Shown piece after piece: positions 1-64,000 of a stretch of 64,000 bases of DNA. The stretch spans positions 2,681,001-2,745,000 of the forward strand of contig NZ_CP025791.1 of the NCBI RefSeq assembly GCF_002886045.1, in the 5' to 3' direction. The notes below the pieces were generated by a model, which was not told the origin of the DNA, did no database searches, and worked only from the letters and a program-made list of their open reading frames with translations. The translations under genes and the position numbers were made by a program. Source of the stretch: Flavivirga eckloniae (lineage in GTDB: Bacteria > Bacteroidota > Bacteroidia > Flavobacteriales > Flavobacteriaceae). How positions within the stretch are numbered: position 1 is the stretch's first letter; each line of letters begins with the position of its first letter.

Positions 1-1
1 T

Positions 2-556
2 AATGATCATTTTAAACTAAGAAATGAAATATCTTGGAATAGAACCAAGCTTGAACATTTTGGAAAGTTTGTTGACCCTAACAGAACCTCAGAAGACGCC
101 GAACGTTTAAGAAGTCATAGAGGTGTTGCCAAAAATTTAGACATTGGTACGCAACTTGAATTCTTTCCTCTAAGTATTCGTTCGTTTCAATCTTTTAGTT
201 ACAGGTTTACTCCCTTTGTAAGTCTTGGAGTCCATTATACCTCCTATAATCCAGAAGTTAGTACTACTTATGCAAACCCAGACCCTCTTTTAGTTGGAGA
301 TGTTCTTGAACCTAGTAACTTTTATTCTGGCTGGGATCCTGGATCGGTTGATGCTACATCAGGAAGCGCATGGTCTCTTGTTGGTAGTATTGGTGTAAGG
401 TACAAGCTTGATAAACTTTCAGATTTAATGCTTGATTTTAGATACCAACATTATTTTAGCGATTGGGTTGATGGTCTTAATCACCAATTGGATCACAATA
501 AAAGTAACGATAGCTTAATATGGCTTAATATTGGCTATATCTACTATTTAAACTAA
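2..556 (+). CDS. C-terminal part of an outer-membrane-type protein (partial)
   Basis: The frame is open from base 2 to a TAA at 554-556, so the 5' end lies outside the window; about 184 residues are visible. The sequence is rich in aromatic and polar residues in short alternating runs (for example SYRFTPFVSLGVHY and GVRYKLDKLSDLMLDFRYQHYF) and ends in IYYLN, as expected of strands of an outer membrane beta-barrel closing on a C-terminal aromatic stretch. A recognisable stretch FGKFVDPNRTSEDAERLR sits near the visible start. I think it belongs to a flavobacterial family of secreted or outer membrane proteins of unknown role, but I cannot assign a function. The next gene is convergent and only 18 bases away. 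Confidence 0.75.
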   Translation, partial: NDHFKLRNEISWNRTKLEHFGKFVDPNRTSEDAERLRSHRGVAKNLDIGTQLEFFPLSIRSFQSFSYRFTPFVSLGVHYTSYNPEVSTTYANPDPLLVGDVLEPSNFYSGWDPGSVDATSGSAWSLVGSIGVRYKLDKLSDLMLDFRYQHYFSDWVDGLNHQLDHNKSNDSLIWLNIGYIYYLN

Positions 557-574
557 AATTTTACAGAGTATAGA

Positions 575-1714
575 CTAAGTTAAGGCTTGCTTTAAATCGG
601 CAATTAAATCGTCGATGTCCTCTATTCCCACACTTAATCTAATCAAAGAATCTACAACACCTGTTTTTTCTCTTTCTTCTTTAGGAATACTCGCATGTGT
701 CATACTTGCCGGGTGACCAGAAAGTGATTCAACACCTCCTAAAGATTCTGCTAAGGTGAAGATTTTCAAATTTTCAACAATTTTAATAGATTCTTTCATG
801 TCATTCCCTTTAGTCGTAAAGGAAATCATGCCTCCGAAATCTTTCATTTGAGATTTAGCAATGTCATGATTAGGGTGGTTTTCAAAGCCAGGCCAGTATA
901 CATTTTCTATTTTTGGGTGGGCAGCTAAAAACTCAGCTACTGCTTTACCGTTTTCGCAATGACGTTGCATTCTAATATGCAATGTTTTTATACCCCTAAG
1001 TACCAAAAAGCTATCTTGAGGGCCACAAACAGCTCCACTAGCATTTTGTATAAAATATAATTTATCTGCCAACGCTTCATCCTTTACCACTAAAGCGCCC
1101 ATAACAACATCACTATGGCCACCTAAATATTTGGTTGCTGAATGCATTACAATATCTGCTCCTAAATCCAAAGGTTGTTGTAAATATGGCGTGGCAAATG
1201 TATTATCGACAGCTAGTAATATATTATGTTTTTTTGCAATCGCAGAAACGGCCTTAACATCAATAATATTCATCATTGGGTTCGTTGGTGTTTCAACCCA
1301 AATTAACTTAGTGTTTTCATTAATATAGGCTTCAATATTTGAAGCGTCTTGCATACCCATAAAATGAAATTTTATTCCAAAATCTTGAAATACTTTAGTA
1401 AACAACCTAAAAGAACCACCATATAAATCATTAGTAGAAACGACCTCATCACCAGGTTTTAAAAGCTTAATCACAGCATCAATGGCCGCCAATCCCGATC
1501 CGAAAGCTAATCCATACGTTCCATTTTCTATACTTGCAAAAGCGTTTTCTAAAGCCTTACGGGTAGGATTATGAGTCCTTGAATATTCATACCCTTTATG
1601 CCCACCAGGAGTTGTTTGAGCATAAGTAGACGTTTGATAAATTGGAGGCATTACGGCACCATAAGCTGGATCATGTTCTTGTCCTCCGTGTATTACTTTA
1701 GTATTAAATTTCAT
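575..1714 (-). CDS. metB: Cystathionine gamma-synthase/lyase family PLP enzyme
   Basis: This 379-residue protein is a Cys/Met-metabolism PLP-dependent enzyme, full length for the family. Visible motifs are the N-terminal TKVIHGG, the substrate-loop YSRTHNPT, the phosphate-binding FGSGLAA, the aspartate motif VDNTFATPY and the PLP lysine in SATKYLGGHSD near residue 195. C-terminal LAESLGGVESL and a serine-containing SVGIED segment complete the fold. The family makes cystathionine from an activated homoserine and cysteine (gamma-synthase), or cleaves cystathionine (gamma-lyase). The sequence alone does not separate the two reactions, so the symbol is tentative. It stands alone, convergent with the preceding gene, and has a good promoter (1731-1759). 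Confidence 0.9.
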   Translation of the reverse strand: MKFNTKVIHGGQEHDPAYGAVMPPIYQTSTYAQTTPGGHKGYEYSRTHNPTRKALENAFASIENGTYGLAFGSGLAAIDAVIKLLKPGDEVVSTNDLYGGSFRLFTKVFQDFGIKFHFMGMQDASNIEAYINENTKLIWVETPTNPMMNIIDVKAVSAIAKKHNILLAVDNTFATPYLQQPLDLGADIVMHSATKYLGGHSDVVMGALVVKDEALADKLYFIQNASGAVCGPQDSFLVLRGIKTLHIRMQRHCENGKAVAEFLAAHPKIENVYWPGFENHPNHDIAKSQMKDFGGMISFTTKGNDMKESIKIVENLKIFTLAESLGGVESLSGHPASMTHASIPKEEREKTGVVDSLIRLSVGIEDIDDLIADLKQALT

Positions 1715-1730
1715 TTTAAAAAACTTTATG

Positions 1731-1759
1731 CAAAGGTAAGTTTAATTCGGTGAAGCAAA
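1731..1759 (-). promoter_or_regulatory. Promoter of the transsulfuration gene
   Basis: On the minus strand TACCTTTG (1731-1738) matches the Bacteroidota -7 consensus TAnnTTTG. A TTTG (1756-1759) lies 17 bases further upstream at the -33 position. The start codon at 1714 follows about 17 bases downstream of the -7 element. Confidence 0.75.
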
Positions 1760-1889
1760 AAAGATATTTGTAAACGGAATTAAACCATTCTATAATAATT
1801 AGCTTAGCCTTAACGTAAAATATTGAGGAGTAATTATGTATCCAATTCAAATGCAATAATTATCTTTAATACCATTTAAAAACCTAACT

Positions 1890-2609
1890 ATGTTTTATAA
1901 AAAACACCTTTTAATAGTATGCTCACTTTTCATTTGTATAGCTTGTAAGGATGAAGTAAAACTATCTTTTTCAGAAATTAATGTTACTACAAACAATAAT
2001 AATCTTGTTGAAGTAAACATTCCTAACGCCATTGGAAATAAAGCCATTACCAACCAGATAAATTCAGCAATAAGCGAAACTGTTATAGCTTCGTTACATA
2101 TTGGAGATCCAGACACTATTGCTTCAAAGTCTATTGAGGAAAGTATTACCTCATTCAATAAAGAATTTCTAACATTTAAAACCGATTTTCCAAAAACCAT
2201 AGAACAATGGGATGCACAAATAGATGGGGAAATTATATTTCAATCTCCAGAACTTATAAGCATTGCTATAACATCTTATGTAAACACAGGTGGTGCTCAC
2301 GGAACAATAAACATTACATTTTTAAATTTTGAAACGGAAACAGGCAACTTAATCCCCAACGAAAAACTTTTTAAGGATATTGAAGGCTTTAAAAAAGTAA
2401 CTGAAACCCATTTCTACGAAACCATTAAAAATGAAGATATAACTTTAGATATTGAGAACTTCGAATTACCTGCAAACATGGCATATGCAGAAGATGGTAT
2501 TATTTTGCTGTATAATACTTACGAAATAGCTCCTTATGCAACTGGTATTATCGAGTTTACTGTTCCTTTTGAAGAAATTGATTCGTTTCTACATTTTAAT
2601 AGCTTTTAA
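1890..2609 (+). CDS. DUF4163/DUF3298-type lipoprotein
   Basis: A 239-residue protein with a lipoprotein leader: hydrophobic residues 5-18 end in CIAC, so Cys19 is the likely lipidated residue. The mature part resembles the PdaC/RsiV-like pair of domains. An N-terminal beta domain contains the paired-strand segment GEIIFQSPELISIAITSYVN, then the conserved TGGAHG, then a DUF3298-like C-terminal half ending in FTVPFEEI. Members of this family are envelope proteins, some of which bind lysozyme or act as anti-sigma factors. No partner sigma factor lies next to it here, so the role is open. Its end overlaps the end of the convergent DinB gene by 21 bases. Confidence 0.75.
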   Translation: MFYKKHLLIVCSLFICIACKDEVKLSFSEINVTTNNNNLVEVNIPNAIGNKAITNQINSAISETVIASLHIGDPDTIASKSIEESITSFNKEFLTFKTDFPKTIEQWDAQIDGEIIFQSPELISIAITSYVNTGGAHGTINITFLNFETETGNLIPNEKLFKDIEGFKKVTETHFYETIKNEDITLDIENFELPANMAYAEDGIILLYNTYEIAPYATGIIEFTVPFEEIDSFLHFNSF

Positions 2610-3071
2610 AAGCGCCATAATGTATCCTATATGCAACCCTTCATGAAAAAAGACAAATTGCAACGCATCATCTACACTGGTTAAGGTATTACCTGTAGTA
2701 GAAACTGTATATTCATTAAAAGTTTTAAAGGTTTTATTTTTATAATCTGCTTCAATTTTTTCAAGAGTTGATAGTAACAGCTGCTTCATTTCATCAACTT
2801 CTTCTTGAGTCACATCAGCTTCAGGCTTGGTGCCTTTTCCATATTTCTCAATCATACTATTAGATATCATCGTTGGTAAGCCTGATAATTTGTAAACTAA
2901 AAGTTGTCCACTCACTATTATATGTCCAACATTCCAAATAACATTATTATTAAACGTTTCGGGAATTTGGTTTAAATCTTCTAAGCTTGTTTTTTCTAAA
3001 ATATTTTTAATAGAATTTCTTGTATTGGTCAATACTTCGAATGTAAATTTCATACTACTTATTTTTGGCAT
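2589..3071 (-). CDS. DinB-like four-helix metalloprotein
   Basis: The 160-residue protein has the DinB/YfiT-like layout of a four-helix bundle with three metal-binding histidines: one in WNVGHIIVSGQ (about residue 48) and two in FFHEGLHIGYI near the end. Family members bind a divalent metal and some are thiol transferases (bacillithiol or mycothiol), but most are uncharacterised. The 3' end overlaps the 3' end of the convergent lipoprotein gene. The start is not certain. The first ATG is at 3071, while an internal ATG at 3053 (MKFTFEV) would follow a possible -7 element TATATTTA at 3071-3078 that overlaps the first start. Confidence 0.8.
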   Translation of the reverse strand: MPKISSMKFTFEVLTNTRNSIKNILEKTSLEDLNQIPETFNNNVIWNVGHIIVSGQLLVYKLSGLPTMISNSMIEKYGKGTKPEADVTQEEVDEMKQLLLSTLEKIEADYKNKTFKTFNEYTVSTTGNTLTSVDDALQFVFFHEGLHIGYIMALLKAIKM

Positions 3072-3168
3072 AAATATACTTTTTAAATGATATAATTACT
3101 TTTGTTTTATTGAAAATTATTTGTAAAAATAAGGCTTCTCTAACTTGAACCCTTAGTGCACAGTTAAG

Positions 3169-3176
3169 TATATTTG
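3169..3176 (+). promoter_or_regulatory. -7 promoter element of the ArsC-like gene
   Basis: TATATTTG matches TAnnTTTG, 40 bases before the start codon at 3217. A TTG at 3145-3147 is 21 bases upstream, within the range seen for the -33 element. A second match, TACTTTTG at 3097-3104, lies further upstream. Confidence 0.6.
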
Positions 3177-3216
3177 TACGATGTTACTTAACAACTAAAA
3201 AAACTAACAACTACGC

Positions 3217-3573
3217 ATGAAAAAAGTATATTATTTAAAAACCTGTAGCACCTGTATTAGAATTTTAAAAGACTTAAACTTGTCTTCTGAATTCGTTTTA
3301 CAGGATATTAAAACAGAGGAGATAACTGTAAAACAATTAGAGGAAATGGAAGCTCTATCGGGTAGCTATGAGTCTCTTTTTAGTAAACGCGCTAAGCTTT
3401 ACAAAGAAATGGATTTAAAAAATCAACAATTAGAAGAGCGCGACTACAAACAATACATACTAGAACACTATACTTTTTTAAGCAGACCAGTTATAATAAA
3501 TGGTAATCAGATTTTTATTGGTAATTCTAAAAAGACTGTTGAAGTAGCAAAAGCAGCTATTCATTCTAAATAA
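3217..3573 (+). CDS. ArsC/Spx-family thioredoxin-fold protein
   Basis: A 118-residue protein of the ArsC-like family. It begins with the beta strand KKVYYLKTCSTC, so the redox-active Cys is Cys10 with a second Cys at 13. It then has the family's helical insert (residues 35-80) and the strand LSRPVIINGNQIFIGN, in which an Arg-Pro pair matches the arsenate/oxyanion-contact region of ArsC. The family includes glutaredoxin-coupled arsenate reductases and Spx-type regulators. No arsenic genes are near, so an arsenate role is not supported by context. It has its own promoter and is followed by the hipBA pair after 111 bases. Confidence 0.8.
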   Translation: MKKVYYLKTCSTCIRILKDLNLSSEFVLQDIKTEEITVKQLEEMEALSGSYESLFSKRAKLYKEMDLKNQQLEERDYKQYILEHYTFLSRPVIINGNQIFIGNSKKTVEVAKAAIHSK

Positions 3574-3621
3574 AAGAGAAAAATAGCTAAATCACATCAG
3601 CTTTACATTAACTTCATTTTG

Positions 3622-3684
3622 TAGTTAATATATTATCTATTTTGTGTATATTAGAACAATAATAGTTAATATATTATCTGTTTT
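3622..3684 (+). repeat. Two direct operator-like repeats before hipB
   Basis: A 22-bp sequence starting TAGTTAATATATTATCT occurs at 3622-3643 and 3663-3684 with one mismatch (A/G at position 18). The copies start 41 bases apart, about four helical turns, and the second ends directly at the hipB ATG. Each contains the perfect 10-bp palindrome TAATATATTA inside an outer AG...CT pair. This is the arrangement expected of paired dimer-binding sites for the HipB repressor. Confidence 0.7.
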
Positions 3685-3975
3685 ATGAATAAATATAGTG
3701 TTGACAAACTTCCAAGAGATGTCCGTTTAGAAATTGCGAACAAACACAAAAAACTTCGGAAACAAAGGGGGCTATCCCAAATGGAACTGGCAGAACGCTC
3801 AGGAGTATCTCTAGGTAGCTTAAAGCGTTTTGAAACCAAAGGGCAAGTTTCTTTAGAATCCCTTTTGAAACTTGTATTTGTATTAGGTAGACTCTCTGAT
3901 TTTGAAAGTGTACTGAAACCAGATAAAGGTCTTGAGCATATTGAGAAATTATTTGATTCAAAAAAGAAAAGCTGA
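3685..3975 (+). CDS. hipB: HipB-like XRE antitoxin/repressor
   Basis: A 96-residue protein with an XRE helix-turn-helix at about residues 20-70 (RKQRGLSQMELAERSGVSLGSLKRFETKG), preceded by a short N-terminal extension and followed by a short acidic and basic tail. Its stop codon TGA overlaps the next gene's ATG by one base (3975), so it is translationally coupled to hipA. HipB proteins neutralise HipA by binding it and together they repress their own promoter. The paired palindromic repeats in front of the gene fit that role. Confidence 0.88.
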   Translation: MNKYSVDKLPRDVRLEIANKHKKLRKQRGLSQMELAERSGVSLGSLKRFETKGQVSLESLLKLVFVLGRLSDFESVLKPDKGLEHIEKLFDSKKKS

Positions 3976-5207
3976 TGGAACCTATTGAAAAATTGGATAT
4001 TTACCTTCGCTTTACCAACTCACCTGTTGCTGTAGGTCAAATGGTATCTGACAACGGAGCTGTTTTTTTTAAATACGACGATACTTTTATAGAAACGGGC
4101 TTAGATATTTCGCCTTTTAAATTAAAACGTTCCAATGCAATTTTAACTCCCGAAACCACTATTTTTGATGGACTCTTCGGGGTTTTTAATGATTCGCTTC
4201 CCGATGGTTGGGGCAGATTATTATTGGACAGAACGTTGCTATCAAAAAGAATCCCTCTTAACCAAATTACACCTTTACACAGATTGGCTTATGTTGGATC
4301 TGGAGGCATGGGTGCATTAACCTATAAGCCAAACCTAAACTCCGAAGTTCAGACTGACACGCTTTTGGAGTTAGATGAAATTTCCCAGGAGATGACCAAG
4401 GTATTAGAAGGTACACCTTCTGATGTTATAGAAGAATTATTCCATCTTGGTGGTTCATCCGGCGGTGCAAGGCCAAAAATCTTTGTAGGGTACAACCCTA
4501 AAACGAATCATCTTATTCATGGGTATTCGTCACTTCCTGAAGACTACGAACATTGGATAATAAAGTTTCCATCTTCAACAGATATGCATGACATAGCTCA
4601 AATAGAATATGCGTATTATAAAATGGCATTAGCTGCAGGCATTGAAATGTCTGAATGTAAATTATTCGAAGGCCCTTCCGGAAAAAAATATTTTGCAACC
4701 AAAAGGTTTGACAGAATACATAATGATCGTTTACACTTACATTCAGTAAGCGGGCTTTTAAACGATAATTTTCGTTATAGCAACTTAGACTACGGCAATA
4801 TAATGGACTGTGCTTTTCGACTTGAAAATCATGTAGCAGCCTATTCAAAAGTACTTCGGTTAGCCGCCTTTAATGTTTATAGCCATAATCGGGACGATCA
4901 TAGCAAGAATATTTCCTTCCTAATGAATACCGCTGGAGTATGGAAATTAGCTCCTGCATATGATCTTACTTTTTCAAATTCATCACACGGTATGCATAGC
5001 ACTATGGTTGCAGGAGAGAGTAAAGCTCCAGGAGAACAACACTTATTGGAATTAGCAAATACCTTTGAAATAAAACACGCTAAAACTATTATTAATGAAG
5101 TAAAAAGTGCTATTTCCGATTGGAGAATTTACGCAAAGAACTCTGAAGTTAGTAATAATTCCAAAAAACTAATCGACAAAACATTAATGGAAATTAGCAA
5201 GAGTTAA
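3975..5207 (+). CDS. hipA: HipA-like serine/threonine kinase toxin
   Basis: The 410-residue product has the HipA N-terminal domain (couple_hipA type, about residues 10-115, with FDGLFGVFNDSLPDGWGRLLLD). A kinase-like C-terminal domain follows. Its landmarks are the activation-loop-like GGSSGGARPK near residue 155, the ATP-binding lysine region HWIIKFPS, the catalytic motif NRDDHSKN and the metal-binding PAYDLTFS. HipA toxins of Escherichia coli phosphorylate glutamyl-tRNA synthetase and cause growth arrest; the target here is unknown. The length is close to the 440 residues of the E. coli protein and no key motif is missing, so it looks active. It is co-transcribed with hipB and followed by a strong terminator. 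Confidence 0.9.
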   Translation: MEPIEKLDIYLRFTNSPVAVGQMVSDNGAVFFKYDDTFIETGLDISPFKLKRSNAILTPETTIFDGLFGVFNDSLPDGWGRLLLDRTLLSKRIPLNQITPLHRLAYVGSGGMGALTYKPNLNSEVQTDTLLELDEISQEMTKVLEGTPSDVIEELFHLGGSSGGARPKIFVGYNPKTNHLIHGYSSLPEDYEHWIIKFPSSTDMHDIAQIEYAYYKMALAAGIEMSECKLFEGPSGKKYFATKRFDRIHNDRLHLHSVSGLLNDNFRYSNLDYGNIMDCAFRLENHVAAYSKVLRLAAFNVYSHNRDDHSKNISFLMNTAGVWKLAPAYDLTFSNSSHGMHSTMVAGESKAPGEQHLLELANTFEIKHAKTIINEVKSAISDWRIYAKNSEVSNNSKKLIDKTLMEISKS

Positions 5208-5252
5208 GCAATTCTATAATTTGATATTTATTTTATTAAAAAAACGCATAAA

Positions 5253-5282
5253 AAAAGCCTGATATTTTCATATCAGGCTTTT
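5253..5282. terminator. Bidirectional intrinsic terminator after hipA
   Basis: AAAAGCCTGATAT and its complement form a perfect 13-bp stem around the four-base loop TTTC, flanked by A and T runs. It lies 45 bases after the hipA stop and 8 bases from the 3' end of the convergent tRNA, so it can stop transcription from both sides. Confidence 0.85.
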
Positions 5283-5290
5283 AAGTTTCG

Positions 5291-5364
5291 CTCCTCTTCT
5301 TGGGCTCGAACCAAGGACCCTCTGATTAACAGTCAGATGCTCTAACCAACTGAGCTAAAGAGGA
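5291..5364 (-). tRNA. tRNA-Asn (GTT)
   Basis: On the minus strand a 74-nucleotide cloverleaf can be drawn. The acceptor stem TCCTCTT pairs with AAGAGGA, the D-arm is AGCTCAGTTGGTTAGAGC, the anticodon stem TCTGA pairs with TCAGA around the loop CTGTTAA, and the T-arm CTTGG TTCGAGC CCAAG follows. The loop places GTT at positions 34-36, which reads Asn codons. The discriminator base is G and no CCA is encoded. Confidence 0.95.
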
Positions 5365-5437
5365 AGATTATCTTTCGCTTTTGCGAGCGCAAATATATAT
5401 CATATTTTTAGTTACTGCAAATAAAAATCATAAAAAT

Positions 5438-6778
5438 TTAACCAAAAATGGCTTTATAAATATCATTCCCGTTTGCAAACAAAACTAAAGCGATCAAAAT
5501 GAAGAATCCAACCATTTGCGCGTACTCCATAAACTTGTCTCCCGGCTTTCTTCCAGACACCATTTCATAGAGTAAAAACATAACATGTCCACCATCTAAA
5601 GCTGGTATCGGTAATAAATTTAAAACCGCTAACATAATAGACAAGAAAGCCGTTATACCCCAAAAAGCTTCCCAGCTCCACGTATCAGGGAAAATATCAA
5701 ATATGGCCTTAAAACCACCAACACCTTTATAAGCACCAGTGCTCGGACTAAAGATTAATTTTAACTGTACAAAATATGAACTTATTTGGCTTGTAAACTT
5801 ATTATAACCAACACCAAAACTTTCGCCAAAAGAATACTCTTTTCTAGTTATTGATAAATACCCTAACTCTTCAAATCTGTTATAAGATCCTGTTGGATGT
5901 ATTCCAAATTTACCATTGTCGTCAACCTTTAATGCTTTCTCAATTCTTTCTTCGCCTCTTAAAACATTAACAGTAACAGACTTCCCTTTAAGCGTATCTA
6001 GTACAGCAGCAAATTGATCGAAATATTTAATCTTCTTTCCATTAATCCCTTCAATAATATCGCCTTCTTTTAAATCTACGCCTTTATTTACCGAAGAATC
6101 TCCTACTCTTCCAAAAATAAACGGCATTCTTATTTCAAATAGACTTCTATCTTTACTTGTAGATAATTGTCCTAAAAAATCCTCTGGTATTTGGATGGTT
6201 TTTTCAACACCATCCCTTTTAATAGTTACAGACTCTGCTCCAATAAAGTTTCCTTTTATGTCGGAAACATTTTCAATTTTATAATCACCAATGGCAACTA
6301 CATCATCACCTGTTTTAAAACCTAAATCGGTTAATAAAGGGTTATCTATTAAGTAACCATCTTGAATACTCGCTGCCGAAATATCGGTGTCTCCATAAAA
6401 GAAGGATGCAAAGATGTATATAATTAAAGCCAAAACAAAGTTCACAGTAACACCACCAAGCATAATAATTAAACGCTGCCAAGCTGGTTTAGATCGAAAT
6501 TCCCATGGTTGTGGTTCCTTAGCCATTTGCTCGGTATCCATACTCTCATCGATCATTCCCGAAATCTTCACATAACCTCCTAATGGCAACCACCCTATCC
6601 CATAAACAGTCTCACCTATTTTTTTCTTGAACAATGAAAATTTTACATCAAAAAATAAATAAAACTTTTCTACTCGGGTTTTAAAAGCCTTAGCCGGAAC
6701 AAAATGCCCTAACTCGTGCAATATAATTAGCAACGAAAGACTTAATAAAAATTGAGATATTTTAATAACGAACTCCAT
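5438..6778 (-). CDS. rseP: RseP site-2 protease (intramembrane zinc metalloprotease)
   Basis: A 446-residue inner membrane protease. The zinc motif HELGH lies in the first membrane segment (about residues 21-25) and the second metal-site motif LLPIPALDGGH near residue 390. Between them lie two PDZ-like regions (for example FKTGDDVVAIGDYKIENV and VDLKEGDIIEGINGKKI), the usual arrangement for the family. RseP cleaves anti-sigma factors and remnant signal peptides inside the membrane after a first cut outside. It stands alone. The -7 element TACTTTTG at 6807-6814 lies just upstream. Confidence 0.93.
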   Translation of the reverse strand: MEFVIKISQFLLSLSLLIILHELGHFVPAKAFKTRVEKFYLFFDVKFSLFKKKIGETVYGIGWLPLGGYVKISGMIDESMDTEQMAKEPQPWEFRSKPAWQRLIIMLGGVTVNFVLALIIYIFASFFYGDTDISAASIQDGYLIDNPLLTDLGFKTGDDVVAIGDYKIENVSDIKGNFIGAESVTIKRDGVEKTIQIPEDFLGQLSTSKDRSLFEIRMPFIFGRVGDSSVNKGVDLKEGDIIEGINGKKIKYFDQFAAVLDTLKGKSVTVNVLRGEERIEKALKVDDNGKFGIHPTGSYNRFEELGYLSITRKEYSFGESFGVGYNKFTSQISSYFVQLKLIFSPSTGAYKGVGGFKAIFDIFPDTWSWEAFWGITAFLSIMLAVLNLLPIPALDGGHVMFLLYEMVSGRKPGDKFMEYAQMVGFFILIALVLFANGNDIYKAIFG

Positions 6779-6806
6779 ATAACTTCAATCAAATTTTTTA
6801 ATCGCA

Positions 6807-6814
6807 CAAAAGTA
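6807..6814 (-). promoter_or_regulatory. -7 promoter element of rseP
   Basis: The minus strand reads TACTTTTG, matching TAnnTTTG, 29 bases upstream of the rseP start codon. Confidence 0.65.
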
Positions 6815-6974
6815 CGTTTTTAAACCAACTTTAAAAAGACAATTAAAAGATGTAAGGGTTTTTAACATGAAATTAATTTTTAATAGAATGACATGTTGGT
6901 CTTCATAGGTAGTTTTATGCCTTTCATGGAGTTATTTCTTTTTCAATAAATTTTTAGTCACCAATGTTTCATCG

Positions 6975-6982
6975 TATTTTTG
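6975..6982 (+). promoter_or_regulatory. -7 promoter element of the SCO1-like gene
   Basis: TATTTTTG matches TAnnTTTG and lies 25 bases before the start codon at 7008. Confidence 0.6.
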
Positions 6983-7007
6983 TATACGTTTAATTTTATC
7001 TTCTGCA

Positions 7008-7682
7008 ATGTTATCATTTTTTAGTAAGTACAAAGTATTTGCAATCGTTTTTGCTATTATTTCCATTATTATAATTTCAATTATTTATAACACTTTAAAT
7101 GTTTACCAGCCACTTCCTATTTATCAACCTACTATGGTAAGTAGCGAATTAGTAGACAGTACCATACAGTACAAAAAGAAGTATCATAAAATTGCTGATT
7201 TTTCACTTATAAATCAAAACGGAAAAACCATTACGCAAAACGATTATAAAGATAAAATATACGTAGCCGATTTCTTTTTTACCACGTGTCAGACTATATG
7301 CCCTATAATGACAGATCATATGGCGCAAATACAACAAAAAATTATTACCGACGACGACGTTATGTTACTTTCCCACTCTGTAACTCCCGAAATAGATACT
7401 GTTGCTCAACTAAAACGCTATGCAAAACAAAAAGGCGTGAACGATAGCAAATGGAATTTAGTTACTGGAGATAAAAAGCAAATATATCAGCTTGCTAGAA
7501 AGAGCTATTTAGCTGTAAAGGATAATGGCGACGGAGGCCCTTTTGACATGGTTCACACAGAAAACTTTATGCTTATTGATAAGAAACGTCAAATAAGAGG
7601 CTTTTACGATGGTACAAACGGAGAGGATATCGATCGCTTACTCGATGACATCAAAACCTTAAAAGAAGAGTATCATCAATAG
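7008..7682 (+). CDS. SCO1/SenC-family copper chaperone-like protein
   Basis: A 224-residue protein with one N-terminal membrane segment (about residues 10-30) and a thioredoxin-fold SCO domain outside the membrane. The copper-binding Cys-x3-Cys is in TTCQTICPIM (about residue 93) and the distant histidine ligand is in DMVHTENFML. SCO proteins deliver copper to the CuA site of cytochrome oxidase or act as thiol-disulfide reductases there. No oxidase genes are in the window. It precedes feoAB on the same strand but has its own promoter, as do the feo genes. Confidence 0.88.
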   Translation: MLSFFSKYKVFAIVFAIISIIIISIIYNTLNVYQPLPIYQPTMVSSELVDSTIQYKKKYHKIADFSLINQNGKTITQNDYKDKIYVADFFFTTCQTICPIMTDHMAQIQQKIITDDDVMLLSHSVTPEIDTVAQLKRYAKQKGVNDSKWNLVTGDKKQIYQLARKSYLAVKDNGDGGPFDMVHTENFMLIDKKRQIRGFYDGTNGEDIDRLLDDIKTLKEEYHQ

Positions 7683-7720
7683 TTTTTTACTAACCATTTT
7701 TTTAGACTACTTTTTTACAC

Positions 7721-7728
7721 TATTTTTG
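7721..7728 (+). promoter_or_regulatory. -7 promoter element of feoAB
   Basis: TATTTTTG matches TAnnTTTG and lies 26 bases before the proposed TTG start of feoA. No clear Fur-type palindrome is seen beside it. Confidence 0.55.
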
Positions 7729-7754
7729 CTTCTTTAAAATCAATCTAAATAAGC

Positions 7755-7991
7755 TTGCAAGACACTTTAGCACATCTTAAACGTGGTGAAAAGGGTATTA
7801 TTACCGATGTTTCATCTATTCATATACCCTTAAAACTCTTAGAAATGGGATGTTTACCAGGTAGTTCTGTTCAACTAGTGCAACTTGCCCCTTTTCAAGA
7901 CCCCATGTATTTAAATATTAATGGAACACATTTGGCCATTAGAAAAGAAACAGCTTCTTATATTTTAATTGAAAAAATAGCGGATGAGTAA
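7755..7991 (+). CDS. feoA: FeoA, ferrous iron transport protein A
   Basis: A 78-residue SH3-like protein with FeoA features: a start resembling DTLAHLKRGEKGIITDV, a central EMGCLPGSSVQLVQLAPFQDPM and a C-terminal LAIRKETASYILIEK. The only start that keeps the full domain is a TTG at 7755; no ATG lies upstream in frame near the promoter. FeoA works with FeoB in ferrous iron uptake. The gene overlaps feoB by 8 bases, so the two are translationally coupled. Confidence 0.9.
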   Translation: MQDTLAHLKRGEKGIITDVSSIHIPLKLLEMGCLPGSSVQLVQLAPFQDPMYLNINGTHLAIRKETASYILIEKIADE

Positions 7992-10083
7992 GCAGATAAA
8001 TGTCGCCTTAATTGGTAATCCTAACACAGGGAAAACATCCGTTTTTAATGCATTAACAGGATTAAATCAAAAAGTTGGGAATTACCCTGGAATTACGGTA
8101 GAAAAAAAAGAAGGTATATGTAAACTACCTCGGGGTGTTAAAGCACACATTATTGATCTTCCAGGAACCTATAGCCTCAATGCCTCTTCTCTTGATGAAA
8201 ACGTTGTTATAGAACTCCTTTTAAATAAAAAAGATAAAGACTTCCCAGACATTGCAGTTGTGGTAAGCGATGTTGAAAACTTAAAACGGAACCTCTTACT
8301 TTTTACACAAATTAAAGATCTAGAAATACCAACGCTTCTAGTCATTAATATGGCAGATAGAATGATTTACAAGGGTATTTCGTTAGATATTGATTATTTG
8401 GAGGAGCACCTGCAAACCAAAATTGCTTTAACGAGCACAAGAAAGAATGAAGGTATCGCCAATTTAAAAAATCTTATTGCCAATTTTAAAGAACTTCCCG
8501 TAACACCTTGCTTAAATGCTTCGGAAATAGATCCAGAATATTTTGATAATTTACGTAAAGCCTTCCCTAATCAACTTTTATACAAACTTTGGTTGGTAAT
8601 AACACAAGATGTCAACTTCGGAAAAACAGATAGAAACGAAATTGAAGCTGTAGCCAATTTTAAAACTAAAAGTAAAGGAGACTTAAAACGTTTACAGCAA
8701 AAAGAAACTATTAAGCGCTACCAGTTTATAAACAATGTTCTAAAAAAAGGACAGACTATCGATGTTTCGCAGGCCAAAGATTTGCGAACCAAACTAGATC
8801 GCATTTTAACGCATAAAGTTTGGGGGTATGCCATTTTCTTTATTATCCTGCTTATTATTTTTCAAGCCATTTACGATTGGTCTAGCATTCCAATGGATTT
8901 TATTGATGCTACTTTTGCTTCGCTTAGCGAATGGACCAAAAATCAACTACCGCAAGGCGCCTTCACCGATTTATTGGCAGAAGGTATTATTCCGGGGCTT
9001 GGAGGCATCGTTATATTTATTCCCCAAATTGCTTTCTTATTTTTATTCATCGCCGTTCTTGAAGAAAGTGGTTATATGAGCCGCGTGGTGTTTTTAATGG
9101 ATCGTGTCATGAGGCGCTTTGGTTTAAGCGGTAAAAGTGTTGTGCCTTTAATTTCTGGTACGGCCTGCGCCATTCCGGCAATTATGGCCACAAGAAATAT
9201 TGAAAGCTGGAAAGAACGTTTAATCACCATTCTGGTAACACCATTTACGACGTGTTCTGCAAGGCTTCCCGTTTATTTAATTATTATATCGCTAGTTATC
9301 CCAGAAGAGCGCTTTTTAGGTTTAAGCTCCCAAGCTTTAACGCTTATGCTTTTATATTTAATTGGTTTTGGAACAGCCGTTTTTTCGGCATATCTATTAA
9401 ATAAAGTCCTTAAGATAAAAAGCAAAACTTTTTTTGTAATCGAAATGCCCAACTATAAACTCCCTTTGTTAAAAAATGTAGCTTTAACGGTTATTGAAAA
9501 AACAAAATCTTTCGTGTTTGGCGCTGGTAAAATCATTCTTGCCATATCTATTATCTTGTGGTTTTTAGCATCCTACGGTCCCGGCGAGCAGTTCAATAAT
9601 GCCGAAAACATTATAAAAACCGAACACGCTTCCGAAAGTTTAAATGAAGACGATTTACAACAAAAAATAGCATCCCATAAATTAGAGCATTCTTTTATTG
9701 GTATAGCCGGACGTGCTATTGAACCCGCTATACGTCCGTTGGGTTACGATTGGAAAATTGGTATTGCTCTAATAAGCTCATTTGCTGCCCGCGAAGTATT
9801 TGTAAGTACATTAGCGACTATTTATAGCGTTGGTAGCGACGAAGAAGAAACCATAAAAAATAAAATGGCAAGTGAAGTTAACCCTACCCTAGGAGGTCCA
9901 TTGTTTACGTTTGCATCAGGCGTTTCATTGCTTCTATTTTACGCATTTGCTATGCAATGTATGAGTACTTTAGCCATTGTAAAACGGGAAACCAATTCTT
10001 GGAAATGGCCTACTCTACAATTGGTAGTTATGACGGTTTTTGCATATATGGTAGCACTAATTGCTTTTCAGTTTTTGAAATAG
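7984..10083 (+). CDS. feoB: FeoB, ferrous iron transporter with GTPase domain
   Basis: A 699-residue protein with the N-terminal G domain (G1 GNPNTGKTS at residues 11-19, G3 DLPGTYSL, G4 NMAD) and a helical spacer to about residue 270. The membrane part has repeated gate regions and the conserved segments SGTACAIPAIMATRN, TPFTTCSARLPVY and SSFAAREVFVSTLATIY. It imports Fe2+ across the inner membrane. The Cys in SGTACAIP and TTCSAR are family pore residues. It overlaps feoA and is followed 114 bases later by a tiny Cys-rich gene, making a feoA-feoB-Cys-rich set. Confidence 0.95.
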   Translation: MSKQINVALIGNPNTGKTSVFNALTGLNQKVGNYPGITVEKKEGICKLPRGVKAHIIDLPGTYSLNASSLDENVVIELLLNKKDKDFPDIAVVVSDVENLKRNLLLFTQIKDLEIPTLLVINMADRMIYKGISLDIDYLEEHLQTKIALTSTRKNEGIANLKNLIANFKELPVTPCLNASEIDPEYFDNLRKAFPNQLLYKLWLVITQDVNFGKTDRNEIEAVANFKTKSKGDLKRLQQKETIKRYQFINNVLKKGQTIDVSQAKDLRTKLDRILTHKVWGYAIFFIILLIIFQAIYDWSSIPMDFIDATFASLSEWTKNQLPQGAFTDLLAEGIIPGLGGIVIFIPQIAFLFLFIAVLEESGYMSRVVFLMDRVMRRFGLSGKSVVPLISGTACAIPAIMATRNIESWKERLITILVTPFTTCSARLPVYLIIISLVIPEERFLGLSSQALTLMLLYLIGFGTAVFSAYLLNKVLKIKSKTFFVIEMPNYKLPLLKNVALTVIEKTKSFVFGAGKIILAISIILWFLASYGPGEQFNNAENIIKTEHASESLNEDDLQQKIASHKLEHSFIGIAGRAIEPAIRPLGYDWKIGIALISSFAAREVFVSTLATIYSVGSDEEETIKNKMASEVNPTLGGPLFTFASGVSLLLFYAFAMQCMSTLAIVKRETNSWKWPTLQLVVMTVFAYMVALIAFQFLK

Positions 10084-10197
10084 ATATAGGTATCAATGTA
10101 ATGTGATAATCTTATAAATTGAGCTAAAAAATAACAGATTCTTTTGCTTTAGGGTAGAATAACGTAAATTTATAATAATGATTTCGACTCAATAACC

Positions 10198-10335
10198 ATG
10201 AATACCATTATTCAAAACATACTAGTATTTACAGCTCTGGCATTGGCTTTTGGTTTTTTGTTTAAAAAATTCTTCTGGAAAAAAGCGAAATCTAAAAAAG
10301 CTTGTGGCGGTGATGATGGGTGTGGTTGTCATTAA
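10198..10335 (+). CDS. FeoB-associated Cys-rich membrane protein
   Basis: A 45-residue ORF follows feoB. It has one membrane segment (residues 4-23, ILVFTALALAFGFLF), a basic linker (KKFFWKKAKSKK) and a Cys-rich tail ACGGDDGCGCH. This matches the small FeoB-associated Cys-rich proteins known from Bacteroidota. The three cysteines and terminal histidine could hold iron close to the FeoB channel, but that is inference. Start ATG and stop TAA are clear; spacing from feoB is 114 bases. Confidence 0.85.
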   Translation: MNTIIQNILVFTALALAFGFLFKKFFWKKAKSKKACGGDDGCGCH

Positions 10336-11019
10336 TCCTCTTAACGTAATCGATACATTAAATCATACAGATACGAGCTATTAAAAACGGTGGTATTCCG
10401 AACCAATAATGAGAAGCCTGTCTGCCGACAGCTATAGTGTATCCACATCTCTTTAATCAAGCCACGAATTACACAAATTTACACGAATGTAACTTCAATA
10501 TAATGGATAGCTATCTATACTATTCATAATCACGAATCAGACTTTCAGTCTGTTTTTACAATCCAAACCCGATTTAATTTAAGGTGGGTTCGATTTAATA
10601 TTTTTTGATTTTCAGTTAGTTAAGTTGAAAATACCCCTAGAGTCCCCTCAAAGGGACAATTTTACCGAGTGAGATTCCTCCCTCGAGGGAGGATTAAGGA
10701 GGGTATTTTTAAATACAAACTATTTTATAAGTCTAACAATAAGAACTTTACAATGAAGTTAAATCGAAATCACCTTCAATTTATTAATAAGTAAACACAA
10801 ATTACTTATTTGTAAATAATTTATATTTAGAACCATTTGTGATAATTCGTGAAATTAGTGTCTGTCTTTGTTGAGTTATTATTTAATATGCAGTCATATT
10901 TATGGGTACACCTTAGCTGTCGGCAGACAGGGCCATCACCCACACCTCACATAGCCTAAACTATGAACAACTACAAATTAAAGCTTAATACTGCTGTTGT
11001 TTGAAAAAGCTACATCAAT
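10336..11019. repeat. 684-bp gene-free stretch with inverted repeats
   Basis: No convincing gene is present. A perfect 18-bp inverted repeat frames the stretch: CCTGTCTGCCGACAGCTA at 10417-10434 and its complement at 10914-10931. Inside are a second pair of loosely mirrored segments containing CACGAATTACACAAATTTAC near 10463 and TTTGTGATAATTCGTG near 10840, and a GC-richer hairpin segment around 10655-10706 with CCTCCCTCGAGGGAGG. Such elements recur elsewhere in the window (near 21060, 21130 and 59240). Confidence 0.7.
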
Positions 11020-13047
11020 TTATTTATTATACTTGTTTAACCAAGCCAAAGTATGAGCCACTTTGCTAATTAAGTTACTAGGTTTTTTAGCTATCCCATG
11101 AGAAGCCTCAGGGATTTCAACCAATACCGTTTCTACCTTGCGTAATTTTAGTGCATGATATAATTGTTTCGCTTCACTAGGAGGCGTTCTTAAATCGTTC
11201 ATACCCACCATAACCATCGTTGGTGTCTCAATATTTCCAACTAAAGAAATTGGAGAGAACTTCCAATAGTTTTCAAAATTCTCCCAGGGCTGTCCGGGAT
11301 ATCTGGTATTAGCATACCCATAATAATTATCTGCAACAAGTGTTTTACTAATCCAGTTCATAACTGGTTTTACTACTACCGAAGCTTTAAAACGGTTATT
11401 TTTTCCAATCATCCATGCCGCCATAATACCTCCAGCACTACCACCGGTAACAAACAATTTATCATTATCAACAATACCCTTTTCAACCAAATAATCCACC
11501 CCATCCATCACATCATTATAATCTTGTCCGGGGTAGTTATTAAGAAGCAGATTAGCAAATGCTTCACCATAACTTGTACTACCTCTCGGGTTCGGATAGA
11601 ACACCACATAACCATCTGCAGCATACAGTTGAATTTCGGCAGTAAAACGATCTCCATAATTTAAAATAGGACCTCCATGGTTCTCCACCAATAAGGGATA
11701 TTTTTTTGAAGGGTCGTAAAAAGGTGGTTTTACAATCCACCCTTGAATATCTCTACCATCGTAAGACGATTTATACCAAACCTCTTCTGTTTTTCCGAGT
11801 TCCCGATAACTTAGTAAGTCTGAGTTTAAATTAGTAATTAATTGAGGCGCTTTTTTAGTCCTAATCACAGCTACATCAGCAGGATATTCTGGTCTAGATT
11901 GTGTATAAGCCAAAGTTCCATTATTAGAAAATGAATATGATCCGGAAGCATAAGGTCTTCCTATAGTCGTTCCTCCCATATTGTCTGCCAACTTTGTAAT
12001 TTTACCACCTGTTGTGATGTGGGCTATTTTAGAATTCCCTTTATCATCGTAAGTAAAATACAAGCCTTTTCCGGAATTATCCCAGGAGATATCCCTCACA
12101 TTCCTATCTAGTTTATTAGATATGATATGTCGATTACCACCATCGCTATTCATTAAATGTAATACCGTGTTTTGATGGGCTTCCATTTTATCTTTATATC
12201 CTAAAAATGCGATCGTTTTTCCATCGGGTGATATTTTAGGAGAATGATCTGGTCCAATCTGTGTCGTTAACGCCGTAATGGTTTTTGAATCTACATTTAC
12301 TTTATACACCTCACTATTTCTAAACTCGTACTCCCAATTGTCGCTTCTGTTTCCCGAGAAATAAATGTCTTTCCCATCTGGAGAAAAAGACAAACTACCT
12401 CTATGGTTATAATTTCCCGATGTTAATTGTCGTGGTGTACCACCTTCTGCCGAAATACTAAAAACATGTGTAAAACCAGGTGTCATATACCCCCTTCCGT
12501 CTGCTTCATGCTTTAATCTATCTGTAATCCTTGCTGGTTTTGCCCATTTGGCACCTTTTGGCTTAGCTGGCATTTTAACAACAACTGGGGCTTTTTCGGC
12601 AACAAACATCGTAAACGCTATATGTTTCCCATCTGGAGACCAACAAAGGTTTCCTGGAGATTTTTCTAAATGGGATAGTCTTGCAATTTGTCCAGAATCC
12701 GTCCAATACATATATAATTCCGAGCCTTCATTTGTAGCACTAACAAAAGCAATTCTATCTCCCGTCGGCGACCATCTAGCTTGCGATTCACTAACTTCCC
12801 TCGACGTTAGTTTTCGATGAGAAGACCCATCTACATTTAATATCCACAGATTTCCTTTCGAAGCATCTTTCATGATATCAAACCCGTTTCTTTTATAAAC
12901 TATCTGGGTTCCATCTGGCGAAATTTGTGGATCTGATGCCCATTCCAACTCAAAAACATCTAAATACTGAAAAGGTTCTTTTTTAATTTGACCCAATGCC
13001 AGATTTGTAAATACAACAGAAAACAAAAAAACAATAACGCGATTCAT
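11020..13047 (-). CDS. S9-family (prolyl oligopeptidase type) secreted peptidase
   Basis: A 675-residue protein with a signal peptide (residues 1-19, ending LALGQ). A long beta-propeller region of WD40/TolB-like repeats follows, with recurring 'SPDGKxIAF' phrases at about residues 40-380. A C-terminal alpha/beta-hydrolase peptidase domain completes it. The nucleophile is in GGSAGGIMAAW (near residue 540), the acidic residue in MNDLRTPPSEAK and the histidine in EASHGIAKKPS. Family members are dipeptidyl- or acylaminoacyl-peptidases that trim peptides in the periplasm. It is a single gene, with an imperfect hairpin (13061-13090) upstream. Confidence 0.9.
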   Translation of the reverse strand: MNRVIVFLFSVVFTNLALGQIKKEPFQYLDVFELEWASDPQISPDGTQIVYKRNGFDIMKDASKGNLWILNVDGSSHRKLTSREVSESQARWSPTGDRIAFVSATNEGSELYMYWTDSGQIARLSHLEKSPGNLCWSPDGKHIAFTMFVAEKAPVVVKMPAKPKGAKWAKPARITDRLKHEADGRGYMTPGFTHVFSISAEGGTPRQLTSGNYNHRGSLSFSPDGKDIYFSGNRSDNWEYEFRNSEVYKVNVDSKTITALTTQIGPDHSPKISPDGKTIAFLGYKDKMEAHQNTVLHLMNSDGGNRHIISNKLDRNVRDISWDNSGKGLYFTYDDKGNSKIAHITTGGKITKLADNMGGTTIGRPYASGSYSFSNNGTLAYTQSRPEYPADVAVIRTKKAPQLITNLNSDLLSYRELGKTEEVWYKSSYDGRDIQGWIVKPPFYDPSKKYPLLVENHGGPILNYGDRFTAEIQLYAADGYVVFYPNPRGSTSYGEAFANLLLNNYPGQDYNDVMDGVDYLVEKGIVDNDKLFVTGGSAGGIMAAWMIGKNNRFKASVVVKPVMNWISKTLVADNYYGYANTRYPGQPWENFENYWKFSPISLVGNIETPTMVMVGMNDLRTPPSEAKQLYHALKLRKVETVLVEIPEASHGIAKKPSNLISKVAHTLAWLNKYNK

Positions 13048-13190
13048 ATGTAACTTTTTAATTAAGCTGAAAGTTAATAATTATAACTTTCAATTTTACA
13101 ACAATAGCTTAAGTTATAACGTTTTTTAACTAAAAAGTTTTTAGAATAGACTTGCTTACAGATACGGTTAGTACATGCGATTGGAAGAAC

Positions 13191-13730
13191 CTACTTTCTA
13201 AACAAAGCATCTAAGTAGTTTTGAGTGCTCAAATATTCAACCCTTAAATGTCGCAGATAATTCATAACAGCATTCCTATGAATATTATCAGGCTTTAAAC
13301 AGTCTTCCATATTAGCATTAGAAACTGTAATAGCCAAATACCTGTTCCCATTTCTTGAAATATAATCTTCACCTAATACGGGAGCATCTTCTCCTTGATT
13401 TAACTTTGAATCTATCAAAAATGGCAAAAGCATTAATACCTTATGTTGAATTTCAATTTCATAAAACGAAAAATAGAATAATTCTCCGTCAATTTCAAAA
13501 GGTACATTCGACTCCACATCTAAATGTAATCGTTCATATTTAGTATTAACATAGTTGTAAAATTCGTTGGCATCTTTAGGGTCTTCAAAAATAAAAGCAT
13601 GCTCCTTAGGCAATTTTCTTTTAAACTTTTTTGCAACCATAACCTTATCGGTTTTAATAGATGGTGCTATCCTTAAAGGAATACATGAAAAACATAATAA
13701 AACAGAGAAAAGGGGCACTAATAGTTTCAT
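13191..13730 (-). CDS. Hypothetical lipoprotein, 179 residues
   Basis: The leader KLLVPLFSVLLCFSC ends at Cys16, so the product is probably lipidated. The mature part is mixed alpha/beta, with a charged KKFKRKLPKEH segment, a DPKDANEFYNYVNTKYERL helix and a C-terminal helix NAVMNYLRHLRVEYLSTQNYL. I recognise no known domain. It lies between the S9 peptidase and the DtxR-type regulator, all on the same strand but with gaps of 143 and 58 bases, so co-transcription with the regulator is possible but not shown. Confidence 0.7.
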   Translation of the reverse strand: MKLLVPLFSVLLCFSCIPLRIAPSIKTDKVMVAKKFKRKLPKEHAFIFEDPKDANEFYNYVNTKYERLHLDVESNVPFEIDGELFYFSFYEIEIQHKVLMLLPFLIDSKLNQGEDAPVLGEDYISRNGNRYLAITVSNANMEDCLKPDNIHRNAVMNYLRHLRVEYLSTQNYLDALFRK

Positions 13731-13788
13731 AGTTAAATTTTTAACTATGTACCAACAATTATACCAACGAACAAATTACAGTTTGGTT

Positions 13789-14445
13789 TTAAGAAATTTT
13801 TACGAATAGGTTATTCGCAATCATATTAGATATAATAAACTCTTTAGTGTTTACTTTTATAGTTACTGAATTATCAAACGGTTCTTTATGTAGAACATTC
13901 AATTCGGTTCCCAAAGCGATATTATTCTTATCTAAATACTTTAAAAATTCGGATGAAGAATCTTTAACACCAACACAAATACAATGATCTCCGGTTTCGG
14001 CTTGCGATAAAAGAATCTTATCTATTTTTTTAATTTTTCCTGTTTCATCCGGAATTGGATCGCCATGCGGATCGTGCGTTGGGTGCTCCAGAAAGGCATC
14101 TAACTGACTAATTAGCTTTTTAGATTTTATATGTTCTAACTGCTCGGCTACCTCATGGACTTCATCCCATGAAAAGTTTAATTTCTCTACTAAAAAAACT
14201 TCCCATAATCTGTGCTTTCTAACAATATTAGCGGCAACCTCTTTCCCTTTTTTAGTTAAAGTAACCCCTTGATATTTTTTATAATCGACATATCTTTTTT
14301 CAGAAAGCTTCTTAACCATATCGGTTACAGACGATGCCTTTGTTTCCATTTCTTTAGCAATAGCATTTGTGCTTACATTATTAGCACCGTACTTCCCTAA
14401 GTGATAAATAGCCTTAATATAGTTTTCTTCCGTAAGGGTAATCAT
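13789..14445 (-). CDS. DtxR/MntR-family metal-dependent regulator
   Basis: The protein of 218 residues (from the ATG at 14445) has an N-terminal winged helix (residues 1-60, with NAIAKEMETKASSVTDMVKKL). A metal-binding dimerisation domain follows, with HRLWEVFLVEKLNFSWDEVHEVAEQLEH and HPTHDPHGDPIP. A C-terminal FeoA/SH3-like domain (about residues 145-218) completes it. The family represses uptake genes when Mn2+ or Fe2+ is bound. The start at 14445 is preferred because the upstream TTG at 14466 lies inside the -7 element. The gene is divergent from a TonB receptor and metal ABC importer, and a perfect palindrome lies between them. Confidence 0.9.
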   Translation of the reverse strand: MITLTEENYIKAIYHLGKYGANNVSTNAIAKEMETKASSVTDMVKKLSEKRYVDYKKYQGVTLTKKGKEVAANIVRKHRLWEVFLVEKLNFSWDEVHEVAEQLEHIKSKKLISQLDAFLEHPTHDPHGDPIPDETGKIKKIDKILLSQAETGDHCICVGVKDSSSEFLKYLDKNNIALGTELNVLHKEPFDNSVTIKVNTKEFIISNMIANNLFVKIS

Positions 14446-14463
14446 AGTTAAAATATATATTAA

Positions 14464-14471
14464 CAAATATA
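14464..14471 (-). promoter_or_regulatory. -7 promoter element of the DtxR-family gene
   Basis: The minus strand reads TATATTTG, matching TAnnTTTG, 18 bases upstream of the ATG at 14445. The operator palindrome at 14495-14514 lies about where its -33 region would be. Confidence 0.65.
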
Positions 14472-14494
14472 GAATAATTATAACATTAAAATAA

Positions 14495-14514
14495 TTTTTA
14501 GATTAATCTAAAAA
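14495..14514. promoter_or_regulatory. Perfect 20-bp palindrome, likely DtxR-family operator
   Basis: TTTTTAGATTAATCTAAAAA is a perfect 20-bp inverted repeat in the 97-base region between the divergent regulator and receptor genes. It covers the -33 regions of both promoters. The half-site TTTAGATTA resembles the TTAGGTTA-type half-sites bound by DtxR-family repressors, so metal-dependent autoregulation together with control of the import genes is the likely role. Confidence 0.75.
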
Positions 14515-14520
14515 TATATT

Positions 14521-14528
14521 TATATTTG
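14521..14528 (+). promoter_or_regulatory. -7 promoter element of the receptor/ABC operon
   Basis: TATATTTG matches TAnnTTTG, 14 bases before the ATG at 14543. The operator palindrome ends only six bases upstream. Confidence 0.7.
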
Positions 14529-14542
14529 CATAAAATAATTTT

Positions 14543-16756
14543 ATGAACCACCTTACACTTTTATTTAGCCTTTTAAGTTTTACTGCGTTTGCTCAAACTA
14601 TAACAGGCAGAACAACATCAAACAACACGGCGCTACCTTACGTAAACGTGTATTTAAAAGGTGGTGAACAAGGTGCGGTGTCTAAAGACGATGGTTCATT
14701 TAACATAAAGCATGTAAAAGCTGGGACATATACTATTATAGCTTCATTTACCGGATATCAAACTCAGAAAAAAACAATCACAATTTCTTCAAATAATACA
14801 GTTGTTAATTTTGATTTACCAGAAACAGAACTTTTAGAGGAAGTCGTAATTTCTGGGACTTTAAAAGCGGTATCTCGTTTAGAAAGTCCTGTACCAGTTG
14901 AAGTATACTCCCCTGCATTTTTAAAGAAAAACCCAACCCCAAATATTTTTGAAGCCTTACAAAATGTAAACGGTGTGCGCCCACAAATTAATTGTAATGT
15001 TTGTAACACAGGCGATATTCATATTAACGGTTTAGAAGGACCTTATACGCTTGTACTTATAGATGGCATGCCTATTGTAAGTGGGCTATCTACAGTATAT
15101 GGTCTTTCTGGAATACCAAACTCTTTAATCGAACAAATCGAAATTGTAAAAGGTCCAGCCTCTTCTCTTTATGGGAGCGAAGCCGTTGGAGGGCTTATAA
15201 ATGTTATAACAAAGCTTCCGGAAAATGCCCCAAGGTTTTTTGCAGATAGTTATGTAACTGGGTGGGGAGAAGTCAATTTAGATTTGGGTTTTAAGGCCAA
15301 GGTAGGCGATAAAGCCCATTTACTTATGGGTACAAATTATTTTAACTATAATAATCCGATAGATAATAACGGAGACAATTTCACCGATTTAACACTTCAA
15401 GATAGAATCTCTGTGTTTCAAAAATGGGACTTTAAACGCAACAATAACAGGGTTATGTCTTTAGCAGGTCGTTATTTTTATGAGGATAGATGGGGTGGCG
15501 AAATGCAATGGAATCCGTCATTTAGAGGTGGTAGTGACGTTTACGGGGAAAGCATCTACACGAGTCGTTTCGAAATTTTAGGAAAATATCAATTACCTGT
15601 TGAAGAAAAGATGCTTCTTCAAGTTTCTTATACAGATCATGATCAAAATTCAGTATATGGTAACACGCCCTACTTAGCACAGCAACGTATTGGTTTCGGT
15701 CAATTAACTTGGGACAAACCACTTGAAAATCATGATTTATTATTTGGTGTTGCTGCCAGATATAACTTTTATAACGACAATACCCCTGCTACAGTAACAG
15801 CGGACGAAGTGACCATTCCTTCGATTTTTGCTCAAGATGAAATTAAGCTTAACGATAAAAACACATTGTTATTAGGTGCACGATATGATTACGATAAAAG
15901 ACATGGTAATATATTCACCCCAAGAATTGCTTACAAATTCAAACCCACTACCGATGATATTTTTCGCATTAACGCCGGAACAGGGTTTAGAGTGGTTAAT
16001 ATTTTCACCGAAGAACATGCTGCTCTTACAGGAGCCCGAGACGTTATAATTCCAGAAGAGTTAAAACCAGAGCGTTCCTATAATGTTAATGTTAATTACC
16101 TTAGAAAGTTCTATACCAAATCTGGCGCTATAATTGGTTTAGATGCCTCTGCGTGGTACACCTATTTTACCAATTTGATCTTACCCGATTACGATACCAA
16201 TCCTAACGAAATTATATACGACAATTTAGATGGTAAAGCTATAACAAAAGGAATAAGTGTAAATGTAGACGCCATGATTGCGAGTGGTATTAAGGTACTC
16301 GTCGGGGCTACGATGCAAGATGTTTCCCAAACCGAAAATGGTATAAAGCAACGTCAAATTTTAACCGAACGTTTTACAGGAACATGGGCAGCTTCCTATA
16401 AAAACTATAAATACAACCTAACGCTAGATTATACAGGAAATATTTATGGCCCTATGCGATTACCCTTATTGGGTGATGCAGATCCACGAAGTGAATATTC
16501 GCCAACATGGAGCATTCAAAATATTCAATTAACTTACGACGGATTAAGTAATTTAGAAATTTATGGGGGTGTAAAAAACCTGTTGGATTGGACACCAAAT
16601 AAAGGCAACCCATTTATTATCTCAAGAGCCCACGATCCGTTTGATAAAACTTTAGATGTGAACGATCCTAATGACCTACCTTTCGACCCTTCGTATGTTT
16701 ATGCGCCAAACCAAGGCATTCGCCTGTTTTTTGGGCTACGCTATTCATTTAAATAA
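14543..16756 (+). CDS. TonB-dependent receptor, probable metal-chelate importer
   Basis: A 737-residue outer membrane receptor. It has a signal peptide (residues 1-17), a carboxypeptidase-D regulatory-like domain at about 20-95 (ITGRTTSNNTALPYVNVYLKGG), and a plug at about 110-215 (LVLIDGMPIVSGL, IEIVKGPASSLYGSEAVGGLINVITK). The rest is a 22-strand barrel ending in GLRYSFK. The plug contains a short CNVC stretch (near residue 154), not usual for sugar receptors. It is the first gene of the metal importer block and sits under the DtxR-type operator, so the substrate is likely a metal or metal complex such as Mn, Fe or Zn. The exact ligand cannot be read from sequence. Confidence 0.9.
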   Translation: MNHLTLLFSLLSFTAFAQTITGRTTSNNTALPYVNVYLKGGEQGAVSKDDGSFNIKHVKAGTYTIIASFTGYQTQKKTITISSNNTVVNFDLPETELLEEVVISGTLKAVSRLESPVPVEVYSPAFLKKNPTPNIFEALQNVNGVRPQINCNVCNTGDIHINGLEGPYTLVLIDGMPIVSGLSTVYGLSGIPNSLIEQIEIVKGPASSLYGSEAVGGLINVITKLPENAPRFFADSYVTGWGEVNLDLGFKAKVGDKAHLLMGTNYFNYNNPIDNNGDNFTDLTLQDRISVFQKWDFKRNNNRVMSLAGRYFYEDRWGGEMQWNPSFRGGSDVYGESIYTSRFEILGKYQLPVEEKMLLQVSYTDHDQNSVYGNTPYLAQQRIGFGQLTWDKPLENHDLLFGVAARYNFYNDNTPATVTADEVTIPSIFAQDEIKLNDKNTLLLGARYDYDKRHGNIFTPRIAYKFKPTTDDIFRINAGTGFRVVNIFTEEHAALTGARDVIIPEELKPERSYNVNVNYLRKFYTKSGAIIGLDASAWYTYFTNLILPDYDTNPNEIIYDNLDGKAITKGISVNVDAMIASGIKVLVGATMQDVSQTENGIKQRQILTERFTGTWAASYKNYKYNLTLDYTGNIYGPMRLPLLGDADPRSEYSPTWSIQNIQLTYDGLSNLEIYGGVKNLLDWTPNKGNPFIISRAHDPFDKTLDVNDPNDLPFDPSYVYAPNQGIRLFFGLRYSFK

Positions 16757-16795
16757 TTATGAGCTTTTTAGTAAATTCACACCAAAATTAAATCC

Positions 16796-17707
16796 ATGAA
16801 AAAATATGCCTCCATACTGTTAATCTGCTTCATCTTTTTCAACTGTAAAAGCGATAAAAAAGAGAACGGTAAATTCAACGTTGTTACAACAACAACCATG
16901 ATTACGGATTTAGTTACTAATATTGGGGGCGACCTCATCAATATTCAAGGCTTAATGGGTAGTGGTGTCGATCCACATTTATATAAAGCCAGTGAAGGCG
17001 ATGTAACAAAGCTGGCTAATGCCGATATTATCTTTTACAATGGCTTGCATTTAGAAGGTAAATTAGTGGAAGTATTCGAAAAAATGCACAGTCAAAAAAC
17101 CAAAACCATTGCTGTTTCTGATGCCTTGGATAAAAACACGTTGATTGGCTCTGATTATTTTGCATCTAATTACGATCCGCATATTTGGTTTGATATAGAT
17201 TATTGGATACAAGCCACTCAATTTGTGGTTAAAAAACTATCAGACGCTATTCCAGAACAAAAAGCAGCTTTTGAAACCAATGGCGCCAATTATATAAAAA
17301 AACTAAAAGCCCTAAAAACCAAATTAACAGCTACTATTGAGTCACTTCCAGAAGAAAAACGCATTTTGGTAACTGCTCATGATGCCTTTAATTATTTCGG
17401 AAAGTCATTTAAATTTGAAGTTGTTGGTTTACAAGGATTATCTACCGCTACCGAAGCCGGTGTTCAAGATGTTCAAAAACTATCGGCTTTTATCATAGAA
17501 AGGAATGTAAACGCTATTTTTGTAGAAAGTTCGGTTCCTAAACGTACCATAGAAGCATTGCAGGCTGCTGTAAATTCCAAAGGACATCAGGTTTCTATTG
17601 GAGGTTCCTTATACTCGGATGCACTTGGAAACGCTGGGACAGTAGAAGGCACATACATTGGTATGTTTGAGTATAATGTAAATACGATCGTTAATGCGCT
17701 TAAATAA
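16796..17707 (+). CDS. Metal ABC transporter substrate-binding lipoprotein (TroA/PsaA-like)
   Basis: A 303-residue lipoprotein (Cys17 after the leader LLICFIFFNC) of the cluster A-I/ZnuA-like binding protein family. Metal ligands expected for the family are visible: His in GVDPHLYK, His in NYDPHIWFD, Glu in IFVESSVPKR and Asp in SLYSDALG. A His-His-Glu-Asp set is the pattern seen in Mn2+/Fe2+-type members, while zinc members usually have a third His and a His-rich loop, which is absent here. This supports manganese or iron over zinc. It follows the receptor gene after 39 bases and is probably in the same transcript. Confidence 0.9.
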   Translation: MKKYASILLICFIFFNCKSDKKENGKFNVVTTTTMITDLVTNIGGDLINIQGLMGSGVDPHLYKASEGDVTKLANADIIFYNGLHLEGKLVEVFEKMHSQKTKTIAVSDALDKNTLIGSDYFASNYDPHIWFDIDYWIQATQFVVKKLSDAIPEQKAAFETNGANYIKKLKALKTKLTATIESLPEEKRILVTAHDAFNYFGKSFKFEVVGLQGLSTATEAGVQDVQKLSAFIIERNVNAIFVESSVPKRTIEALQAAVNSKGHQVSIGGSLYSDALGNAGTVEGTYIGMFEYNVNTIVNALK

Positions 17708-17860
17708 GCCAGCAGTATTCAGTTACAGTTTGCAGTGTTTACTCAAACGTAAAAAACGAGTACCTAAAAATAATCTTGAAAAGGATTCCTTCCTTATTTT
17801 AGGGAAGGTGAATTCAGCTTAAAAAAGCTGAATTCGGAAGGGTAAAATGGAAACAAAAAA
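17708..17860. repeat. Hairpin-containing spacer between binding protein and ATPase genes
   Basis: The spacer holds a perfect 11-bp inverted repeat GAATTCAGCTT (17810-17820) with its complement at 17825-17835 around AAAA. It is nested within a looser CCTTCC/GGAAGG pair. The stretch TACAGTTTGCAGT at about 17724-17736 recurs near 18607 in the next spacer. It looks like a REP-type element inside the operon and not a strong terminator, since no T run follows. Confidence 0.5.
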
Positions 17861-18598
17861 ATGAAACAAAACATCGCCGTAAAAGTAGACGATTTAACGG
17901 TTGCATATAACTACAAGCCGGTACTTTGGGATATCGATTTAGAAATTCCTGAAGGTGTGCTTATGGCTATTGTAGGGCCGAATGGTGCGGGAAAATCTAC
18001 ACTTATAAAATCAATCCTTGGCATTTTAAATCCTATTGCAGGGAGCGTTAGTATTTATGGCAAATCTTATGAGAAACAACGTGCGTTAGTTGCTTATGTG
18101 CCTCAAAAAGGAAGTGTAGATTGGGATTTTCCAACAACGGCTTTGGATGTGGTGATGATGGGAACATACGGTAGTTTGGGTTGGATAAAACGCCCCGGAC
18201 AAAAACAAAAAAAGATAGCTCTTGAAGCGTTAGAAAAGGTGGGCATGCTGCCTTTTAAAAACAGGCAAATAAGTCAGCTTTCTGGCGGACAGCAGCAACG
18301 TATCTTCCTAGCTAGAGCTTTAGTACAGGATGCATCCATTTATTTTATGGATGAACCATTTCAAGGGGTAGATGCCACCACCGAAATTGCCATTATTAAT
18401 ATTTTAAAAGAATTAAGAAAAGCGAATAAAACAGTTATCGTTGTACACCACGATTTACAAACAGTTCCGGAGTATTTCGACTGGGTAACCTTTTTAAATG
18501 TAAAGAAAATTGCCACGGGTCCGGTTAAAGACATCTTTAATGATGATAACTTAACAAAAACCTATGGTATTAATTATAAGGTTAGTATACAAGAATAA
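17861..18598 (+). CDS. Metal ABC transporter ATP-binding protein
   Basis: A 245-residue ABC ATPase of the manganese/zinc family. It shows Walker [10 protein letters not shown] (about residue 40), the Q-loop [15 protein letters not shown], the signature LSGGQQQR, Walker [15 protein letters not shown] and the switch His in [10 protein letters not shown]. The GSVDWDFP stretch after the Q-loop is typical of the Mn/Zn importer ATPases. It energises the two permeases encoded downstream. Confidence 0.93.
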
Positions 18599-18735
18599 GA
18601 TAAGTATACAGTTTGCAGTTGCAACAGGCAGTACTTACTCGACGTGAATAAAAAATGACAGCTTGAAAAGCAACTTGTCATTCTGAACAAAGTGAAAAAC
18701 CTCAAAAGAAGGCTTTATAATATGAAAGGCTTTAA

Positions 18736-19863
18736 ATGGATATAACAGAATACATAAAGCTAGTTTTTACAGACTACACCCTAAGAACCATTACCCTTGG
18801 TACTGCAATCCTTGGTGGTGTAACTGGTATGCTGGGAAGCTTTGCTGTATTACGAAAACAAAGTCTTTTAGGTGATGCTATTTCTCATGCTGCTCTACCT
18901 GGAATTGCTATTGCCTTTTTAATTACTGGAGCAAAAGATAGCAATGTTTTATTATTAGGTGCTCTGATAAGTGGTCTTATTGGTACATTTTGGATTCGTG
19001 GCATTATAAGCAAAACACATCTAAAATCAGATACGGCTTTAGGGCTTATCTTATCGCTATTTTTTGGTTTTGGAATGCTTCTGCTCACCTTCATTCAAAA
19101 ACAACCCAATGCTAATCAAGCTGGGTTGGATAAATATTTATTCGGACAGGCGGCCACTCTAGTAGAAAGTGATGTTTGGCTTATGGCTATAGTAACCAGT
19201 ATTTGCCTTATCGTATTATTGCTCTTTTGGAAAGAATTTAAAATTCTTCTTTTTGATGCCGACTACACTAAAACACTTGGTTTCAATACCAAGTTTATTG
19301 ATATTTTAATTACCACATTTATCGTATTAGCTATTGTATTAGGCTTGCAAACCGTTGGTGTTGTACTTATGAGTGCTATGCTCTTAGCTCCTGCTGCCGC
19401 TGCTCGACAATGGACGAATAGCTTAGGAATCATGGTCATTCTCTCTGCTATATTTGGAGCCTTTTCTGGTGTTTTTGGAACTGCTATTAGTGCCAGTCAA
19501 AACAATCTATCAACAGGTCCTGTAATTGTTATTGTTGCCGGAGTATTTGTCCTGATTTCTTTTATATTTTCACCTAGTAGAGGTTTATTGTTTAAACAAA
19601 TTAGGTTTATAAAAAACCGTCGTGATCTGCAATTGCATAAAACTTTAGCTTTTATGCATCACATTGCTAAAACACACGAAAATATTTCACATCCACATAC
19701 TATTAAAATACTCAATAATTTTCAAGGGTATACACGTTCTACACTTCAGAAGTTGGTAAATAAAAACTATGTAACATTGAACGGAAACATGTGGAGCCTA
19801 ACGGAAGAAGGCTTTAAAACAGCCGCTAATTTATACAATCAACAATCTGAAAATAATGAGTAG
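18736..19863 (+). CDS. Metal ABC transporter permease with winged-helix-like tail
   Basis: A 375-residue protein. Residues 1-285 are a typical ABC-3 permease with about eight membrane segments and the family signature SLLGDAISHAALPGIAIAF. The last 85-90 residues are soluble and resemble a DtxR-type winged helix: LHKTLAFMHHIAKTHENISHPHTIK followed by TRSTLQKLVNKNYV and a wing LNGNMWSLTEEGFKTA. Most bacterial permeases of this family stop near 280 residues, so the tail is an added domain. The gene overlaps the second permease by 8 bases. Confidence 0.9.
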   Translation: MDITEYIKLVFTDYTLRTITLGTAILGGVTGMLGSFAVLRKQSLLGDAISHAALPGIAIAFLITGAKDSNVLLLGALISGLIGTFWIRGIISKTHLKSDTALGLILSLFFGFGMLLLTFIQKQPNANQAGLDKYLFGQAATLVESDVWLMAIVTSICLIVLLLFWKEFKILLFDADYTKTLGFNTKFIDILITTFIVLAIVLGLQTVGVVLMSAMLLAPAAAARQWTNSLGIMVILSAIFGAFSGVFGTAISASQNNLSTGPVIVIVAGVFVLISFIFSPSRGLLFKQIRFIKNRRDLQLHKTLAFMHHIAKTHENISHPHTIKILNNFQGYTRSTLQKLVNKNYVTLNGNMWSLTEEGFKTAANLYNQQSENNE

Positions 19864-21016
19864 CGCACAGATAGAAATACAACTTATTGCCAGTTTAGTT
19901 GCCGTTGCTTGCGCCATTCCGGGTACGTTTTTAGTTCTGCGAAAAATGGCAATGATTAGCGATGCTATTAGCCATTCTATTTTACCCGGTATTGTTATTG
20001 GTTTTTTTATTACTCAAGATTTAAACTCACCGTTGTTAATTCTTTTGGCAGCGTTAACGGGTATTATTACAGTGATTTTGGTAGAATATATTCAAAAAAC
20101 TGGGCTGGTAAAGGAAGATACTGCCATTGGCTTAGTATTTCCTGTATTGTTTAGTATTGGTGTTATTTTAATTGCCAAAAACGCCAATGATGTTCATTTA
20201 GATGTAGATGCTGTACTGTTAGGCGAATTGGCTTTTGCTCCTTTTGATAGGTTGTTCATTGCCGGAGTAGATGTTGGTCCAAAATCGTTATGGATTATTG
20301 GCTGTATTTTATTAATCACTTTCGGATTGTTATTTGCGTTCTTTAAAGAACTTAAATTAAGCACTTTTGATGCTGGTTTATCTGCTTCTCTAGGGTTTTC
20401 ACCTGCGGTACTTCATTATGGTCTTATGACGGTTTCTTCGGTTACAACTGTTGGGGCTTTTGATGCTGTTGGGGCTATTTTAGTGGTTGCTTTAATGATT
20501 GCTCCCGCTGCTACTGCCTATTTGCTTACCACCAATTTAAAACGCATGCTTGCTTATGCTATTTGCTTTGGTGTATTTAGCGCTATTTCGGGTTATTGGG
20601 TGGCGCATTGGTTAGATGCTTCCATTGCAGGTTCTATCACGACTATGTTGGGCTTACTATTTTTAATAGTTTACTTATTTGCTCCAAACAAAGGTGTTAT
20701 TGCTGTACTTTACCGTGAAAAACAACAACGCACAGAAGTATCCTTACTTACCTTTTTATTGCATTTAAGGAACCATAACGAAGAAGAGGAACGTCATGTA
20801 AATCACCTTAACGAACATATTAATTGGCAAAAGGTTCGTTCTAAAACGGTACTGGATTTAGCACTCAAAAACAATATGATTCTTATTAATAATGACATCG
20901 TATCATTAACAAAAAAAGGAACCGATTTCACATCTCAAGCTATCGATTATATTATTACCAACGAAGACTCCAAAATTGAACATATGAAGGATGATTTCTT
21001 CTTGTTTAGGGGATGA
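19856..21016 (+). CDS. Second metal ABC transporter permease with winged-helix-like tail
   Basis: A 386-residue paralogue of the preceding permease. It has the signature MISDAISHSILPGIVIGFFI and about eight membrane segments to residue 290. A soluble tail again looks like a winged helix (VSLLTFLLHLRNH, VRSKTVLDLALKNNMILINNDIVSLTKKGTDF) and ends in IEHMKDDFFLFRG. The two permeases probably form the heterodimeric channel of one importer (TroC/TroD arrangement). Translation is coupled to the previous gene through an ATG overlap. Confidence 0.9.
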   Translation: MSSAQIEIQLIASLVAVACAIPGTFLVLRKMAMISDAISHSILPGIVIGFFITQDLNSPLLILLAALTGIITVILVEYIQKTGLVKEDTAIGLVFPVLFSIGVILIAKNANDVHLDVDAVLLGELAFAPFDRLFIAGVDVGPKSLWIIGCILLITFGLLFAFFKELKLSTFDAGLSASLGFSPAVLHYGLMTVSSVTTVGAFDAVGAILVVALMIAPAATAYLLTTNLKRMLAYAICFGVFSAISGYWVAHWLDASIAGSITTMLGLLFLIVYLFAPNKGVIAVLYREKQQRTEVSLLTFLLHLRNHNEEEERHVNHLNEHINWQKVRSKTVLDLALKNNMILINNDIVSLTKKGTDFTSQAIDYIITNEDSKIEHMKDDFFLFRG

Positions 21017-21029
21017 TGTCATTCAGAAT

Positions 21030-21150
21030 GACTTGTGCTGAGCGGAACCGAAGCAAGCGAACCTGCCGGCAGGCATGGAATCTCTTAATCTTAGTTGCCC
21101 ACCCTACTAGATTCTTCAGTCGTTCCTCCCTGTCTGCCGACAGACAGGCT
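21030..21150. repeat. Palindromic intergenic repeat, copy 1
   Basis: The spacer after the permease genes contains a segment (about 21022-21078) reading TCATTCAGAATGACTTG and GCGGAACCGAAGCAAGCGAA. It occurs again, inverted, at about 59236-59301. CCTGCCGGCAGG at 21062-21073 and CCTGTCTGCCGACAGACAGG at 21129-21148 are hairpins. Confidence 0.7.
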
Positions 21151-21225
21151 TATGAATGACAGAACGAAGCTTTTTGGCAAGTTTGGTATCTTTATTGTGG
21201 CTAAAGATTAAACCCTTTGGCTATT

Positions 21226-22422
21226 ATGAAAAAAAACTTCTTGATTTTAGCTTCCATCGTCTTTCTTTTTTCTTGTGATAAAAAAGAAAAGTATCAAGGA
21301 AAATGGACTAATAGTTATTTAAAACCTAGTTATTATTATAATGAAGCCAAAAGTATTGTTATTGAAAACGATTCTATAAAGTTTAATTATACTTATTTTG
21401 ATTTTTGGAATAAATATCCACTAAAAATCGAAAAAGAAAAATTTAAATTCAATAATATAACTATCAGTGCATTAGTCGAAGAAGACACATTGACTCTAAA
21501 TGATTCCATTTATCTTTTAAAAAATTATCACGACACTTTATATTGGGTTAAACCATTATTAAAAATTGATCTACCTAAAGTTTCAGAATTAACTAAAACT
21601 ACTAAAAAAAATAATGATTTAATAAATTATGTTTATTATGGAAAAAGGTTAGATAATGGAAAACCCTGCTTACAACTAAATGATAAATATGCTGAAATAA
21701 ATGAATTACCTGAATTTTTGAGTTATTCAAGAGGCAGTAGAAGAGAAGAATTAACTCCTTTTCATTCTACTTTTCTATTTATTGACAAGACAATTCCCAT
21801 GAAATTTATTGAAGATATTTTTTATAATTTAAAAATTGTTAATCAATTAAAAGTTTGTTTTATAAATAACATACACTTAATGTACAATGACTCAATTGGG
21901 TTTTATTATAATTACGAGAAGTTAACAAAAAAATTACCTCCCTTTCGAGAAGATGACAACTATAGTACCAACACTTCTACTAGTAGTTATAACATCCCTC
22001 CTACACTCCTTTTTTACTATCCTTTTTTTGACGATTTTACACCTAAAGCAAAATTTATACTCCTAAAAAAAGATAAAATTTATTATAATAATAAAACCAT
22101 TAACCTTTCCGATTTAAAACCACTTATAAAACCATGGGTTAAAAATAATGACGTAATATTCAGTCTTTATGATTTACAATCTACTTATGGCAGTTTTTTA
22201 GAAATGAATGCCATTATTAATTCTGTTTATAATGAGGCTAGAAAAAATCAAGCTCTACTTAAATTCAATAAAAAACTCCACCAATTAAGCCGTGAAGAAA
22301 TGACTGAAATTAAAATGAAAATTCGCATGTATCATACCTGGAGTTTTTCTATTCCTCATTATAATACTATAGTCGAAAACAATAATTCATTTTTTGGGCT
22401 AGAAGTCAATTCTATTAATTAA
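21226..22422 (+). CDS. Hypothetical lipoprotein, 398 residues
   Basis: The leader KKNFLILASIVFLFSC gives a lipidated Cys. The mature protein is very rich in Asn, Lys, Tyr and Ile and contains a KYQGKWTNSY start resembling the first strand of lipocalin-like lipoproteins. No domain is recognised beyond that. The ATG at 21226 is preferred over the TTG at 21217, because the signal peptide then begins MKKN. Its base composition is visibly more AT-rich than its neighbours, as expected of an acquired or fast-changing gene. Repeats flank it on both sides (21030-21150; a short hairpin at 22441-22460). Confidence 0.7.
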   Translation: MKKNFLILASIVFLFSCDKKEKYQGKWTNSYLKPSYYYNEAKSIVIENDSIKFNYTYFDFWNKYPLKIEKEKFKFNNITISALVEEDTLTLNDSIYLLKNYHDTLYWVKPLLKIDLPKVSELTKTTKKNNDLINYVYYGKRLDNGKPCLQLNDKYAEINELPEFLSYSRGSRREELTPFHSTFLFIDKTIPMKFIEDIFYNLKIVNQLKVCFINNIHLMYNDSIGFYYNYEKLTKKLPPFREDDNYSTNTSTSSYNIPPTLLFYYPFFDDFTPKAKFILLKKDKIYYNNKTINLSDLKPLIKPWVKNNDVIFSLYDLQSTYGSFLEMNAIINSVYNEARKNQALLKFNKKLHQLSREEMTEIKMKIRMYHTWSFSIPHYNTIVENNNSFFGLEVNSIN

Positions 22423-22467
22423 ATTGTAATCCTAACATGGGATTCCTGCCTCCGCAGGAAGTTAAAT

Positions 22468-22827
22468 ATGGCAAAACACAACGAACTAGGAAAAAAAGGT
22501 GAGCAATTAGCAGTCGATTTTTTATTGGAAAAAGGTTATGATATTGTCGAGCGTAATTACCGTTTTGATAAAGCTGAAGTTGATATTATTGCTCAACAAA
22601 AAGACACGCTAGCTATTATTGAAGTTAAAACACGTTCGACAAATGATTTTGGCAATCCGCAGGATTTTGTAAAACCAAAACAAATTCAACGCTTAGTAAA
22701 GGCTGTTGACGAATATGTAAATGTGAATAATTTAGAAGTTGAAGTCCGTTTTGACATTATAGCCATCGTAAAAGAAGGAACTGGTTTCAATATTGAGCAT
22801 TTGGAAGACGCTTTTTATCATTTTTGA
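22468..22827 (+). CDS. yraN: YraN/UPF0102 family nuclease-like protein
   Basis: A 119-residue protein of the UPF0102 family with the restriction-endonuclease-like core: GKKGEQLAVDFLLEKGY, then the PD-(D/E)xK-like AEVDIIAQQKDTLAIIEVKTR with Asp, Glu and Lys in the expected spacing. The family is widespread and thought to act in DNA recombination or repair, though its substrate is not settled. It starts eight bases after a small hairpin (CCTGCCTCCGCAGG). Confidence 0.9.
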   Translation: MAKHNELGKKGEQLAVDFLLEKGYDIVERNYRFDKAEVDIIAQQKDTLAIIEVKTRSTNDFGNPQDFVKPKQIQRLVKAVDEYVNVNNLEVEVRFDIIAIVKEGTGFNIEHLEDAFYHF

Positions 22828-22910
22828 CATTCAATGTCATCCTGAACTTGTTTCAGGATCTCATAAATTCAGCAGATAACCACGTCGTTACGCTCCTCGT
22901 TATGACAAAA
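22828..22910. repeat. Short palindromic repeat between convergent genes
   Basis: The 83-base spacer includes CCTGAACTTGTTTCAGG (22842-22858), a hairpin, and CGTTACGCTCCTCGTTATGA (22885-22904). A related CATTACGAGGAGC is found inverted near 59315. These belong to the dispersed repeat family also seen at 21030 and 59230. Confidence 0.55.
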
Positions 22911-24245
22911 CTAGTCTTTCTCAAAAAACAATTTTAAAGCTCCAAAGTCTTCTGGTTTCGATATGATGTGCTTGTCCTTATCCAGTACAAAATAGGTTGG
23001 TGTTGCAGTAACTCCATAATCATTACCAATTTCATTATCCCATTTACCTTCTCCATAAACATGAATGAATTCTGGATACTTAGCTTTTAACTCTTTCCAT
23101 TTTAACGCATCATTTTCTAAGGCTATAGCTATAACCTGAACTTTTCCTTTTTCTTTAACCTTAATATAGGCTTGTAATTGCGGAACCTCATCTAAACAAT
23201 GCGAACACGTGCTACTCCAAAATACAAGAATATAACGCTCTGCTAAATCTAACGTACTTAACTTTTTAGTAAGTGTTTTTTTGTTTTTTTCTATTTCTAA
23301 AGAAAAATCCGGTGCCTCACTACCTAATGAAAGGTTTTTAAACAGCATTAAACCGTGCAAAAGTTCTTGGTCGTTTAATGATACTGCGATGTCCATTAAA
23401 TAGGCTTCTGCTATGTAATTGGCAACACTCTCAAAGTTTAGATCTGCCATTTGTTGCCATAGGCTAACCAATAAAATTCTTTTAACTTTTATTGGTGCTT
23501 TTTTCATAGCTGTATAAAACACATCTATGCTTTTCTTATAACTGGTTATTTCATCTACCGGGTTAAACGATACGCCAAAAACATAATTAAGCATGCGTTC
23601 CTCTAAAAAACTAGAGCTTTGAAGTGTTTCATTATTAAAATCTACATAATCGAAATAATGTTTCTTCAAGTTGCTTACATACGTTTCAACATCTTTAAAT
23701 TTCTTAGGTACGTATGGCTTATTGGCTTTTATAAAACTGAGCGCAATTGTGCTTTTTGCAGCAGCTTCATAATTAGATTGTGTTTCTTCCTGGGTTTTAA
23801 AAATAGCTTTTAAAGCCAGTGTATCTTCACTTTTTTGTCTGAAATAATTTCCGATACTCTGCGTAACCATAGACATACTATCGGTATAAGATGTCAATAA
23901 TTTGTTTTCTATCGATTTTTTAAACTTAACGCCTGTTTCAGAATTAAACGTAAGTGCTATATCTTCTTTTCCGTTATAAATAACATCAAAATTATAATCT
24001 TCTTGAGGTATGGCATAAACAATTCTGTAAATCCCTTTGGTTGCGGTAGAATCTAACTGAAACTGAAAACTACCGTCTTCTTCTACTTTTACATTTGCGA
24101 TATACTCGGAAACTGTTGGGGTTACCCTATACAACAAAGCCACTTCATACTCTTTCGCTGGCGAAAATTTACCATCAATTGTGTGCTGGGCAATAAGAAT
24201 GCTTGGTAATAAAACGGTTAAAAAAAATAAGCGATTCAAAATCAT
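22911..24245 (-). CDS. Exported thioredoxin-fold protein (TlpA/ResA-like)
   Basis: A 444-residue exported protein. After a signal peptide (residues 1-19) comes a DUF4369-like beta region (about 20-110), then a helical middle part. The C-terminal thioredoxin domain (about 315-444) has the redox motif STCSHC in FWSSTCSHCLDEVPQ and the cis-proline loop TATPTYFVLD. Family members reduce disulfides in the periplasm. It has no obvious partner; mfd lies 103 bases upstream on the same strand. Confidence 0.85.
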   Translation of the reverse strand: MILNRLFFLTVLLPSILIAQHTIDGKFSPAKEYEVALLYRVTPTVSEYIANVKVEEDGSFQFQLDSTATKGIYRIVYAIPQEDYNFDVIYNGKEDIALTFNSETGVKFKKSIENKLLTSYTDSMSMVTQSIGNYFRQKSEDTLALKAIFKTQEETQSNYEAAAKSTIALSFIKANKPYVPKKFKDVETYVSNLKKHYFDYVDFNNETLQSSSFLEERMLNYVFGVSFNPVDEITSYKKSIDVFYTAMKKAPIKVKRILLVSLWQQMADLNFESVANYIAEAYLMDIAVSLNDQELLHGLMLFKNLSLGSEAPDFSLEIEKNKKTLTKKLSTLDLAERYILVFWSSTCSHCLDEVPQLQAYIKVKEKGKVQVIAIALENDALKWKELKAKYPEFIHVYGEGKWDNEIGNDYGVTATPTYFVLDKDKHIISKPEDFGALKLFFEKD

Positions 24246-24348
24246 ACTTTATTTAGGTTCCTATTGTTACTGAAACAACTCTGGAATACTATTTTTATAC
24301 AAAACCCTGATATTCTGCATCAAGGTGTTTTTTTTAATTAGACAATAA

Positions 24349-27300
24349 CTAAGCCACGATTGGCTTTAATACTTTTAGTGCTTGCTCTACCGATTTTACA
24401 TTATCGAACGAAAGCATTAAACGCAATCCGTTTCGGGTTTGTTTTTCTTTCATTTTACAATCGTTCGGATGTGTTTGAACAAACTTTAAAACTTTTGTAA
24501 AGTTACTACTTTGATAGAAACTGCTTTGCTGATCATTAATAAAATAACCTATAAATTTTCCTTGTTTCATAATAACTTTTTCGAAGCCTATTTTAGTAGC
24601 TATCCACTTAATTTGGACACTATTTAACAAATCGGTCACTTGCTCTGGTAATTCCCCAAAACGATCTAATAACTCCGACTTAAAAATACTTAACTCTTCT
24701 TCTGTTTTTAAATTATTAAGTTGTGTGTATAAGTTTAGTCGCTCTGCAATGTTATTAACGTAATTATCTGGGAAGAGTAATTCAAAATCGGTATCGATCG
24801 TTACTTCTTTTACATAAACCTTATCTTCTTCATCTTCATTATACAAGTCTTTAAACTCATTTTCTTTAAGTTCTTCTATGGCTTCATTTAATATTTTTTG
24901 ATAGGTGTCAAATCCTATTTCGTTTATAAAGCCACTTTGTTCACCCCCAAGTAAATCCCCCGCTCCGCGAATCTCTAAATCCTTCATGGCTATGTTAAAG
25001 CCACTTCCCAGTTCGGTAAACTGTTCTAGAGCAGTAATACGCTTTCTGGCATCATCGGTCATAGCAGAATATTCTGGTGTAATAAAATAACAAAATGCTT
25101 TTTTATTACTTCGTCCTACACGTCCTCGCATTTGATGCAAATCACTTAATCCAAAGTTATTCGCATTATTAATAAAAATAGTATTGGCATTTGGTACGTC
25201 AAGTCCGCTTTCAACTATAGTCGTACTAACCAAAACATCAAAGGCACCATCCATAAATGCCAACATAAGTTGTTCTAATTTTTTTCCGTCCAATTGTCCA
25301 TGTCCTATACCAATTTTAGCATCTGGCACCAAACGCTGGATCATGCCTGCTACTTCTTTAATATTTTCAATACGGTTATGGATAAAAAATATTTGTCCGC
25401 CACGTTCAATTTCATAACTAACGGCATCACGAATAGCATCTTCATTGAAACGAATGACATGACTTTCTATTGGATAACGGTTTGGAGGCGGTGTTGTTAT
25501 AACCGATAAATCCCTGGCCGCCATTAAACTAAACTGAAGTGTTCTAGGTATTGGTGTTGCGGTAAGTGTTAATACATCAACATTATCTTTTATAGTTTTT
25601 AGTTTTTCCTTTACGGCTACTCCAAACTTTTGCTCTTCATCAACAACGAGCAACCCTAAATCTTTAAACTTTACGTTTTTATTTACGAGTTGATGTGTTC
25701 CTATAATAATATCTACAGTTCCTTTTTCTAACCCTTCTAGGGTTTCTCTTTTCTCCTTACCTGTTCTAAATCGGTTTACATAATCTACCGTTACGGGAAA
25801 ATCCTTTAATCGCCCCCTAAACGTTCTATAATGCTGATATGCCAATATAGTTGTTGGCACTAAAACTGCAACTTGTTTACCGTTATCGACCGCCTTGAAT
25901 GCTGCACGAATAGCGACTTCTGTTTTACCAAAACCAACATCGCCACAAACCAGTCTGTCCATTGGGCGCTCGCTTTCCATATCGGCTTTAATATCTGCAG
26001 TAGCTGTACTTTGATCTGGTGTGTCTTCGTAAATAAAGGAGGCTTCCAACTCATGTTGCATGTAGCTATCTGGGTTGTACTGGTAACCCTTCTCTGTTTT
26101 ACGTTTCGCGTATAATTTTATCAGGTTAAATGCCACATGTTTTACACGGGCTTTGGTTTTCTGTTTTAAGGTTTTCCAGGCATTGCTACCTAGTTTATAT
26201 ATTTTAGGTGGTTTCCCATCTTTACCATTAAATTTGGTGATTTTGTGTAACGAGTGAATGCTTAAATACAGTACGTCCCGTTCACCATAAACCAATTTTA
26301 TAGCTTCTTGTTTTTTACCTTCTACATCTATTTTTTGTAAACCTCCAAAACGCCCAATACCATGATCGATATGGGTTACATAATCGCCAATATCTAAATT
26401 AGTAAGTTCTTTTAGTGTTATAGCTTGCTTTTTAGCATAACCGCTTTTAAGATGAAATTTATGATAACGCTCAAAAATTTGATGATCTGTATAGCATACA
26501 ATTTTATTATCATGATCTATAAACCCTTGGTGTAAGGACAAAACAATTGTTTTATAATGTACCTCATCATCTATACTTTTATCTGCACTAATATCTTCGA
26601 AAATATCATGAAAACGTTTCGCTTGTTGCTCGCTAACGCATGCTATATAGTTGGTAAATCCTTTGTTATGATTTGCAATTAAATCCTCTATTAAAAGATT
26701 GAATTGTTTATTGAATGATGGCTGTGGTTTAGTATTAAATTCAATAGAGAGAGATGTATCTTTTGCACTCGACATAGTAGTAGAACTACCAAACTCAATA
26801 ATTGAAAAATTTAATAATTGTTCTTTTAATAGTTGTGAATTACAGAACAGTTCGTTTGGCTCGGCGTGTTTAATATCTTTTGAAAGCGTTTTGAACGCTT
26901 CTTCCGCTTTACCGTAAAAATCATCGATTCTTGAAAAGAGTAAATCGACATTTTTTAGGCATATTACTGTTTTCTGAGCAATGTATTTAAAAAAACTTTG
27001 TCGCTTTTCTTCCAGAAACTTGTTAGCTACATTAGGAATAATGTTAATCTTTTTAATTTGGTCTATAGACAGTTGTGTTTCTACATCGAAGGTTCGAATA
27101 CTATCTACTTCATCTCCAAAAAACTCAATTCTAAACGGTTCGTCGTGCGAAAACGAAAATACATCTACTATCCCACCTCGTACCGAAAACTCTCCTGGCT
27201 CTGATACAAAATCGACACGTTTAAATTGATATTCGAACAAGACTTCGTTTACAAAGTCTATAGACAAATTATCGCCAACTCCTACTTTTAACGTATTCCG

Positions 27301-27717
27301 CTCCAGCTCCTTTCTAGTGACTACTTTTTCGAAAAGCGCATCTGGATAAGTAACTATTATTGCCGGTTTTTTCTGTGAGTTTATGCGGTTTAAAACCTCT
27401 GCCCGTAACAATACATTCGCATTATCGGTTTCTTCTATTTGGTATGGTCTACGGTAGCTTCCTGGATAGAACAATACATCTTTATCTCCGCAAAGCTGTT
27501 CTAGGTCGTTTAAATAAAATGCCGCTTCTTCTTTATCGTTAAAAACAAGCAAAAATGGTTTGTCTGCTTGTTTAAAAATACTCGAAATTACGAATGAAAA
27601 TGAAGAACCAACAAGTCCTTTTAAATGCAGTTTAGGTTTGTCTTGAGAATGAGTTTGGGCAATAGTTGTCTGCAGATTTTGCATTTGCAAAGTCTGTTCG
27701 TAGGTTTTAGCGATCAT
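24349..27717 (-). CDS. mfd: Mfd, transcription-repair coupling factor
   Basis: About 1120 residues with the full Mfd layout. There is a UvrB-like N-terminal part (FYPGSYRRPYQ, FSVRGGIVDVFSF), and the RNA-polymerase-binding CarD-like domain DYVTHIDHGIGRFGGL near residue 450. The translocase has Walker A CGDVGFGKTEVA, the Walker B motif DEEQKFG and the motif-VI region QMRGRVGRSNKKAFCY. A C-terminal TRCF domain closes it. It releases stalled RNA polymerase and recruits the UvrABC system. The ATG at 27717 is preferred over the GTG at 27729. A -7 element lies at 27754-27761. Confidence 0.95.
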   Translation of the reverse strand: MIAKTYEQTLQMQNLQTTIAQTHSQDKPKLHLKGLVGSSFSFVISSIFKQADKPFLLVFNDKEEAAFYLNDLEQLCGDKDVLFYPGSYRRPYQIEETDNANVLLRAEVLNRINSQKKPAIIVTYPDALFEKVVTRKELERNTLKVGVGDNLSIDFVNEVLFEYQFKRVDFVSEPGEFSVRGGIVDVFSFSHDEPFRIEFFGDEVDSIRTFDVETQLSIDQIKKINIIPNVANKFLEEKRQSFFKYIAQKTVICLKNVDLLFSRIDDFYGKAEEAFKTLSKDIKHAEPNELFCNSQLLKEQLLNFSIIEFGSSTTMSSAKDTSLSIEFNTKPQPSFNKQFNLLIEDLIANHNKGFTNYIACVSEQQAKRFHDIFEDISADKSIDDEVHYKTIVLSLHQGFIDHDNKIVCYTDHQIFERYHKFHLKSGYAKKQAITLKELTNLDIGDYVTHIDHGIGRFGGLQKIDVEGKKQEAIKLVYGERDVLYLSIHSLHKITKFNGKDGKPPKIYKLGSNAWKTLKQKTKARVKHVAFNLIKLYAKRKTEKGYQYNPDSYMQHELEASFIYEDTPDQSTATADIKADMESERPMDRLVCGDVGFGKTEVAIRAAFKAVDNGKQVAVLVPTTILAYQHYRTFRGRLKDFPVTVDYVNRFRTGKEKRETLEGLEKGTVDIIIGTHQLVNKNVKFKDLGLLVVDEEQKFGVAVKEKLKTIKDNVDVLTLTATPIPRTLQFSLMAARDLSVITTPPPNRYPIESHVIRFNEDAIRDAVSYEIERGGQIFFIHNRIENIKEVAGMIQRLVPDAKIGIGHGQLDGKKLEQLMLAFMDGAFDVLVSTTIVESGLDVPNANTIFINNANNFGLSDLHQMRGRVGRSNKKAFCYFITPEYSAMTDDARKRITALEQFTELGSGFNIAMKDLEIRGAGDLLGGEQSGFINEIGFDTYQKILNEAIEELKENEFKDLYNEDEEDKVYVKEVTIDTDFELLFPDNYVNNIAERLNLYTQLNNLKTEEELSIFKSELLDRFGELPEQVTDLLNSVQIKWIATKIGFEKVIMKQGKFIGYFINDQQSSFYQSSNFTKVLKFVQTHPNDCKMKEKQTRNGLRLMLSFDNVKSVEQALKVLKPIVA

Positions 27718-27753
27718 GATTTCACTCACGTAATGTTTTATTTAATAAAATCA

Positions 27754-27761
27754 CAAATATA
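27754..27761 (-). promoter_or_regulatory. -7 promoter element of mfd
   Basis: The minus strand reads TATATTTG, matching TAnnTTTG, 36 bases upstream of the mfd ATG. The rest of the 372-base mfd-terB spacer is AT-rich with no gene or repeat that I can support. Confidence 0.6.
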
Positions 27762-28049
27762 GTGCTTACTCTGTTTTTTATGTTAATTATAAATAAAATT
27801 TACACCTTTTCAAGGTTGTAATTTACTGTTATACACTTGTTAACTCTTAGGAAATAAAGTTTAACCTTTTCTTAAAACGGCGCTCTTCTATATTTTAAAG
27901 CGCTTCCAAGGTCTATCCACAACCACTTCCCGCTTACTAATCACCTAAGAAAATACTTTTTTGCTTATATTTTTCTTGTTCATTTTTATTTGTTAATTTG
28001 GACTGAGTAGAAGCACTTTATATTATTTTCATTTCATATAAAAAATATG

Positions 28050-28057
28050 TAGGTTTG
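28050..28057 (+). promoter_or_regulatory. -7 promoter element of the TerB-like gene
   Basis: TAGGTTTG matches TAnnTTTG, 32 bases upstream of the ATG at 28090. Confidence 0.65.
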
Positions 28058-28089
28058 CACGACTTTAAAAACAAAAAATAATAAAAAAT

Positions 28090-28521
28090 ATGTCGTTTTC
28101 GAATTTATTTGATAGTGGATTTAAGAAGCGTAATGAAAGTCATTTCGCAGCTATTGTTCGTGTTGCCATGGAGGATGGTATCATCACCAATGAGGAACAA
28201 GCATTTTTAGATAGATTGGCACACAATTTAGATATTAGTGAAGGAAATTATAAATCAATTTTAAAAGATTATAAATCGCACCCAATTAATCCTCCTGTAT
28301 CTTACGACATGCGTTTGGAGCGTTTGTATGATTTAGTAAGAATGGTACATGTTGATACTATTAATGGTGATTCTGAAAACACTTTACTTAAAAAATTAGG
28401 AATAGGACTTGGGTTTCATTCTGAAAATGTAAAATATATTATAGATAAAGCACTTACACTAGTAGATAATGGTGCCGATCTGGATACATTTATTGACGAG
28501 ATAAAACATATGAATCAATAA
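28090..28521 (+). CDS. TerB-like protein
   Basis: A 143-residue all-helical protein of the TerB family, with the metal-loop-like VAMEDGIITNEEQAFLDRLA at residues 24-43 and a second DTINGDSENTLLKKLG segment. TerB-like proteins bind divalent metal and are often linked to tellurite or phage-stress systems. No other ter genes are nearby, and single TerB genes like this are common in flavobacteria. It has its own promoter and a terminator. Confidence 0.8.
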   Translation: MSFSNLFDSGFKKRNESHFAAIVRVAMEDGIITNEEQAFLDRLAHNLDISEGNYKSILKDYKSHPINPPVSYDMRLERLYDLVRMVHVDTINGDSENTLLKKLGIGLGFHSENVKYIIDKALTLVDNGADLDTFIDEIKHMNQ

Positions 28522-28544
28522 AAAGATTCAACTTCATAAAATAT

Positions 28545-28591
28545 AAAAGCGCCTACACTTCGACTTTGCTCTGTGATTAGGCGCTTTTTTT
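28545..28591 (+). terminator. Intrinsic terminator after the TerB-like gene
   Basis: AAAAGCGCCTA (28545-28555) pairs with TAGGCGCTTTT (28578-28588), followed by further Ts, 24 bases after the stop codon. It may also serve the convergent lipoprotein gene. Confidence 0.8.
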
Positions 28592-28641
28592 GTGGAAAAT
28601 AGAATAAATATTATTCGATATATCTAAACTTTGTACACCGT

Positions 28642-29217
28642 TTAATTTTTCAGAATGATAAACCAATCCCAGTCTGCCGGGTCACCCACTCCTACACTTG
28701 GTGTGTATAAAAACAGGTTGATCTTACCTTCTGGATTTGAGTTACGGTAATTTGAAACGACCTTTAAATTATCAATAGAATTCCAAATATCCGTGTAATT
28801 AATCGTTTCTGGGTAATGGGCGTTTTCATCGTACATTACTTTTGCGAATTCACTAGTATCTGGCAATGGCAAATTTTCGTCTATCGTTTGAAAAGCATTT
28901 GGAGAACTAACACTCTCTGGATAAGACATCTCTCCAAGTCCCATCCAATGGATTGTTCCATCGAAAAGCTTTTTCTCAAATTCTTTATAATATAGTTGAA
29001 CACTGCCAAAATCTCCGGGACTCTCGTAAGTTGTAGAAATAGTAAAGTCTGGGGACTTGGAAAATTCCAGCTCTTTTCCTCCTTCGAATTTGTTTGTTAA
29101 AAAATCAACTTTCAACAAAACAACCTTGTTTTCATTATCTCCTGGAATAGGGTTATCGTCTTCTTTGTCGCACGATAACATTAAACTCGCTAAAGCGAAT
29201 AATAATACTTTTTTCAT
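28642..29217 (-). CDS. Hypothetical lipoprotein, 191 residues
   Basis: From the ATG at 29217 the leader KKVLLFALASLMLSC gives a lipoprotein with an acidic DKEDDNPIPGDNEN linker. The mature part appears beta-rich (VVLLKVDFLTNKFEGGKEL, FTISTTYESPGDFGSVQLYY). No domain is recognised. An upstream ATG at 29244 would add residues in front of the signal peptide and is less likely. Convergent with the TerB-like gene. Confidence 0.7.
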   Translation of the reverse strand: MKKVLLFALASLMLSCDKEDDNPIPGDNENKVVLLKVDFLTNKFEGGKELEFSKSPDFTISTTYESPGDFGSVQLYYKEFEKKLFDGTIHWMGLGEMSYPESVSSPNAFQTIDENLPLPDTSEFAKVMYDENAHYPETINYTDIWNSIDNLKVVSNYRNSNPEGKINLFLYTPSVGVGDPADWDWFIILKN

Positions 29218-29392
29218 AACATTTTTAATTTTTTTATTTATCATTAAGATGCATCAAATCTTATTTGGTTGCCTCTATAATACTTAAAAAATTATTTTAA
29301 TGTTATTGTAATCGGTCGTTTAAACTATAAATCCTTGCATTGTTTATTTGAAGTGAGGTCTTAACTTAGATACCTTAAAACATTTAAAATAA

Positions 29393-30430
29393 TTAAGTAA
29401 GATGTTTTAAAATATCATTTATTGAGAATTTAGCTTGACAAACATACTGGTCTGATGCTCCATAATAAATAATGATTTCGTCATCTTTTACTATATGCCC
29501 GTTGGTGAATACAACATTCCCCAAAAAACCTTCCTTTTCGTATAGCTCCAATGGTTCCATTATGGGTTCTTCGGATCGAGCAATTACTATACTAGGGTCG
29601 TTTAGATCTAACAACAATGCCCCCAAACAATAGCGATTTGTTTCGGTTGCACCATGATAAATTTCCAACCAGCCATGCGGCGTTTTAATTGGGCTTGCTC
29701 CTGCTCCTAATCTTTTACTATCAAATTTTCCCTGTCTGGTTTTTGCAATACACTTGTGGTTTCCCCAGTGTAATCCGTCTGGCGATTCTGCCAGCCATAA
29801 GTAATTACCTCCTATTTCTGGACTACTTGGACGGTGTAGCGCATAATATTTCCCATGTATTTTCGATGTGAACAGGGCACAGTCTTTATTATGGGGTGGT
29901 AAGATAAGCCCATGTCTTTTAAAATCTGTCCAATTAGTGGTTGTTTGAAGCCCTACGCTAACTCCATGGCTAGAAACTGCGGTATAGCTTAAATAGTAAG
30001 TGTTTTCTATTTGGGACACCCTGCAATCTTCAATACCATAGCTTTCATACTTCCCTGCTCCAAAAAGATTCCCAGACTCATGGAATGTGCTACCGTCTTC
30101 GCTATAAAACAGCCTTAAGTGTGAAATCGTGGTTAAATAATCTGTCCCATTATAATTTATTACACGAGGGTCTTCCTTATTTAATTTAAGATCGTTGCTT
30201 TTAAATTTTAGCATTTTCAATCCTCCTTCTTCATTGTAAATAGGAACCGTTACTTCTCCAGTATTTTGTACAGTTCTTTCCGCTACTCTTACTAATAACC
30301 AAATTTTGTTATTAAAAATAAAAACTCCGGGGTTTAATACACATTCAACAACCATCTCTGCTGAACTGGGACTTACATTTTCTGGAGATAAAATTGGGTT
30401 ATTGGAATGTCTTATAGCTAGATCTTTCAT
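29393..30430 (-). CDS. GH130-family glycosidase/phosphorylase
   Basis: A 345-residue five-bladed propeller enzyme of the GH130 type. Typical phrases are NNPILSPENV at the N-terminus, NPGVFIFNNKIWLLVRV, the catalytic region SYGIEDCRVS, KDCALFTSKIHGKYYALHRPS, GAGASPIKTPHGWLEIYHGA and YGASDQYVCQAKFS near the end. GH130 members phosphorolyse or hydrolyse beta-mannosides; the exact linkage cannot be told here. It is a cytoplasmic protein with no signal peptide. It stands alone, about 6 kb from the PUL. Confidence 0.88.
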   Translation of the reverse strand: MKDLAIRHSNNPILSPENVSPSSAEMVVECVLNPGVFIFNNKIWLLVRVAERTVQNTGEVTVPIYNEEGGLKMLKFKSNDLKLNKEDPRVINYNGTDYLTTISHLRLFYSEDGSTFHESGNLFGAGKYESYGIEDCRVSQIENTYYLSYTAVSSHGVSVGLQTTTNWTDFKRHGLILPPHNKDCALFTSKIHGKYYALHRPSSPEIGGNYLWLAESPDGLHWGNHKCIAKTRQGKFDSKRLGAGASPIKTPHGWLEIYHGATETNRYCLGALLLDLNDPSIVIARSEEPIMEPLELYEKEGFLGNVVFTNGHIVKDDEIIIYYGASDQYVCQAKFSINDILKHLT

Positions 30431-30510
30431 GTTTGATATTTACTAAGACTTGATGTCGAAAATTACAACTTAAGTGTTCAGGGTTTAGAATTCAAATTCT
30501 TCCTGTGTAA

Positions 30511-30951
30511 TTATTGGTTTTCGACGAATTCTTTAAATTGTATCATCCATTTTTGGGCTGGCTTTTTATACATACTTGGAAATAAAATCGCCATCATTTT
30601 TGGCATAAACCAATTTATTCGAGTATACTCAAATTCGTACTCATACCTCGTGCGATTATCATCTAATACTATAAATTCACATTTCATTGTATTGTCCATG
30701 TGCTTATGATGATAGTTTGATTCAAACAAATCTGGTAATTGATTATTCGTTATGGCTTCGGTTAATTCCATATCTCGTTTTCCTTGTCTATAGTACATCT
30801 TAGACACAGCTCCTTTCTCACCTTGTACTCCGCTTACCAGTTCTTTTTTAACAAATCCATCTTGATACTCCCCAAGATATTTTGGATCGGCAAAGTATTT
30901 TACAACTTCATCTCTCGATTTATCAATTTCTATTGCCCCTTTTATTTTCAT
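30511..30951 (-). CDS. SRPBCC-family protein
   Basis: A 146-residue START/Bet v1-like protein: KIKGAIEIDKSRDEVVKYFADP at the start, a central beta sheet with TRYEYEFEYTRINW, and a long C-terminal helix KKPAQKWMIQFKEFVENQ. Such proteins bind hydrophobic ligands in an internal cavity. No ligand can be inferred. A -7 element lies at 31019-31026. Confidence 0.78.
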   Translation of the reverse strand: MKIKGAIEIDKSRDEVVKYFADPKYLGEYQDGFVKKELVSGVQGEKGAVSKMYYRQGKRDMELTEAITNNQLPDLFESNYHHKHMDNTMKCEFIVLDDNRTRYEYEFEYTRINWFMPKMMAILFPSMYKKPAQKWMIQFKEFVENQ

Positions 30952-31018
30952 GATTACTTATTTTGAATTACTCACAATAATTGTAAAGACATAGGTTAAG
31001 GTGTTTTTCGGAGTATCC

Positions 31019-31026
31019 CAAATATA
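31019..31026 (-). promoter_or_regulatory. -7 promoter element of the SRPBCC gene
   Basis: The minus strand reads TATATTTG, matching TAnnTTTG, 67 bases upstream of the start codon. Confidence 0.5.
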
Positions 31027-31197
31027 AGAAATACCACACGATTTAAAGTGTGTAACTTCGTGTCAATTAAAATGCTAAGAATAAAAAAATGTATTTAATA
31101 AAACGGATAGAGGTTTTTATGTTATGATCAGCTTGAAAAGTTAAAAACTCTGTGTAATCACTATCAGCTACAAACTGGTAGCAAAAACCAAATTAGC

Positions 31198-31593
31198 TTA
31201 TCTGTTCTCAATATCATTAATATGATGCTCTAAAGCTTTTACTGAAATTTGAATTTCCCAAATTAAAAAAGCCAAAGAAAATATTAATAAAATAAGAGCT
31301 AAACCAAATACCCAAACCGCAATAGTATGTTGTTGTATGTAAATTAAAAACATGGTAAGTACACAAAATAACAAACTGGTAATCCCAAAAATTTGCATAG
31401 AGCGGGTTAAATATAAGCGGTGTTTTATATTTTTTATTTGAGCCATTAAAACGGAATCCTTTTCCTTTTGATACTTATCGTGCAAGTTTCGTATTATAGC
31501 TGCATAAGCCAAAAATCTATTGGTGTAAGCCAGCATAATTAAAGATATTGCCGAAAATAATAGAGCAGGAGTTGTTAAGGTTAGTTCATCCAT
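31198..31593 (-). CDS. DUF2721 membrane protein
   Basis: A 131-residue membrane protein with three hydrophobic segments (about residues 8-28, 68-88 and 90-113) separated by a charged loop containing IRNLHDKYQKEKDS and IKNIKHRLYLTRSMQ. This matches the DUF2721 family. No function is known. It lies apart from its neighbours by 246 and 83 bases. Confidence 0.78.
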   Translation of the reverse strand: MDELTLTTPALLFSAISLIMLAYTNRFLAYAAIIRNLHDKYQKEKDSVLMAQIKNIKHRLYLTRSMQIFGITSLLFCVLTMFLIYIQQHTIAVWVFGLALILLIFSLAFLIWEIQISVKALEHHINDIENR

Positions 31594-31676
31594 GATTAAT
31601 ACGTTTTGTACAAAAAACTAAATTATTAATTCCATTTTATAATCGAGTGTTTTTAACTCTGGATTTAGAAGTTTTT

Positions 31677-32300
31677 TTATTCTTCAATTATTACATCTCC
31701 ATCTCTTAAAGCTTTAAAAAGCCATTTGTTATCTATACATCTTTGAATTTCCTTGCCTATTGCTTCCGACTCAAAATGATCAGAATCATAATGAGGCATA
31801 AATGAGTAATTATAAATTCCTAATCCCTCATAAATTGGTTTGTCGATTTCTTCGTAGGGAAAATTATTAGGGTCGTCTACATTTTCAATTGATTTTAAAG
31901 AATCTGAGAGAATACAAATTCCAGCACTATATCCTCCATAAAGAAAATCAGTCTTATTTTTTAATTCTTTAAATATCTCATCGAATCCACTTAATTTCAT
32001 CGCCATCCTTAGTACAAAGGTATTTCCTCCACTAACCCATAATGCTCCCAAGGAATTGAGTTTATTTCTTAGGTCATCTTTTTTATGAAAATACATTTTC
32101 AAATCTAAAGGTTCAGCTTTGAATCCAATCCCATTCAGAAATTCAATTTCTTCATTTTGATGTTTGTTCGCTCTTTCAAGGTCTGAGCCAACCCAATCTC
32201 TCGAATTATTTATATGACCGATTCTATTATTATCAGGAATTAGTTTTTTTAATTCTTCAATTTTATTTCCGAATTTGTATGACGATAAGTAGTATTTCAT
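31677..32300 (-). CDS. Peptidase S51 (peptidase E-like) protein
   Basis: A 207-residue class I glutamine-amidotransferase-like fold with the S51 motif YGGYSAGICIL, where the Ser is the nucleophile (about residue 125). A preceding ALWVSGGNTFVL holds the structural Gly-Gly-Asn-Thr, and FMPHYDSDHFES holds the His. Dipeptidase E members remove N-terminal Asp from dipeptides; cyanophycinases are related. It is a single small gene flanked by spacers with TAACAAACG-type ends. Confidence 0.8.
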   Translation of the reverse strand: MKYYLSSYKFGNKIEELKKLIPDNNRIGHINNSRDWVGSDLERANKHQNEEIEFLNGIGFKAEPLDLKMYFHKKDDLRNKLNSLGALWVSGGNTFVLRMAMKLSGFDEIFKELKNKTDFLYGGYSAGICILSDSLKSIENVDDPNNFPYEEIDKPIYEGLGIYNYSFMPHYDSDHFESEAIGKEIQRCIDNKWLFKALRDGDVIIEE

Positions 32301-32440
32301 TTCTTTTATGGTAGCTGACAGTCTTGTGTGTGAAATGTAACATACAAAAAGATGCTAACTTTTCGGATTCACACAGAGTCAAATTAAAAATTTGGTATTT
32401 ACTAAATATGCTTTATACACGTCTTTGTAACAAACGATTT

Positions 32441-32995
32441 TTATAATCCGATATCCTCATAGTCCCAAGAATCAATTTGATTCTTCTTTTTCGTTTGATA
32501 GAAAACTCCAAAGTCGTTTCCAATAACCCAATCAGTATCTGGAACATTTAAGGAACCTTTAAAAAAGAGTCGATTTGAACGAATTCCATCATATTCAATT
32601 TCTGTAAGTACACATAATTTATAAAACTCTGTATTAAGGCTGTCTTTAAAGGCTTTTTTTGTCAATTTTCTATTTAGTATTGTGTCTTTTTGTTTGGTTA
32701 GTATTATTTGAGATACATAATCGTGATAAATCCCTTTGTAATTTCCATTTACAGCTACAATTGAACTATCATTTAATGAGTAAGTTTTCAATTCAAGTTG
32801 ATGTAAATCATTCCCAATTCTCACTTCTTGATTGTTTCTAATTGTGTCAAAATCAGTTTGCCAATAAACAACTGTTGTATCTGGCGTTTTTATATCTGTT
32901 TTGGATTCTGGTTTAGATTCTTTTTTATTGGATTTTTTTTGATCGCAACTCAATAAAATTGAAAGTGTAAATATTAAAATCAGAAGTTTTTTCAT
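32441..32995 (-). CDS. Hypothetical lipoprotein, 184 residues
   Basis: From the ATG at 32995 the leader KKLLILIFTLSILLSC is followed by the lysine-rich linker DQKKSNKKESKPES. The mature part is beta-rich with WQTDFDTIRNNQEVRIGNDLHQLELKTY and DYVSQIILTKQKDTILNRKLTKKAF. A longer ORF starts at 33040 but places extra residues in front of the signal peptide. I do not recognise a family. Confidence 0.7.
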   Translation of the reverse strand: MKKLLILIFTLSILLSCDQKKSNKKESKPESKTDIKTPDTTVVYWQTDFDTIRNNQEVRIGNDLHQLELKTYSLNDSSIVAVNGNYKGIYHDYVSQIILTKQKDTILNRKLTKKAFKDSLNTEFYKLCVLTEIEYDGIRSNRLFFKGSLNVPDTDWVIGNDFGVFYQTKKKNQIDSWDYEDIGL

Positions 32996-33066
32996 TTCTT
33001 TTTTCAACTGTTTGGTGACTTTGAATATAACAAACGTCACTTGCCTAAAGGACAGCTATGTTTTGT

Positions 33067-33633
33067 TTATAGTGTTAGTATTTTTACTTTTTCAATTTTT
33101 TCCTCAATTTGGACAACTCTTTCATTCCAATATATTTGGGCATTTCGAGCATCATATTTAGGTTTCTTTTTTGAACCTTTTTTCATTTCTTTTGGAATAC
33201 GATAGAGAAAGGTTGCATTTTGATATTCATCTTTAGCAATATCACATTGTATTTCTGGATCTTTTTTTCTTTGCGCCCAAAAGTGTTGATGTTCTAAATA
33301 ATGTTCTTTTATTTTTTCGAAATAATTAATTAAAGCTTTTGAGTCGTTTGGTATATAACCAGGTCCACTGCAACCACAAGAATGAAACGTAATTCCAACT
33401 TTATATAATGTGGATATATGATTCCACGCTTTTATATCTGTTTTCTTGGGAGATTCAAAATCCAATCCCATATTAGCCATTAAACTACTGCATTCTGGGC
33501 ATTTCGCTGGTGATTCTTTTTCATCCTTACTTTGTCCTCCATTAATATCACTCAGCAACCTTCTTTTAAATGTTTTTCTACAATTAAAACAGGCATAATG
33601 AGATTTATAAGTTGTCATTGCGTATCGACACAT
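33067..33633 (-). CDS. Zinc-ribbon protein of unknown function
   Basis: A 188-residue protein that starts with YKSHYACFNCRKTFKRR and continues to CPEC. The two CxxC pairs (Cys15/18 and about Cys44/47) should bind zinc. A second Cys pair appears in FHSCGCSGPGYIPND. The C-terminal half is basic and probably helical (KKGSKKKPKYDARNAQIYW). Related short zinc-ribbon proteins occur in flavobacteria, with no known role. The ATG at 33618 (MTTYK) is an alternative start. Confidence 0.65.
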   Translation of the reverse strand: MCRYAMTTYKSHYACFNCRKTFKRRLLSDINGGQSKDEKESPAKCPECSSLMANMGLDFESPKKTDIKAWNHISTLYKVGITFHSCGCSGPGYIPNDSKALINYFEKIKEHYLEHQHFWAQRKKDPEIQCDIAKDEYQNATFLYRIPKEMKKGSKKKPKYDARNAQIYWNERVVQIEEKIEKVKILTL

Positions 33634-33684
33634 AGCTCAAATTTATTATTATGATACCCTTTCTGATAAATTAATGCCTATCAA

Positions 33685-34515
33685 CTACTTATTTATAATG
33701 AAATTAGCATAATAGATACCTTGGTGATTCATAAAAGTATCATCTTTTATATTCAGGTCTAATCTTCCTCCTTCAAAATTCGTTGCGGGCAATCCTAATT
33801 CTTGATAAATACATGCCGTAGCTGCAAAGTCCCATATACTTCCCCCACCGTTTTCTTTTTTAGGAAGCTTTAGCATACATGCCGGACCATTTTCCAGCAC
33901 AAGAATGCCATTTAATACTGCACCCGAACCAGCAATTTCTTTTACCCCATTTAAACCCAATCGCTCTACATTTTCATTTAATAATCTTTCTATTTCGGCT
34001 GCTTGGTGTGTATCCTTTAATTTCCGATCTGTTACGTAGGTTAAATGATTATTCGTGTGTTTAATTTCCCAAGGGCTATAATTCTTATAGGCTCCATTCC
34101 CTTTGATGGCATAGTACAATGTATTTGTGTTAGGATCAAACACAACTCCAATATATGGTGTCCCATCTTTTGCAATTAAGGCTATAGATACAGAAAACCC
34201 TGGTTGTTTATTAATAAAAGCAAGCGTTCCGTCCATCGGGTCAATGCACCAAAAAAAATCTTCATAGAATCGACTACGATCATCTTCAGTCTCTTCTGAT
34301 AAAAGTGCTAAATTAAACGCTTTACAGGTGGGAAGTAGATGAGAAAGAATTGCTTTTTCACATGCTCTGTCTACTTCGGTTACGACTTGTGAGGCATAGC
34401 TTGTCCCTGCTTTCTTCTTCTCTACCGGAACATCATCACTCATATACTGCTGAATAATTTTTCCTGCTGAAAGGGCTGCTTTGATCGCTATATTATTAAG
34501 TTGTAACAGATCCAT
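33685..34515 (-). CDS. Inositol-monophosphatase-family phosphatase (CysQ-like)
   Basis: A 276-residue Mg2+-dependent phosphatase. It has the family motifs CIDPMDGTLAFI (residues about 88-99) and SIWDFAATACI near residue 230, with the metal-binding Glu in LLSEETEDD. These occur in inositol monophosphatases and in 3'(2'),5'-bisphosphate nucleotidases. The gene lies two bases after the phosphotransferase gene, so both are in one transcript; a joint role in phosphoryl metabolism of a small alcohol or sugar is possible. Confidence 0.82.
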   Translation of the reverse strand: MDLLQLNNIAIKAALSAGKIIQQYMSDDVPVEKKKAGTSYASQVVTEVDRACEKAILSHLLPTCKAFNLALLSEETEDDRSRFYEDFFWCIDPMDGTLAFINKQPGFSVSIALIAKDGTPYIGVVFDPNTNTLYYAIKGNGAYKNYSPWEIKHTNNHLTYVTDRKLKDTHQAAEIERLLNENVERLGLNGVKEIAGSGAVLNGILVLENGPACMLKLPKKENGGGSIWDFAATACIYQELGLPATNFEGGRLDLNIKDDTFMNHQGIYYANFIINK

Positions 34516-34517
34516 TT

Positions 34518-35465
34518 TTATAAACTATTAATCACTTCTGCTGTAATACGTTCACTATAACTATTAATCTTCCAGTGATCTGGACTCCATCCTTTTATAA
34601 AGCGATGAAAGTCCGCCCAAGCTACTCTATATAAAGACCGCCATTCGGTTTCTAGCGCCTCATTTCTTTCCTTAAGCTCACTTTGTAAACATGTGAAATA
34701 AGTATCTAAAATTTGTGCTTCTAAACGTTCACATTCCTTTTCGTTAAGACAACTTCCTATAAAGTACGCCACATCTTTCATTCCGCACCCACCACCTACA
34801 TACTGAAAATCTACTCCAGCAACTTGTCCATCTTGAGCAAAACAGAAGTTTGCGAGTTTTGCATCCCCGTGAACAAACGTTTTGTACTTACATGTATTCA
34901 GTTTTTCATTAATAGTAGAAGCTGCCTCCCTCAACCTTTGATCTTCCAATACTGCTAATTCATGAGGTCTAGTCTCTAAATGCCAATAGGTTCCTACTTC
35001 CCAAAGCCCATCTGGAGCTTTTCCCAGATAACTTGCGTGAAATTGTGCCAACCATGCCAAACAGGAAGATATCTCTTCCCATGTAACAGTACCTTTGCGT
35101 AAGGAATAGCCTGCTTCATCCAAATCCTCCAGCACCATCATCACCTCATCATCTTGCCTATCAATGGCCAAGCATTGTGGCAGACGAGCAGTACTGTTTT
35201 TACTATATGTGTCATACCATGTTGTTTCCACTTTATATGACTTCACCTTTCGTTGATGACCGATATCTGTATTCCATCCTCGAGGGTGATTTTTATACGC
35301 AGGCAACTGAACATGCTTTACCACTACACTTTCAATAGAAGCATTCTTCAATCCAACTCTCATGATTTTTCCGTACCCACTCCACAATTCCTGAATCATC
35401 TCTTTTTCAATTAATGAAGAAGCTCCTGTTTTCTGCAGAATGATCGATTTAAAATATTCATTCAT
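34518..35465 (-). CDS. Aminoglycoside-phosphotransferase-like kinase
   Basis: A 315-residue kinase-fold protein with the Brenner motif [12 protein letters not shown] (about residues 200-211) and the metal-binding [19 protein letters not shown]. This is closest to the phosphotransferase group that includes ecdysteroid-kinase-like and DUF1679 proteins. The substrate is unknown. It is the upstream member of a two-gene transcript with the phosphatase 34515 (gap of two bases), suggesting paired phosphorylation and dephosphorylation. Confidence 0.75.
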
Positions 35466-35590
35466 AAGGCATCAAAGATAACAAATTGTTATAGGGAGTT
35501 AGGTTCGTAATTTTTCTAAAGTAACTATAGCATGTTACTTAGTTTACTGATAATATAATTGTTCGTTAAGGGGTAATGGTTTACGCTAAA

Positions 35591-36190
35591 TTAGTTTCCA
35601 GCCTTATTGATTTCTCTCTTATAGATCAATTCTACGGAGGTCAAAGCAGTCCATCCAAATACAATTCCAAATACTAATCTATGAGTTATCGGCATAGACC
35701 AAAACCCAAGTATAAATCCTATTATTGATAACACAAGAATTGTAGCGGTAAAATTTGCTCTGGTTCTAGTTCCTTTTTTTAATGCCCTGTTATAGCCAAG
35801 TCTTGAAAGTCCAAAAAGCCAAAATGCTAATCCAAGACAGATTGCCACTATATGTGCTTTAGAAAATGGTGTTTCAGACATTTGCATATCTATTGGTATA
35901 GCTGTAAAAGCAAATCCCAATCCAAATAGTGATAACAGCGTTGACAATAATTTGTCATTTAGTAAATTCCCATATGTTAGTCCAAATACAAAGAGTAGTA
36001 ATCCAACTATTATAAATCCAATTATGTTGAACCATATTGCGTTAGGTTCTCCTTTCGCACCAAGTTTGCTTATAAAATCATTAATAAAGCTAAATTCCTG
36101 ATTTAAATAACCAAATATTAGCAAAGTGATAACTAAAATCAAGACCGATAAAACCCCAATAATTCCAACGGTTTTTTCTTTAAAGTTCAT
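35591..36190 (-). CDS. DUF998-family membrane protein
   Basis: A 199-residue protein with about six membrane segments, including GIIGVLSVLILVITLLIFGYL, NIIGFIIVGLLLFVFGL and TILVLSIIGFILGFW, and the DUF998-like FINDFISKLGAKGEPNAIWFN between the first two. No function is known. The spacer downstream carries a hairpin used by the next gene. Confidence 0.72.
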   Translation of the reverse strand: MNFKEKTVGIIGVLSVLILVITLLIFGYLNQEFSFINDFISKLGAKGEPNAIWFNIIGFIIVGLLLFVFGLTYGNLLNDKLLSTLLSLFGLGFAFTAIPIDMQMSETPFSKAHIVAICLGLAFWLFGLSRLGYNRALKKGTRTRANFTATILVLSIIGFILGFWSMPITHRLVFGIVFGWTALTSVELIYKREINKAGN

Positions 36191-36357
36191 TTTGATTTTT
36201 TAGTTTTCAAATTATATACAGCGTTTAGTATAAGTATTAATAGAGCTACTTACACACTGTTTAGTAACGTACTTGATAGCTCATTATTACCTCAATTTAA
36301 TTGAATTTCGGATTAATACAAGACCGGATTTTATATTTTGTTGGCAAATAAACGAAC

Positions 36358-36396
36358 AAACGTGGTGATTGCATGAATTGTCAATCACCACGTTTT
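36358..36396. terminator. Hairpin downstream of the Nramp-like gene
   Basis: CGTGGTGATTG (36361-36371) pairs with CAATCACCACG (36382-36392) around a ten-base loop, flanked by A and T runs. It lies 22 bases after the end of the PUL's last gene and probably ends that transcript. Confidence 0.65.
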
Positions 36397-36417
36397 ACAA
36401 ACTAATCGCTATTAATG

Positions 36418-37674
36418 CTAAGATAATATACTTGACAGATCGTCTATTAAGCCTTCAATTCCTAGGCTACTTACGTAGAGTGTAAACAACATGATAATGC
36501 TTAATATTACGTAATCGTACACCTTGTTTACATGTTTACCCATTAAGCTTTTTTTACAGGTTAAATAGAATATAGAACCTATTGTAATAGGTAATACTAT
36601 TGCTATACATGCCTGAGATAATATGAGGATAAATACGGGTTTGAATCCTAATGCGATTCCTAAAACACTTGTTAATGTTAAAATAAATACTAAAATCCTG
36701 TGGTATGTTGTTTTGGTATTTCGTTCTTCGTTTTTATAGTCAATTATTAACCATGGGATTACCAACATATTTGGGAGGTGAGATGACAATCCTGCTGCTA
36801 ATATTCCTATAACAAAAACACCAAGTGCTGCTTTTCCGGCGATGGGTTCCATTAAAGGAATCATCTCGGCAACATTATTTAACCTCAACCCCTGAACATG
36901 TAATGTTGAGGCGGCCGTAATTAATACTGCTGCACTAATTAAAAACATCATGGAGGCACTTACAAATGCATCACGCTTTTGTAAAGCATTGTCGGACATG
37001 TTCCAACCCATATCTTTAACGATTTGCGATCGTATAATAAAAGCGAAAACTGAAACTGTGGTTCCTACCATTCCGGCAATAACGACCAAAGGGCTATTAT
37101 CGCTTCCTTCTGTAGCTTCTGGTAGTTTAGGAACAAACAATCCAGACATAAGATCTGAAAAGGAAGGGAAGTTTATAAACATGGTCGCGATAAATGCTAT
37201 TCCCATTATTGCAACAAGAATCGCCAGTATCTTTTCAAACATGGCATAATTTCCTACCCATATTATAACATAAACTAACAGGCCAACAATTATAGACCAT
37301 GCTAAAGTAGATATTTCCCATGGCATAATACTCTCGGACCAAACATGTAATACTTCTGCCAGAATCCCCAACAAACCTGTTAATGCACTTACAATAATAG
37401 TTGAAAGCGCAATTAATAAGGTAATGGCTAAACCGGGATGTATTCGTTTTTTTATTCCTTGTATAACGGTTTCGCCGGTAACCATGGTATAGCGGCTAAA
37501 CAGTATGATTAAGTAATATGTTATAATACAACTTACAAGTACCGTCCAAAGCAGATCCAAACCAAAATTAGCACCGGCTTTAGACATTGATGTAACGCTT
37601 CCGGTACCAACATTATAGCCTATAAGAAATATCCCAGGTAGAACACTGGCTATTATTTTTTTTAATCTTGACAT
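36418..37674 (-). CDS. Nramp-related transporter of the PUL
   Basis: A 418-residue, about 11-segment membrane protein with Nramp/LeuT-like features, for example LPGIFLIGYNVGTGSVTSMSK in the first segment and GILAAGLSSHLPNMLVIPWLI in segment six. The canonical Nramp DPGN in segment 1 is replaced by VGTG, and the Met-Pro-His of segment 6 by His-Leu-Pro-Asn. These are metal-coordinating positions, so the substrate may not be Mn2+ or Fe2+. It is the last gene of the uronate PUL, four bases after the lyase-like gene, so a role with the imported uronate or a required cation is likely. Confidence 0.75.
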   Translation of the reverse strand: MSRLKKIIASVLPGIFLIGYNVGTGSVTSMSKAGANFGLDLLWTVLVSCIITYYLIILFSRYTMVTGETVIQGIKKRIHPGLAITLLIALSTIIVSALTGLLGILAEVLHVWSESIMPWEISTLAWSIIVGLLVYVIIWVGNYAMFEKILAILVAIMGIAFIATMFINFPSFSDLMSGLFVPKLPEATEGSDNSPLVVIAGMVGTTVSVFAFIIRSQIVKDMGWNMSDNALQKRDAFVSASMMFLISAAVLITAASTLHVQGLRLNNVAEMIPLMEPIAGKAALGVFVIGILAAGLSSHLPNMLVIPWLIIDYKNEERNTKTTYHRILVFILTLTSVLGIALGFKPVFILILSQACIAIVLPITIGSIFYLTCKKSLMGKHVNKVYDYVILSIIMLFTLYVSSLGIEGLIDDLSSILS

Positions 37675-37677
37675 AAG

Positions 37678-39624
37678 CTAATTTTTAGGTGTTAAACTGT
37701 ATATAACTGTATTTTCACTAAACTCGGCATAGGCTACGTCGCAAATACCGTTTCTGTGTTTTAACTCAACTTGTTTTCGTTTTAGGCTTACATTTTTTGG
37801 AGTTTCAACATTAAATTGAACCCCCTTTCCTTTAAGCTCTAACGATGCCATCGATTCTGTTAATTGAACATTTACACGGTCTTTACCATCATACACCAAC
37901 ATTGGCCATGTTAAACGCTTGTTACCAACAACTCCTTTAAACTCATTTTTAACAACAACTTTTCCATCTGTAATTGAAATGGTTTCAATTATTGTAACCT
38001 GAGACGATTTCTTTCCAGGGTTTGTTATATCGTGTGTAATACGAAATTTTGCCTCCTTTGTATTGCTTTCCAGAATTTCAACTTTGGATGATTTATTCTT
38101 CTGTTCTGATAAAGACACCCATGTGCCTTCTTCATTTTGCCATAATGGCCCTAAAGCAACACTTTTCTTGTCTTTATTTATATATGACGCTATCCCGTCT
38201 GATGGTCCTAATTGCGGATGCCCTCCTTTTAAATGTACCCGAATAATACCTGTTGGGTTATATTTCTGATCTCCGTTCGTATCGTATTCCAAATAGGTTC
38301 CTGCTGCATTCGCAAAAATTTTATGGAACGGATTCACAATTGGTAAGACAAAACCTCCAATATCGGCTGGCGATGGTAATTCTTCTATCTCATTATTTGA
38401 AAATTCCCAAGCCTGAGCTAACATGGATGTGGCAAGCATATTATAACATGTGTGTATGGAATAACGCTCGTACCCATGTTTGTTTTCTATAGGAAAACGA
38501 TTTTTTACAATGTAGCCAGAACCATCTTCTCTTATCCATTGATTCATAGAATTCAAGGACATCATAGCTGCTCTTTTAAAAGCACCTGCTTCCTTTTCTC
38601 TACCGGCACGGGCATACGCATTAGCATAAATCTCAAAAACAACGCATTGTTGTGCTTCGTTCCAGATATGATGACTACTTCTGTATCCCGTTCCTAATTC
38701 ACCAAATGGCGACTGCATAAATAATGAAGTCCAGGCGCCTTTCCATAAATAATGTCTTAAACTGGTAGCTTGGGGGCCTTTATATTCCAGTTGAAGCATC
38801 CCAGAAAGATAATGTCTAGGAAACAAATCGTAAGGTAGCGGATTACCATGCTCATTATACATGCCCAAATCTGTGAAATTAGAAAGTTGCAGCCCTAACA
38901 TTTTCTCTACATAATCATAGTTAGTAAATCCGCTTTTGGCTCTTAAAAATTCACCTGCTGTGTGTACCAATACCCAATTATTCTCTTTGGGTTTATTATA
39001 GGTACGGTACAGCTTTTCAACTTGAATCGAATGTATTTTATCGTCCCAGGATTTTAGTTGCTCTTTACTTACAAATGGTTTATAAGTTTCGTAAGCTAGC
39101 ATAACGGGCCATGTGTAAAAATCGCCATGATTACCATTAACCGTTGCATTTACCATATCGGTAAGTGAGATATCTAGAGCCTTCATGCCTCTTAAAGCTA
39201 AACTATCGTTTACATCAATATGGGACGATGCTACCAAAGCCGCCACACTATGGGCAAAACAGGGTGTTGTATAATATTTCTCTACATTCTCTACAGGGTC
39301 AATAATTCTACCATCCTTATCTTGATATTTAATCATCGCTCTTACCTGAGCGTCTATGATTTTTAAATAATCTTTACGATGAAGACCAGTTGGTGTAAAA
39401 CTCTCTGCTTTTTCCTGATTTTGTAAAAATACATTTATGTTTTCGGAAAGCGGGTGCATGTCGTTTTCAACTCCTTTTTTAGACAATGCACCTAAAGGAA
39501 TTAAAGCAACGGCAGCTGCTGTTGTAAGCTTCTTATTCGCTGTTTTTTCAGTAACATGAGAATCTTTACAACTCATAACCGTGAACATTGAAAAAACAAA
39601 AAGTAATATGTTTTTTAAACCCAT
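37678..39624 (-). CDS. Large lipoprotein, candidate polysaccharide lyase or glycosidase
   Basis: A 648-residue lipoprotein with leader ending SCKDS (Cys19). The first 400 residues look like an alpha-helical toroid (IIDAQVRAMIKYQDKDGRIIDP, PCFAHSVAALVASSH, AGEFLRAKSGFTNYDY). The C-terminal 200 residues are beta-rich (ISITDGKVVVKNEFKG). This alpha-toroid plus beta-sandwich shape is shared by several polysaccharide lyase and uronyl hydrolase families. The exact family is not certain. It lies between kduI and the Nramp-like gene in the PUL, where the uronate-polysaccharide lyase would be expected. Confidence 0.6.
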   Translation of the reverse strand: MGLKNILLFVFSMFTVMSCKDSHVTEKTANKKLTTAAAVALIPLGALSKKGVENDMHPLSENINVFLQNQEKAESFTPTGLHRKDYLKIIDAQVRAMIKYQDKDGRIIDPVENVEKYYTTPCFAHSVAALVASSHIDVNDSLALRGMKALDISLTDMVNATVNGNHGDFYTWPVMLAYETYKPFVSKEQLKSWDDKIHSIQVEKLYRTYNKPKENNWVLVHTAGEFLRAKSGFTNYDYVEKMLGLQLSNFTDLGMYNEHGNPLPYDLFPRHYLSGMLQLEYKGPQATSLRHYLWKGAWTSLFMQSPFGELGTGYRSSHHIWNEAQQCVVFEIYANAYARAGREKEAGAFKRAAMMSLNSMNQWIREDGSGYIVKNRFPIENKHGYERYSIHTCYNMLATSMLAQAWEFSNNEIEELPSPADIGGFVLPIVNPFHKIFANAAGTYLEYDTNGDQKYNPTGIIRVHLKGGHPQLGPSDGIASYINKDKKSVALGPLWQNEEGTWVSLSEQKNKSSKVEILESNTKEAKFRITHDITNPGKKSSQVTIIETISITDGKVVVKNEFKGVVGNKRLTWPMLVYDGKDRVNVQLTESMASLELKGKGVQFNVETPKNVSLKRKQVELKHRNGICDVAYAEFSENTVIYSLTPKN

Positions 39625-39669
39625 TCTTTTAAATTATTTTCTTCATCAATACTATTAATCAATTCGTAA

Positions 39670-40515
39670 TTATCTTAAATCTTCTGGCTTAATCCCATCC
39701 ATATCCATAAAATCAAGATTTTCTCCTGCCATTCCCCAAACAAAACTATAATTTGATGTTCCTGCTCCTGAATGTATTGACCATGGCGGGGAAATTACAG
39801 CTTGATTGTTAGACATCCATATGTGTCTTGTTTCCTGGGCTTGCCCCATGAAATGACACACCATGTGATTTTCCTGTACATTCGTATACAAATACACTTC
39901 CATCCTTCTGTTATGCGTATGTGCAGGCATCGTATTCCAGATACTACCAGGTTTTAATTCTGTAATTCCCATTTGCAACTGGCATGTCGATGTTGTTGCA
40001 GCAACTATATATTGTATAATCTGTCTTTCGTTGGCGTCTTCTGCTCTTCCCAAATCCACAAGTGCTACATCGTCAATCGTTATCTTTTTTGTTGGAAAAG
40101 TTTTATGAGCTGGAGAAGAGTTAATATAAAACAATGCAGGTTCGTTGCTGTTCTTACTTTCAAAGATTACAGACTTAGCTCCCATACCAATATATATTGC
40201 TTCTTTATTAGCTATATCGTAATCAACACCATCAACTTTTACAACACCATTTCCTCCTATATTTATAATTCCTAACTCACGTCTGTCGCAAAAATGCTCT
40301 GCCTTTAACGGGTCAATTGGTTCAAGTGTTAATGGTTTTTCTTTTGGGACAGCACCTCCTGCAATAAATCTATCGTAATGCGTATATGTTAGTATTATTC
40401 TACCTTCATCAAAAACTTTGTCTATAAGAAAAGTGTCTCTTAATTTATCTGTTCCATATGCTTTAACATCGCCTGGGTGCGACTCAAACCTTTCATTATA
40501 ACTTATTTCTGTCAT
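39670..40515 (-). CDS. kduI: KduI, 5-dehydro-4-deoxy-D-glucuronate isomerase
   Basis: A 281-residue cupin-fold isomerase. It has the zinc-binding AHTHNRRMEVY (about residues 198-208), His in PPWSIHSGAGTSNY and the KduI phrases ERFESHPGDVKAYGTDKLRDTFL, FCDRRELGIINIGG and MGMGAKSV-like YIGMGAKSV. It converts the 4-deoxy-5-ketouronate released by unsaturated uronyl hydrolases into 3-deoxy-D-glycero-2,5-hexodiulosonate. It lies eight bases after the GH105 gene, which makes its substrate. Confidence 0.95.
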   Translation of the reverse strand: MTEISYNERFESHPGDVKAYGTDKLRDTFLIDKVFDEGRIILTYTHYDRFIAGGAVPKEKPLTLEPIDPLKAEHFCDRRELGIINIGGNGVVKVDGVDYDIANKEAIYIGMGAKSVIFESKNSNEPALFYINSSPAHKTFPTKKITIDDVALVDLGRAEDANERQIIQYIVAATTSTCQLQMGITELKPGSIWNTMPAHTHNRRMEVYLYTNVQENHMVCHFMGQAQETRHIWMSNNQAVISPPWSIHSGAGTSNYSFVWGMAGENLDFMDMDGIKPEDLR

Positions 40516-40523
40516 CTTAATAA

Positions 40524-41627
40524 TTAATTATTATTTAAATTCATTTTATACATTTCGCTGGCTGCTAATAAAAATGTTCCCGTAACATATTCATGAGAAT
40601 CATCTTTCGATAGATTAACAGGTCTATCACCAACAAGTTGTCCCCATTGTACCTTTCCTTTTTTACTTATTTCGTCAGTAACCGATTTCCATGCTTTTTT
40701 AACTACAGGAATATATTCTTCTTTGGATAAAATACCATGATTAATGCCATATGCTATGCCATAAATAAAGAAGCTTGTTCCACTTGTTTCTTTAAACGGT
40801 GCATAATCTGGATCGGCTAAATTAGGGTACCAAAATCCTTCTTCAGATTGGCATTTTTTAAGAGCTGCTGCCATACCTTTCATTACTTCCTCGTACCTCT
40901 TATAGTTGCCATGCTCCATAGGCAGGTACTCTAATATTCGTGCAATTCCTGCTATGGCCCAACCATTTCCTCTAGACCAGATTATTTGTTTATTTCCTTC
41001 TGTGTTTGATGGGAAAAAACGTTTATCACGATAAAATAAGTCTAAATCGGTGTTATACAGTTTACCATATACATCCCAAAAACAGGCATCCATCCATTCT
41101 AAATACTTCTTATTTCCTGTTACATCATATAACATCGCTAAAGCTGGAGGACCTGTAAACAATCCGTCAACATAGCGGGTTCCACCTTCGTAATACCATT
41201 CTCTAGGGTTAGAAACAGGGTTTCTTATCGCCGGATTTTCAAGATGTTCTATTATAGATTTTATCTTCTTTTTATCTCTTTTTGCCATATAAGATTCTAT
41301 CATGGTTTGCCCACAGGTAAGTAAGTTTACACCACTGGCATCATGAACAGGAGGCAAAGTTGGCAACGTCCAGTTTAAAGATTCACAAAGGGCATCACTT
41401 TGTTTCAAAAATGTCTCATCTTCGGTTGCAAAGTAACAGGCCATAACACCTGCATAGTAAGTACCTCGAATCCAGTTATCGTCGTATTTCTGCCATGGAT
41501 TTTTTAATTGATAGGCGTTTACCCTATCCATAAGTTCTTTTATAGTTGCTTTATCGTAAATAGACTGCGCTTTTAAATTAGGCACTAGAATGATTACGAT
41601 AATACATGATAAAATAAGTTTCTTCAT
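40524..41627 (-). CDS. GH105 unsaturated uronyl hydrolase
   Basis: A 367-residue exported protein (signal peptide to about residue 20) with a six-hairpin toroid. The catalytic-aspartate phrase is GGTRYVDGLFTGPPALAML near residue 145, with SRGNGWAIAG and a closing GTFLLAASEMYKM. GH105 enzymes remove the unsaturated uronic acid (from rhamnogalacturonan, ulvan or related polymers) left by a lyase. The context (kduI next, SusC/SusD upstream) supports this. The polymer cannot be named. Confidence 0.9.
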   Translation of the reverse strand: MKKLILSCIIVIILVPNLKAQSIYDKATIKELMDRVNAYQLKNPWQKYDDNWIRGTYYAGVMACYFATEDETFLKQSDALCESLNWTLPTLPPVHDASGVNLLTCGQTMIESYMAKRDKKKIKSIIEHLENPAIRNPVSNPREWYYEGGTRYVDGLFTGPPALAMLYDVTGNKKYLEWMDACFWDVYGKLYNTDLDLFYRDKRFFPSNTEGNKQIIWSRGNGWAIAGIARILEYLPMEHGNYKRYEEVMKGMAAALKKCQSEEGFWYPNLADPDYAPFKETSGTSFFIYGIAYGINHGILSKEEYIPVVKKAWKSVTDEISKKGKVQWGQLVGDRPVNLSKDDSHEYVTGTFLLAASEMYKMNLNNN

Positions 41628-41711
41628 TTTTGCTTTATTTAATAATTGATAATTAATATTAAGTTTATTTATAACATTTTAATTTTAAGAGCCTTAAATC
41701 TGATAACGAAT

Positions 41712-41750
41712 AAAAAACAGACCTTTACCCCTAAAGGTCTGTTTTTTTTA
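41712..41750 (-). terminator. Intrinsic terminator between susD-like and GH105 genes
   Basis: AAAACAGACCTTTA and TAAAGGTCTGTTTT form a 13-bp or longer stem around CCCC (loop 41728-41731), with A and T runs on either side. It lies 44 bases after the susD-like stop and 85 bases before the GH105 start. It should uncouple or reduce transcription between the importer pair and the enzymes. Confidence 0.8.
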
Positions 41751-41793
41751 AACTAACTCAAACAAAAATGTATAAAAAAATAGGTCAAATCAT

Positions 41794-43491
41794 TTAATTC
41801 GTATATCCAGGGTTCTGTTCTAAATCTCCCAGTGTATTTAATTCTATTTCGCTAAATGGAATAGGCATTAAATTGTTATGAGGCTCTATGGTAAGACCAG
41901 CAAAAGGGTTCCCTATCACCGTTCTATCATATACAAGCTTCAGTCTGCTTAATGTTATCCTTCTGTTCTCTTCATAATTCAATTCTCTCATCCGTTCATC
42001 CAAAATGTAATCAATGTCAACTTCGCCAGGTGTAACCGGTGTAGCTTGCGCTCTATTTCTTATCATATTTATATCGTTGGCAGCATTAGTTGCATTGCCC
42101 TGAGCCAAATAAGCTTCTGCTCTAAGTAAATAGGTTTCTGCTACACGAATTTGATACCAGTCTGTAAATGTTTGCCCAGAAAAATTAGCCATCGCTCCTG
42201 TTTCGGTATTAGCCAAAATTTCATCTGGATGATCGTTATACGTTGAAATTTTAGTAACATTCGGATAAAAATCACGTAATGTATCTTGTGCCGACAGATT
42301 ATCGAACCAAGTTTGAGGAAAATCACTTATGTTTTGTCCAAAGTATGCAGACGATGGGTTATCGCAAACCCAGTCTCTTTGAATATTACGATTGTGGTTT
42401 CTTACATCGGCAGCAAAGGTTCCGGCATTGCTATCCCATCCCCAAATAGCATGGGTATAATATGGTGTAGGACGAATGAACCCTACTGGTCTTCCTCCAT
42501 TTTGAGTAGAGGCAGCAAAAAATATTTTTTGTCCATCTGGTCCATTTAAGAACCAATATAGGCATCCATAATATCTCTCGTATCTGAAATTATTATCTAC
42601 TTTTTCAATGTTAATTTCTGTATTACCAGGAATATTAAACTCTTCTTGCAAAACTAAGATACCTTCTGTATTTCCCGAACTTCCTCTGTTTTGGTTAAAC
42701 CTTTGAAATAAATCCCAATAAGGATCTCCATCGTCGCTGGCTCTTCTCCCAAAACGTGCTGTCATTAAGTTAATATTTGGGTCGTTAATTACTGTAGAAG
42801 CAGCTGTAATAGCTTTATCTAATTCTCCAGTAGCGATGTATAATTCTGCCAAATAGTGATTAGCTGCTGCATTGTTTAACCTTCCTGGAGCTGCTACTTC
42901 TGCAACACCGGGTAGAATTGACGCGGCATACTCAAAATCCTGAATAGCCTGATCTAATGTTTCAGCCAAAGTAGCTCTTGTAAAATCCCTGCTAGGAGTT
43001 GAAATTTCATCTAGCACAATAGGTACACCACCATAAAGAAATGCTAAAGATCTGTAAGCAAATGCACGAAACCATCTCGCTTCTGCCACATGTAAATCTT
43101 TATCTGCCTGAGAAGGGTACTCAACGTCTACAATTCTATTTAAGATCACATTCGAATTCGCTATCATTTTATAATACCGTTTCCAAAAATCCAATACATA
43201 TCCTGCAGAAGGAATTTGACCGGTTCTGTAATCTCCTAACCCTCCTGTTTCTGGGCTCCTGGCTGCCATACATAAATCTGTACCAGAATGCATCAACGTA
43301 TTGTTCGAACCTTGATTAAGCGCTCTCATTATAGCATAATTAGAAACCAAGGCCGCTTCAAAATCTTCGGGATTGATATAGGATATTTCAGGAGTTAAAA
43401 AATCCTGAGGTGTTTCTATTAATCGATCTTCATTACATGCAGTAACTAAAAACAGCAAACATCCTAAAATTATATATTTATATTTTTTCAT
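41794..43491 (-). CDS. SusD/RagB-family glycan-binding lipoprotein
   Basis: A 565-residue outer-leaflet lipoprotein (Cys19 after ILGCLLFLVTAC). It has the SusD-like TPR-type helical core (for example ADKDLHVAEARWFRAFAYRSL and NHYLAELYIATGELDKAI) and a C-terminal RAEAYLAQGNATNAANDINMIRNRA with the closing EQNPGYTN. It forms a lid over the SusC channel and captures oligosaccharides. It is 11 bases after susC and so co-transcribed with it. Confidence 0.93.
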   Translation of the reverse strand: MKKYKYIILGCLLFLVTACNEDRLIETPQDFLTPEISYINPEDFEAALVSNYAIMRALNQGSNNTLMHSGTDLCMAARSPETGGLGDYRTGQIPSAGYVLDFWKRYYKMIANSNVILNRIVDVEYPSQADKDLHVAEARWFRAFAYRSLAFLYGGVPIVLDEISTPSRDFTRATLAETLDQAIQDFEYAASILPGVAEVAAPGRLNNAAANHYLAELYIATGELDKAITAASTVINDPNINLMTARFGRRASDDGDPYWDLFQRFNQNRGSSGNTEGILVLQEEFNIPGNTEINIEKVDNNFRYERYYGCLYWFLNGPDGQKIFFAASTQNGGRPVGFIRPTPYYTHAIWGWDSNAGTFAADVRNHNRNIQRDWVCDNPSSAYFGQNISDFPQTWFDNLSAQDTLRDFYPNVTKISTYNDHPDEILANTETGAMANFSGQTFTDWYQIRVAETYLLRAEAYLAQGNATNAANDINMIRNRAQATPVTPGEVDIDYILDERMRELNYEENRRITLSRLKLVYDRTVIGNPFAGLTIEPHNNLMPIPFSEIELNTLGDLEQNPGYTN

Positions 43492-43502
43492 AATACTATT
43501 TT

Positions 43503-46500
43503 TTAAAAAGTTAAGTTAACACCCACAGAATAACTAGTCATTAATGGTGCTTGACGTGGATCAAATGCATTACCATTCAGTTCAGGGTCTGTGCCTATCC
43601 AATCTGTCCAAGTATGTAAATTTTTACCCGAAACAAAAAGACGAAGTTTGTCTACCGAAATCTTTTCTAATAGTGAGCTAGGGAAATCGTAAGCTAATCT
43701 AACATCCTGAAGACGTATAAAACTTCTATCTGCATAGCGCTGAGCTGCTATAGGATCGTCGTGTCTCACACCCGAATGAATAGCATTAGGGGTTGCAGGA
43801 GACCATGCATTGAACTCTCTTACGATGTTGTATGTACTTGCATTATCATGTCGATATTCTCCAATACTAGATGTAGGAGATACGCGCCCCAAATAACCAT
43901 CTTTTCCTCCTTGTATTGAGTTGATAAAAGCACTAAATGTTATGTTTTTGTATTTGAATTCATTATAAATACTAAATCGATATGCTGGCTCTGCTCTACC
44001 CACGATTCTACGATCATTATCGGCAGATATAATACCATCATCATTTAAATCTTCAAAAATTCGATTTCCTGGATTATACCCTGCAGGTATATCGTCTCCC
44101 AATTGGTATATTCTTCCAGTATCTACATAATCGTAAATAGTTTGAATAGATTCTCCTATAATAAGTCTTCCGTTGTTACCAGTTATTAAATCATCTTCAA
44201 CACCATCTCCATCATCATCCCTACCTAAAATGGTAACAATTTCATTCTTGTTAGTGGAGAAATTAACGGTACTTTTCCAGGTGAAATTGTTAGTTTGAGC
44301 ATTAATTGATGTTAACGATAACTCAACACCACTATTGGCTACTTTACCAAGGTTTGTAAATATACCGCTTGCCCCAGTAACTTGTGGTAGATTAACACTA
44401 AATAAGATGTCTTCGGTAGTTGTATCATAATAATTTATGTTACCACTTAATCTGTTGTTAAGCACACTAAAGTCAAGTCCAAGATTTAAACCAGTTGTTG
44501 TTTCCCAACTTAAATCATTATTGGCCAGTTTATTAATAAATTGCCCATAAGCTGGACCTGATCCATCACCAAACACATATTGGAAACCAGCATTTACACT
44601 TGCCAGAGTTTGGTATCTTCCTACGGTACGATTACCCGTTTGTCCGTAAGTAGCTCTTATTTTTAAGTTATTAAGCCATGGAAGAGCATCTTGTACAAAT
44701 GTCTCTTCACTTGCTGTCCAAGCGAAAGCAACCGAAGGGAAGGTACCAAATTTGGTATTAGACCCAAAGCCTGAAAATCCATCTCGTCTTATTGTTAACG
44801 TTAAAAGATATTTATTATCGTATTTGTAATTAATTCTACCCATTTGATAGATACTACTCTCGTCCCAGGCAAGAGAAGAAACCAGTTGCTGGTCTACATC
44901 GCCCGACTCTAAACTATTATATCCTAATGATTGGTTTAGGAATGTTCCTGAATTTGCAATTGTACCTTCTCCCGATCTTTCTTCAAAACCGTACAGTAAG
45001 GTTAAATCTAAATCATGTTTTTCGTTGAATGTTTTCTTATAGGTTAATAAGTTATCGGTTGTTCTATCTACAAATAACTCATTCTTTTTAGAAGCAGCAC
45101 CTGCGAAATTGTTACCAATAGGGTCGAATCGAAAATCTCTAAATGTTCTGTAGTTTACAGAATGATTTATTCGATATTCTAACCCTTTTATAGGTAATTT
45201 AAATTTACCATAAAAAACACCAAATAAGTTTAAACGCTTATCTAATTGGTCAATTCGTGTTCTAAGCAAAGGGCTTCGTTCAATACCAATTGGATCGGTA
45301 TTTAAAGTTCCGTCTTCATTATAAGGCTCAATAAGAGGTGAATAAAGATACCCTCTTCTTAAATCAGATTCTAATCCGGAATAATCACCAAAGGAGGCAA
45401 AACTCTGCATTCCAATAGTTAACCAGTCGTTCATTTTATTCTCAATGTTCGCTCTTAAACTCAAACGATCGTATTGGTCGTTTAACAACCATCCTTTTTG
45501 ATCTGTATAACCTACGGATAGGAAATAATTGGCTTTACCACCGCTTCCAGCAATACTTAAATTCGTGTTTTGTGTATAAGCTGTTTGACTTATTGCATCT
45601 AACCAATCGGTATCTGTTCCATTATTTAGCCCATCCAATATAGATTGGTAAGGGAATCGTGCAGACGGATCGAAATTCGAATCAAGTTGTGTATAATCTG
45701 GAGCCAAATACGCTTCATCATAATAAATCTTATTGTAATGCTCTAAAAAGCCATCTCTTCCAAGAGGCGTTAAAGTGTTGCTTGGTGTATCGAAAGAATA
45801 ATACGATGAAAAATTGATAACAGCATCCTTGTTTTTTCTTCCCGACTTAGATGTAATCAGTATAACTCCATTAGCTGCCTGAGATCCGTAGATAGCCTGA
45901 GAACTTGAATCCTTTAGTACATCAATCGACTCTATATCGGCGGGGTTAAGGTCTGCGAGGCTTCCTCGATAAATAATACCATCTAAAACAATTAGAGGAT
46001 CACTACCAACTAGTTCATTTCTATCATTTTGAGCAAATGTATTTCTTCCTCTAACCTCTATACCTGGATTGGCTCCTGCCGAACTTACAGCACCAATATT
46101 AAGTCCAACAACAGATCCTTGTAACGACTGAAGAATATTAACGTTAGGTTGATCCTGAAACGCTTTAAGGTCGGCACTTGCAACAGAACCTGTAAGATCC
46201 GATTTTTTTTGCGCACCATATCCCACAACAACTATTTCATCAAGTTTTGCAATATCTTCGGTCAAACTTACATTTATTTGAGACCGATCGTCTATAGGAA
46301 CTTCCTGAGTGTTAAATCCTATATAACTAAAAACCAGAACACCGTTACCCGATATATCTAGCGAGTATTTCCCATCAAAATCTGTTGAGGTTCCTGTCGT
46401 AGTTCCTTTTAATAATATTGCTACTCCGGGTAATGGAATACCAGAGGCATCAGTAACAGTTCCTGTTACCCTCTGTTGAATATTTTCGGAAACATTTTTT

Positions 46501-46634
46501 AAATCGTTTGGTTCAACCGTATTATATTCAGTTGAAGCAAAAGTTGAATTCGGCAAGAACACAAACAAAATCGCAGTTAATGCCATGTCTCTTATTTTTC
46601 TGCATAAGAGACTTTTTAAGTACAAATTTTTCAT
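43503..46634 (-). CDS. SusC/RagA-family TonB-dependent outer membrane transporter
   Basis: A 1043-residue receptor with an N-terminal signal (to about residue 33), a carboxypeptidase-like domain (TGTVTDASGIPLPGVAILLKG, about 55-135) and the SusC TonB box region EIVVVGYGAQKKSDLTGSV. The plug has LIVLDGIIYRGSLADLNPADIE and the barrel ends SVGVNLTF. It imports oligosaccharides captured by its SusD partner. The promoter -7 element is at 46734-46741; the long leader of about 90 bases may carry control by the upstream AraC-type regulator. Confidence 0.93.
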   Translation of the reverse strand: MKNLYLKSLLCRKIRDMALTAILFVFLPNSTFASTEYNTVEPNDLKNVSENIQQRVTGTVTDASGIPLPGVAILLKGTTTGTSTDFDGKYSLDISGNGVLVFSYIGFNTQEVPIDDRSQINVSLTEDIAKLDEIVVVGYGAQKKSDLTGSVASADLKAFQDQPNVNILQSLQGSVVGLNIGAVSSAGANPGIEVRGRNTFAQNDRNELVGSDPLIVLDGIIYRGSLADLNPADIESIDVLKDSSSQAIYGSQAANGVILITSKSGRKNKDAVINFSSYYSFDTPSNTLTPLGRDGFLEHYNKIYYDEAYLAPDYTQLDSNFDPSARFPYQSILDGLNNGTDTDWLDAISQTAYTQNTNLSIAGSGGKANYFLSVGYTDQKGWLLNDQYDRLSLRANIENKMNDWLTIGMQSFASFGDYSGLESDLRRGYLYSPLIEPYNEDGTLNTDPIGIERSPLLRTRIDQLDKRLNLFGVFYGKFKLPIKGLEYRINHSVNYRTFRDFRFDPIGNNFAGAASKKNELFVDRTTDNLLTYKKTFNEKHDLDLTLLYGFEERSGEGTIANSGTFLNQSLGYNSLESGDVDQQLVSSLAWDESSIYQMGRINYKYDNKYLLTLTIRRDGFSGFGSNTKFGTFPSVAFAWTASEETFVQDALPWLNNLKIRATYGQTGNRTVGRYQTLASVNAGFQYVFGDGSGPAYGQFINKLANNDLSWETTTGLNLGLDFSVLNNRLSGNINYYDTTTEDILFSVNLPQVTGASGIFTNLGKVANSGVELSLTSINAQTNNFTWKSTVNFSTNKNEIVTILGRDDDGDGVEDDLITGNNGRLIIGESIQTIYDYVDTGRIYQLGDDIPAGYNPGNRIFEDLNDDGIISADNDRRIVGRAEPAYRFSIYNEFKYKNITFSAFINSIQGGKDGYLGRVSPTSSIGEYRHDNASTYNIVREFNAWSPATPNAIHSGVRHDDPIAAQRYADRSFIRLQDVRLAYDFPSSLLEKISVDKLRLFVSGKNLHTWTDWIGTDPELNGNAFDPRQAPLMTSYSVGVNLTF

Positions 46635-46733
46635 AGGGTTTAGCTTATTTAATAGTTAGTTAAAAAAGTAATACCCAAGCGCTTAGGACTATTTTTTGGA
46701 ATTTAAAAAATCCTTAAAGATTAATCGTTGCTA

Positions 46734-46741
46734 CAAAATTA
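46734..46741 (-). promoter_or_regulatory. -7 promoter element of the susCD operon
   Basis: The minus strand reads TAATTTTG, matching TAnnTTTG, 99 bases before the susC start. The whole 437-base spacer (46635-47071) between the AraC-type gene and susC is AT-rich; no other gene is supported in it. Any AraC-binding repeats could not be told from background by eye. Confidence 0.6.
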
Positions 46742-47071
46742 ACACCTCAATAAGGCTTTTTATATACAAATCTTGATGTGTTTTATATAAATATTTGCAT
46801 CAAGCATGTTTTTTAAGAGTTATTAGACAATATTGATATAAAAATAGATTTCTTCTTAATCGTCTATTCAATATTTAAATATCATGGTTAAAAAATTATG
46901 GCTAACAAGTAAAAGCATATATCAACATAAATAGTTGATACACTTTACATATACTTGATAGATATATACAGTTATTAAATGTAGGTAAGTGTTAAAAACA
47001 TGTATAGGCAAACCGTTTAAAACAAACTATTTTTTATCTCTATGAAGAGATTTATGGTTTTCGAAAAAACC

Positions 47072-47950
47072 TTAGGCTGTTTGTTTTATTCTATTTCTTT
47101 TCCTGTACTCATTAGGAGAAACTTTTCTAATCCTTTTAAATACCTGGGAGAAAGCCGAAGGGTTATTAAAACCCGAGTCGTAACATATCTGGGTCATTCC
47201 CAGATCGCTTTCTAAAAGTAATTTACTGGCGTATCTTACTCTTATCTCATATAAAAATTCAAGATAATTTTTCTTTGCTGTATTCTTAAAATATCTACAA
47301 AAAGCACTTCTGGAGAGGTTAGCTACATCTGCAATTTCTTCTAAACTAATATTTCTTCTAAAATGAAGCATCGTATGTTTAATAACCCGATTCATTCTAT
47401 CCTTATCTTTTTCTTCTGCAGATCTGTGAAGATCAAAATTACACAGTACTTTCTTGGAATCGCTTATCGACATTAAATTTAAAACTTGCATCAAGGATAA
47501 AATTTGTTCTATGGGAGATTGCTCTAACATCCCCGTTAGTAATCGTGCAATCTCTTTATTTGTTTTCCCTGTAATTCTAAGTCCGCCCGATGCTTCCTGT
47601 AGTATACTGGAAATGCCATGAGCTTCGGGTAATCTTAAAAAATCCTTTCCGGCAAAGTCTGCACAAAATTTTACAACAATGGCTTTCGTAATAAGATCGT
47701 TATCTTCATAAAATACATCATCACTCACCCAAACATGTGCAAGTTCCTCACCTACTAAAACCAAATCTCCTTTTTTATAGGACTTAATACTACTACCAAC
47801 ATACCGTGTTCCGTACCCTTCTATAATATAGGCCAGCTCAAACTCTTTATGATAATGAAGTGGGTTAGGGAAGTATTTTACTTCATGTTTTTTTACAGAA
47901 ACAGCACTGCCGGGTGAATACCCCATTGAAAGAAATTTTGCCTTTGTCAT
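47072..47950 (-). CDS. AraC-family transcriptional regulator
   Basis: A 292-residue regulator (ATG at 47950; the longer ORF begins with a TTG). An N-terminal cupin sensor (about residues 10-100, with FPNPLHYHKEFELAYIIEGYG) is followed by a C-terminal pair of helix-turn-helices (NISLEEIADVANLSRSAFCRYFK and MTQICYDSGFNNPSAFSQVFKR). Its gene lies immediately upstream of susCD on the same strand and divergent from the DUF4861 gene, so it is the likely PUL regulator, sensing an oligosaccharide or uronate product. Confidence 0.92.
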   Translation of the reverse strand: MTKAKFLSMGYSPGSAVSVKKHEVKYFPNPLHYHKEFELAYIIEGYGTRYVGSSIKSYKKGDLVLVGEELAHVWVSDDVFYEDNDLITKAIVVKFCADFAGKDFLRLPEAHGISSILQEASGGLRITGKTNKEIARLLTGMLEQSPIEQILSLMQVLNLMSISDSKKVLCNFDLHRSAEEKDKDRMNRVIKHTMLHFRRNISLEEIADVANLSRSAFCRYFKNTAKKNYLEFLYEIRVRYASKLLLESDLGMTQICYDSGFNNPSAFSQVFKRIRKVSPNEYRKRNRIKQTA

Positions 47951-48082
47951 TATATTAATTTTACCATTAAAATACAAAAAAACTCATATTATGCAAATAT
48001 TAATAAAAAAAATGACAATATCCTGGTATTTTAAAACCTCATATTTTGTTTATTTGTATTCATTAACTAAACCGATTTTCGA

Positions 48083-49303
48083 ATGAATAACAAATATATT
48101 TTCCTGATATTATTGTTTATTAGTTTTATTAATCTAACTACAACTTCCTGCGCACCTAAAAAAGATAGTTACACCATTTCGTTAACTAATGGTTCGGATG
48201 TAAAAAGAAGCTCTGAAACTATTGAAATAGCACTGGATAAATTTCCAGAATTTTTAAAAAGTGACACTAAAGCGATTGCAGTTGTTGATAATGTAAATAA
48301 TAATGTCCCGGTGCAATTTGTTGATGCTGATTTGAATTCGACAGCCGATTATTTAATATTTCAAACCGATCTTAATCCTGGTGAAACCAAAGCGTTTAAA
48401 CTTGTTTTAAATGATAGTATTGGTATTAAAAACGAAGCTAATATTAAAACACATTGCAGATTCGTACCGGAAAGAATGGATGATTTTGCCTGGGAAAACG
48501 ACCGTGTTGCTTTTAGAACTTATGGGCCAAAATGTCAGCAGCTTTTTGAAGAAGGTACGCCTGGCGGCCTTATTTCTAGTGGTTTCGATTGTTGGTTAAA
48601 ACGGGTTAATTATCCCATAATTGATAAATGGTATGCTAACAATGAGAAGGGTGTATCTTATCATGAAGATCATGGAGAAGGGTTAGATAATTACCATGTA
48701 GGTACCACCAGAGGTTGCGGAGGTACTGCCTTATTATGCAATGATAGTTTAGTTTTGAGCAAAAATTTTAAAGCGTGGAAAGTTATTGCTAACGGCCCCA
48801 TTAGAAGCATTTTTGAACTTGAATACGCCCCTATTGAGGTGTGCGGTAACATGGTAACCGAAACAAAAAGGGTATCTATAGATTTAGGATCTAATTTTTA
48901 CCATTGTACCGTTTCTTATGCTTCTGAAAAACCCATTGAAGATACCATAAAAGCTGCCGTTGGTGTTACGATTCACAAAGGTGCCGGAGCCATTAAATCT
49001 AACAAAGAAGCGGGTTGGATTTCTTATTGGGAGCCTATGGGTGACTCTTTCTTGGGAACGGCTGCGTTGGTAGATCCGAAAATCGCCACCGATTATAATT
49101 TAGATGCTACGGTTCATGATGATGAGACCTTTAATAATATTTTTATTAATACTTCTTTAACCCAAAATAGTTTTAGTTATTGGGCTGGGTATGGCTGGAA
49201 AAAAAGTGGTCAATTCGTTGACTTTAACGATTGGCAAAATCATTTGAATACAGCATCTTTAAAAATAAACAACCCAGTAGGTATTGAAATAACTAAAAAC
49301 TGA
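48083..49303 (+). CDS. DUF4861 lipoprotein of the PUL
   Basis: A 406-residue protein with a lipoprotein leader (TTTSCAPKKD) and the DUF4861 hallmark RFVPERMDDFAWENDRVAFRTYGPK. Residues 60-110 form a beta region and the C-terminal part contains GAGAIKSNKEAGWISYWEP and SYWAGYGWKKSGQF. DUF4861 proteins often sit with GH105 genes in uronate PULs and are thought to act on unsaturated uronate-containing glycans, though the reaction is not certain. It is transcribed divergently from the AraC regulator, so the two share a promoter region. Confidence 0.82.
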   Translation: MNNKYIFLILLFISFINLTTTSCAPKKDSYTISLTNGSDVKRSSETIEIALDKFPEFLKSDTKAIAVVDNVNNNVPVQFVDADLNSTADYLIFQTDLNPGETKAFKLVLNDSIGIKNEANIKTHCRFVPERMDDFAWENDRVAFRTYGPKCQQLFEEGTPGGLISSGFDCWLKRVNYPIIDKWYANNEKGVSYHEDHGEGLDNYHVGTTRGCGGTALLCNDSLVLSKNFKAWKVIANGPIRSIFELEYAPIEVCGNMVTETKRVSIDLGSNFYHCTVSYASEKPIEDTIKAAVGVTIHKGAGAIKSNKEAGWISYWEPMGDSFLGTAALVDPKIATDYNLDATVHDDETFNNIFINTSLTQNSFSYWAGYGWKKSGQFVDFNDWQNHLNTASLKINNPVGIEITKN

Positions 49304-49419
49304 GGTTAACGATTGGAACTGGTTTTCGTTCCAATATGTCACTTGTTACATACCAATCCTAATCAGGATTTTTAATGTATTAGCCTCCAACTAATAACAA
49401 GTAGTTTACTGTTTTTTTA

Positions 49420-49617
49420 TTAGCGAAAAAGAGATTTAATTTCATCAATAAATTCCAAAAAAGAATTATAGAATTCAGACATTAAATATTCGTAAGACTC
49501 CTTTTCTTTTTCTAAATCACCTGAAAAATCATGTTTTGGAAAAACAATGTGTCGTAAGGCAAAAATAAAACCTGTTATAAAAAGAATTACAATTAAAAGT
49601 CCGAGAATAGTATCCAT
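49420..49617 (-). CDS. Small membrane protein, 65 residues
   Basis: A short ORF with one hydrophobic segment at residues 4-27 (ILGLLIVILFITGFIFALRHIVF) followed by an acidic, helical tail (KEKESYEYLMSEFYNSFLEFIDEIKSLF). This layout is that of a single-pass anchored helix. No family is recognised. It is in a spacer that begins with a TCACTTGTTACATACC motif (from 49339). Confidence 0.45.
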   Translation of the reverse strand: MDTILGLLIVILFITGFIFALRHIVFPKHDFSGDLEKEKESYEYLMSEFYNSFLEFIDEIKSLFR

Positions 49618-49744
49618 ATTTGACTATATAAATATAATTATAATTCCTTGTCTATAAAATAGAATAAGTTTATATATCATCAGGGTTAAATAATATTCAG
49701 CATCTTCGAAATTTACACGTCTTTATTTTTAACAAAAAAATTCC

Positions 49745-49752
49745 TACATTTG
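49745..49752 (+). promoter_or_regulatory. -7 promoter element of the 236-residue gene
   Basis: TACATTTG matches TAnnTTTG, 39 bases before the ATG at 49792. Confidence 0.6.
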
Positions 49753-49791
49753 AGAGCGACATATTTCTTTTTAACTTAAACATTTTATACT

Positions 49792-50502
49792 ATGCCAATA
49801 ACAAGATCTGAAAGCGGTCCTAACTTAGAAAATTGGATTGTTAATTTAGGGGATGGGAATTATACATCACCAGGAGAAGCTCCTGCATCAATTACAGACA
49901 TTACGACTGTAAACAAAACCAAAAGATCTATTCTTGAAGCTAACATACATAATAGAAGGATCATGGTGCATAATATAACCTTTCATAAGATAGTAGATCC
50001 TACAGCTTTAACAGATGTTCACAAGGCTACTTATAAATTTAAGATTCCTTATACTATTAGTACGGCAAATACAGATTTTAATGGCCAAACGGTTGAAGGA
50101 GGTCTTTTTGTATGGGATGGCCCAACAACCGAGCTGGATTATGGTTTGGCTTTTCAATGGGTTATTAACCCTTGGGATCCTGAGTATAAAAACTTGTTTT
50201 ATTGGGATGGAAATGGTTGGCAACCATTAGGCGTTAGTTTGGAGCCAAATAATAAATATCATGTGGTTGAATATTATTTAGATATTCCAAATTCTGAAGC
50301 ATACCTAACAATAAACGGCATTACATTCGCCCAAAATGTCTTCTCACAGACAACAAAAGAAGGTTTTGGCACAACAGTAGATGCAAGGTTTCAAGCCGAA
50401 ACTATAAGTATATTTCCACCAGAAACAGGAACAATTCCTTCTCAAAAAGTAAACTTTAAAGACTGGACATGGGATTGGTTTAACGATAATGTTTCGGTAT
50501 AA
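49792..50502 (+). CDS. Hypothetical beta-rich protein, 236 residues
   Basis: The protein has no signal peptide and is rich in Thr, Asn, Trp and Gly. It contains alternating strand-like segments (KATYKFKIPYTIST, GLFVWDGPTTELDYGLAFQWV, LFYWDGNGWQPLG, HVVEYYLDIPNSEAYLTINGIT), which suggests a jelly-roll or lectin-like beta-sandwich. I do not recognise the family. It has a clear promoter and is on the strand opposite to its neighbours. The position next to the PUL could mean a glycan-binding role, but this is only a guess. Confidence 0.65.
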   Translation: MPITRSESGPNLENWIVNLGDGNYTSPGEAPASITDITTVNKTKRSILEANIHNRRIMVHNITFHKIVDPTALTDVHKATYKFKIPYTISTANTDFNGQTVEGGLFVWDGPTTELDYGLAFQWVINPWDPEYKNLFYWDGNGWQPLGVSLEPNNKYHVVEYYLDIPNSEAYLTINGITFAQNVFSQTTKEGFGTTVDARFQAETISIFPPETGTIPSQKVNFKDWTWDWFNDNVSV

Positions 50503-50528
50503 CCACTGTTATTTTTAATGAATACTTA

Positions 50529-51005
50529 TTAATGCTGGTAGCAACGTCCGCCACCTTTTACTTTTCTTTTGCAATACCCACCAGATTTGGTACGCGCACC
50601 ACAGGTAGACGTTGTAGTTTTAGAATAACCTGAATGTTTACGTTTTGAAGAACTATTTTGTTTGGTATGCTGATAGCAATAACCATTTGCAAGCTTGGTT
50701 TTATGTTTACATCTTGTACCTTTTTGGGTATATCCTTTACATCTTACAGACGATGATGTTCCAACAGCTTTATTTGAAGCATTATAACTGCTAACATAAT
50801 TGTTTATAGAAGGTGGCTTACAAATTTTGCAAGGTGTTAAACGGTATTTCGATATATCTTCATTACCCAAGAGTTTTTTAGATACATTTTCAACCATCCT
50901 ACATGATGACAAATGATATCTTTCTCCTGATGGTGTTTTATATATATTCTGAGCATTAACATTTATATATAAAACAAAGGAAACGAAGAAAATCATGTAC
51001 TTCAT
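50529..51005 (-). CDS. Secreted Cys-rich protein with zinc-binding-like motifs
   Basis: A 158-residue protein with a signal peptide (residues 1-18, ending NVNAQ). Its N-terminal part has a YHLSSCRMV...LTPCKIC pattern (about residues 30-65), which resembles the Cys-based metal-binding motif found with some secreted nucleases. It then has two copies of a C-x7-8-C...CYQH motif: RCKGYTQKGTRCKHKT...CYQH (about 89-113) and CGARTKSGGYCKRKV...CYQH at the C-terminus. These resemble DUF5763-type repeats and may bind zinc or stabilise a small domain. An XRE 3'-end relic lies upstream (51180-51215). Confidence 0.65.
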   Translation of the reverse strand: MKYMIFFVSFVLYINVNAQNIYKTPSGERYHLSSCRMVENVSKKLLGNEDISKYRLTPCKICKPPSINNYVSSYNASNKAVGTSSSVRCKGYTQKGTRCKHKTKLANGYCYQHTKQNSSSKRKHSGYSKTTTSTCGARTKSGGYCKRKVKGGGRCYQH

Positions 51006-51309
51006 AAATATATTTTTTAAATCAACCTGAATGCTACAAGTTTTAATTTATAGTACTTGTTACAAACGAACGGTAACTCGACAAGTAGGTTTTATCAAGT
51101 AAACTTATGCCAGCACTTGTTAAAAAGGTTACTGTATTGAACTGGCTAGGGTATTTATTTTCTTATAAAAAATCAAATATAAGAAATCTCTTTCGGTAAA
51201 GATAAGCTTATTAAAACAAGTACAAACAAGACTAAATAATCAAAAAACTGGAGCTAACACAAACGCCCTATGCTTTTTATACATTACCTACAGGCTTTTA
51301 TCCTGTTCC
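51006..51309. repeat. Spacer with an XRE-gene 3'-end relic
   Basis: This 304-base spacer has no gene. It contains ACTTGTTACAAACGAACGG (51055-51073) and, at 51180-51215, a minus-strand segment reading FTERDF in the frame of an XRE regulator end. Bases 51182-51200 match 54642-54660 almost exactly, including the shared AATCTCTTTCGGTAAA. A further related AACAAGACTAAATA lies at 51225-51238. Confidence 0.55.
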
Positions 51310-51768
51310 CTATTTATTATTCCAGCTCCATAAACCAAAATTAACAGATTTACTTATTTTCAAATCGTTTCTTGCTATAATAGTCATTATTTGTCCTCTG
51401 TGATGTGATTCGTGAGCAATCATTTGGGCAAAAAAGGCTGTAGGATGTGGCTTGTAACCTTTAATACTTTCTTGTTCGAATAACTCATATAAAGTATCTC
51501 TCATTTTTTGTGATGATTCTTGTAGAGCTTCAATAAGTTGCGATTTCTTATTTGCATATTTCTTATTTATTTTCAAATCAATTTTTTCACCGACTTTATT
51601 AATCCAAAAGGAACGTATATTGTTAATGTGCACAAATTGTTCTCCTATACTTCTTCCTTTATCGTTTAGTTTTGTAGGTAACCAATCTTCTTCGATATTA
51701 TCGAGTAAGTACAAAGTAACCTTATTGTTTTGATTCCAAGAATAGATTATGTCTGCTTTAATATTCAT
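51310..51768 (-). CDS. DinB-superfamily protein
   Basis: A 152-residue four-helix DinB-like protein with histidines in FVHINNIRSFW (about residue 48) and AHESHHRGQIMTII (about residue 120), the expected metal triad. It resembles DUF1572/DinB proteins. It is the last gene of a three-gene cluster with a SnoaL-like gene five bases upstream and a TetR gene that overlaps that gene. Confidence 0.8.
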   Translation of the reverse strand: MNIKADIIYSWNQNNKVTLYLLDNIEEDWLPTKLNDKGRSIGEQFVHINNIRSFWINKVGEKIDLKINKKYANKKSQLIEALQESSQKMRDTLYELFEQESIKGYKPHPTAFFAQMIAHESHHRGQIMTIIARNDLKISKSVNFGLWSWNNK

Positions 51769-51773
51769 AAATT

Positions 51774-52124
51774 CTAACTTTCTTTAAAAAACCCAGTAAT
51801 CTGTTTGAGTTTGTCATTTTCGTAAAGGACAAAACTTGAACCACTACTAAGAACCTCATTATTATCGTTAACCATATTCCAATTTACTAAACATCTATTG
51901 TGATGAGTATTGATGTATGTAGTGATAAATGAAGCATCTTCAAATTGTTCTTGAAACTGTTTCATATAATCTGATAGTTGTGCATAACCTACTACTTCAA
52001 AGTTTGGGTCTTTATATTCAAAGTCATCAGTTAGAATTTTTTGTAATTTTTCTGCTCGTTGAACTGAGTTGGTTTCATTCCAACAGGTTCTATATATATC
52101 CCATATTTCGTTAATTGTTTTCAT
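51774..52124 (-). CDS. SnoaL/NTF2-like small protein
   Basis: A 116-residue cone-fold protein: helix-rich INEIWDIYRTCWNETNSVQRAEKLQKIL, then a beta part (DDFEYKDPNFEVVGY, CLVNWNMVNDNNEVLSSGSSFVLYEND). This is typical of SnoaL-like or nuclear-transport-factor-2-like proteins that bind small molecules. It overlaps the TetR gene by 14 bases. Confidence 0.75.
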   Translation of the reverse strand: MKTINEIWDIYRTCWNETNSVQRAEKLQKILTDDFEYKDPNFEVVGYAQLSDYMKQFQEQFEDASFITTYINTHHNRCLVNWNMVNDNNEVLSSGSSFVLYENDKLKQITGFFKES

Positions 52125-52701
52125 CAGTTTTAGTTTTTAATGAGTTTAGAAATGAGGTCATTAATAAATGACCAGAATCTTTTGTGCCTTTTGACCTAGT
52201 TAAGAATCCGAAAAATGTGGTATGGATTATTTCGGTTAGTATACTTGAACTAATAGCATTGCTTAAATCTCCATTTTGCTGTGCATCTTTTACTGTGGGT
52301 TCAATAACTTGCAAAAAACTATTAAACTGTTGTGCAGATAATTCGGCAATAGCATTGTTTGAAGAACCCATTTCAGACATTATGTTGTTTACAAGACAAC
52401 CTTTGTAATTATTCTCAATCTGAGAAGTGAGCATATTTTTATATAGTTCAATCAATTTGTCAAACGCTTTTAACTTGCTGGATTTTAATTCATTTTGTAA
52501 ATGAGAAACTATTAACTCTCCATACGCATTAATGGTTGTTAGTAGAAAAGACTCTTTACTTTCGAAAGAATTATAAAAAGCACCTTTAGTCATTCCTGTT
52601 TCTTTACATATCTCATTAATACCCAAATTATGAAATCCTTTAGCCCAAAAGAGTTCCATACCTTTCTTTATTACTTTTTCTTTATTGTGTTTGTAGTTCA
52701 T
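52111..52701 (-). CDS. TetR/AcrR-family repressor
   Basis: A 196-residue repressor with an N-terminal TetR helix-turn-helix (ELFWAKGFHNLGINEICKETGMTKGAFYNSFESKESFL, about residues 17-54) and a helical ligand-binding domain. Its gene is first in a cluster with SnoaL- and DinB-like genes. A palindromic ACCGTTCGGT (52723-52732) lies 21 bases upstream of its start and may be its operator. The inducer is unknown. Confidence 0.88.
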   Translation of the reverse strand: MNYKHNKEKVIKKGMELFWAKGFHNLGINEICKETGMTKGAFYNSFESKESFLLTTINAYGELIVSHLQNELKSSKLKAFDKLIELYKNMLTSQIENNYKGCLVNNIMSEMGSSNNAIAELSAQQFNSFLQVIEPTVKDAQQNGDLSNAISSSILTEIIHTTFFGFLTRSKGTKDSGHLLMTSFLNSLKTKTDENN

Positions 52702-52722
52702 ATCGTAAAATTAAACAAACAG

Positions 52723-52732
52723 ACCGTTCGGT
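52723..52732. promoter_or_regulatory. Candidate TetR operator
   Basis: ACCGTTCGGT, within ACAGACCGTTCGGTACA, is a near-palindrome 21 bases upstream of the tetR start codon. TetR-family operators of this ACCG/CGGT type, lying just in front of the repressor's own gene, are common. Confidence 0.5.
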
Positions 52733-52801
52733 ACAAATTTTAATCCAAATATTTCAGAATGATGAAGTTTTTTAGCTTGCAGCTAACGGTTGGCTATGGT
52801 T

Positions 52802-52912
52802 TTGTTGCTTAATTCTATAAGTTTATGAAAAAGCCCAGTCCATAATTCAGCTGTGGTGGTTTTCCAAAGGAAAATCAGAAACAATAAACTATAGCTCTCG
52901 TTCTACACTGGC
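52802..52912. repeat. Spacer with a boundary hairpin
   Basis: The spacer upstream of TetR holds GGTTTTCC (52858-52865) pairing with GGAAAATC (52869-52876), with one wobble. It follows GCTAACGGTTGGCTATGG (from 52782). No gene is seen. Confidence 0.35.
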
Positions 52913-53413
52913 TTATCTTTTAGGCAAGATATTCTGCTTGTTTAATATCCCATCTTTTGTTGTTACATATAGGAAATAATCGGCTAGTCCAAGCTTATTA
53001 TTTATATTGATTTTAAGCTCAATGAATTTAACATTCTCGTCTGTTGATTTTAATTTATAGCTTAGTGATTTCACAACACCCTTATTAACCACTTGAAACA
53101 ATTTTGGATCAGAAATATCCCCTATAACCATAGATGCCATTTCATAAGCTTCTTTATACATGTTCCCATATCGCATTATTCTTCCGTGAAGTATTGGAGC
53201 AACATATCCTTTTTTTAATAAATAGTATGCCCCTGAACCATTTTTCATTGACACAATAATATCATTAGCGATTCTATCCCCAGCCATTTTTAATGTTTTG
53301 TCAACACTTTCTAGCGGAATTTTCTTTGGCTCGTTTGAACAGGAAATGGTCAAACTCAGAACAAGTACTAAAAATGTTTTTGTAAGTTTTACATTTTGAT
53401 AAAAGTTGTTCAT
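52913..53413 (-). CDS. Hypothetical lipoprotein, 166 residues
   Basis: The leader is LVLVLSLTISC with the likely lipidated Cys at residue 25. The mature part is helical and mixed (LESVDKTLKMAGDRIANDIIVSMKNGSG, MYKEAYEMASMVIGDIS) and ends in a strand pair FIELKININNKLGLADYFLYVTT. I do not recognise a family. It is a single gene between two long spacers. Confidence 0.65.
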   Translation of the reverse strand: MNNFYQNVKLTKTFLVLVLSLTISCSNEPKKIPLESVDKTLKMAGDRIANDIIVSMKNGSGAYYLLKKGYVAPILHGRIMRYGNMYKEAYEMASMVIGDISDPKLFQVVNKGVVKSLSYKLKSTDENVKFIELKININNKLGLADYFLYVTTKDGILNKQNILPKR

Positions 53414-53579
53414 TTTAATCTGGGCTTTATACTTGTGTACAACGGTTTGTGTAAGATTAGTAATTGGCTATGCAAACGGCTGATTTTTCAAACGGAAACC
53501 AGTTGCTAAATGAGCAATTACCCTTTAAATTTAGATACAAACCAAAATTATTAATTTTATACTTTATTGTGAAGTGTTT
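53414..53579. repeat. Spacer with a 7-bp inverted repeat
   Basis: The 166-base spacer contains GTAATTG (53460-53466) paired with CAATTAC (53515-53521), with CAACGGTTTGTG at 53441-53452 and CAAACGGCTG, CAAACGGAAACC inside. The shape vaguely recalls cassette recombination sites, but no integrase is known here. Confidence 0.35.
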
Positions 53580-54359
53580 TCATTTTGATTTTTCATTTCC
53601 TAAAAAAAAGTCATTTACTAAATTATAAAATTTCTCAGATACTTCAATCATTGGCCAATGACCTATTCCTTTTAAGAATATATTAGGGATCTTTTTCTCT
53701 TCAATGAATCTTTGCGTTTCAACAGGGGTATCTTTATCGCCCCAAATATATACTTTCGGACATTTTAAATCTAAAAATTCAATACCTGGCTTGTTTTGAG
53801 AAATAATTTTTTCTGTTGATTTCCCCCATTTATATAACGAGTCTATGTTGGCAAAATAGATACTTGCTAGATATCTTCTAAAGTCTACTCTACTTTTGGA
53901 GTTCTCGATTACAGAAGTAAGATATTTTCTATAAAACTCTTCTTTTGAATTATGGATTGGTAAAGATGAATAATAACTATCCTTTGTGGTTAAGTTGCCC
54001 TCAATACTCACATAACCATTTATTTTTTCTCCAAAATACTTGCAGAGTGATGTCCCAATTATTCCAGAGACGGAATGTGCAACAATGTATAAGTTTGAAT
54101 CAGGAGAAATTTCATTAATTAACTCTTTAAGTTTTTCCGTGAGTTGTTGGACTGATAAAGGATTATCATTATTGGGACTTACTCCAAACCCTGGTAAATC
54201 AGGAACAAATATATTAAACTTATTTTTGAGTTTTGACTCAAAAACTTCTCTATAACATAAGCCTGATTCTCCAAAAGGGTGAATTAACCAAATATCTCCA
54301 ATAGGATTTTTTATTTCGTTCAATCGGAAAAAAACATTATTGATTATATTGATTCTCAT
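53580..54359 (-). CDS. Alpha/beta-hydrolase fold protein
   Basis: A 259-residue hydrolase. The nucleophile elbow is AHSVSGIIG (about residue 95), the acid is in GDKDTPVETQ and the histidine in GIGHWPMIEV; an oxyanion-hole HPFGESG follows the first strand. It has no signal peptide, so it is cytoplasmic. The substrate cannot be read. It lies downstream of a long spacer that holds an XRE 3'-end relic (54621-54665) and a strong hairpin. Confidence 0.85.
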   Translation of the reverse strand: MRINIINNVFFRLNEIKNPIGDIWLIHPFGESGLCYREVFESKLKNKFNIFVPDLPGFGVSPNNDNPLSVQQLTEKLKELINEISPDSNLYIVAHSVSGIIGTSLCKYFGEKINGYVSIEGNLTTKDSYYSSLPIHNSKEEFYRKYLTSVIENSKSRVDFRRYLASIYFANIDSLYKWGKSTEKIISQNKPGIEFLDLKCPKVYIWGDKDTPVETQRFIEEKKIPNIFLKGIGHWPMIEVSEKFYNLVNDFFLGNEKSK

Positions 54360-54429
54360 ATTTGCCTAAGTTTTTGTCTGTTATGAATTAAGATAATGTG
54401 CTCTGGTCTTTCTCTTTCTGGAATGCTTT

Positions 54430-54670
54430 ACAACAATTGTATAAACACACTTTATGGTATTTATTCTCCTTATATTAACAGATAAGCATAATAAGATGCG
54501 TTTATTTCTATTTAATACACAAATCAAATATAAGAATATCCTTCAACCCTAAGCAGCATTAAATTCTTAACCTAAGTTTATACGAAAATGTTACTTTTTA
54601 TGCGCTGTTTGTGAAGTCTGCTAAAACACATTAGAATCAAAGAAATCTCTTTCGGTAAAAATAACTTATT
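54430..54670. repeat. Spacer copy A of a duplicated block (XRE gene 3' end plus downstream)
   Basis: About 220 bases (54430-54650) match about 57905-58132 at roughly 80% by eye. Shared stretches are TACGAAAATGTTA, GCTGTTTGTGAAGTCT, AAATTCTTA and AGAATCAAAGAAATC. In the native copy this block is the 3' end of the XRE gene plus its downstream spacer. Here it stands without the rest of that gene. On the minus strand, 54621-54665 encodes a relic ending FTERDFFDSNVF and then a stop. Confidence 0.7.
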
Positions 54671-54704
54671 AAACAAGACTAAATATTCAAACCGATGGTG
54701 CTTA

Positions 54705-54742
54705 TTGTATAGAATGATGTTCCTGAACATCATTCTATACAA
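54705..54742. repeat. Strong perfect hairpin
   Basis: An 18-bp perfect inverted repeat (54705-54722 and 54725-54742) is separated by only CT, so it would form a very tight hairpin or cruciform. No T run follows, so it does not look like an ordinary terminator. It is directly followed by TTTAGCGGGAGCGGA (54743-54757), a motif that recurs at 56789-56803. Confidence 0.75.
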
Positions 54743-54792
54743 TTTAGCGGGAGCGGATCTTAACCCTTATGCTTATACTATATTAGCAAAAG

Positions 54793-55470
54793 TTACTTGT
54801 TAAATTTAGTTTTTTCAAGATTGATTGTTTTTGAAATAGCATTTGAAATAGAGTTTGCAAGATTTTCATATTCAGGTGGCGTTTTCCATTTACCTTTAAT
54901 TTTCTCAACTGAATCTGAATAGCCCTTAAAAACAATAGAATTATCCGTTAAATCAATTATTTCAGAGGCAATATGGCTATTGCCCTTTTTTCCAGTTTCT
55001 ATCATTCCGTAATAACTTACCAAAAGCCCATAACTAACGCTTACTATTAAAAGTTCATCAACCCCCTTATCTTTAAGTGAACGTAAATCATACTTATGAT
55101 ATTTTTTCTTCGAGGATGATGGCTTTTCAAACTTTTTGAGTTTTTTAACGTCGTAATCAAATTGAATTTCTTTCAATGGTTTTCCTTTTGCACTAAATAT
55201 ACCCTCATATAAACCCTTTATTTCATTAGTTGGATTTATTTTTTTGTCTACAATTTGCAATGGTTCTTTAAATCGCTTTCCTGGGGTTAAAGCTACATCA
55301 AGCAAACCTTGTGATCCTTCCCGATAAACTCTAATTGAATCAATTAAATAAACTACTCCAACTTTCTTTTGATTTGTATAATAATTGTCTGAAAGTGGCA
55401 TTTTCACAGCACAACTACTAATTGTTATTAATATTATTATTAGTCCTAAATTTCTAAAAATTTTATTCAT
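54793..55470 (-). CDS. Hypothetical lipoprotein, 225 residues
   Basis: The leader NLGLIIILITISSC is followed by Cys20 as lipidation site. The mature part contains VGVVYLIDSIRVYREGSQGLLDVALTPGKRF, a lysine-rich loop, and VDELLIVSVSYGLLVSYYGMIE with a final helix YENLANSISNAISKTI. The layout is reminiscent of envelope lipoproteins that carry a GNA1162- or DUF799-like fold, but I cannot assign it. It is a single gene. Confidence 0.65.
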   Translation of the reverse strand: MNKIFRNLGLIIILITISSCAVKMPLSDNYYTNQKKVGVVYLIDSIRVYREGSQGLLDVALTPGKRFKEPLQIVDKKINPTNEIKGLYEGIFSAKGKPLKEIQFDYDVKKLKKFEKPSSSKKKYHKYDLRSLKDKGVDELLIVSVSYGLLVSYYGMIETGKKGNSHIASEIIDLTDNSIVFKGYSDSVEKIKGKWKTPPEYENLANSISNAISKTINLEKTKFNK

Positions 55471-55634
55471 TTTGTTTTTAATTTAATCATTCTTTAAAAA
55501 CCAAACCACTGGTTTTAAGGCAATTGCACATAGCGCTGAACTTTTGTGAACCTCTAGATATTTGTTGTTGAAATACTCATGCTTTTCGTTTAAGCAATTC
55601 TTTTGTTTATAATACCTTCCACTTTTAAGCTAAG

Positions 55635-56213
55635 CTAGTTTGGAAACACAAAACTCACTGATAAACCTAAAGCATTTGCATTATAGGTTTCCTCAAAACC
55701 ATCTTTATACTCCATAAGTGTATAGCGTAAACCTATCCATCTCCAGGCTAACTCAAACATTAGCCCACTTGCATTATTAAAATTGATATTATCTCCTAAT
55801 CCGTCTGCGTCAAACTTAATACCAGTCTGCATAGCAAGTCCTGTTCCAATACGAATGTTGTTTGTAATCATCCAATTGGCGGTTAAATTAATCGGTACTC
55901 GGGTCAAGGCCATATCCGCATTACTAGCCCTTACTGTCAAAATTTTGTAACCGATCCAACCCCTAAACTTCAGTTTCTGCATTTTAGGAACAGTGAATTC
56001 ACCTCCAATACCAATAGAAACTCCTTGGCCAGCATGAACCGACTTTACATCACCATCAGTATAGTATACTTCTGCAACAGCATCACCACCAAATTCGCCA
56101 GTAAAATCAATTAATGCTCGAAAAGACCGGGATGTGTTTTCACTCTGTGCATAAGTATATGATGAATAAAGGCTCAGGCATAATAAAATATAAATAGGTC
56201 GTTTAATTCTCAT
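55635..56213 (-). CDS. Small outer membrane beta-barrel protein
   Basis: A 192-residue protein with a signal peptide (to TYAQ, residue 22) and alternating amphipathic strands (FRALIDFTGEFGGDAVAEVYYTD, LKFRGWIGYKILTVRASNAD, FELAWRWIGLRYTLMEYKD), ending in SVSFVFPN. This is the pattern of an eight-strand outer membrane barrel. The family is not identified. It may be co-oriented with the tiny ORF 56333-56467 upstream. Confidence 0.7.
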   Translation of the reverse strand: MRIKRPIYILLCLSLYSSYTYAQSENTSRSFRALIDFTGEFGGDAVAEVYYTDGDVKSVHAGQGVSIGIGGEFTVPKMQKLKFRGWIGYKILTVRASNADMALTRVPINLTANWMITNNIRIGTGLAMQTGIKFDADGLGDNINFNNASGLMFELAWRWIGLRYTLMEYKDGFEETYNANALGLSVSFVFPN

Positions 56214-56332
56214 AAGAATATTTATTTTGTAAATAAAAATTTGATGTATTTTCTCTTTGTTAAGTAATCGTTATTTCGTTTTTCTATGGCGCCAAATTGA
56301 ATAGTTTGACCAGATTTTATTTCAATCTAAGG

Positions 56333-56467
56333 CTATTGAACTTCGTTAGCAGCATTAATTTTCATGATACTTGGTGAAGGTGTATCACCATTAGAAGAAG
56401 AAAAAATTAAAGAAAATACAAAAACAAGCGTAACGTCCTTTAAGGTTTTTTTAAAATAGAATTTCAT
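56333..56467 (-). CDS. Small exported peptide or gene relic, 44 residues
   Basis: On the minus strand an ATG at 56467 opens a 44-residue frame with a leader-like KFYFKKTLKDVTLVFVFSLIFSS, then SNGDTPSPSIMKINAANEVQ and a stop. It could be a small secreted peptide, or the first part of a decayed gene. The leader is the only support, so confidence is low. Confidence 0.3.
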   Translation of the reverse strand: MKFYFKKTLKDVTLVFVFSLIFSSSNGDTPSPSIMKINAANEVQ

Positions 56468-56684
56468 AAATAGATTAATTTGATTTGGAGCAGTAAATGT
56501 ATAAAAACGATCGTACGCAAATCTTGACTTAGGTTAATAAAGGCTGTGATACGTTACGAATAACTTCGAATTAATATAACTAACTCTAGTTACAAAATAG
56601 AGGTAGCAGAATCCCTCTTTATAGTATGCTTATTTCTTACTCAATCTCGGCACCCGATATGGTCGAGCGCTAGCTTGAGGGCAT

Positions 56685-56762
56685 TCAAAACAAATCAGAA
56701 TCGAAAAATTCCCTCAAGGAAATATCAATCATCTTACAGAACTGGTTTATGGTATGGATTGA
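56685..56762 (-). pseudogene. 3' fragment of an XRE regulator gene
   Basis: The minus strand encodes, in frame to a TGA at 56685-56687, a 25-residue end that matches the C-terminus of the intact XRE gene at 58105-58350 at 22 of 25 positions (differences Arg to Gln, Asp to Glu, Met to Leu). Shared phrases are FCKMIDISLR and FFDSD. Similarity stops abruptly at 56763. It has no start or helix-turn-helix, so it is a remnant. Confidence 0.85.
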
Positions 56763-56874
56763 GACACAAAGAACACCACTAAACACAGTTTAGCGGTAGC
56801 GGAGGAGTGATAAATTTTTTATTATTTATATTCATTACGATTTTTAGTAATTTATATTTCTGAAATTTGTCAAT

Positions 56875-57870
56875 TCAGAGTTTTGTTATTCGTTTAAAAA
56901 CCGCATTTATTGTGTCAAGTCTCATATCACTATAGCTTTTTAGTTTTTTATATAGACTTAAATGTTCTTTTAAAAATTCTCTATTGTACTTTTCTAATTC
57001 CTTTTCAGTATCATTAATAGTTTCTATAAGTGCCAAATTAATTCTCTTGTCGATTGCTGAAAGTTCATTAATTACCTTAAGCATAATTTTTTCTGATCTA
57101 TAATACTCTATAAATGCTTCTGGATCATAATGCCAAGGATTTTTTTCAAAATCATTTTCCATCATATACAAATAACCCGAATTACGTAAAAATTCTGTTA
57201 TCTCATTGTCATATTCGGGATGATTTATTATTAGTTCATGTAATTGGTCGAAAGTTTGAATATCTTGATTAGAAATTTTTCGTGCTTCTGCAAAAATAGA
57301 ATTATGAATTTCTATTTGAGTTTCCAGAGGACTATCGCTTTGGGCATATTTTATTTCTCTTTCTGAAGCTTTTCTTACCACACCTTTGACCTCACTTAAA
57401 AATTTTGAATTTAGAATATCATTTGGTGTTGGATAATTGAAATTCTTAACAATATCTACACCAGCTGAGTGATAAGCTTGAGTTACAAAACGAGTACAGA
57501 ATTGTCTATTTACTTCTTTCGGTTCTAATGAAGTTCCATTTTCCAAAACTTGAATGGCTTCATTTAGCGAATATGCTGTACCTATTTTTTGACGAGCAAA
57601 CAGTTCAATTTTGTTTAATATATCTATTTGATTTGAATTAATTAAGCGAAGCACGATAATATCATCTTCATTATCAAATATTAATCGTTGGATATTATGA
57701 GCTTGCACCCCAGGTCCATCTGAATCTATATAGCTTGATCCCCCCATATAGAGTATAGCGTGAGAAAATTCACTATCCGACTTTTTTCGAATAATCCTAC
57801 TTAACCGAGAGTCCGATTTCATTAAAATGATATCACCAGATTTTAGTATTTCTTTTTTAATCAAATACAT
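56875..57870 (-). CDS. YiiX-like permuted NlpC/P60 hydrolase with helical extension
   Basis: A 331-residue protein. The N-terminal 165 residues match a permuted papain-like (YiiX/YebB) hydrolase: GDIILMKSDSRLSRIIRKKSDSEFSHAILYMGGSSYIDSD holds the His, and NRQFCTRFVTQAYHSAG the Cys. The rest is long, charged and helical (EARKISNQDIQTFDQL, LMKVINELSAIDKRINLALIETINDTEKELEKY). Family members cleave amide bonds in peptidoglycan or lipid-linked peptides. The long helical tail is unusual and may bind a partner. It lies 234 bases downstream of the intact XRE regulator gene. Confidence 0.75.
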   Translation of the reverse strand: MYLIKKEILKSGDIILMKSDSRLSRIIRKKSDSEFSHAILYMGGSSYIDSDGPGVQAHNIQRLIFDNEDDIIVLRLINSNQIDILNKIELFARQKIGTAYSLNEAIQVLENGTSLEPKEVNRQFCTRFVTQAYHSAGVDIVKNFNYPTPNDILNSKFLSEVKGVVRKASEREIKYAQSDSPLETQIEIHNSIFAEARKISNQDIQTFDQLHELIINHPEYDNEITEFLRNSGYLYMMENDFEKNPWHYDPEAFIEYYRSEKIMLKVINELSAIDKRINLALIETINDTEKELEKYNREFLKEHLSLYKKLKSYSDMRLDTINAVFKRITKL

Positions 57871-57904
57871 TAGTTAACTCTCTATATTAGGTTTTGTGCA
57901 ATTA

Positions 57905-58132
57905 CACAAAGCAATTGTTTAAACACACTTATGATCTTTATTCCTCTTATATTACCGGATAAACATAATAAAAGTGCATTTATTTCTATTATACAAAAAT
58001 CAAATATAAAAAATATCCTTCGTTCCTAAGCGACATTAAATTCTTAGCCTAAGTCTATACGAAAATGTTATTTTTTGTTTTGTACGCTGTTTGTGAAGTC
58101 TCTGTTAAAACATATCAGAATCAAAGAAATCC
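57905..58132. repeat. Spacer copy B of the duplicated block
   Basis: This is the native position: the region downstream of and including the last codons of the XRE gene. It matches 54430-54650 at roughly 80%. Both share a run of spacer features (AATTCTTAGCC/AACCTAAGT, TATACGAAAATGTTA, CTGTTTGTGAAGTCT). It marks how the two sites are related. Confidence 0.7.
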
Positions 58133-58350
58133 CTCAAGGAAATATCAATCATCTTGCAGAACCGGTTTATGGTATGGATTGAAACCCCTCTTTTATCGTT
58201 TACACTTTCCCAACGGCTTACAATCTGCCTATCTATAAAGTGAGTTTCAGCAAATTTCGATTGACTTAAGCCAGTTTCTTTTCTTAACTGCTTTATTCTT
58301 AGAGCAATTTTTTTGTTAAATGCAATATCTTCAGGTTTCAATTTAGACAT
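58105..58350 (-). CDS. XRE-family helix-turn-helix regulator
   Basis: An 81-residue protein with an XRE domain at about residues 18-70 (LRIKQLRKETGLSQSKFAETHFIDRQIVSRWESVNDKRGVSIHTINRFCKM). It ends in DISLRDFFDSDMF. It is the only full copy; three partial copies of its 3' end lie in the 51-57 kb spacers. It transcribes toward the YiiX-like gene, and is divergent from a plus-strand promoter at 58391-58423. Confidence 0.85.
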   Translation of the reverse strand: MSKLKPEDIAFNKKIALRIKQLRKETGLSQSKFAETHFIDRQIVSRWESVNDKRGVSIHTINRFCKMIDISLRDFFDSDMF

Positions 58351-58390
58351 ATTGCAATTTTCACTTTATATAAAGAAATATTGTAAGCCA

Positions 58391-58423
58391 TTTGGTTTAC
58401 AAATAATTATTTCGTTATATTTG
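58391..58423 (+). promoter_or_regulatory. Plus-strand promoter divergent from the XRE gene
   Basis: TTTG (58391-58394) and TATATTTG (58416-58423) are separated by 21 bases, matching the -33 and -7 elements of Bacteroidota promoters. Transcription would begin near 58430 and run into a structured, ORF-poor segment (58440-58700). Confidence 0.55.
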
Positions 58424-58429
58424 TAGTTA

Positions 58430-58700
58430 AATACATATTTTTGCAATTCTTCTTTTAAAATATTGAAGCAATTGCTTTGAATCTCACCATTGAAAACTGG
58501 TAATTTTTGCGCTGAGATGATAAGCAGATTGGCTCACGAACCCGGGCGTGGGCTCTCTTATCGGTGCAAGGTATACCAGTACCCCAATGGCGGTAAGTTG
58601 AGATCCACGTCCTTTTGTTTCCAGACATTATGGACCTTAGTGCTAAACTCATATGTACTGAACTTCCTGAACTAAATTCAGGATAGATGTTTCAGTATCT
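58430..58700 (+). ncRNA. Candidate structured RNA segment
   Basis: No convincing gene is seen. Bases 58511-58612 are about 54% GC by eye, against a very AT-rich surrounding. GATAAG (58518-58523) pairs with CTTATC (58557-58562), and the inner GGCTCACG (58531-58538) with CGTGGGCT (58547-58554) including wobble pairs. A palindromic AAGCAATTGCTT (58467-58478) lies upstream and TCCTGAA/TTCAGGA (58665-58671/58677-58683) downstream. It follows a promoter. An RNA role is inference; it could also be the remnant of a mobile element. Confidence 0.4.
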
Positions 58701-58734
58701 CAGTACCTGTTGAATATTAGCCAACAACTCCAAC

Positions 58735-59118
58735 TTGCAATTTTTAAGTTTCACTAACGAAAAGAAAAATGTAACAGCTATTCTTATGGATAAAACAGAA
58801 GTCTTTATATCACCAAATGATTTAGTATTACCTCCCTATGCTACTATAACTGCTTTGATTGGATTACTCAACAGGTCTGGATTAACAGATAATGTTGTAA
58901 AACATTGTATAACGGGGTTAAAGGTTATTATTGTTATTCGTTTAGATAAGAGCTACAAAACTGGAACCGATCTTTTAGCAAGAAAGGAGTTTGATGAACT
59001 CTATGATAAATTCCCAGATATATATTTTAACAATAGGGAATCCATTCCACCAATTATGATTATTGAAAATATTCACCAATGTATTAAAACTGATAAGGTA
59101 ATTTATGTTGACAACTAG
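58735..59118 (+). CDS. Hypothetical protein, 127 residues
   Basis: The ORF starts at a TTG (58735); an internal ATG at 58786 (MDKTEV) is an alternative. The sequence is beta/alpha with VFISPNDLVLPPYATITALIGLL and KVIIVIRLDKSYKTG, ending in IIENIHQCIKTDKVIYVDN. I recognise no family. It lies downstream of the structured segment, possibly in the same transcript. Confidence 0.5.
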   Translation: MQFLSFTNEKKNVTAILMDKTEVFISPNDLVLPPYATITALIGLLNRSGLTDNVVKHCITGLKVIIVIRLDKSYKTGTDLLARKEFDELYDKFPDIYFNNRESIPPIMIIENIHQCIKTDKVIYVDN

Positions 59119-59563
59119 AGCCTTAAAGTATCTCGACTCATGATGCTTTTTGGCTCTTAAATTCCTGCGTGGTCACTGAGCGTAGTCGAAGTGGAGGCAG
59201 GAATCTCATAATCTGGAACTAGCATTAAATAAGATTCCCTGTCTGCCGCAGGCAGGTTCGCTTGCTTTGGCTCCGCTCAGTACAAATCGCTCTGAATGAT
59301 AAGTCAATTTATATCATTACGAGGAGCTAAGCAACGTGTTAATCTTGTAAATAGAAACGAGAATCAAATTAAACAAATTGTCACGGTCGTTCATCTCTCA
59401 CAATGATCTATTTTTTAAACCCTAAGTACTATAAAACCCATTCACCGGTAGATAACGAGGGATCGGGAAGGAATGATGGCTGTCTACCGGGTATATGGGT
59501 AATTGTAAGAATGTTTAAGATTCCTGCCTCCACTTCGACTACGCTCAGTGACCACGCAGGAAT
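59119..59563. repeat. Repeat-filled spacer framed by a 48-bp inverted repeat
   Basis: A perfect 48-bp inverted repeat spans 59159-59206 and 59518-59565, containing TCACTGAGCGTAGTCGAAGT and its complement. The right arm reaches the stop codon of the next gene. Inside lie a copy of the 21030-type repeat in inverse orientation (about 59236-59301), a CGTTACG-type piece near 59315, and the inverted pair CCGGTAGA (59443-59450)/TCTACCGG. No transposase gene is present. Confidence 0.85.
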
Positions 59564-60772
59564 TTAAAAGTATTTAGACAAACTAATCCTAAAAAAACTA
59601 TCGTCTTTAAAATTAGAGAGTATAAATTCGTTGGTGTCAATCGAACTAAAAATTCGGGCTTCTACCTCTGCTGTCCAACTGCTTCCAAAACGTCTGGATG
59701 CTTCCATGCTAAATATTTTACTGCTCGATTCTAAATCTGAAATACCTCCTATTAAAATTGAGGTGTCCTGCGTATCGTTAAAAGCAATTCTGCTTCCTAA
59801 AAACACATCGTTTTGCAATGCGTTTAGGGCTAGTTCGTCACGCTCATCGTACAGGTATTCCCCTAGTAATCCAATGTCTAATCCGTTACCATCAATATTA
59901 CTAAAGGTAAACTCCAAACCTGCTACCATGGCGAAAAAATCCTGTGCTTTAGAGGTTCGGTAAATAGACTCCAATTTCCAAAGGAAAGCATTGTGGGTAA
60001 TCTGTAAATCCAATCCTGTTTGATTAATTACCGGATAAAAAGCATTGATATTACCGAGTTGATCGAAGGTGAATAGAGGCTCCCTTCCGTTACCATAAAA
60101 ATGGGTTAGCCCTACATCGAAAGCACCAAAATAGTGTTTCCATCTAAAGGCAAGATCTTGCCGCCATTCCTCTGCACCACTTTCATATTGTAGATCGTCT
60201 TTATCTATAACCACCGGAAATCTTAAACGGCCTTTAGCGCCAGGAAATGTGCGCTTTCTATGATAGGGCAAATAAAAGAAATCGAAACTCCCCATTTTTT
60301 TGGTTGTATAGGTAAATTGAACCATGGGCTGCCCTAATTTATCCTCGCCATCAAACGACTCTACAGCATCTGTTTGGTTAATAATATCTACCAAATGATT
60401 ACTCTCTGCTACACCCCAATATATTTTTTTAAGCCCTATACTTAACTCCCAGTTCTTTTTTACTTTTTGATAATACAGTTCTCTTATATCCCAGTGGGTA
60501 CGTTCATCATCAACATCCAACCTCAAAAAACCAGTAAAATTAAATTGCTCGTAACCTTTATTCCAATCTAATGAATATTCCGGTGTAAAAGCTATAGACG
60601 GGAAATGTTGTTCCTGGTCGTTAAATGCGGCATCATCATAAAAGTATCTGTATTCTGCTGCTATTTCTAACTCGAAGTCCTGATTTATTTTCTTTTCTCC
60701 GCTTTGAGCATATAATATCCCACCACTTAAAAAAAGCATTAAAATGGTGGTTTTTAATCGTGTTCGATTCAT
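59564..60772 (-). CDS. Outer membrane beta-barrel protein of an export module
   Basis: A 402-residue protein with a signal peptide (to YAQ, residue 23) and many amphipathic strands with aromatic ends (FELEIAAEYRYFYDDAAF, WELSIGLKKIYWGVAESNHL, SFDFFYLPYHRKRTF), ending in DDSFFRISLSKYF. The pattern recalls DUF1302-type barrels that sit next to MMPL exporters. It is encoded after a LolA-like gene and an MMPL-type gene on the same strand, so a joint role in moving lipids or similar molecules to the outer membrane is likely. Confidence 0.78.
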   Translation of the reverse strand: MNRTRLKTTILMLFLSGGILYAQSGEKKINQDFELEIAAEYRYFYDDAAFNDQEQHFPSIAFTPEYSLDWNKGYEQFNFTGFLRLDVDDERTHWDIRELYYQKVKKNWELSIGLKKIYWGVAESNHLVDIINQTDAVESFDGEDKLGQPMVQFTYTTKKMGSFDFFYLPYHRKRTFPGAKGRLRFPVVIDKDDLQYESGAEEWRQDLAFRWKHYFGAFDVGLTHFYGNGREPLFTFDQLGNINAFYPVINQTGLDLQITHNAFLWKLESIYRTSKAQDFFAMVAGLEFTFSNIDGNGLDIGLLGEYLYDERDELALNALQNDVFLGSRIAFNDTQDTSILIGGISDLESSSKIFSMEASRRFGSSWTAEVEARIFSSIDTNEFILSNFKDDSFFRISLSKYF

Positions 60773-60905
60773 TCTGTTTTTTTAAAAAGCAACACCAGAA
60801 GACTATTTCTAATCTAACCAATCAATTAAAATAATTAACCAAAAACTAAGAACATCCAAGATTTGTCCTAGCCTTCGGCGTTGCTTTATTTGAGTTAGTG
60901 CAATA

Positions 60906-61670
60906 TCAAATTCTTTGTAAAGCGACTTGAGTAAAATCTTCGTCCGAAAGGTTTATATCAAAATTATAGTCGCTAAACTTTAAAATGGTTTCTTTGTTAC
61001 TCTGGTGATTGGTCATAACAAACGTTCCTGCTCTCCAAAATTTGTTTTTGTACAGCTTGTAGTCGCTATAAACCAATGTTTTTAGCAACGCATTTTTTCT
61101 GTCGTAAAACTCAACTTTTTCAAAACGGTACCCTTTATCTTTATTGTAGGTTACCAAACGTCTTGTGTATCCCGACTTTGGATCTACAGGGTCTTGTTCT
61201 ACAACCACAAGGCTTCCTTTTTCTTCTATAAACTTATAGCTGTACTTTTCCACTTCTTGCGACGATAAATCTTCGTATGCAAATTCACTGCCTACAAATG
61301 GTCCTGATTTATTATTAGATGAAATTCTTTTTACACGTTTAATAGATGGTAAAAACAACCACTGATCGTCTGAGCCTACTTTATGCGTAAATGTTAATGT
61401 GGATGTTCCCTTAACATCTTTAGGACTATTAAAAACGATTAAGGATTTATCGCCATCTTCTGTAAGCTCCAATGTTTTTGTTGTAAGTGAACGTTCGCTG
61501 GTTTGACCGTTTTTATTTTTAAGGGTCATTTTTAAGTTAACTGAAGAGCTATTAAACCCCAAATCTGCTTTTTCTGCTGCTTTTGCAATTTGTAATCCGC
61601 GCTCTTCTGCTGTTTGCGCTTGTATTCCTATTGTAATTAATACGACTAGTATAGAGGCTATTTTTTTCAT
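60906..61670 (-). CDS. LolA-like outer membrane lipoprotein-sorting protein
   Basis: A 254-residue exported protein (signal to about residue 19, IGIQAQ) with the half-barrel fold of the LolA/LppX class: VNLKMTLKNKNGQTSERSLTTKTLELTEDGDKSLIVFNSPKDVKGTSTLTF, QWLFLPSIKRVKRISS and a C-terminal YDRKNALLKTLVYSDYKLYKNKFW. It carries hydrophobic ligands across the periplasm. It lies between the MMPL exporter (25 bases upstream) and the barrel (133 bases downstream). Confidence 0.88.
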   Translation of the reverse strand: MKKIASILVVLITIGIQAQTAEERGLQIAKAAEKADLGFNSSSVNLKMTLKNKNGQTSERSLTTKTLELTEDGDKSLIVFNSPKDVKGTSTLTFTHKVGSDDQWLFLPSIKRVKRISSNNKSGPFVGSEFAYEDLSSQEVEKYSYKFIEEKGSLVVVEQDPVDPKSGYTRRLVTYNKDKGYRFEKVEFYDRKNALLKTLVYSDYKLYKNKFWRAGTFVMTNHQSNKETILKFSDYNFDINLSDEDFTQVALQRI

Positions 61671-61695
61671 TTTTCTATGTTTTATAATTTTTGTT

Positions 61696-64000
61696 TTATT
61701 TATGGAAAATAACTTGTGCTACTGTAGATTCTTCTTCTGTTGTTTTTTTACTTGTAAGAATGAGCAAGGATGGTAGCAAGATGAAATCTATTATTAGAGC
61801 TGCCAAAATGATGATTACGGTTATTCTTGCCATATAACTGTTTAAGGCAAATGGCGATGTTGAGAGCACCGAAAAACCGGCCAATAAAACAACGGTTGTT
61901 GTTACGAGTGCTTTTCCAACGGTTTCGAAAGCATATACCACAGCCTGTTTGGCATCGTACCCCAGCTCACGTCTGGCTCTTAAGAACTTACTCATAAAAT
62001 GGACGGTATCGTCGACTATAATTCCCAGTGTCATCCCAAAAACAATTACCATACCTGTGTTTATTTGTGCTTTATAAAGTGCCCAAATACCAAAGCCAAC
62101 TAAAACTGGTGTTACATTTGGAATAATACTTAGCAAGCCAAGTTTAAAGTTTCTTAAAGCCAGCATTAACACTAAAGAGATTAATATAAGCGCGATAATG
62201 TTTCCTTTAAGCATGCTATCTGCTTGCCTGAATCCTAATTTAGAAAACATCAATGTTGGGCTTACCCCCATGGCATGCATAGCTTGTGGCGTATTATCCC
62301 GTAACCAATCTTCACCTCTTTTCGAAAAGGCAATCATCTCGGTACTATTAATATTATCTACAGTTACGGTTACTCTGGTTTCAGATTTATCGACATTAAT
62401 TTGATTGTTAAGATCTAGTCCGAAAGGTAAAGACAACTCGTAAAGCAATAAGTATTGGGCTGCTTCGTCTCTGTTATCTGGAATGCGGTAGAAACTTTCG
62501 TCGTCTCCGTGCATCGATCTGTTAACACGTCTGGCCACTTCGCTAAAAGCATTAACATGTATTACTTCTGGCTGTTCGTTAAGCCAATCTTCGAAGGCAT
62601 TTAAGTGTTTAAGATATTCCGGATTATTAATACCGCCACTTTCTCCACTACTAATAGAGTATTCAACATTATAAATACCGGTTAGATTATCTTTTATATA
62701 ATCGGTATCGGTTCTAAAGGCGATACTTTCATCAAAATAATTTATAAATTCATCGTTAAACGTATTGTTGGTAGCGAGATAGGTGAGTCCTCCAATAACT
62801 ATAACCGAGATAATAGACAGCCTTACTGGTTGTTTCACCACAAAGTTCCCTAAACCGACATACCAATTTTTACGTACTTTGGTTTCTTCTTTTTTAACTT
62901 TGGATTTAACTGGAAAGATTGCCATTAATGCTGGTAATGTTGTGGTAGAGTATAAGAACGCCATGGCCATACCAAAGGCGGTAATGTTACCTAAATCCCA
63001 AAACGGAGGTACATCGCCAAAATTCATGGTTAAAAACCCGATTACTGTAGTTAAACTTGTAATGAATACAGGCATGAAATTTAGTCGAATCGCTTCTTTT
63101 AAAGCATCAACTTTATTAAGACCATCATTACGCATTTTTTGAAGCATGGTAACGAGTATATGAATACTGTCTGCAACGGCCAACGTAAGAATCATGGTAG
63201 GGAATACGGCAGAAGGCGGCGTCATTTTTATACCCATAATACCAACAAAACCAACAGCACTTATTATAGAAAACAATACAACAACCAATGTTGCGAGGGT
63301 ACTCCAAATGTTTCTGGTTAAGATAAATGTGGTTATAATAACTATGATAAGCATAATCATGGTTAAACCCATATCGTTCTGAGACGCTTCAAAGAAAGCC
63401 GTGTTCATAGGAATTAAACCTGAAGTGTGTACTTCGAAATTCGGGTGCTTTTCCTTAAATTCAGCAATCATATTTCTAACAAAAGGCGTTACTTCTCCAG
63501 GAATTTCATTTATGTTTTCGCCCGGAAGCCTTACGGTTATATTTATAGCTGTTACACTCCCTTTTTCGTTAAGAATCCTGTTAACAAGAAGTGGTTCTTT
63601 TAAAGCTTTTTCCTTGATCTCTAAAATCTCGGCTTCTGTTTTTAAGGACGATTCATACGATAAATCATCAACATATAAATCGTCTCCATCGGCACTTGTA
63701 TGCTGAAAGTTGGTTACTGCATCCACTCTCGAAGAATAAGGGGTGTTCCATGATTCTGCAGTTAACTCTTCAATAGCTACAAGATTTTCTTTTGTGAAAA
63801 TGTTGCCATTTGATGGAGACAATACTAAAATAACATTATCATCCTTGGTGTATTTTTCCTGTAAGGCATCAAAAGCCTCTAATTCTGGATTCGACTTACT
63901 AAAGAAAACATGGTAGTCGCCATCGAATTCCATATTGCCCTGAGAGCCTAATCCCATGGCCAGTACTAGGGTTGCCAATAATATAGGCCATTTAAATCTT
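61696..64000 (-). CDS. MMPL/RND-family lipid-type exporter (5' end outside window)
   Basis: At least 767 residues are visible; the frame continues past the window edge (residues RFKWPILL precede the TTG at 63978), so the N-terminus is missing. Two repeats of five or more membrane segments flank a large periplasmic domain; LIIVIITTFILTRNIWSTLATL, SAVFPTMILTLAVADSIHILVTML and MVIVFGMTLGIIVDDTVHFMSKFL show the RND-type proton-relay (Asp) region. It ends in ILLPSLLIL. Such MMPL transporters move lipids or hydrophobic molecules. The next genes are a LolA-like carrier and a barrel, forming one module. Confidence 0.88.
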   Translation of the reverse strand, partial: RFKWPILLATLVLAMGLGSQGNMEFDGDYHVFFSKSNPELEAFDALQEKYTKDDNVILVLSPSNGNIFTKENLVAIEELTAESWNTPYSSRVDAVTNFQHTSADGDDLYVDDLSYESSLKTEAEILEIKEKALKEPLLVNRILNEKGSVTAINITVRLPGENINEIPGEVTPFVRNMIAEFKEKHPNFEVHTSGLIPMNTAFFEASQNDMGLTMIMLIIVIITTFILTRNIWSTLATLVVVLFSIISAVGFVGIMGIKMTPPSAVFPTMILTLAVADSIHILVTMLQKMRNDGLNKVDALKEAIRLNFMPVFITSLTTVIGFLTMNFGDVPPFWDLGNITAFGMAMAFLYSTTTLPALMAIFPVKSKVKKEETKVRKNWYVGLGNFVVKQPVRLSIISVIVIGGLTYLATNNTFNDEFINYFDESIAFRTDTDYIKDNLTGIYNVEYSISSGESGGINNPEYLKHLNAFEDWLNEQPEVIHVNAFSEVARRVNRSMHGDDESFYRIPDNRDEAAQYLLLYELSLPFGLDLNNQINVDKSETRVTVTVDNINSTEMIAFSKRGEDWLRDNTPQAMHAMGVSPTLMFSKLGFRQADSMLKGNIIALILISLVLMLALRNFKLGLLSIIPNVTPVLVGFGIWALYKAQINTGMVIVFGMTLGIIVDDTVHFMSKFLRARRELGYDAKQAVVYAFETVGKALVTTTVVLLAGFSVLSTSPFALNSYMARITVIIILAALIIDFILLPSLLILTSKKTTEEESTVAQVIFHK

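Follow-up and report, generated by a model that had tools for sequence, protein, structure and literature searches.

The closest described systems each share part of their organization with the locus reported here. One is RNA-guided transcription by an ECF sigma factor and a nuclease-dead Cas12f (dCas12f), which we take to be the system represented by the PDB 9n9c series. The likeness lies in a conserved RNA gene whose homologs in other genera are immediately followed by an ECF sigma gene together with dead Cas12f (13 of 48 loci), and elsewhere by a SusC-like gene (20 of 48). The difference is that in the window, the whole 64,000-nucleotide stretch of Flavivirga eckloniae DNA analysed here, and in the examined loci of its genus, a gene of about 110 aa lies downstream of the RNA gene instead (12 of 48), and that dCas12f was present in one of 12 genus genomes and absent from that of the window. 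We know of no swappable XRE/operator socket with cargo from work on ECF sigma and dCas12f, and our literature search listed no paper on dCas12f with sigma.

Integrons, in which the attC R'/R'' consensus is GTTRRRY / RYYYAAC, offer a second comparison. Their cassette arrays, CALIN included, resemble the cargo side of our locus in having one-strand units, unit-specific complementary ends and a shared cassette apparently bounded at a GTT edge; they differ in that here no IntI exceeded the cut-off, the R box is non-canonical, a promoter-like box lies inside the site, and the repeated block has no consensus pair. The IntI result and the non-canonical R box led us to reject a canonical integron, and a literature search for integron-like arrays in Flavobacteria listed no paper describing them. 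Defence-island hotspots likewise carry variable cargo, partly defence genes, at a conserved boundary; here, in contrast, a regulator and its operator appear to be exchanged beside one conserved RNA gene, with scars of regulators left behind.

The RNA gene and its adjoining regulator

At the fixed end of the hotspot lies a conserved structured RNA gene (58438-58625, plus strand) with double-sided changes at 12 of 44 pairs, whose model, R1, matched 38 of 199 family genomes. The lack of a match at the Rfam gathering threshold speaks against a known RNA family: the window yielded only a tRNA at 5291, and four further loci (L101, L102, L103 and L107) yielded none. Because its homologs directly precede ECF sigma and dead Cas12f, the gene is probably guide-RNA-like; the 365-aa dead Cas12f protein matched PDB 9n9c over its full length (E=1.2e-194). 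As dCas12f is absent from 11 of the 12 genus genomes, the window's own copy is at most a candidate guide. The conserved gene of about 110 aa downstream (58786-59118, plus strand) had no Pfam match over the cut-off.

Beside the RNA gene, at 30 of 31 loci, we found a small divergent gene, always on the same strand and the same side; the exception, L210, is also the weakest RNA match (28 bits). This count used query frames drawn from the same loci, with Pfam and queries from other loci as the independent check. By Pfam, 26 of the 30 head genes matched XRE-type HTH families at E<=0.01; 18 reached the cut-off, one exactly, and the remainder comprised 8 at E<=0.01, three at 0.05-0.07, and one (L213) without a match. 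By similarity, 29 of the 30 resembled the head gene of another locus (E<=2.2e-9). Spacing and orientation relative to the RNA gene were near-constant across different HTH families.

In the window, this position at the head of the cargo side is held by an intact gene of 81 aa (58105-58350, minus strand), the product of which exceeded the cut-offs for Pfam HTH_26 and HTH_3, and thus carries the XRE-type HTH domain of the autoregulator class. The protein is 54-80% identical to five relatives, and its family occurred at 30 loci in the searched genome contigs. The RNA gene lay upstream at 28 of these, adjacent in 25 and separated by one gene in three. Pfam assigns the intervening gene of L231 and that of L251 to the XRE type and gives no match for that of L226.

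A putative operator palindrome, TGTAAGCCATTTGGTTTACA, lies at 58382-58401, beside the promoter-like box of the RNA gene and 32-51 nt before the XRE start, with 2 mismatches to TGTAATCCANNTGGATTACA. Allowing up to 3 mismatches, we found it at 26 of 31 loci of the window XRE family but at none of the 19 loci that have other XREs. L226 and L251, both with a displaced XRE, lack it; L231, also with a displaced XRE, keeps a degraded copy with 4 mismatches. These distributions support a tie between the window XRE family and an operator beside the RNA gene, and make the operator, conserved with the family, a candidate binding site for its own XRE. We used this family-specific test, from which L254 was left out because its match starts inside the gene, in place of a search for palindromes between the head gene and the RNA gene. 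Compared with simple shuffles, that search reached significance at no more than 19 of 48 loci, and the window was not one of them.

The fixed operator position, and a head gene whose distance and orientation hardly vary, would be unexpected of incidental neighbours. They make it very unlikely that the locus is an ordinary defence or regulator-rich island, with XREs serving simply as widespread regulators of acquired operons and the RNA gene present by coincidence. Such an island would account for the defence-like cargo at some loci, where PADLOC recognized QatA, type I restriction, HEC-05/GmrSD and Cas9, and where an ABC-3C SMEK protein also occurred. The ten scanned proteins were hand-picked, however, and five had no PADLOC match, so defence enrichment is not established.

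Partial XRE copies, cargo turnover and stacked regulators

The preliminary description of this DNA had placed three partial 3' copies alongside the intact XRE gene, and whole-genome searches recovered them all, far above chance. Scar 1 (56687-56765, minus strand) holds the last 26 codons, is 91% identical over 79 nt (E=3.5e-25), shares 23 of 26 residues with the intact protein, and belongs to the present XRE lineage. Scar 2 (54621-54665) is part of a longer stretch (54431-54665, minus strand) that also contains the head spacer and a second full block (54431-54540). Its tail and downstream spacer match the intact copy at 83% over about 220 nt (E=5.4e-58), which agrees with the earlier report of a shared 220-base spacer; we read this stretch as a buried former array head. 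Scar 3 (51153-51215, minus strand), fused to a truncated block, is the weakest of the pieces, with 87% over 43 nt at 51153-51195 (E=5.6e-6), mostly spacer; segments 51158-51191 and 51224-51255 match the scar 2 region at 68% and 81%, respectively. These last two scars, 2 and 3, resemble an XRE lineage different from that of the present gene, and we identified no intact member of it. Given the genome-wide E-values, the XRE ends are not a chance motif. The downstream spacer is not common to scar 1. Nor is it XRE-specific: two further copies of its core of about 110 nt, at 3598833 and 2998889 in the same genome, have no XRE end.

As first described, all four XRE copies lie on one strand, the minus strand, each with a different gene downstream. 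The region from 50.5 to 58.4 kb has 10 genes of at least 75 aa, every one of them in this orientation. Behind the intact XRE comes a YaeF/YiiX-like permuted papain-like amidase (Peptidase_C92, PF05708, 6e-10; 56875-57870), which had no PADLOC match. It is followed by a 192-aa protein with a putative barrel (55635-56213), a 225-aa protein without a Pfam match that appears lipoprotein-like by eye (54793-55470), an alpha/beta hydrolase (Abhydrolase_1; 53580-54359), TetR regulator, SnoaL-like and DinB-like genes assigned by Pfam (51310-52701), and a Cys-rich DUF5763 protein (PF19067; 50529-51005).

Across genomes, the proteins encoded next to the window XRE family fell into 23 groups among 26, with the caveat that the next-gene frames come from a mechanical call and that a few of the shorter frames, at 53-75 aa, could be spurious. 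In six orthologs compared by eye, similarity ended at the XRE stop codon. The proposal that one XRE family stands before different cargo is thus sustained; relatives with a full-length XRE and the same neighbours at these sites, which would have suggested simple decay, were looked for and did not occur. XRE and cargo may be functionally linked.

At six of the 31 RNA-gene loci, presumably older XREs remain behind more recent ones, either as genes or in the form of 3' scars, and at none of the 31 did we find extra XREs or pieces on the other strand or the other side. All four extra genes scanned (L110, L207, L209 and L213) reached a Pfam HTH cut-off. A 26-aa C-terminal piece likewise closes L207, a locus elsewhere in the window's genome (E=4.5e-5 among 47 queries). 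At one locus, the order is RNA gene, XRE_A, block in G019; RNA gene, XRE_B, block in G199; and RNA gene, XRE_B, XRE_A, block in G201. The reverse history, with both XREs present first and losses after, may also describe these three arrangements. Genes stacked in front (L231, L251 and G201) belong to other XRE families.

Plain tandem duplication and decay of the XRE gene or its 3' half, with no exchange of modules, would explain why the pieces are close together on one strand and why scar 1 is of the present lineage. It does not predict that cargo behind the same XRE varies between genomes, that similarity ends at the stop codon, that front-stacked genes come from other families, or that two of the scars (2 and 3) seem to come from a different lineage, and we regard it as quite unlikely. 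We consider it reasonably probable instead that the XRE ends are what remains of previous head regulators at an accretion hotspot beside the conserved guide-RNA-like gene. The RNA gene would adjoin a socket that receives divergent operator-plus-XRE units, and through the operator the XRE would most likely repress its own gene as well as the RNA gene. Incoming units, trailed by cargo, would enter beside the RNA gene; a displaced XRE would tend to lose its operator, persist as a second gene and then decay, leaving in the window only 3' ends.

The cassette array on the cargo side

The XRE spacer is immediately followed by the first block (57910-58018, minus strand), consisting of a TATATTTG promoter-like box and a four-box palindrome. 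The searched loci contained 52 block matches, 35 of them complete; under stricter filters the block model matched three of 296 genomes, including that of the window. RNAalifold found no consensus pair on 24 aligned copies, which speaks against an RNA-level structure, and we therefore interpret the block as a palindrome at the DNA level accompanied by a promoter-like box. Across the genus, this side of the locus forms a one-strand array with integron-like cassette ends, and its units would be joined at these promoter-plus-palindrome sites. Over 28 units together, the cassette start was complementary to its own 3' site (208 versus a shuffled mean of 179.8; 0 of 20000), with 8 of the 28 individually beating all but at most one control. 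The start/end inverted repeat was not seen in the window's own unit, for which 36 of 40 controls scored as well.

These ends raise the alternative that an integron-like recombination site includes the 3' end of the XRE gene, with cassettes inserting behind the XRE and carrying its ends along. The cassette-specific inverted repeats fit this, as do the complete head spacer and block held by scar 2 and a shared two-gene cassette that in G208 seems to start at a GTT edge behind unrelated sequence. Against it, GTT occurs at 36 of 41 block edges but GTTRRRY at one of 41, and none of the 12 genus genomes held an IntI (TIGR02249) over the curated cut-off, nor did one lie near the array in the window's genome. 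The best TIGR02249 matches were split, without about positions 180-240; the search covered TIGR02249 only, and since 0 of 14 control genomes exceeded the cut-off either, it had no positive control. Moreover, the inspected array spacers of G019 contain no XRE end, ruling out XRE ends in every array spacer. We judge this alternative improbable. Because of the G019 spacers, it seems that XRE ends are left at former array heads and not in every module.

The original idea of a module thus survives in part: one XRE family does stand before differing cargo, and older XREs persist, but the unit is not simply a regulator plus cargo. Two things appear to be superimposed, an operator-plus-XRE unit exchanged beside the RNA gene, which the preliminary description does not mention, and a cargo-side cassette array with its own repeat of promoter-like box and palindrome, on which, we infer, a site-specific recombinase acts.

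More tentatively, as a conjecture that we hold somewhat doubtful, interchangeable operator-repressor units may compete to control the guide-RNA gene, each carrying its own operator and, in some cases, cargo of defence type; the newest module would then govern the RNA-guided switching of outer-membrane receptor operons. Displaced repressors would record the history of takeovers, and the Flavivirga cargo would derive from an IntI-less integron-like cassette system. If true, sequence alone would reveal how unrelated repressors, along with their cargo, seized a single promoter region one after another beside an RNA gene of a CRISPR-derived transcription switch, and this would explain how such switches come under new control. 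IntI-less integron-like arrays in Flavobacteriaceae would also make it testable which recombinase builds cassette arrays. In the one cassette that we compared, between G201 and G208 and between G019 and G208, similarity begins at TT or at the preceding G, the base before TT being A in G201.

XRE scars and cargo in the window

The Pfam scan identified 58105-58350(-) as a genuine small XRE-type HTH gene, and partial XRE 3’ ends ("scars") recur on the same strand. Scar 1 (56687-56765(-); 91% over 79 nt, E=3.5e-25) starts at XRE codon 56 and retains the last 26 codons. At scar 2 (54621-54665(-)) the similarity (83%, E=5.4e-58) covers the XRE 3’ end together with a spacer of approximately 220 nt downstream of it. 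Scar 3 (51153-51215(-)) is a weak match (87% over 43 nt, E=5.6e-6). The repeated 3’ ends reported in a preliminary description are therefore confirmed, weakly for scar 3. Its same-strand arrangement with cargo was also borne out, as the minus strand carries 10 of 10 genes of at least 75 aa between 50.5 and 58.4 kb. By Pfam, these encode a C92 amidase, an alpha/beta hydrolase, TetR, SnoaL-like, DinB-like and DUF5763 proteins, and unknowns.

A head gene beside a probable guide-RNA-like gene

Between the XRE gene and a 110-aa gene (58786-59118(+)) lies an element of approximately 190 nt (58438-58625(+)), the RNA gene, which is conserved across genera. An alignment of 11 copies supports 44 consensus pairs, 12 of them with changes on both sides that keep the pairing. 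Scanning with its model gave matches in 38 of 199 family genomes (approximately one per genus) and at eight places in the window’s genome, the last one weak. We collected 48 RNA-gene loci scoring at least 60 bits, namely the window, 19 loci of six multi-copy genomes, and 28 found via the XRE family. By what lies directly downstream of the RNA gene, these loci fall into separate sets: an ECF sigma gene together with a 365-aa protein is present in 13, a SusC-like gene in 20, the 110-aa gene in 12, and none of these in three. Over its full length, the 365-aa protein is similar to PDB 9n9c, ‘Nuclease-deactivated Cas12f’ (E=1.2e-194). Because its homologs precede this sigma gene and dCas12f-like protein, the element is probably, judging from sequence, the guide RNA, or an RNA closely related to the guide, of a dCas12f-type RNA-guided transcription system. 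Such transcription is reportedly the subject of a preprint; our literature search on dCas12f with sigma found no describing paper. As dCas12f is present in just one of 12 Flavivirga genomes, the element may have a different role in this genus.

A small frame lies beside the RNA gene, on the same side and strand, in 30 of 31 loci, its start mostly 85-105 nt away; the lone exception, L210, has the weakest RNA match. Since the queries for this first search came from the same loci, we rechecked these head genes by Pfam and with queries from other loci. The XRE-type HTH cut-off was reached by 18 of 30 (L208 exactly at it), with eight more at E<=0.01 and three at 0.05-0.07; L213 had no such match. 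With other-locus queries, 29 of 30 found a relative at E<=2.2e-9, the exception being L223. Some head frames may have decayed, as those of L209, L215 and L220 lack an ATG near their beginning.

Conversely, the RNA gene lies upstream in 28 of 30 loci of the window’s XRE family, five of which served to build the query and two of which are near-identical contigs. It adjoins the XRE in 25 of those 28, and a gene intervenes in L226, L231 and L251. By Pfam the intervening gene is XRE-type in L231 and L251; that of L226 has no Pfam match and is similar to the L222 head gene. A candidate operator, TGTAATCCANNTGGATTACA, occurs at no more than 3 mismatches in 26 of 31 loci of this family, at a distance to the XRE start codon constant within 1 nt; of 19 loci whose XRE belongs elsewhere, none has it. 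Among the three loci with a displaced XRE, L226 and L251 lack the operator and L231 keeps it at 4 mismatches; L254 gave no score, as its match begins inside the gene. The window’s match (58382-58401) lies beside the RNA gene’s promoter-like TATATTTG box.

The window’s genome is a single 5.67-Mb contig. All 12 genus genomes compared have a match to 59564-60772, a gene that looks porin-like by eye. Beside it, G208, G199, G201, G203 and G019 carry the 110-aa gene and the RNA gene, and all of these except G203 also carry the repeat block described below. In G200 the 110-aa gene is present and the contig stops soon afterwards, in G207 the contig stops before that position, and in G204 the 110-aa gene lies approximately 35 kb away. 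Neither 110-aa gene nor block was found beside the porin-like gene in G205, G202 and G206.

Several minor features concern the RNA gene and its neighbours. A 53-nt inverted repeat (59154-59206 and 59518-59570; 98% complementary) lies between the 110-aa and porin-like genes. An IS110-like transposase gene splits the G201 RNA gene into two halves (L126), and a related gene in G200 (L125), matching Pfam IS110 families, adjoins a partial RNA-gene copy. At three loci, L211 and those of G208 and G203, the 110-aa gene is followed by a frame of 83-88 aa that looks as if it were a truncated sigma gene: that of L211 matches the N-terminal part of ECF sigma, and the G208 and G203 frames look alike by eye.

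Exchange of cargo and proposed accretion of XREs

Across six orthologous XRE loci, similarity spans the XRE gene and, by eye, ends at its stop codon. We compared the next-gene proteins of the window and of the 25 of 30 XRE-family loci having a same-strand next frame, a few of them just 53-75 aa; BLASTP joined only three pairs, leaving 23 groups among 26 proteins. PADLOC families (QatA, Aga/pAgo-type, type I restriction, HEC-05 and Cas9) were matched by five of ten hand-picked cargo proteins, and the other five, including the window’s amidase, had no PADLOC match. Pfam added GmrSD, DrmE-C, Roc-COR-LRR and ABC-3C SMEK. The distance to the head gene is several kilobases for some of these. This shows that defence genes occur in the cargo and says nothing of enrichment. 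At L100 (G208), Cas9 lies directly behind the XRE and RNA-gene head, and two genes before it resemble Cas1 and Cas2 by eye.

Additional XREs or pieces lie behind the first in six of 31 loci; none was found on the other strand or side in these loci. Extra XRE genes of L110, L207, L209 and L213 all reach the Pfam HTH cut-off (4/4 scanned); the G201 copy makes a fifth and shares its type with the G019 head gene, which reaches the cut-off as well. L207, elsewhere in the window’s genome, has two intact XREs and, behind them, a C-terminal piece of 26 aa (E=4.5e-5 among 47 queries), by its sequence a second case of a 3’-end-only scar. At the window’s own locus, the order is RNA-XRE_A-block in G019, RNA-XRE_B-block in G199 and RNA-XRE_B-XRE_A-block in G201. 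We read G201 as an apparent insertion of XRE_B in front of XRE_A, on the side of the RNA gene; the same three orders could also have arisen in reverse, with both XREs first and losses afterwards. The window fits this series, its present XRE being followed by a scar of its own lineage and then by two of another.

The preliminary description proposed modules of regulator and variable cargo exchanged at the regulator’s 3’ end. The idea of exchange is partly borne out and was too narrow, in that the regulator occupies a socket beside a guide-RNA-like gene; we regard the XRE ends as a record of earlier occupants. In the mechanism we propose, the XRE would repress the RNA gene, newer XREs would enter next to the RNA gene ahead of older ones, and a recombinase would act on the array.

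An integron-like array

Behind the head and between genes in relatives lies a block of approximately 110 nt (52 matches, 35 complete, in the loci searched) that contains a Bacteroidetes promoter-like TATATTTG box. Inspection by eye also shows four boxes in it, ATAAACGC / GCGTTTAT / ATAAACGC / GCGTTTAT. RNAalifold gave no consensus pair for it, so we read it as a DNA palindrome. Units in G019 begin GTTG-N5-AT, and several end in complementary NNNNCAACAA just past the last stop codon. Over 28 units, true start/end pairing scored 208 versus 179.8 (sd 5.0, maximum 201) when shuffled, and none of 20000 shufflings reached 208. Singly, 8 of 28 units beat all controls but at most one; the window’s own unit does not stand out from its controls. 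A two-gene cassette common to G201, G208 and G019 apparently starts at a GTT edge; upstream sequence is unrelated in G208, and in G201 an A precedes TT. Genes of at least 80 aa lie on one strand in 22/22, 26/26, 16/16 and 18/19 cases in four arrays; the single outlier runs antisense to XRE_A.

One-strand units and complementary unit ends resemble an integron, as may the apparent GTT edge of the one shared cassette. The array differs in that IntI exceeded the cut-off in none of the 12 genus genomes and GTTRRRY fits 1 of 41 block edges; we therefore call it integron-like and did not adopt the integron class.

Three further features were seen. The region of a 131-aa gene at 31190-31660 shares 92% identity over 472 nt with part of the G201 array, between different flanks, placing array material further left than 50.5-58.4 kb. 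By eye, 52760-52905 and 53424-53560 form a second hairpin-rich spacer family between cargo genes, with AACGGTT-type edges. In G203 (C29:215659-222808), four repeated 113-aa frames at kilobase spacing match a tyrosine recombinase C-terminus.
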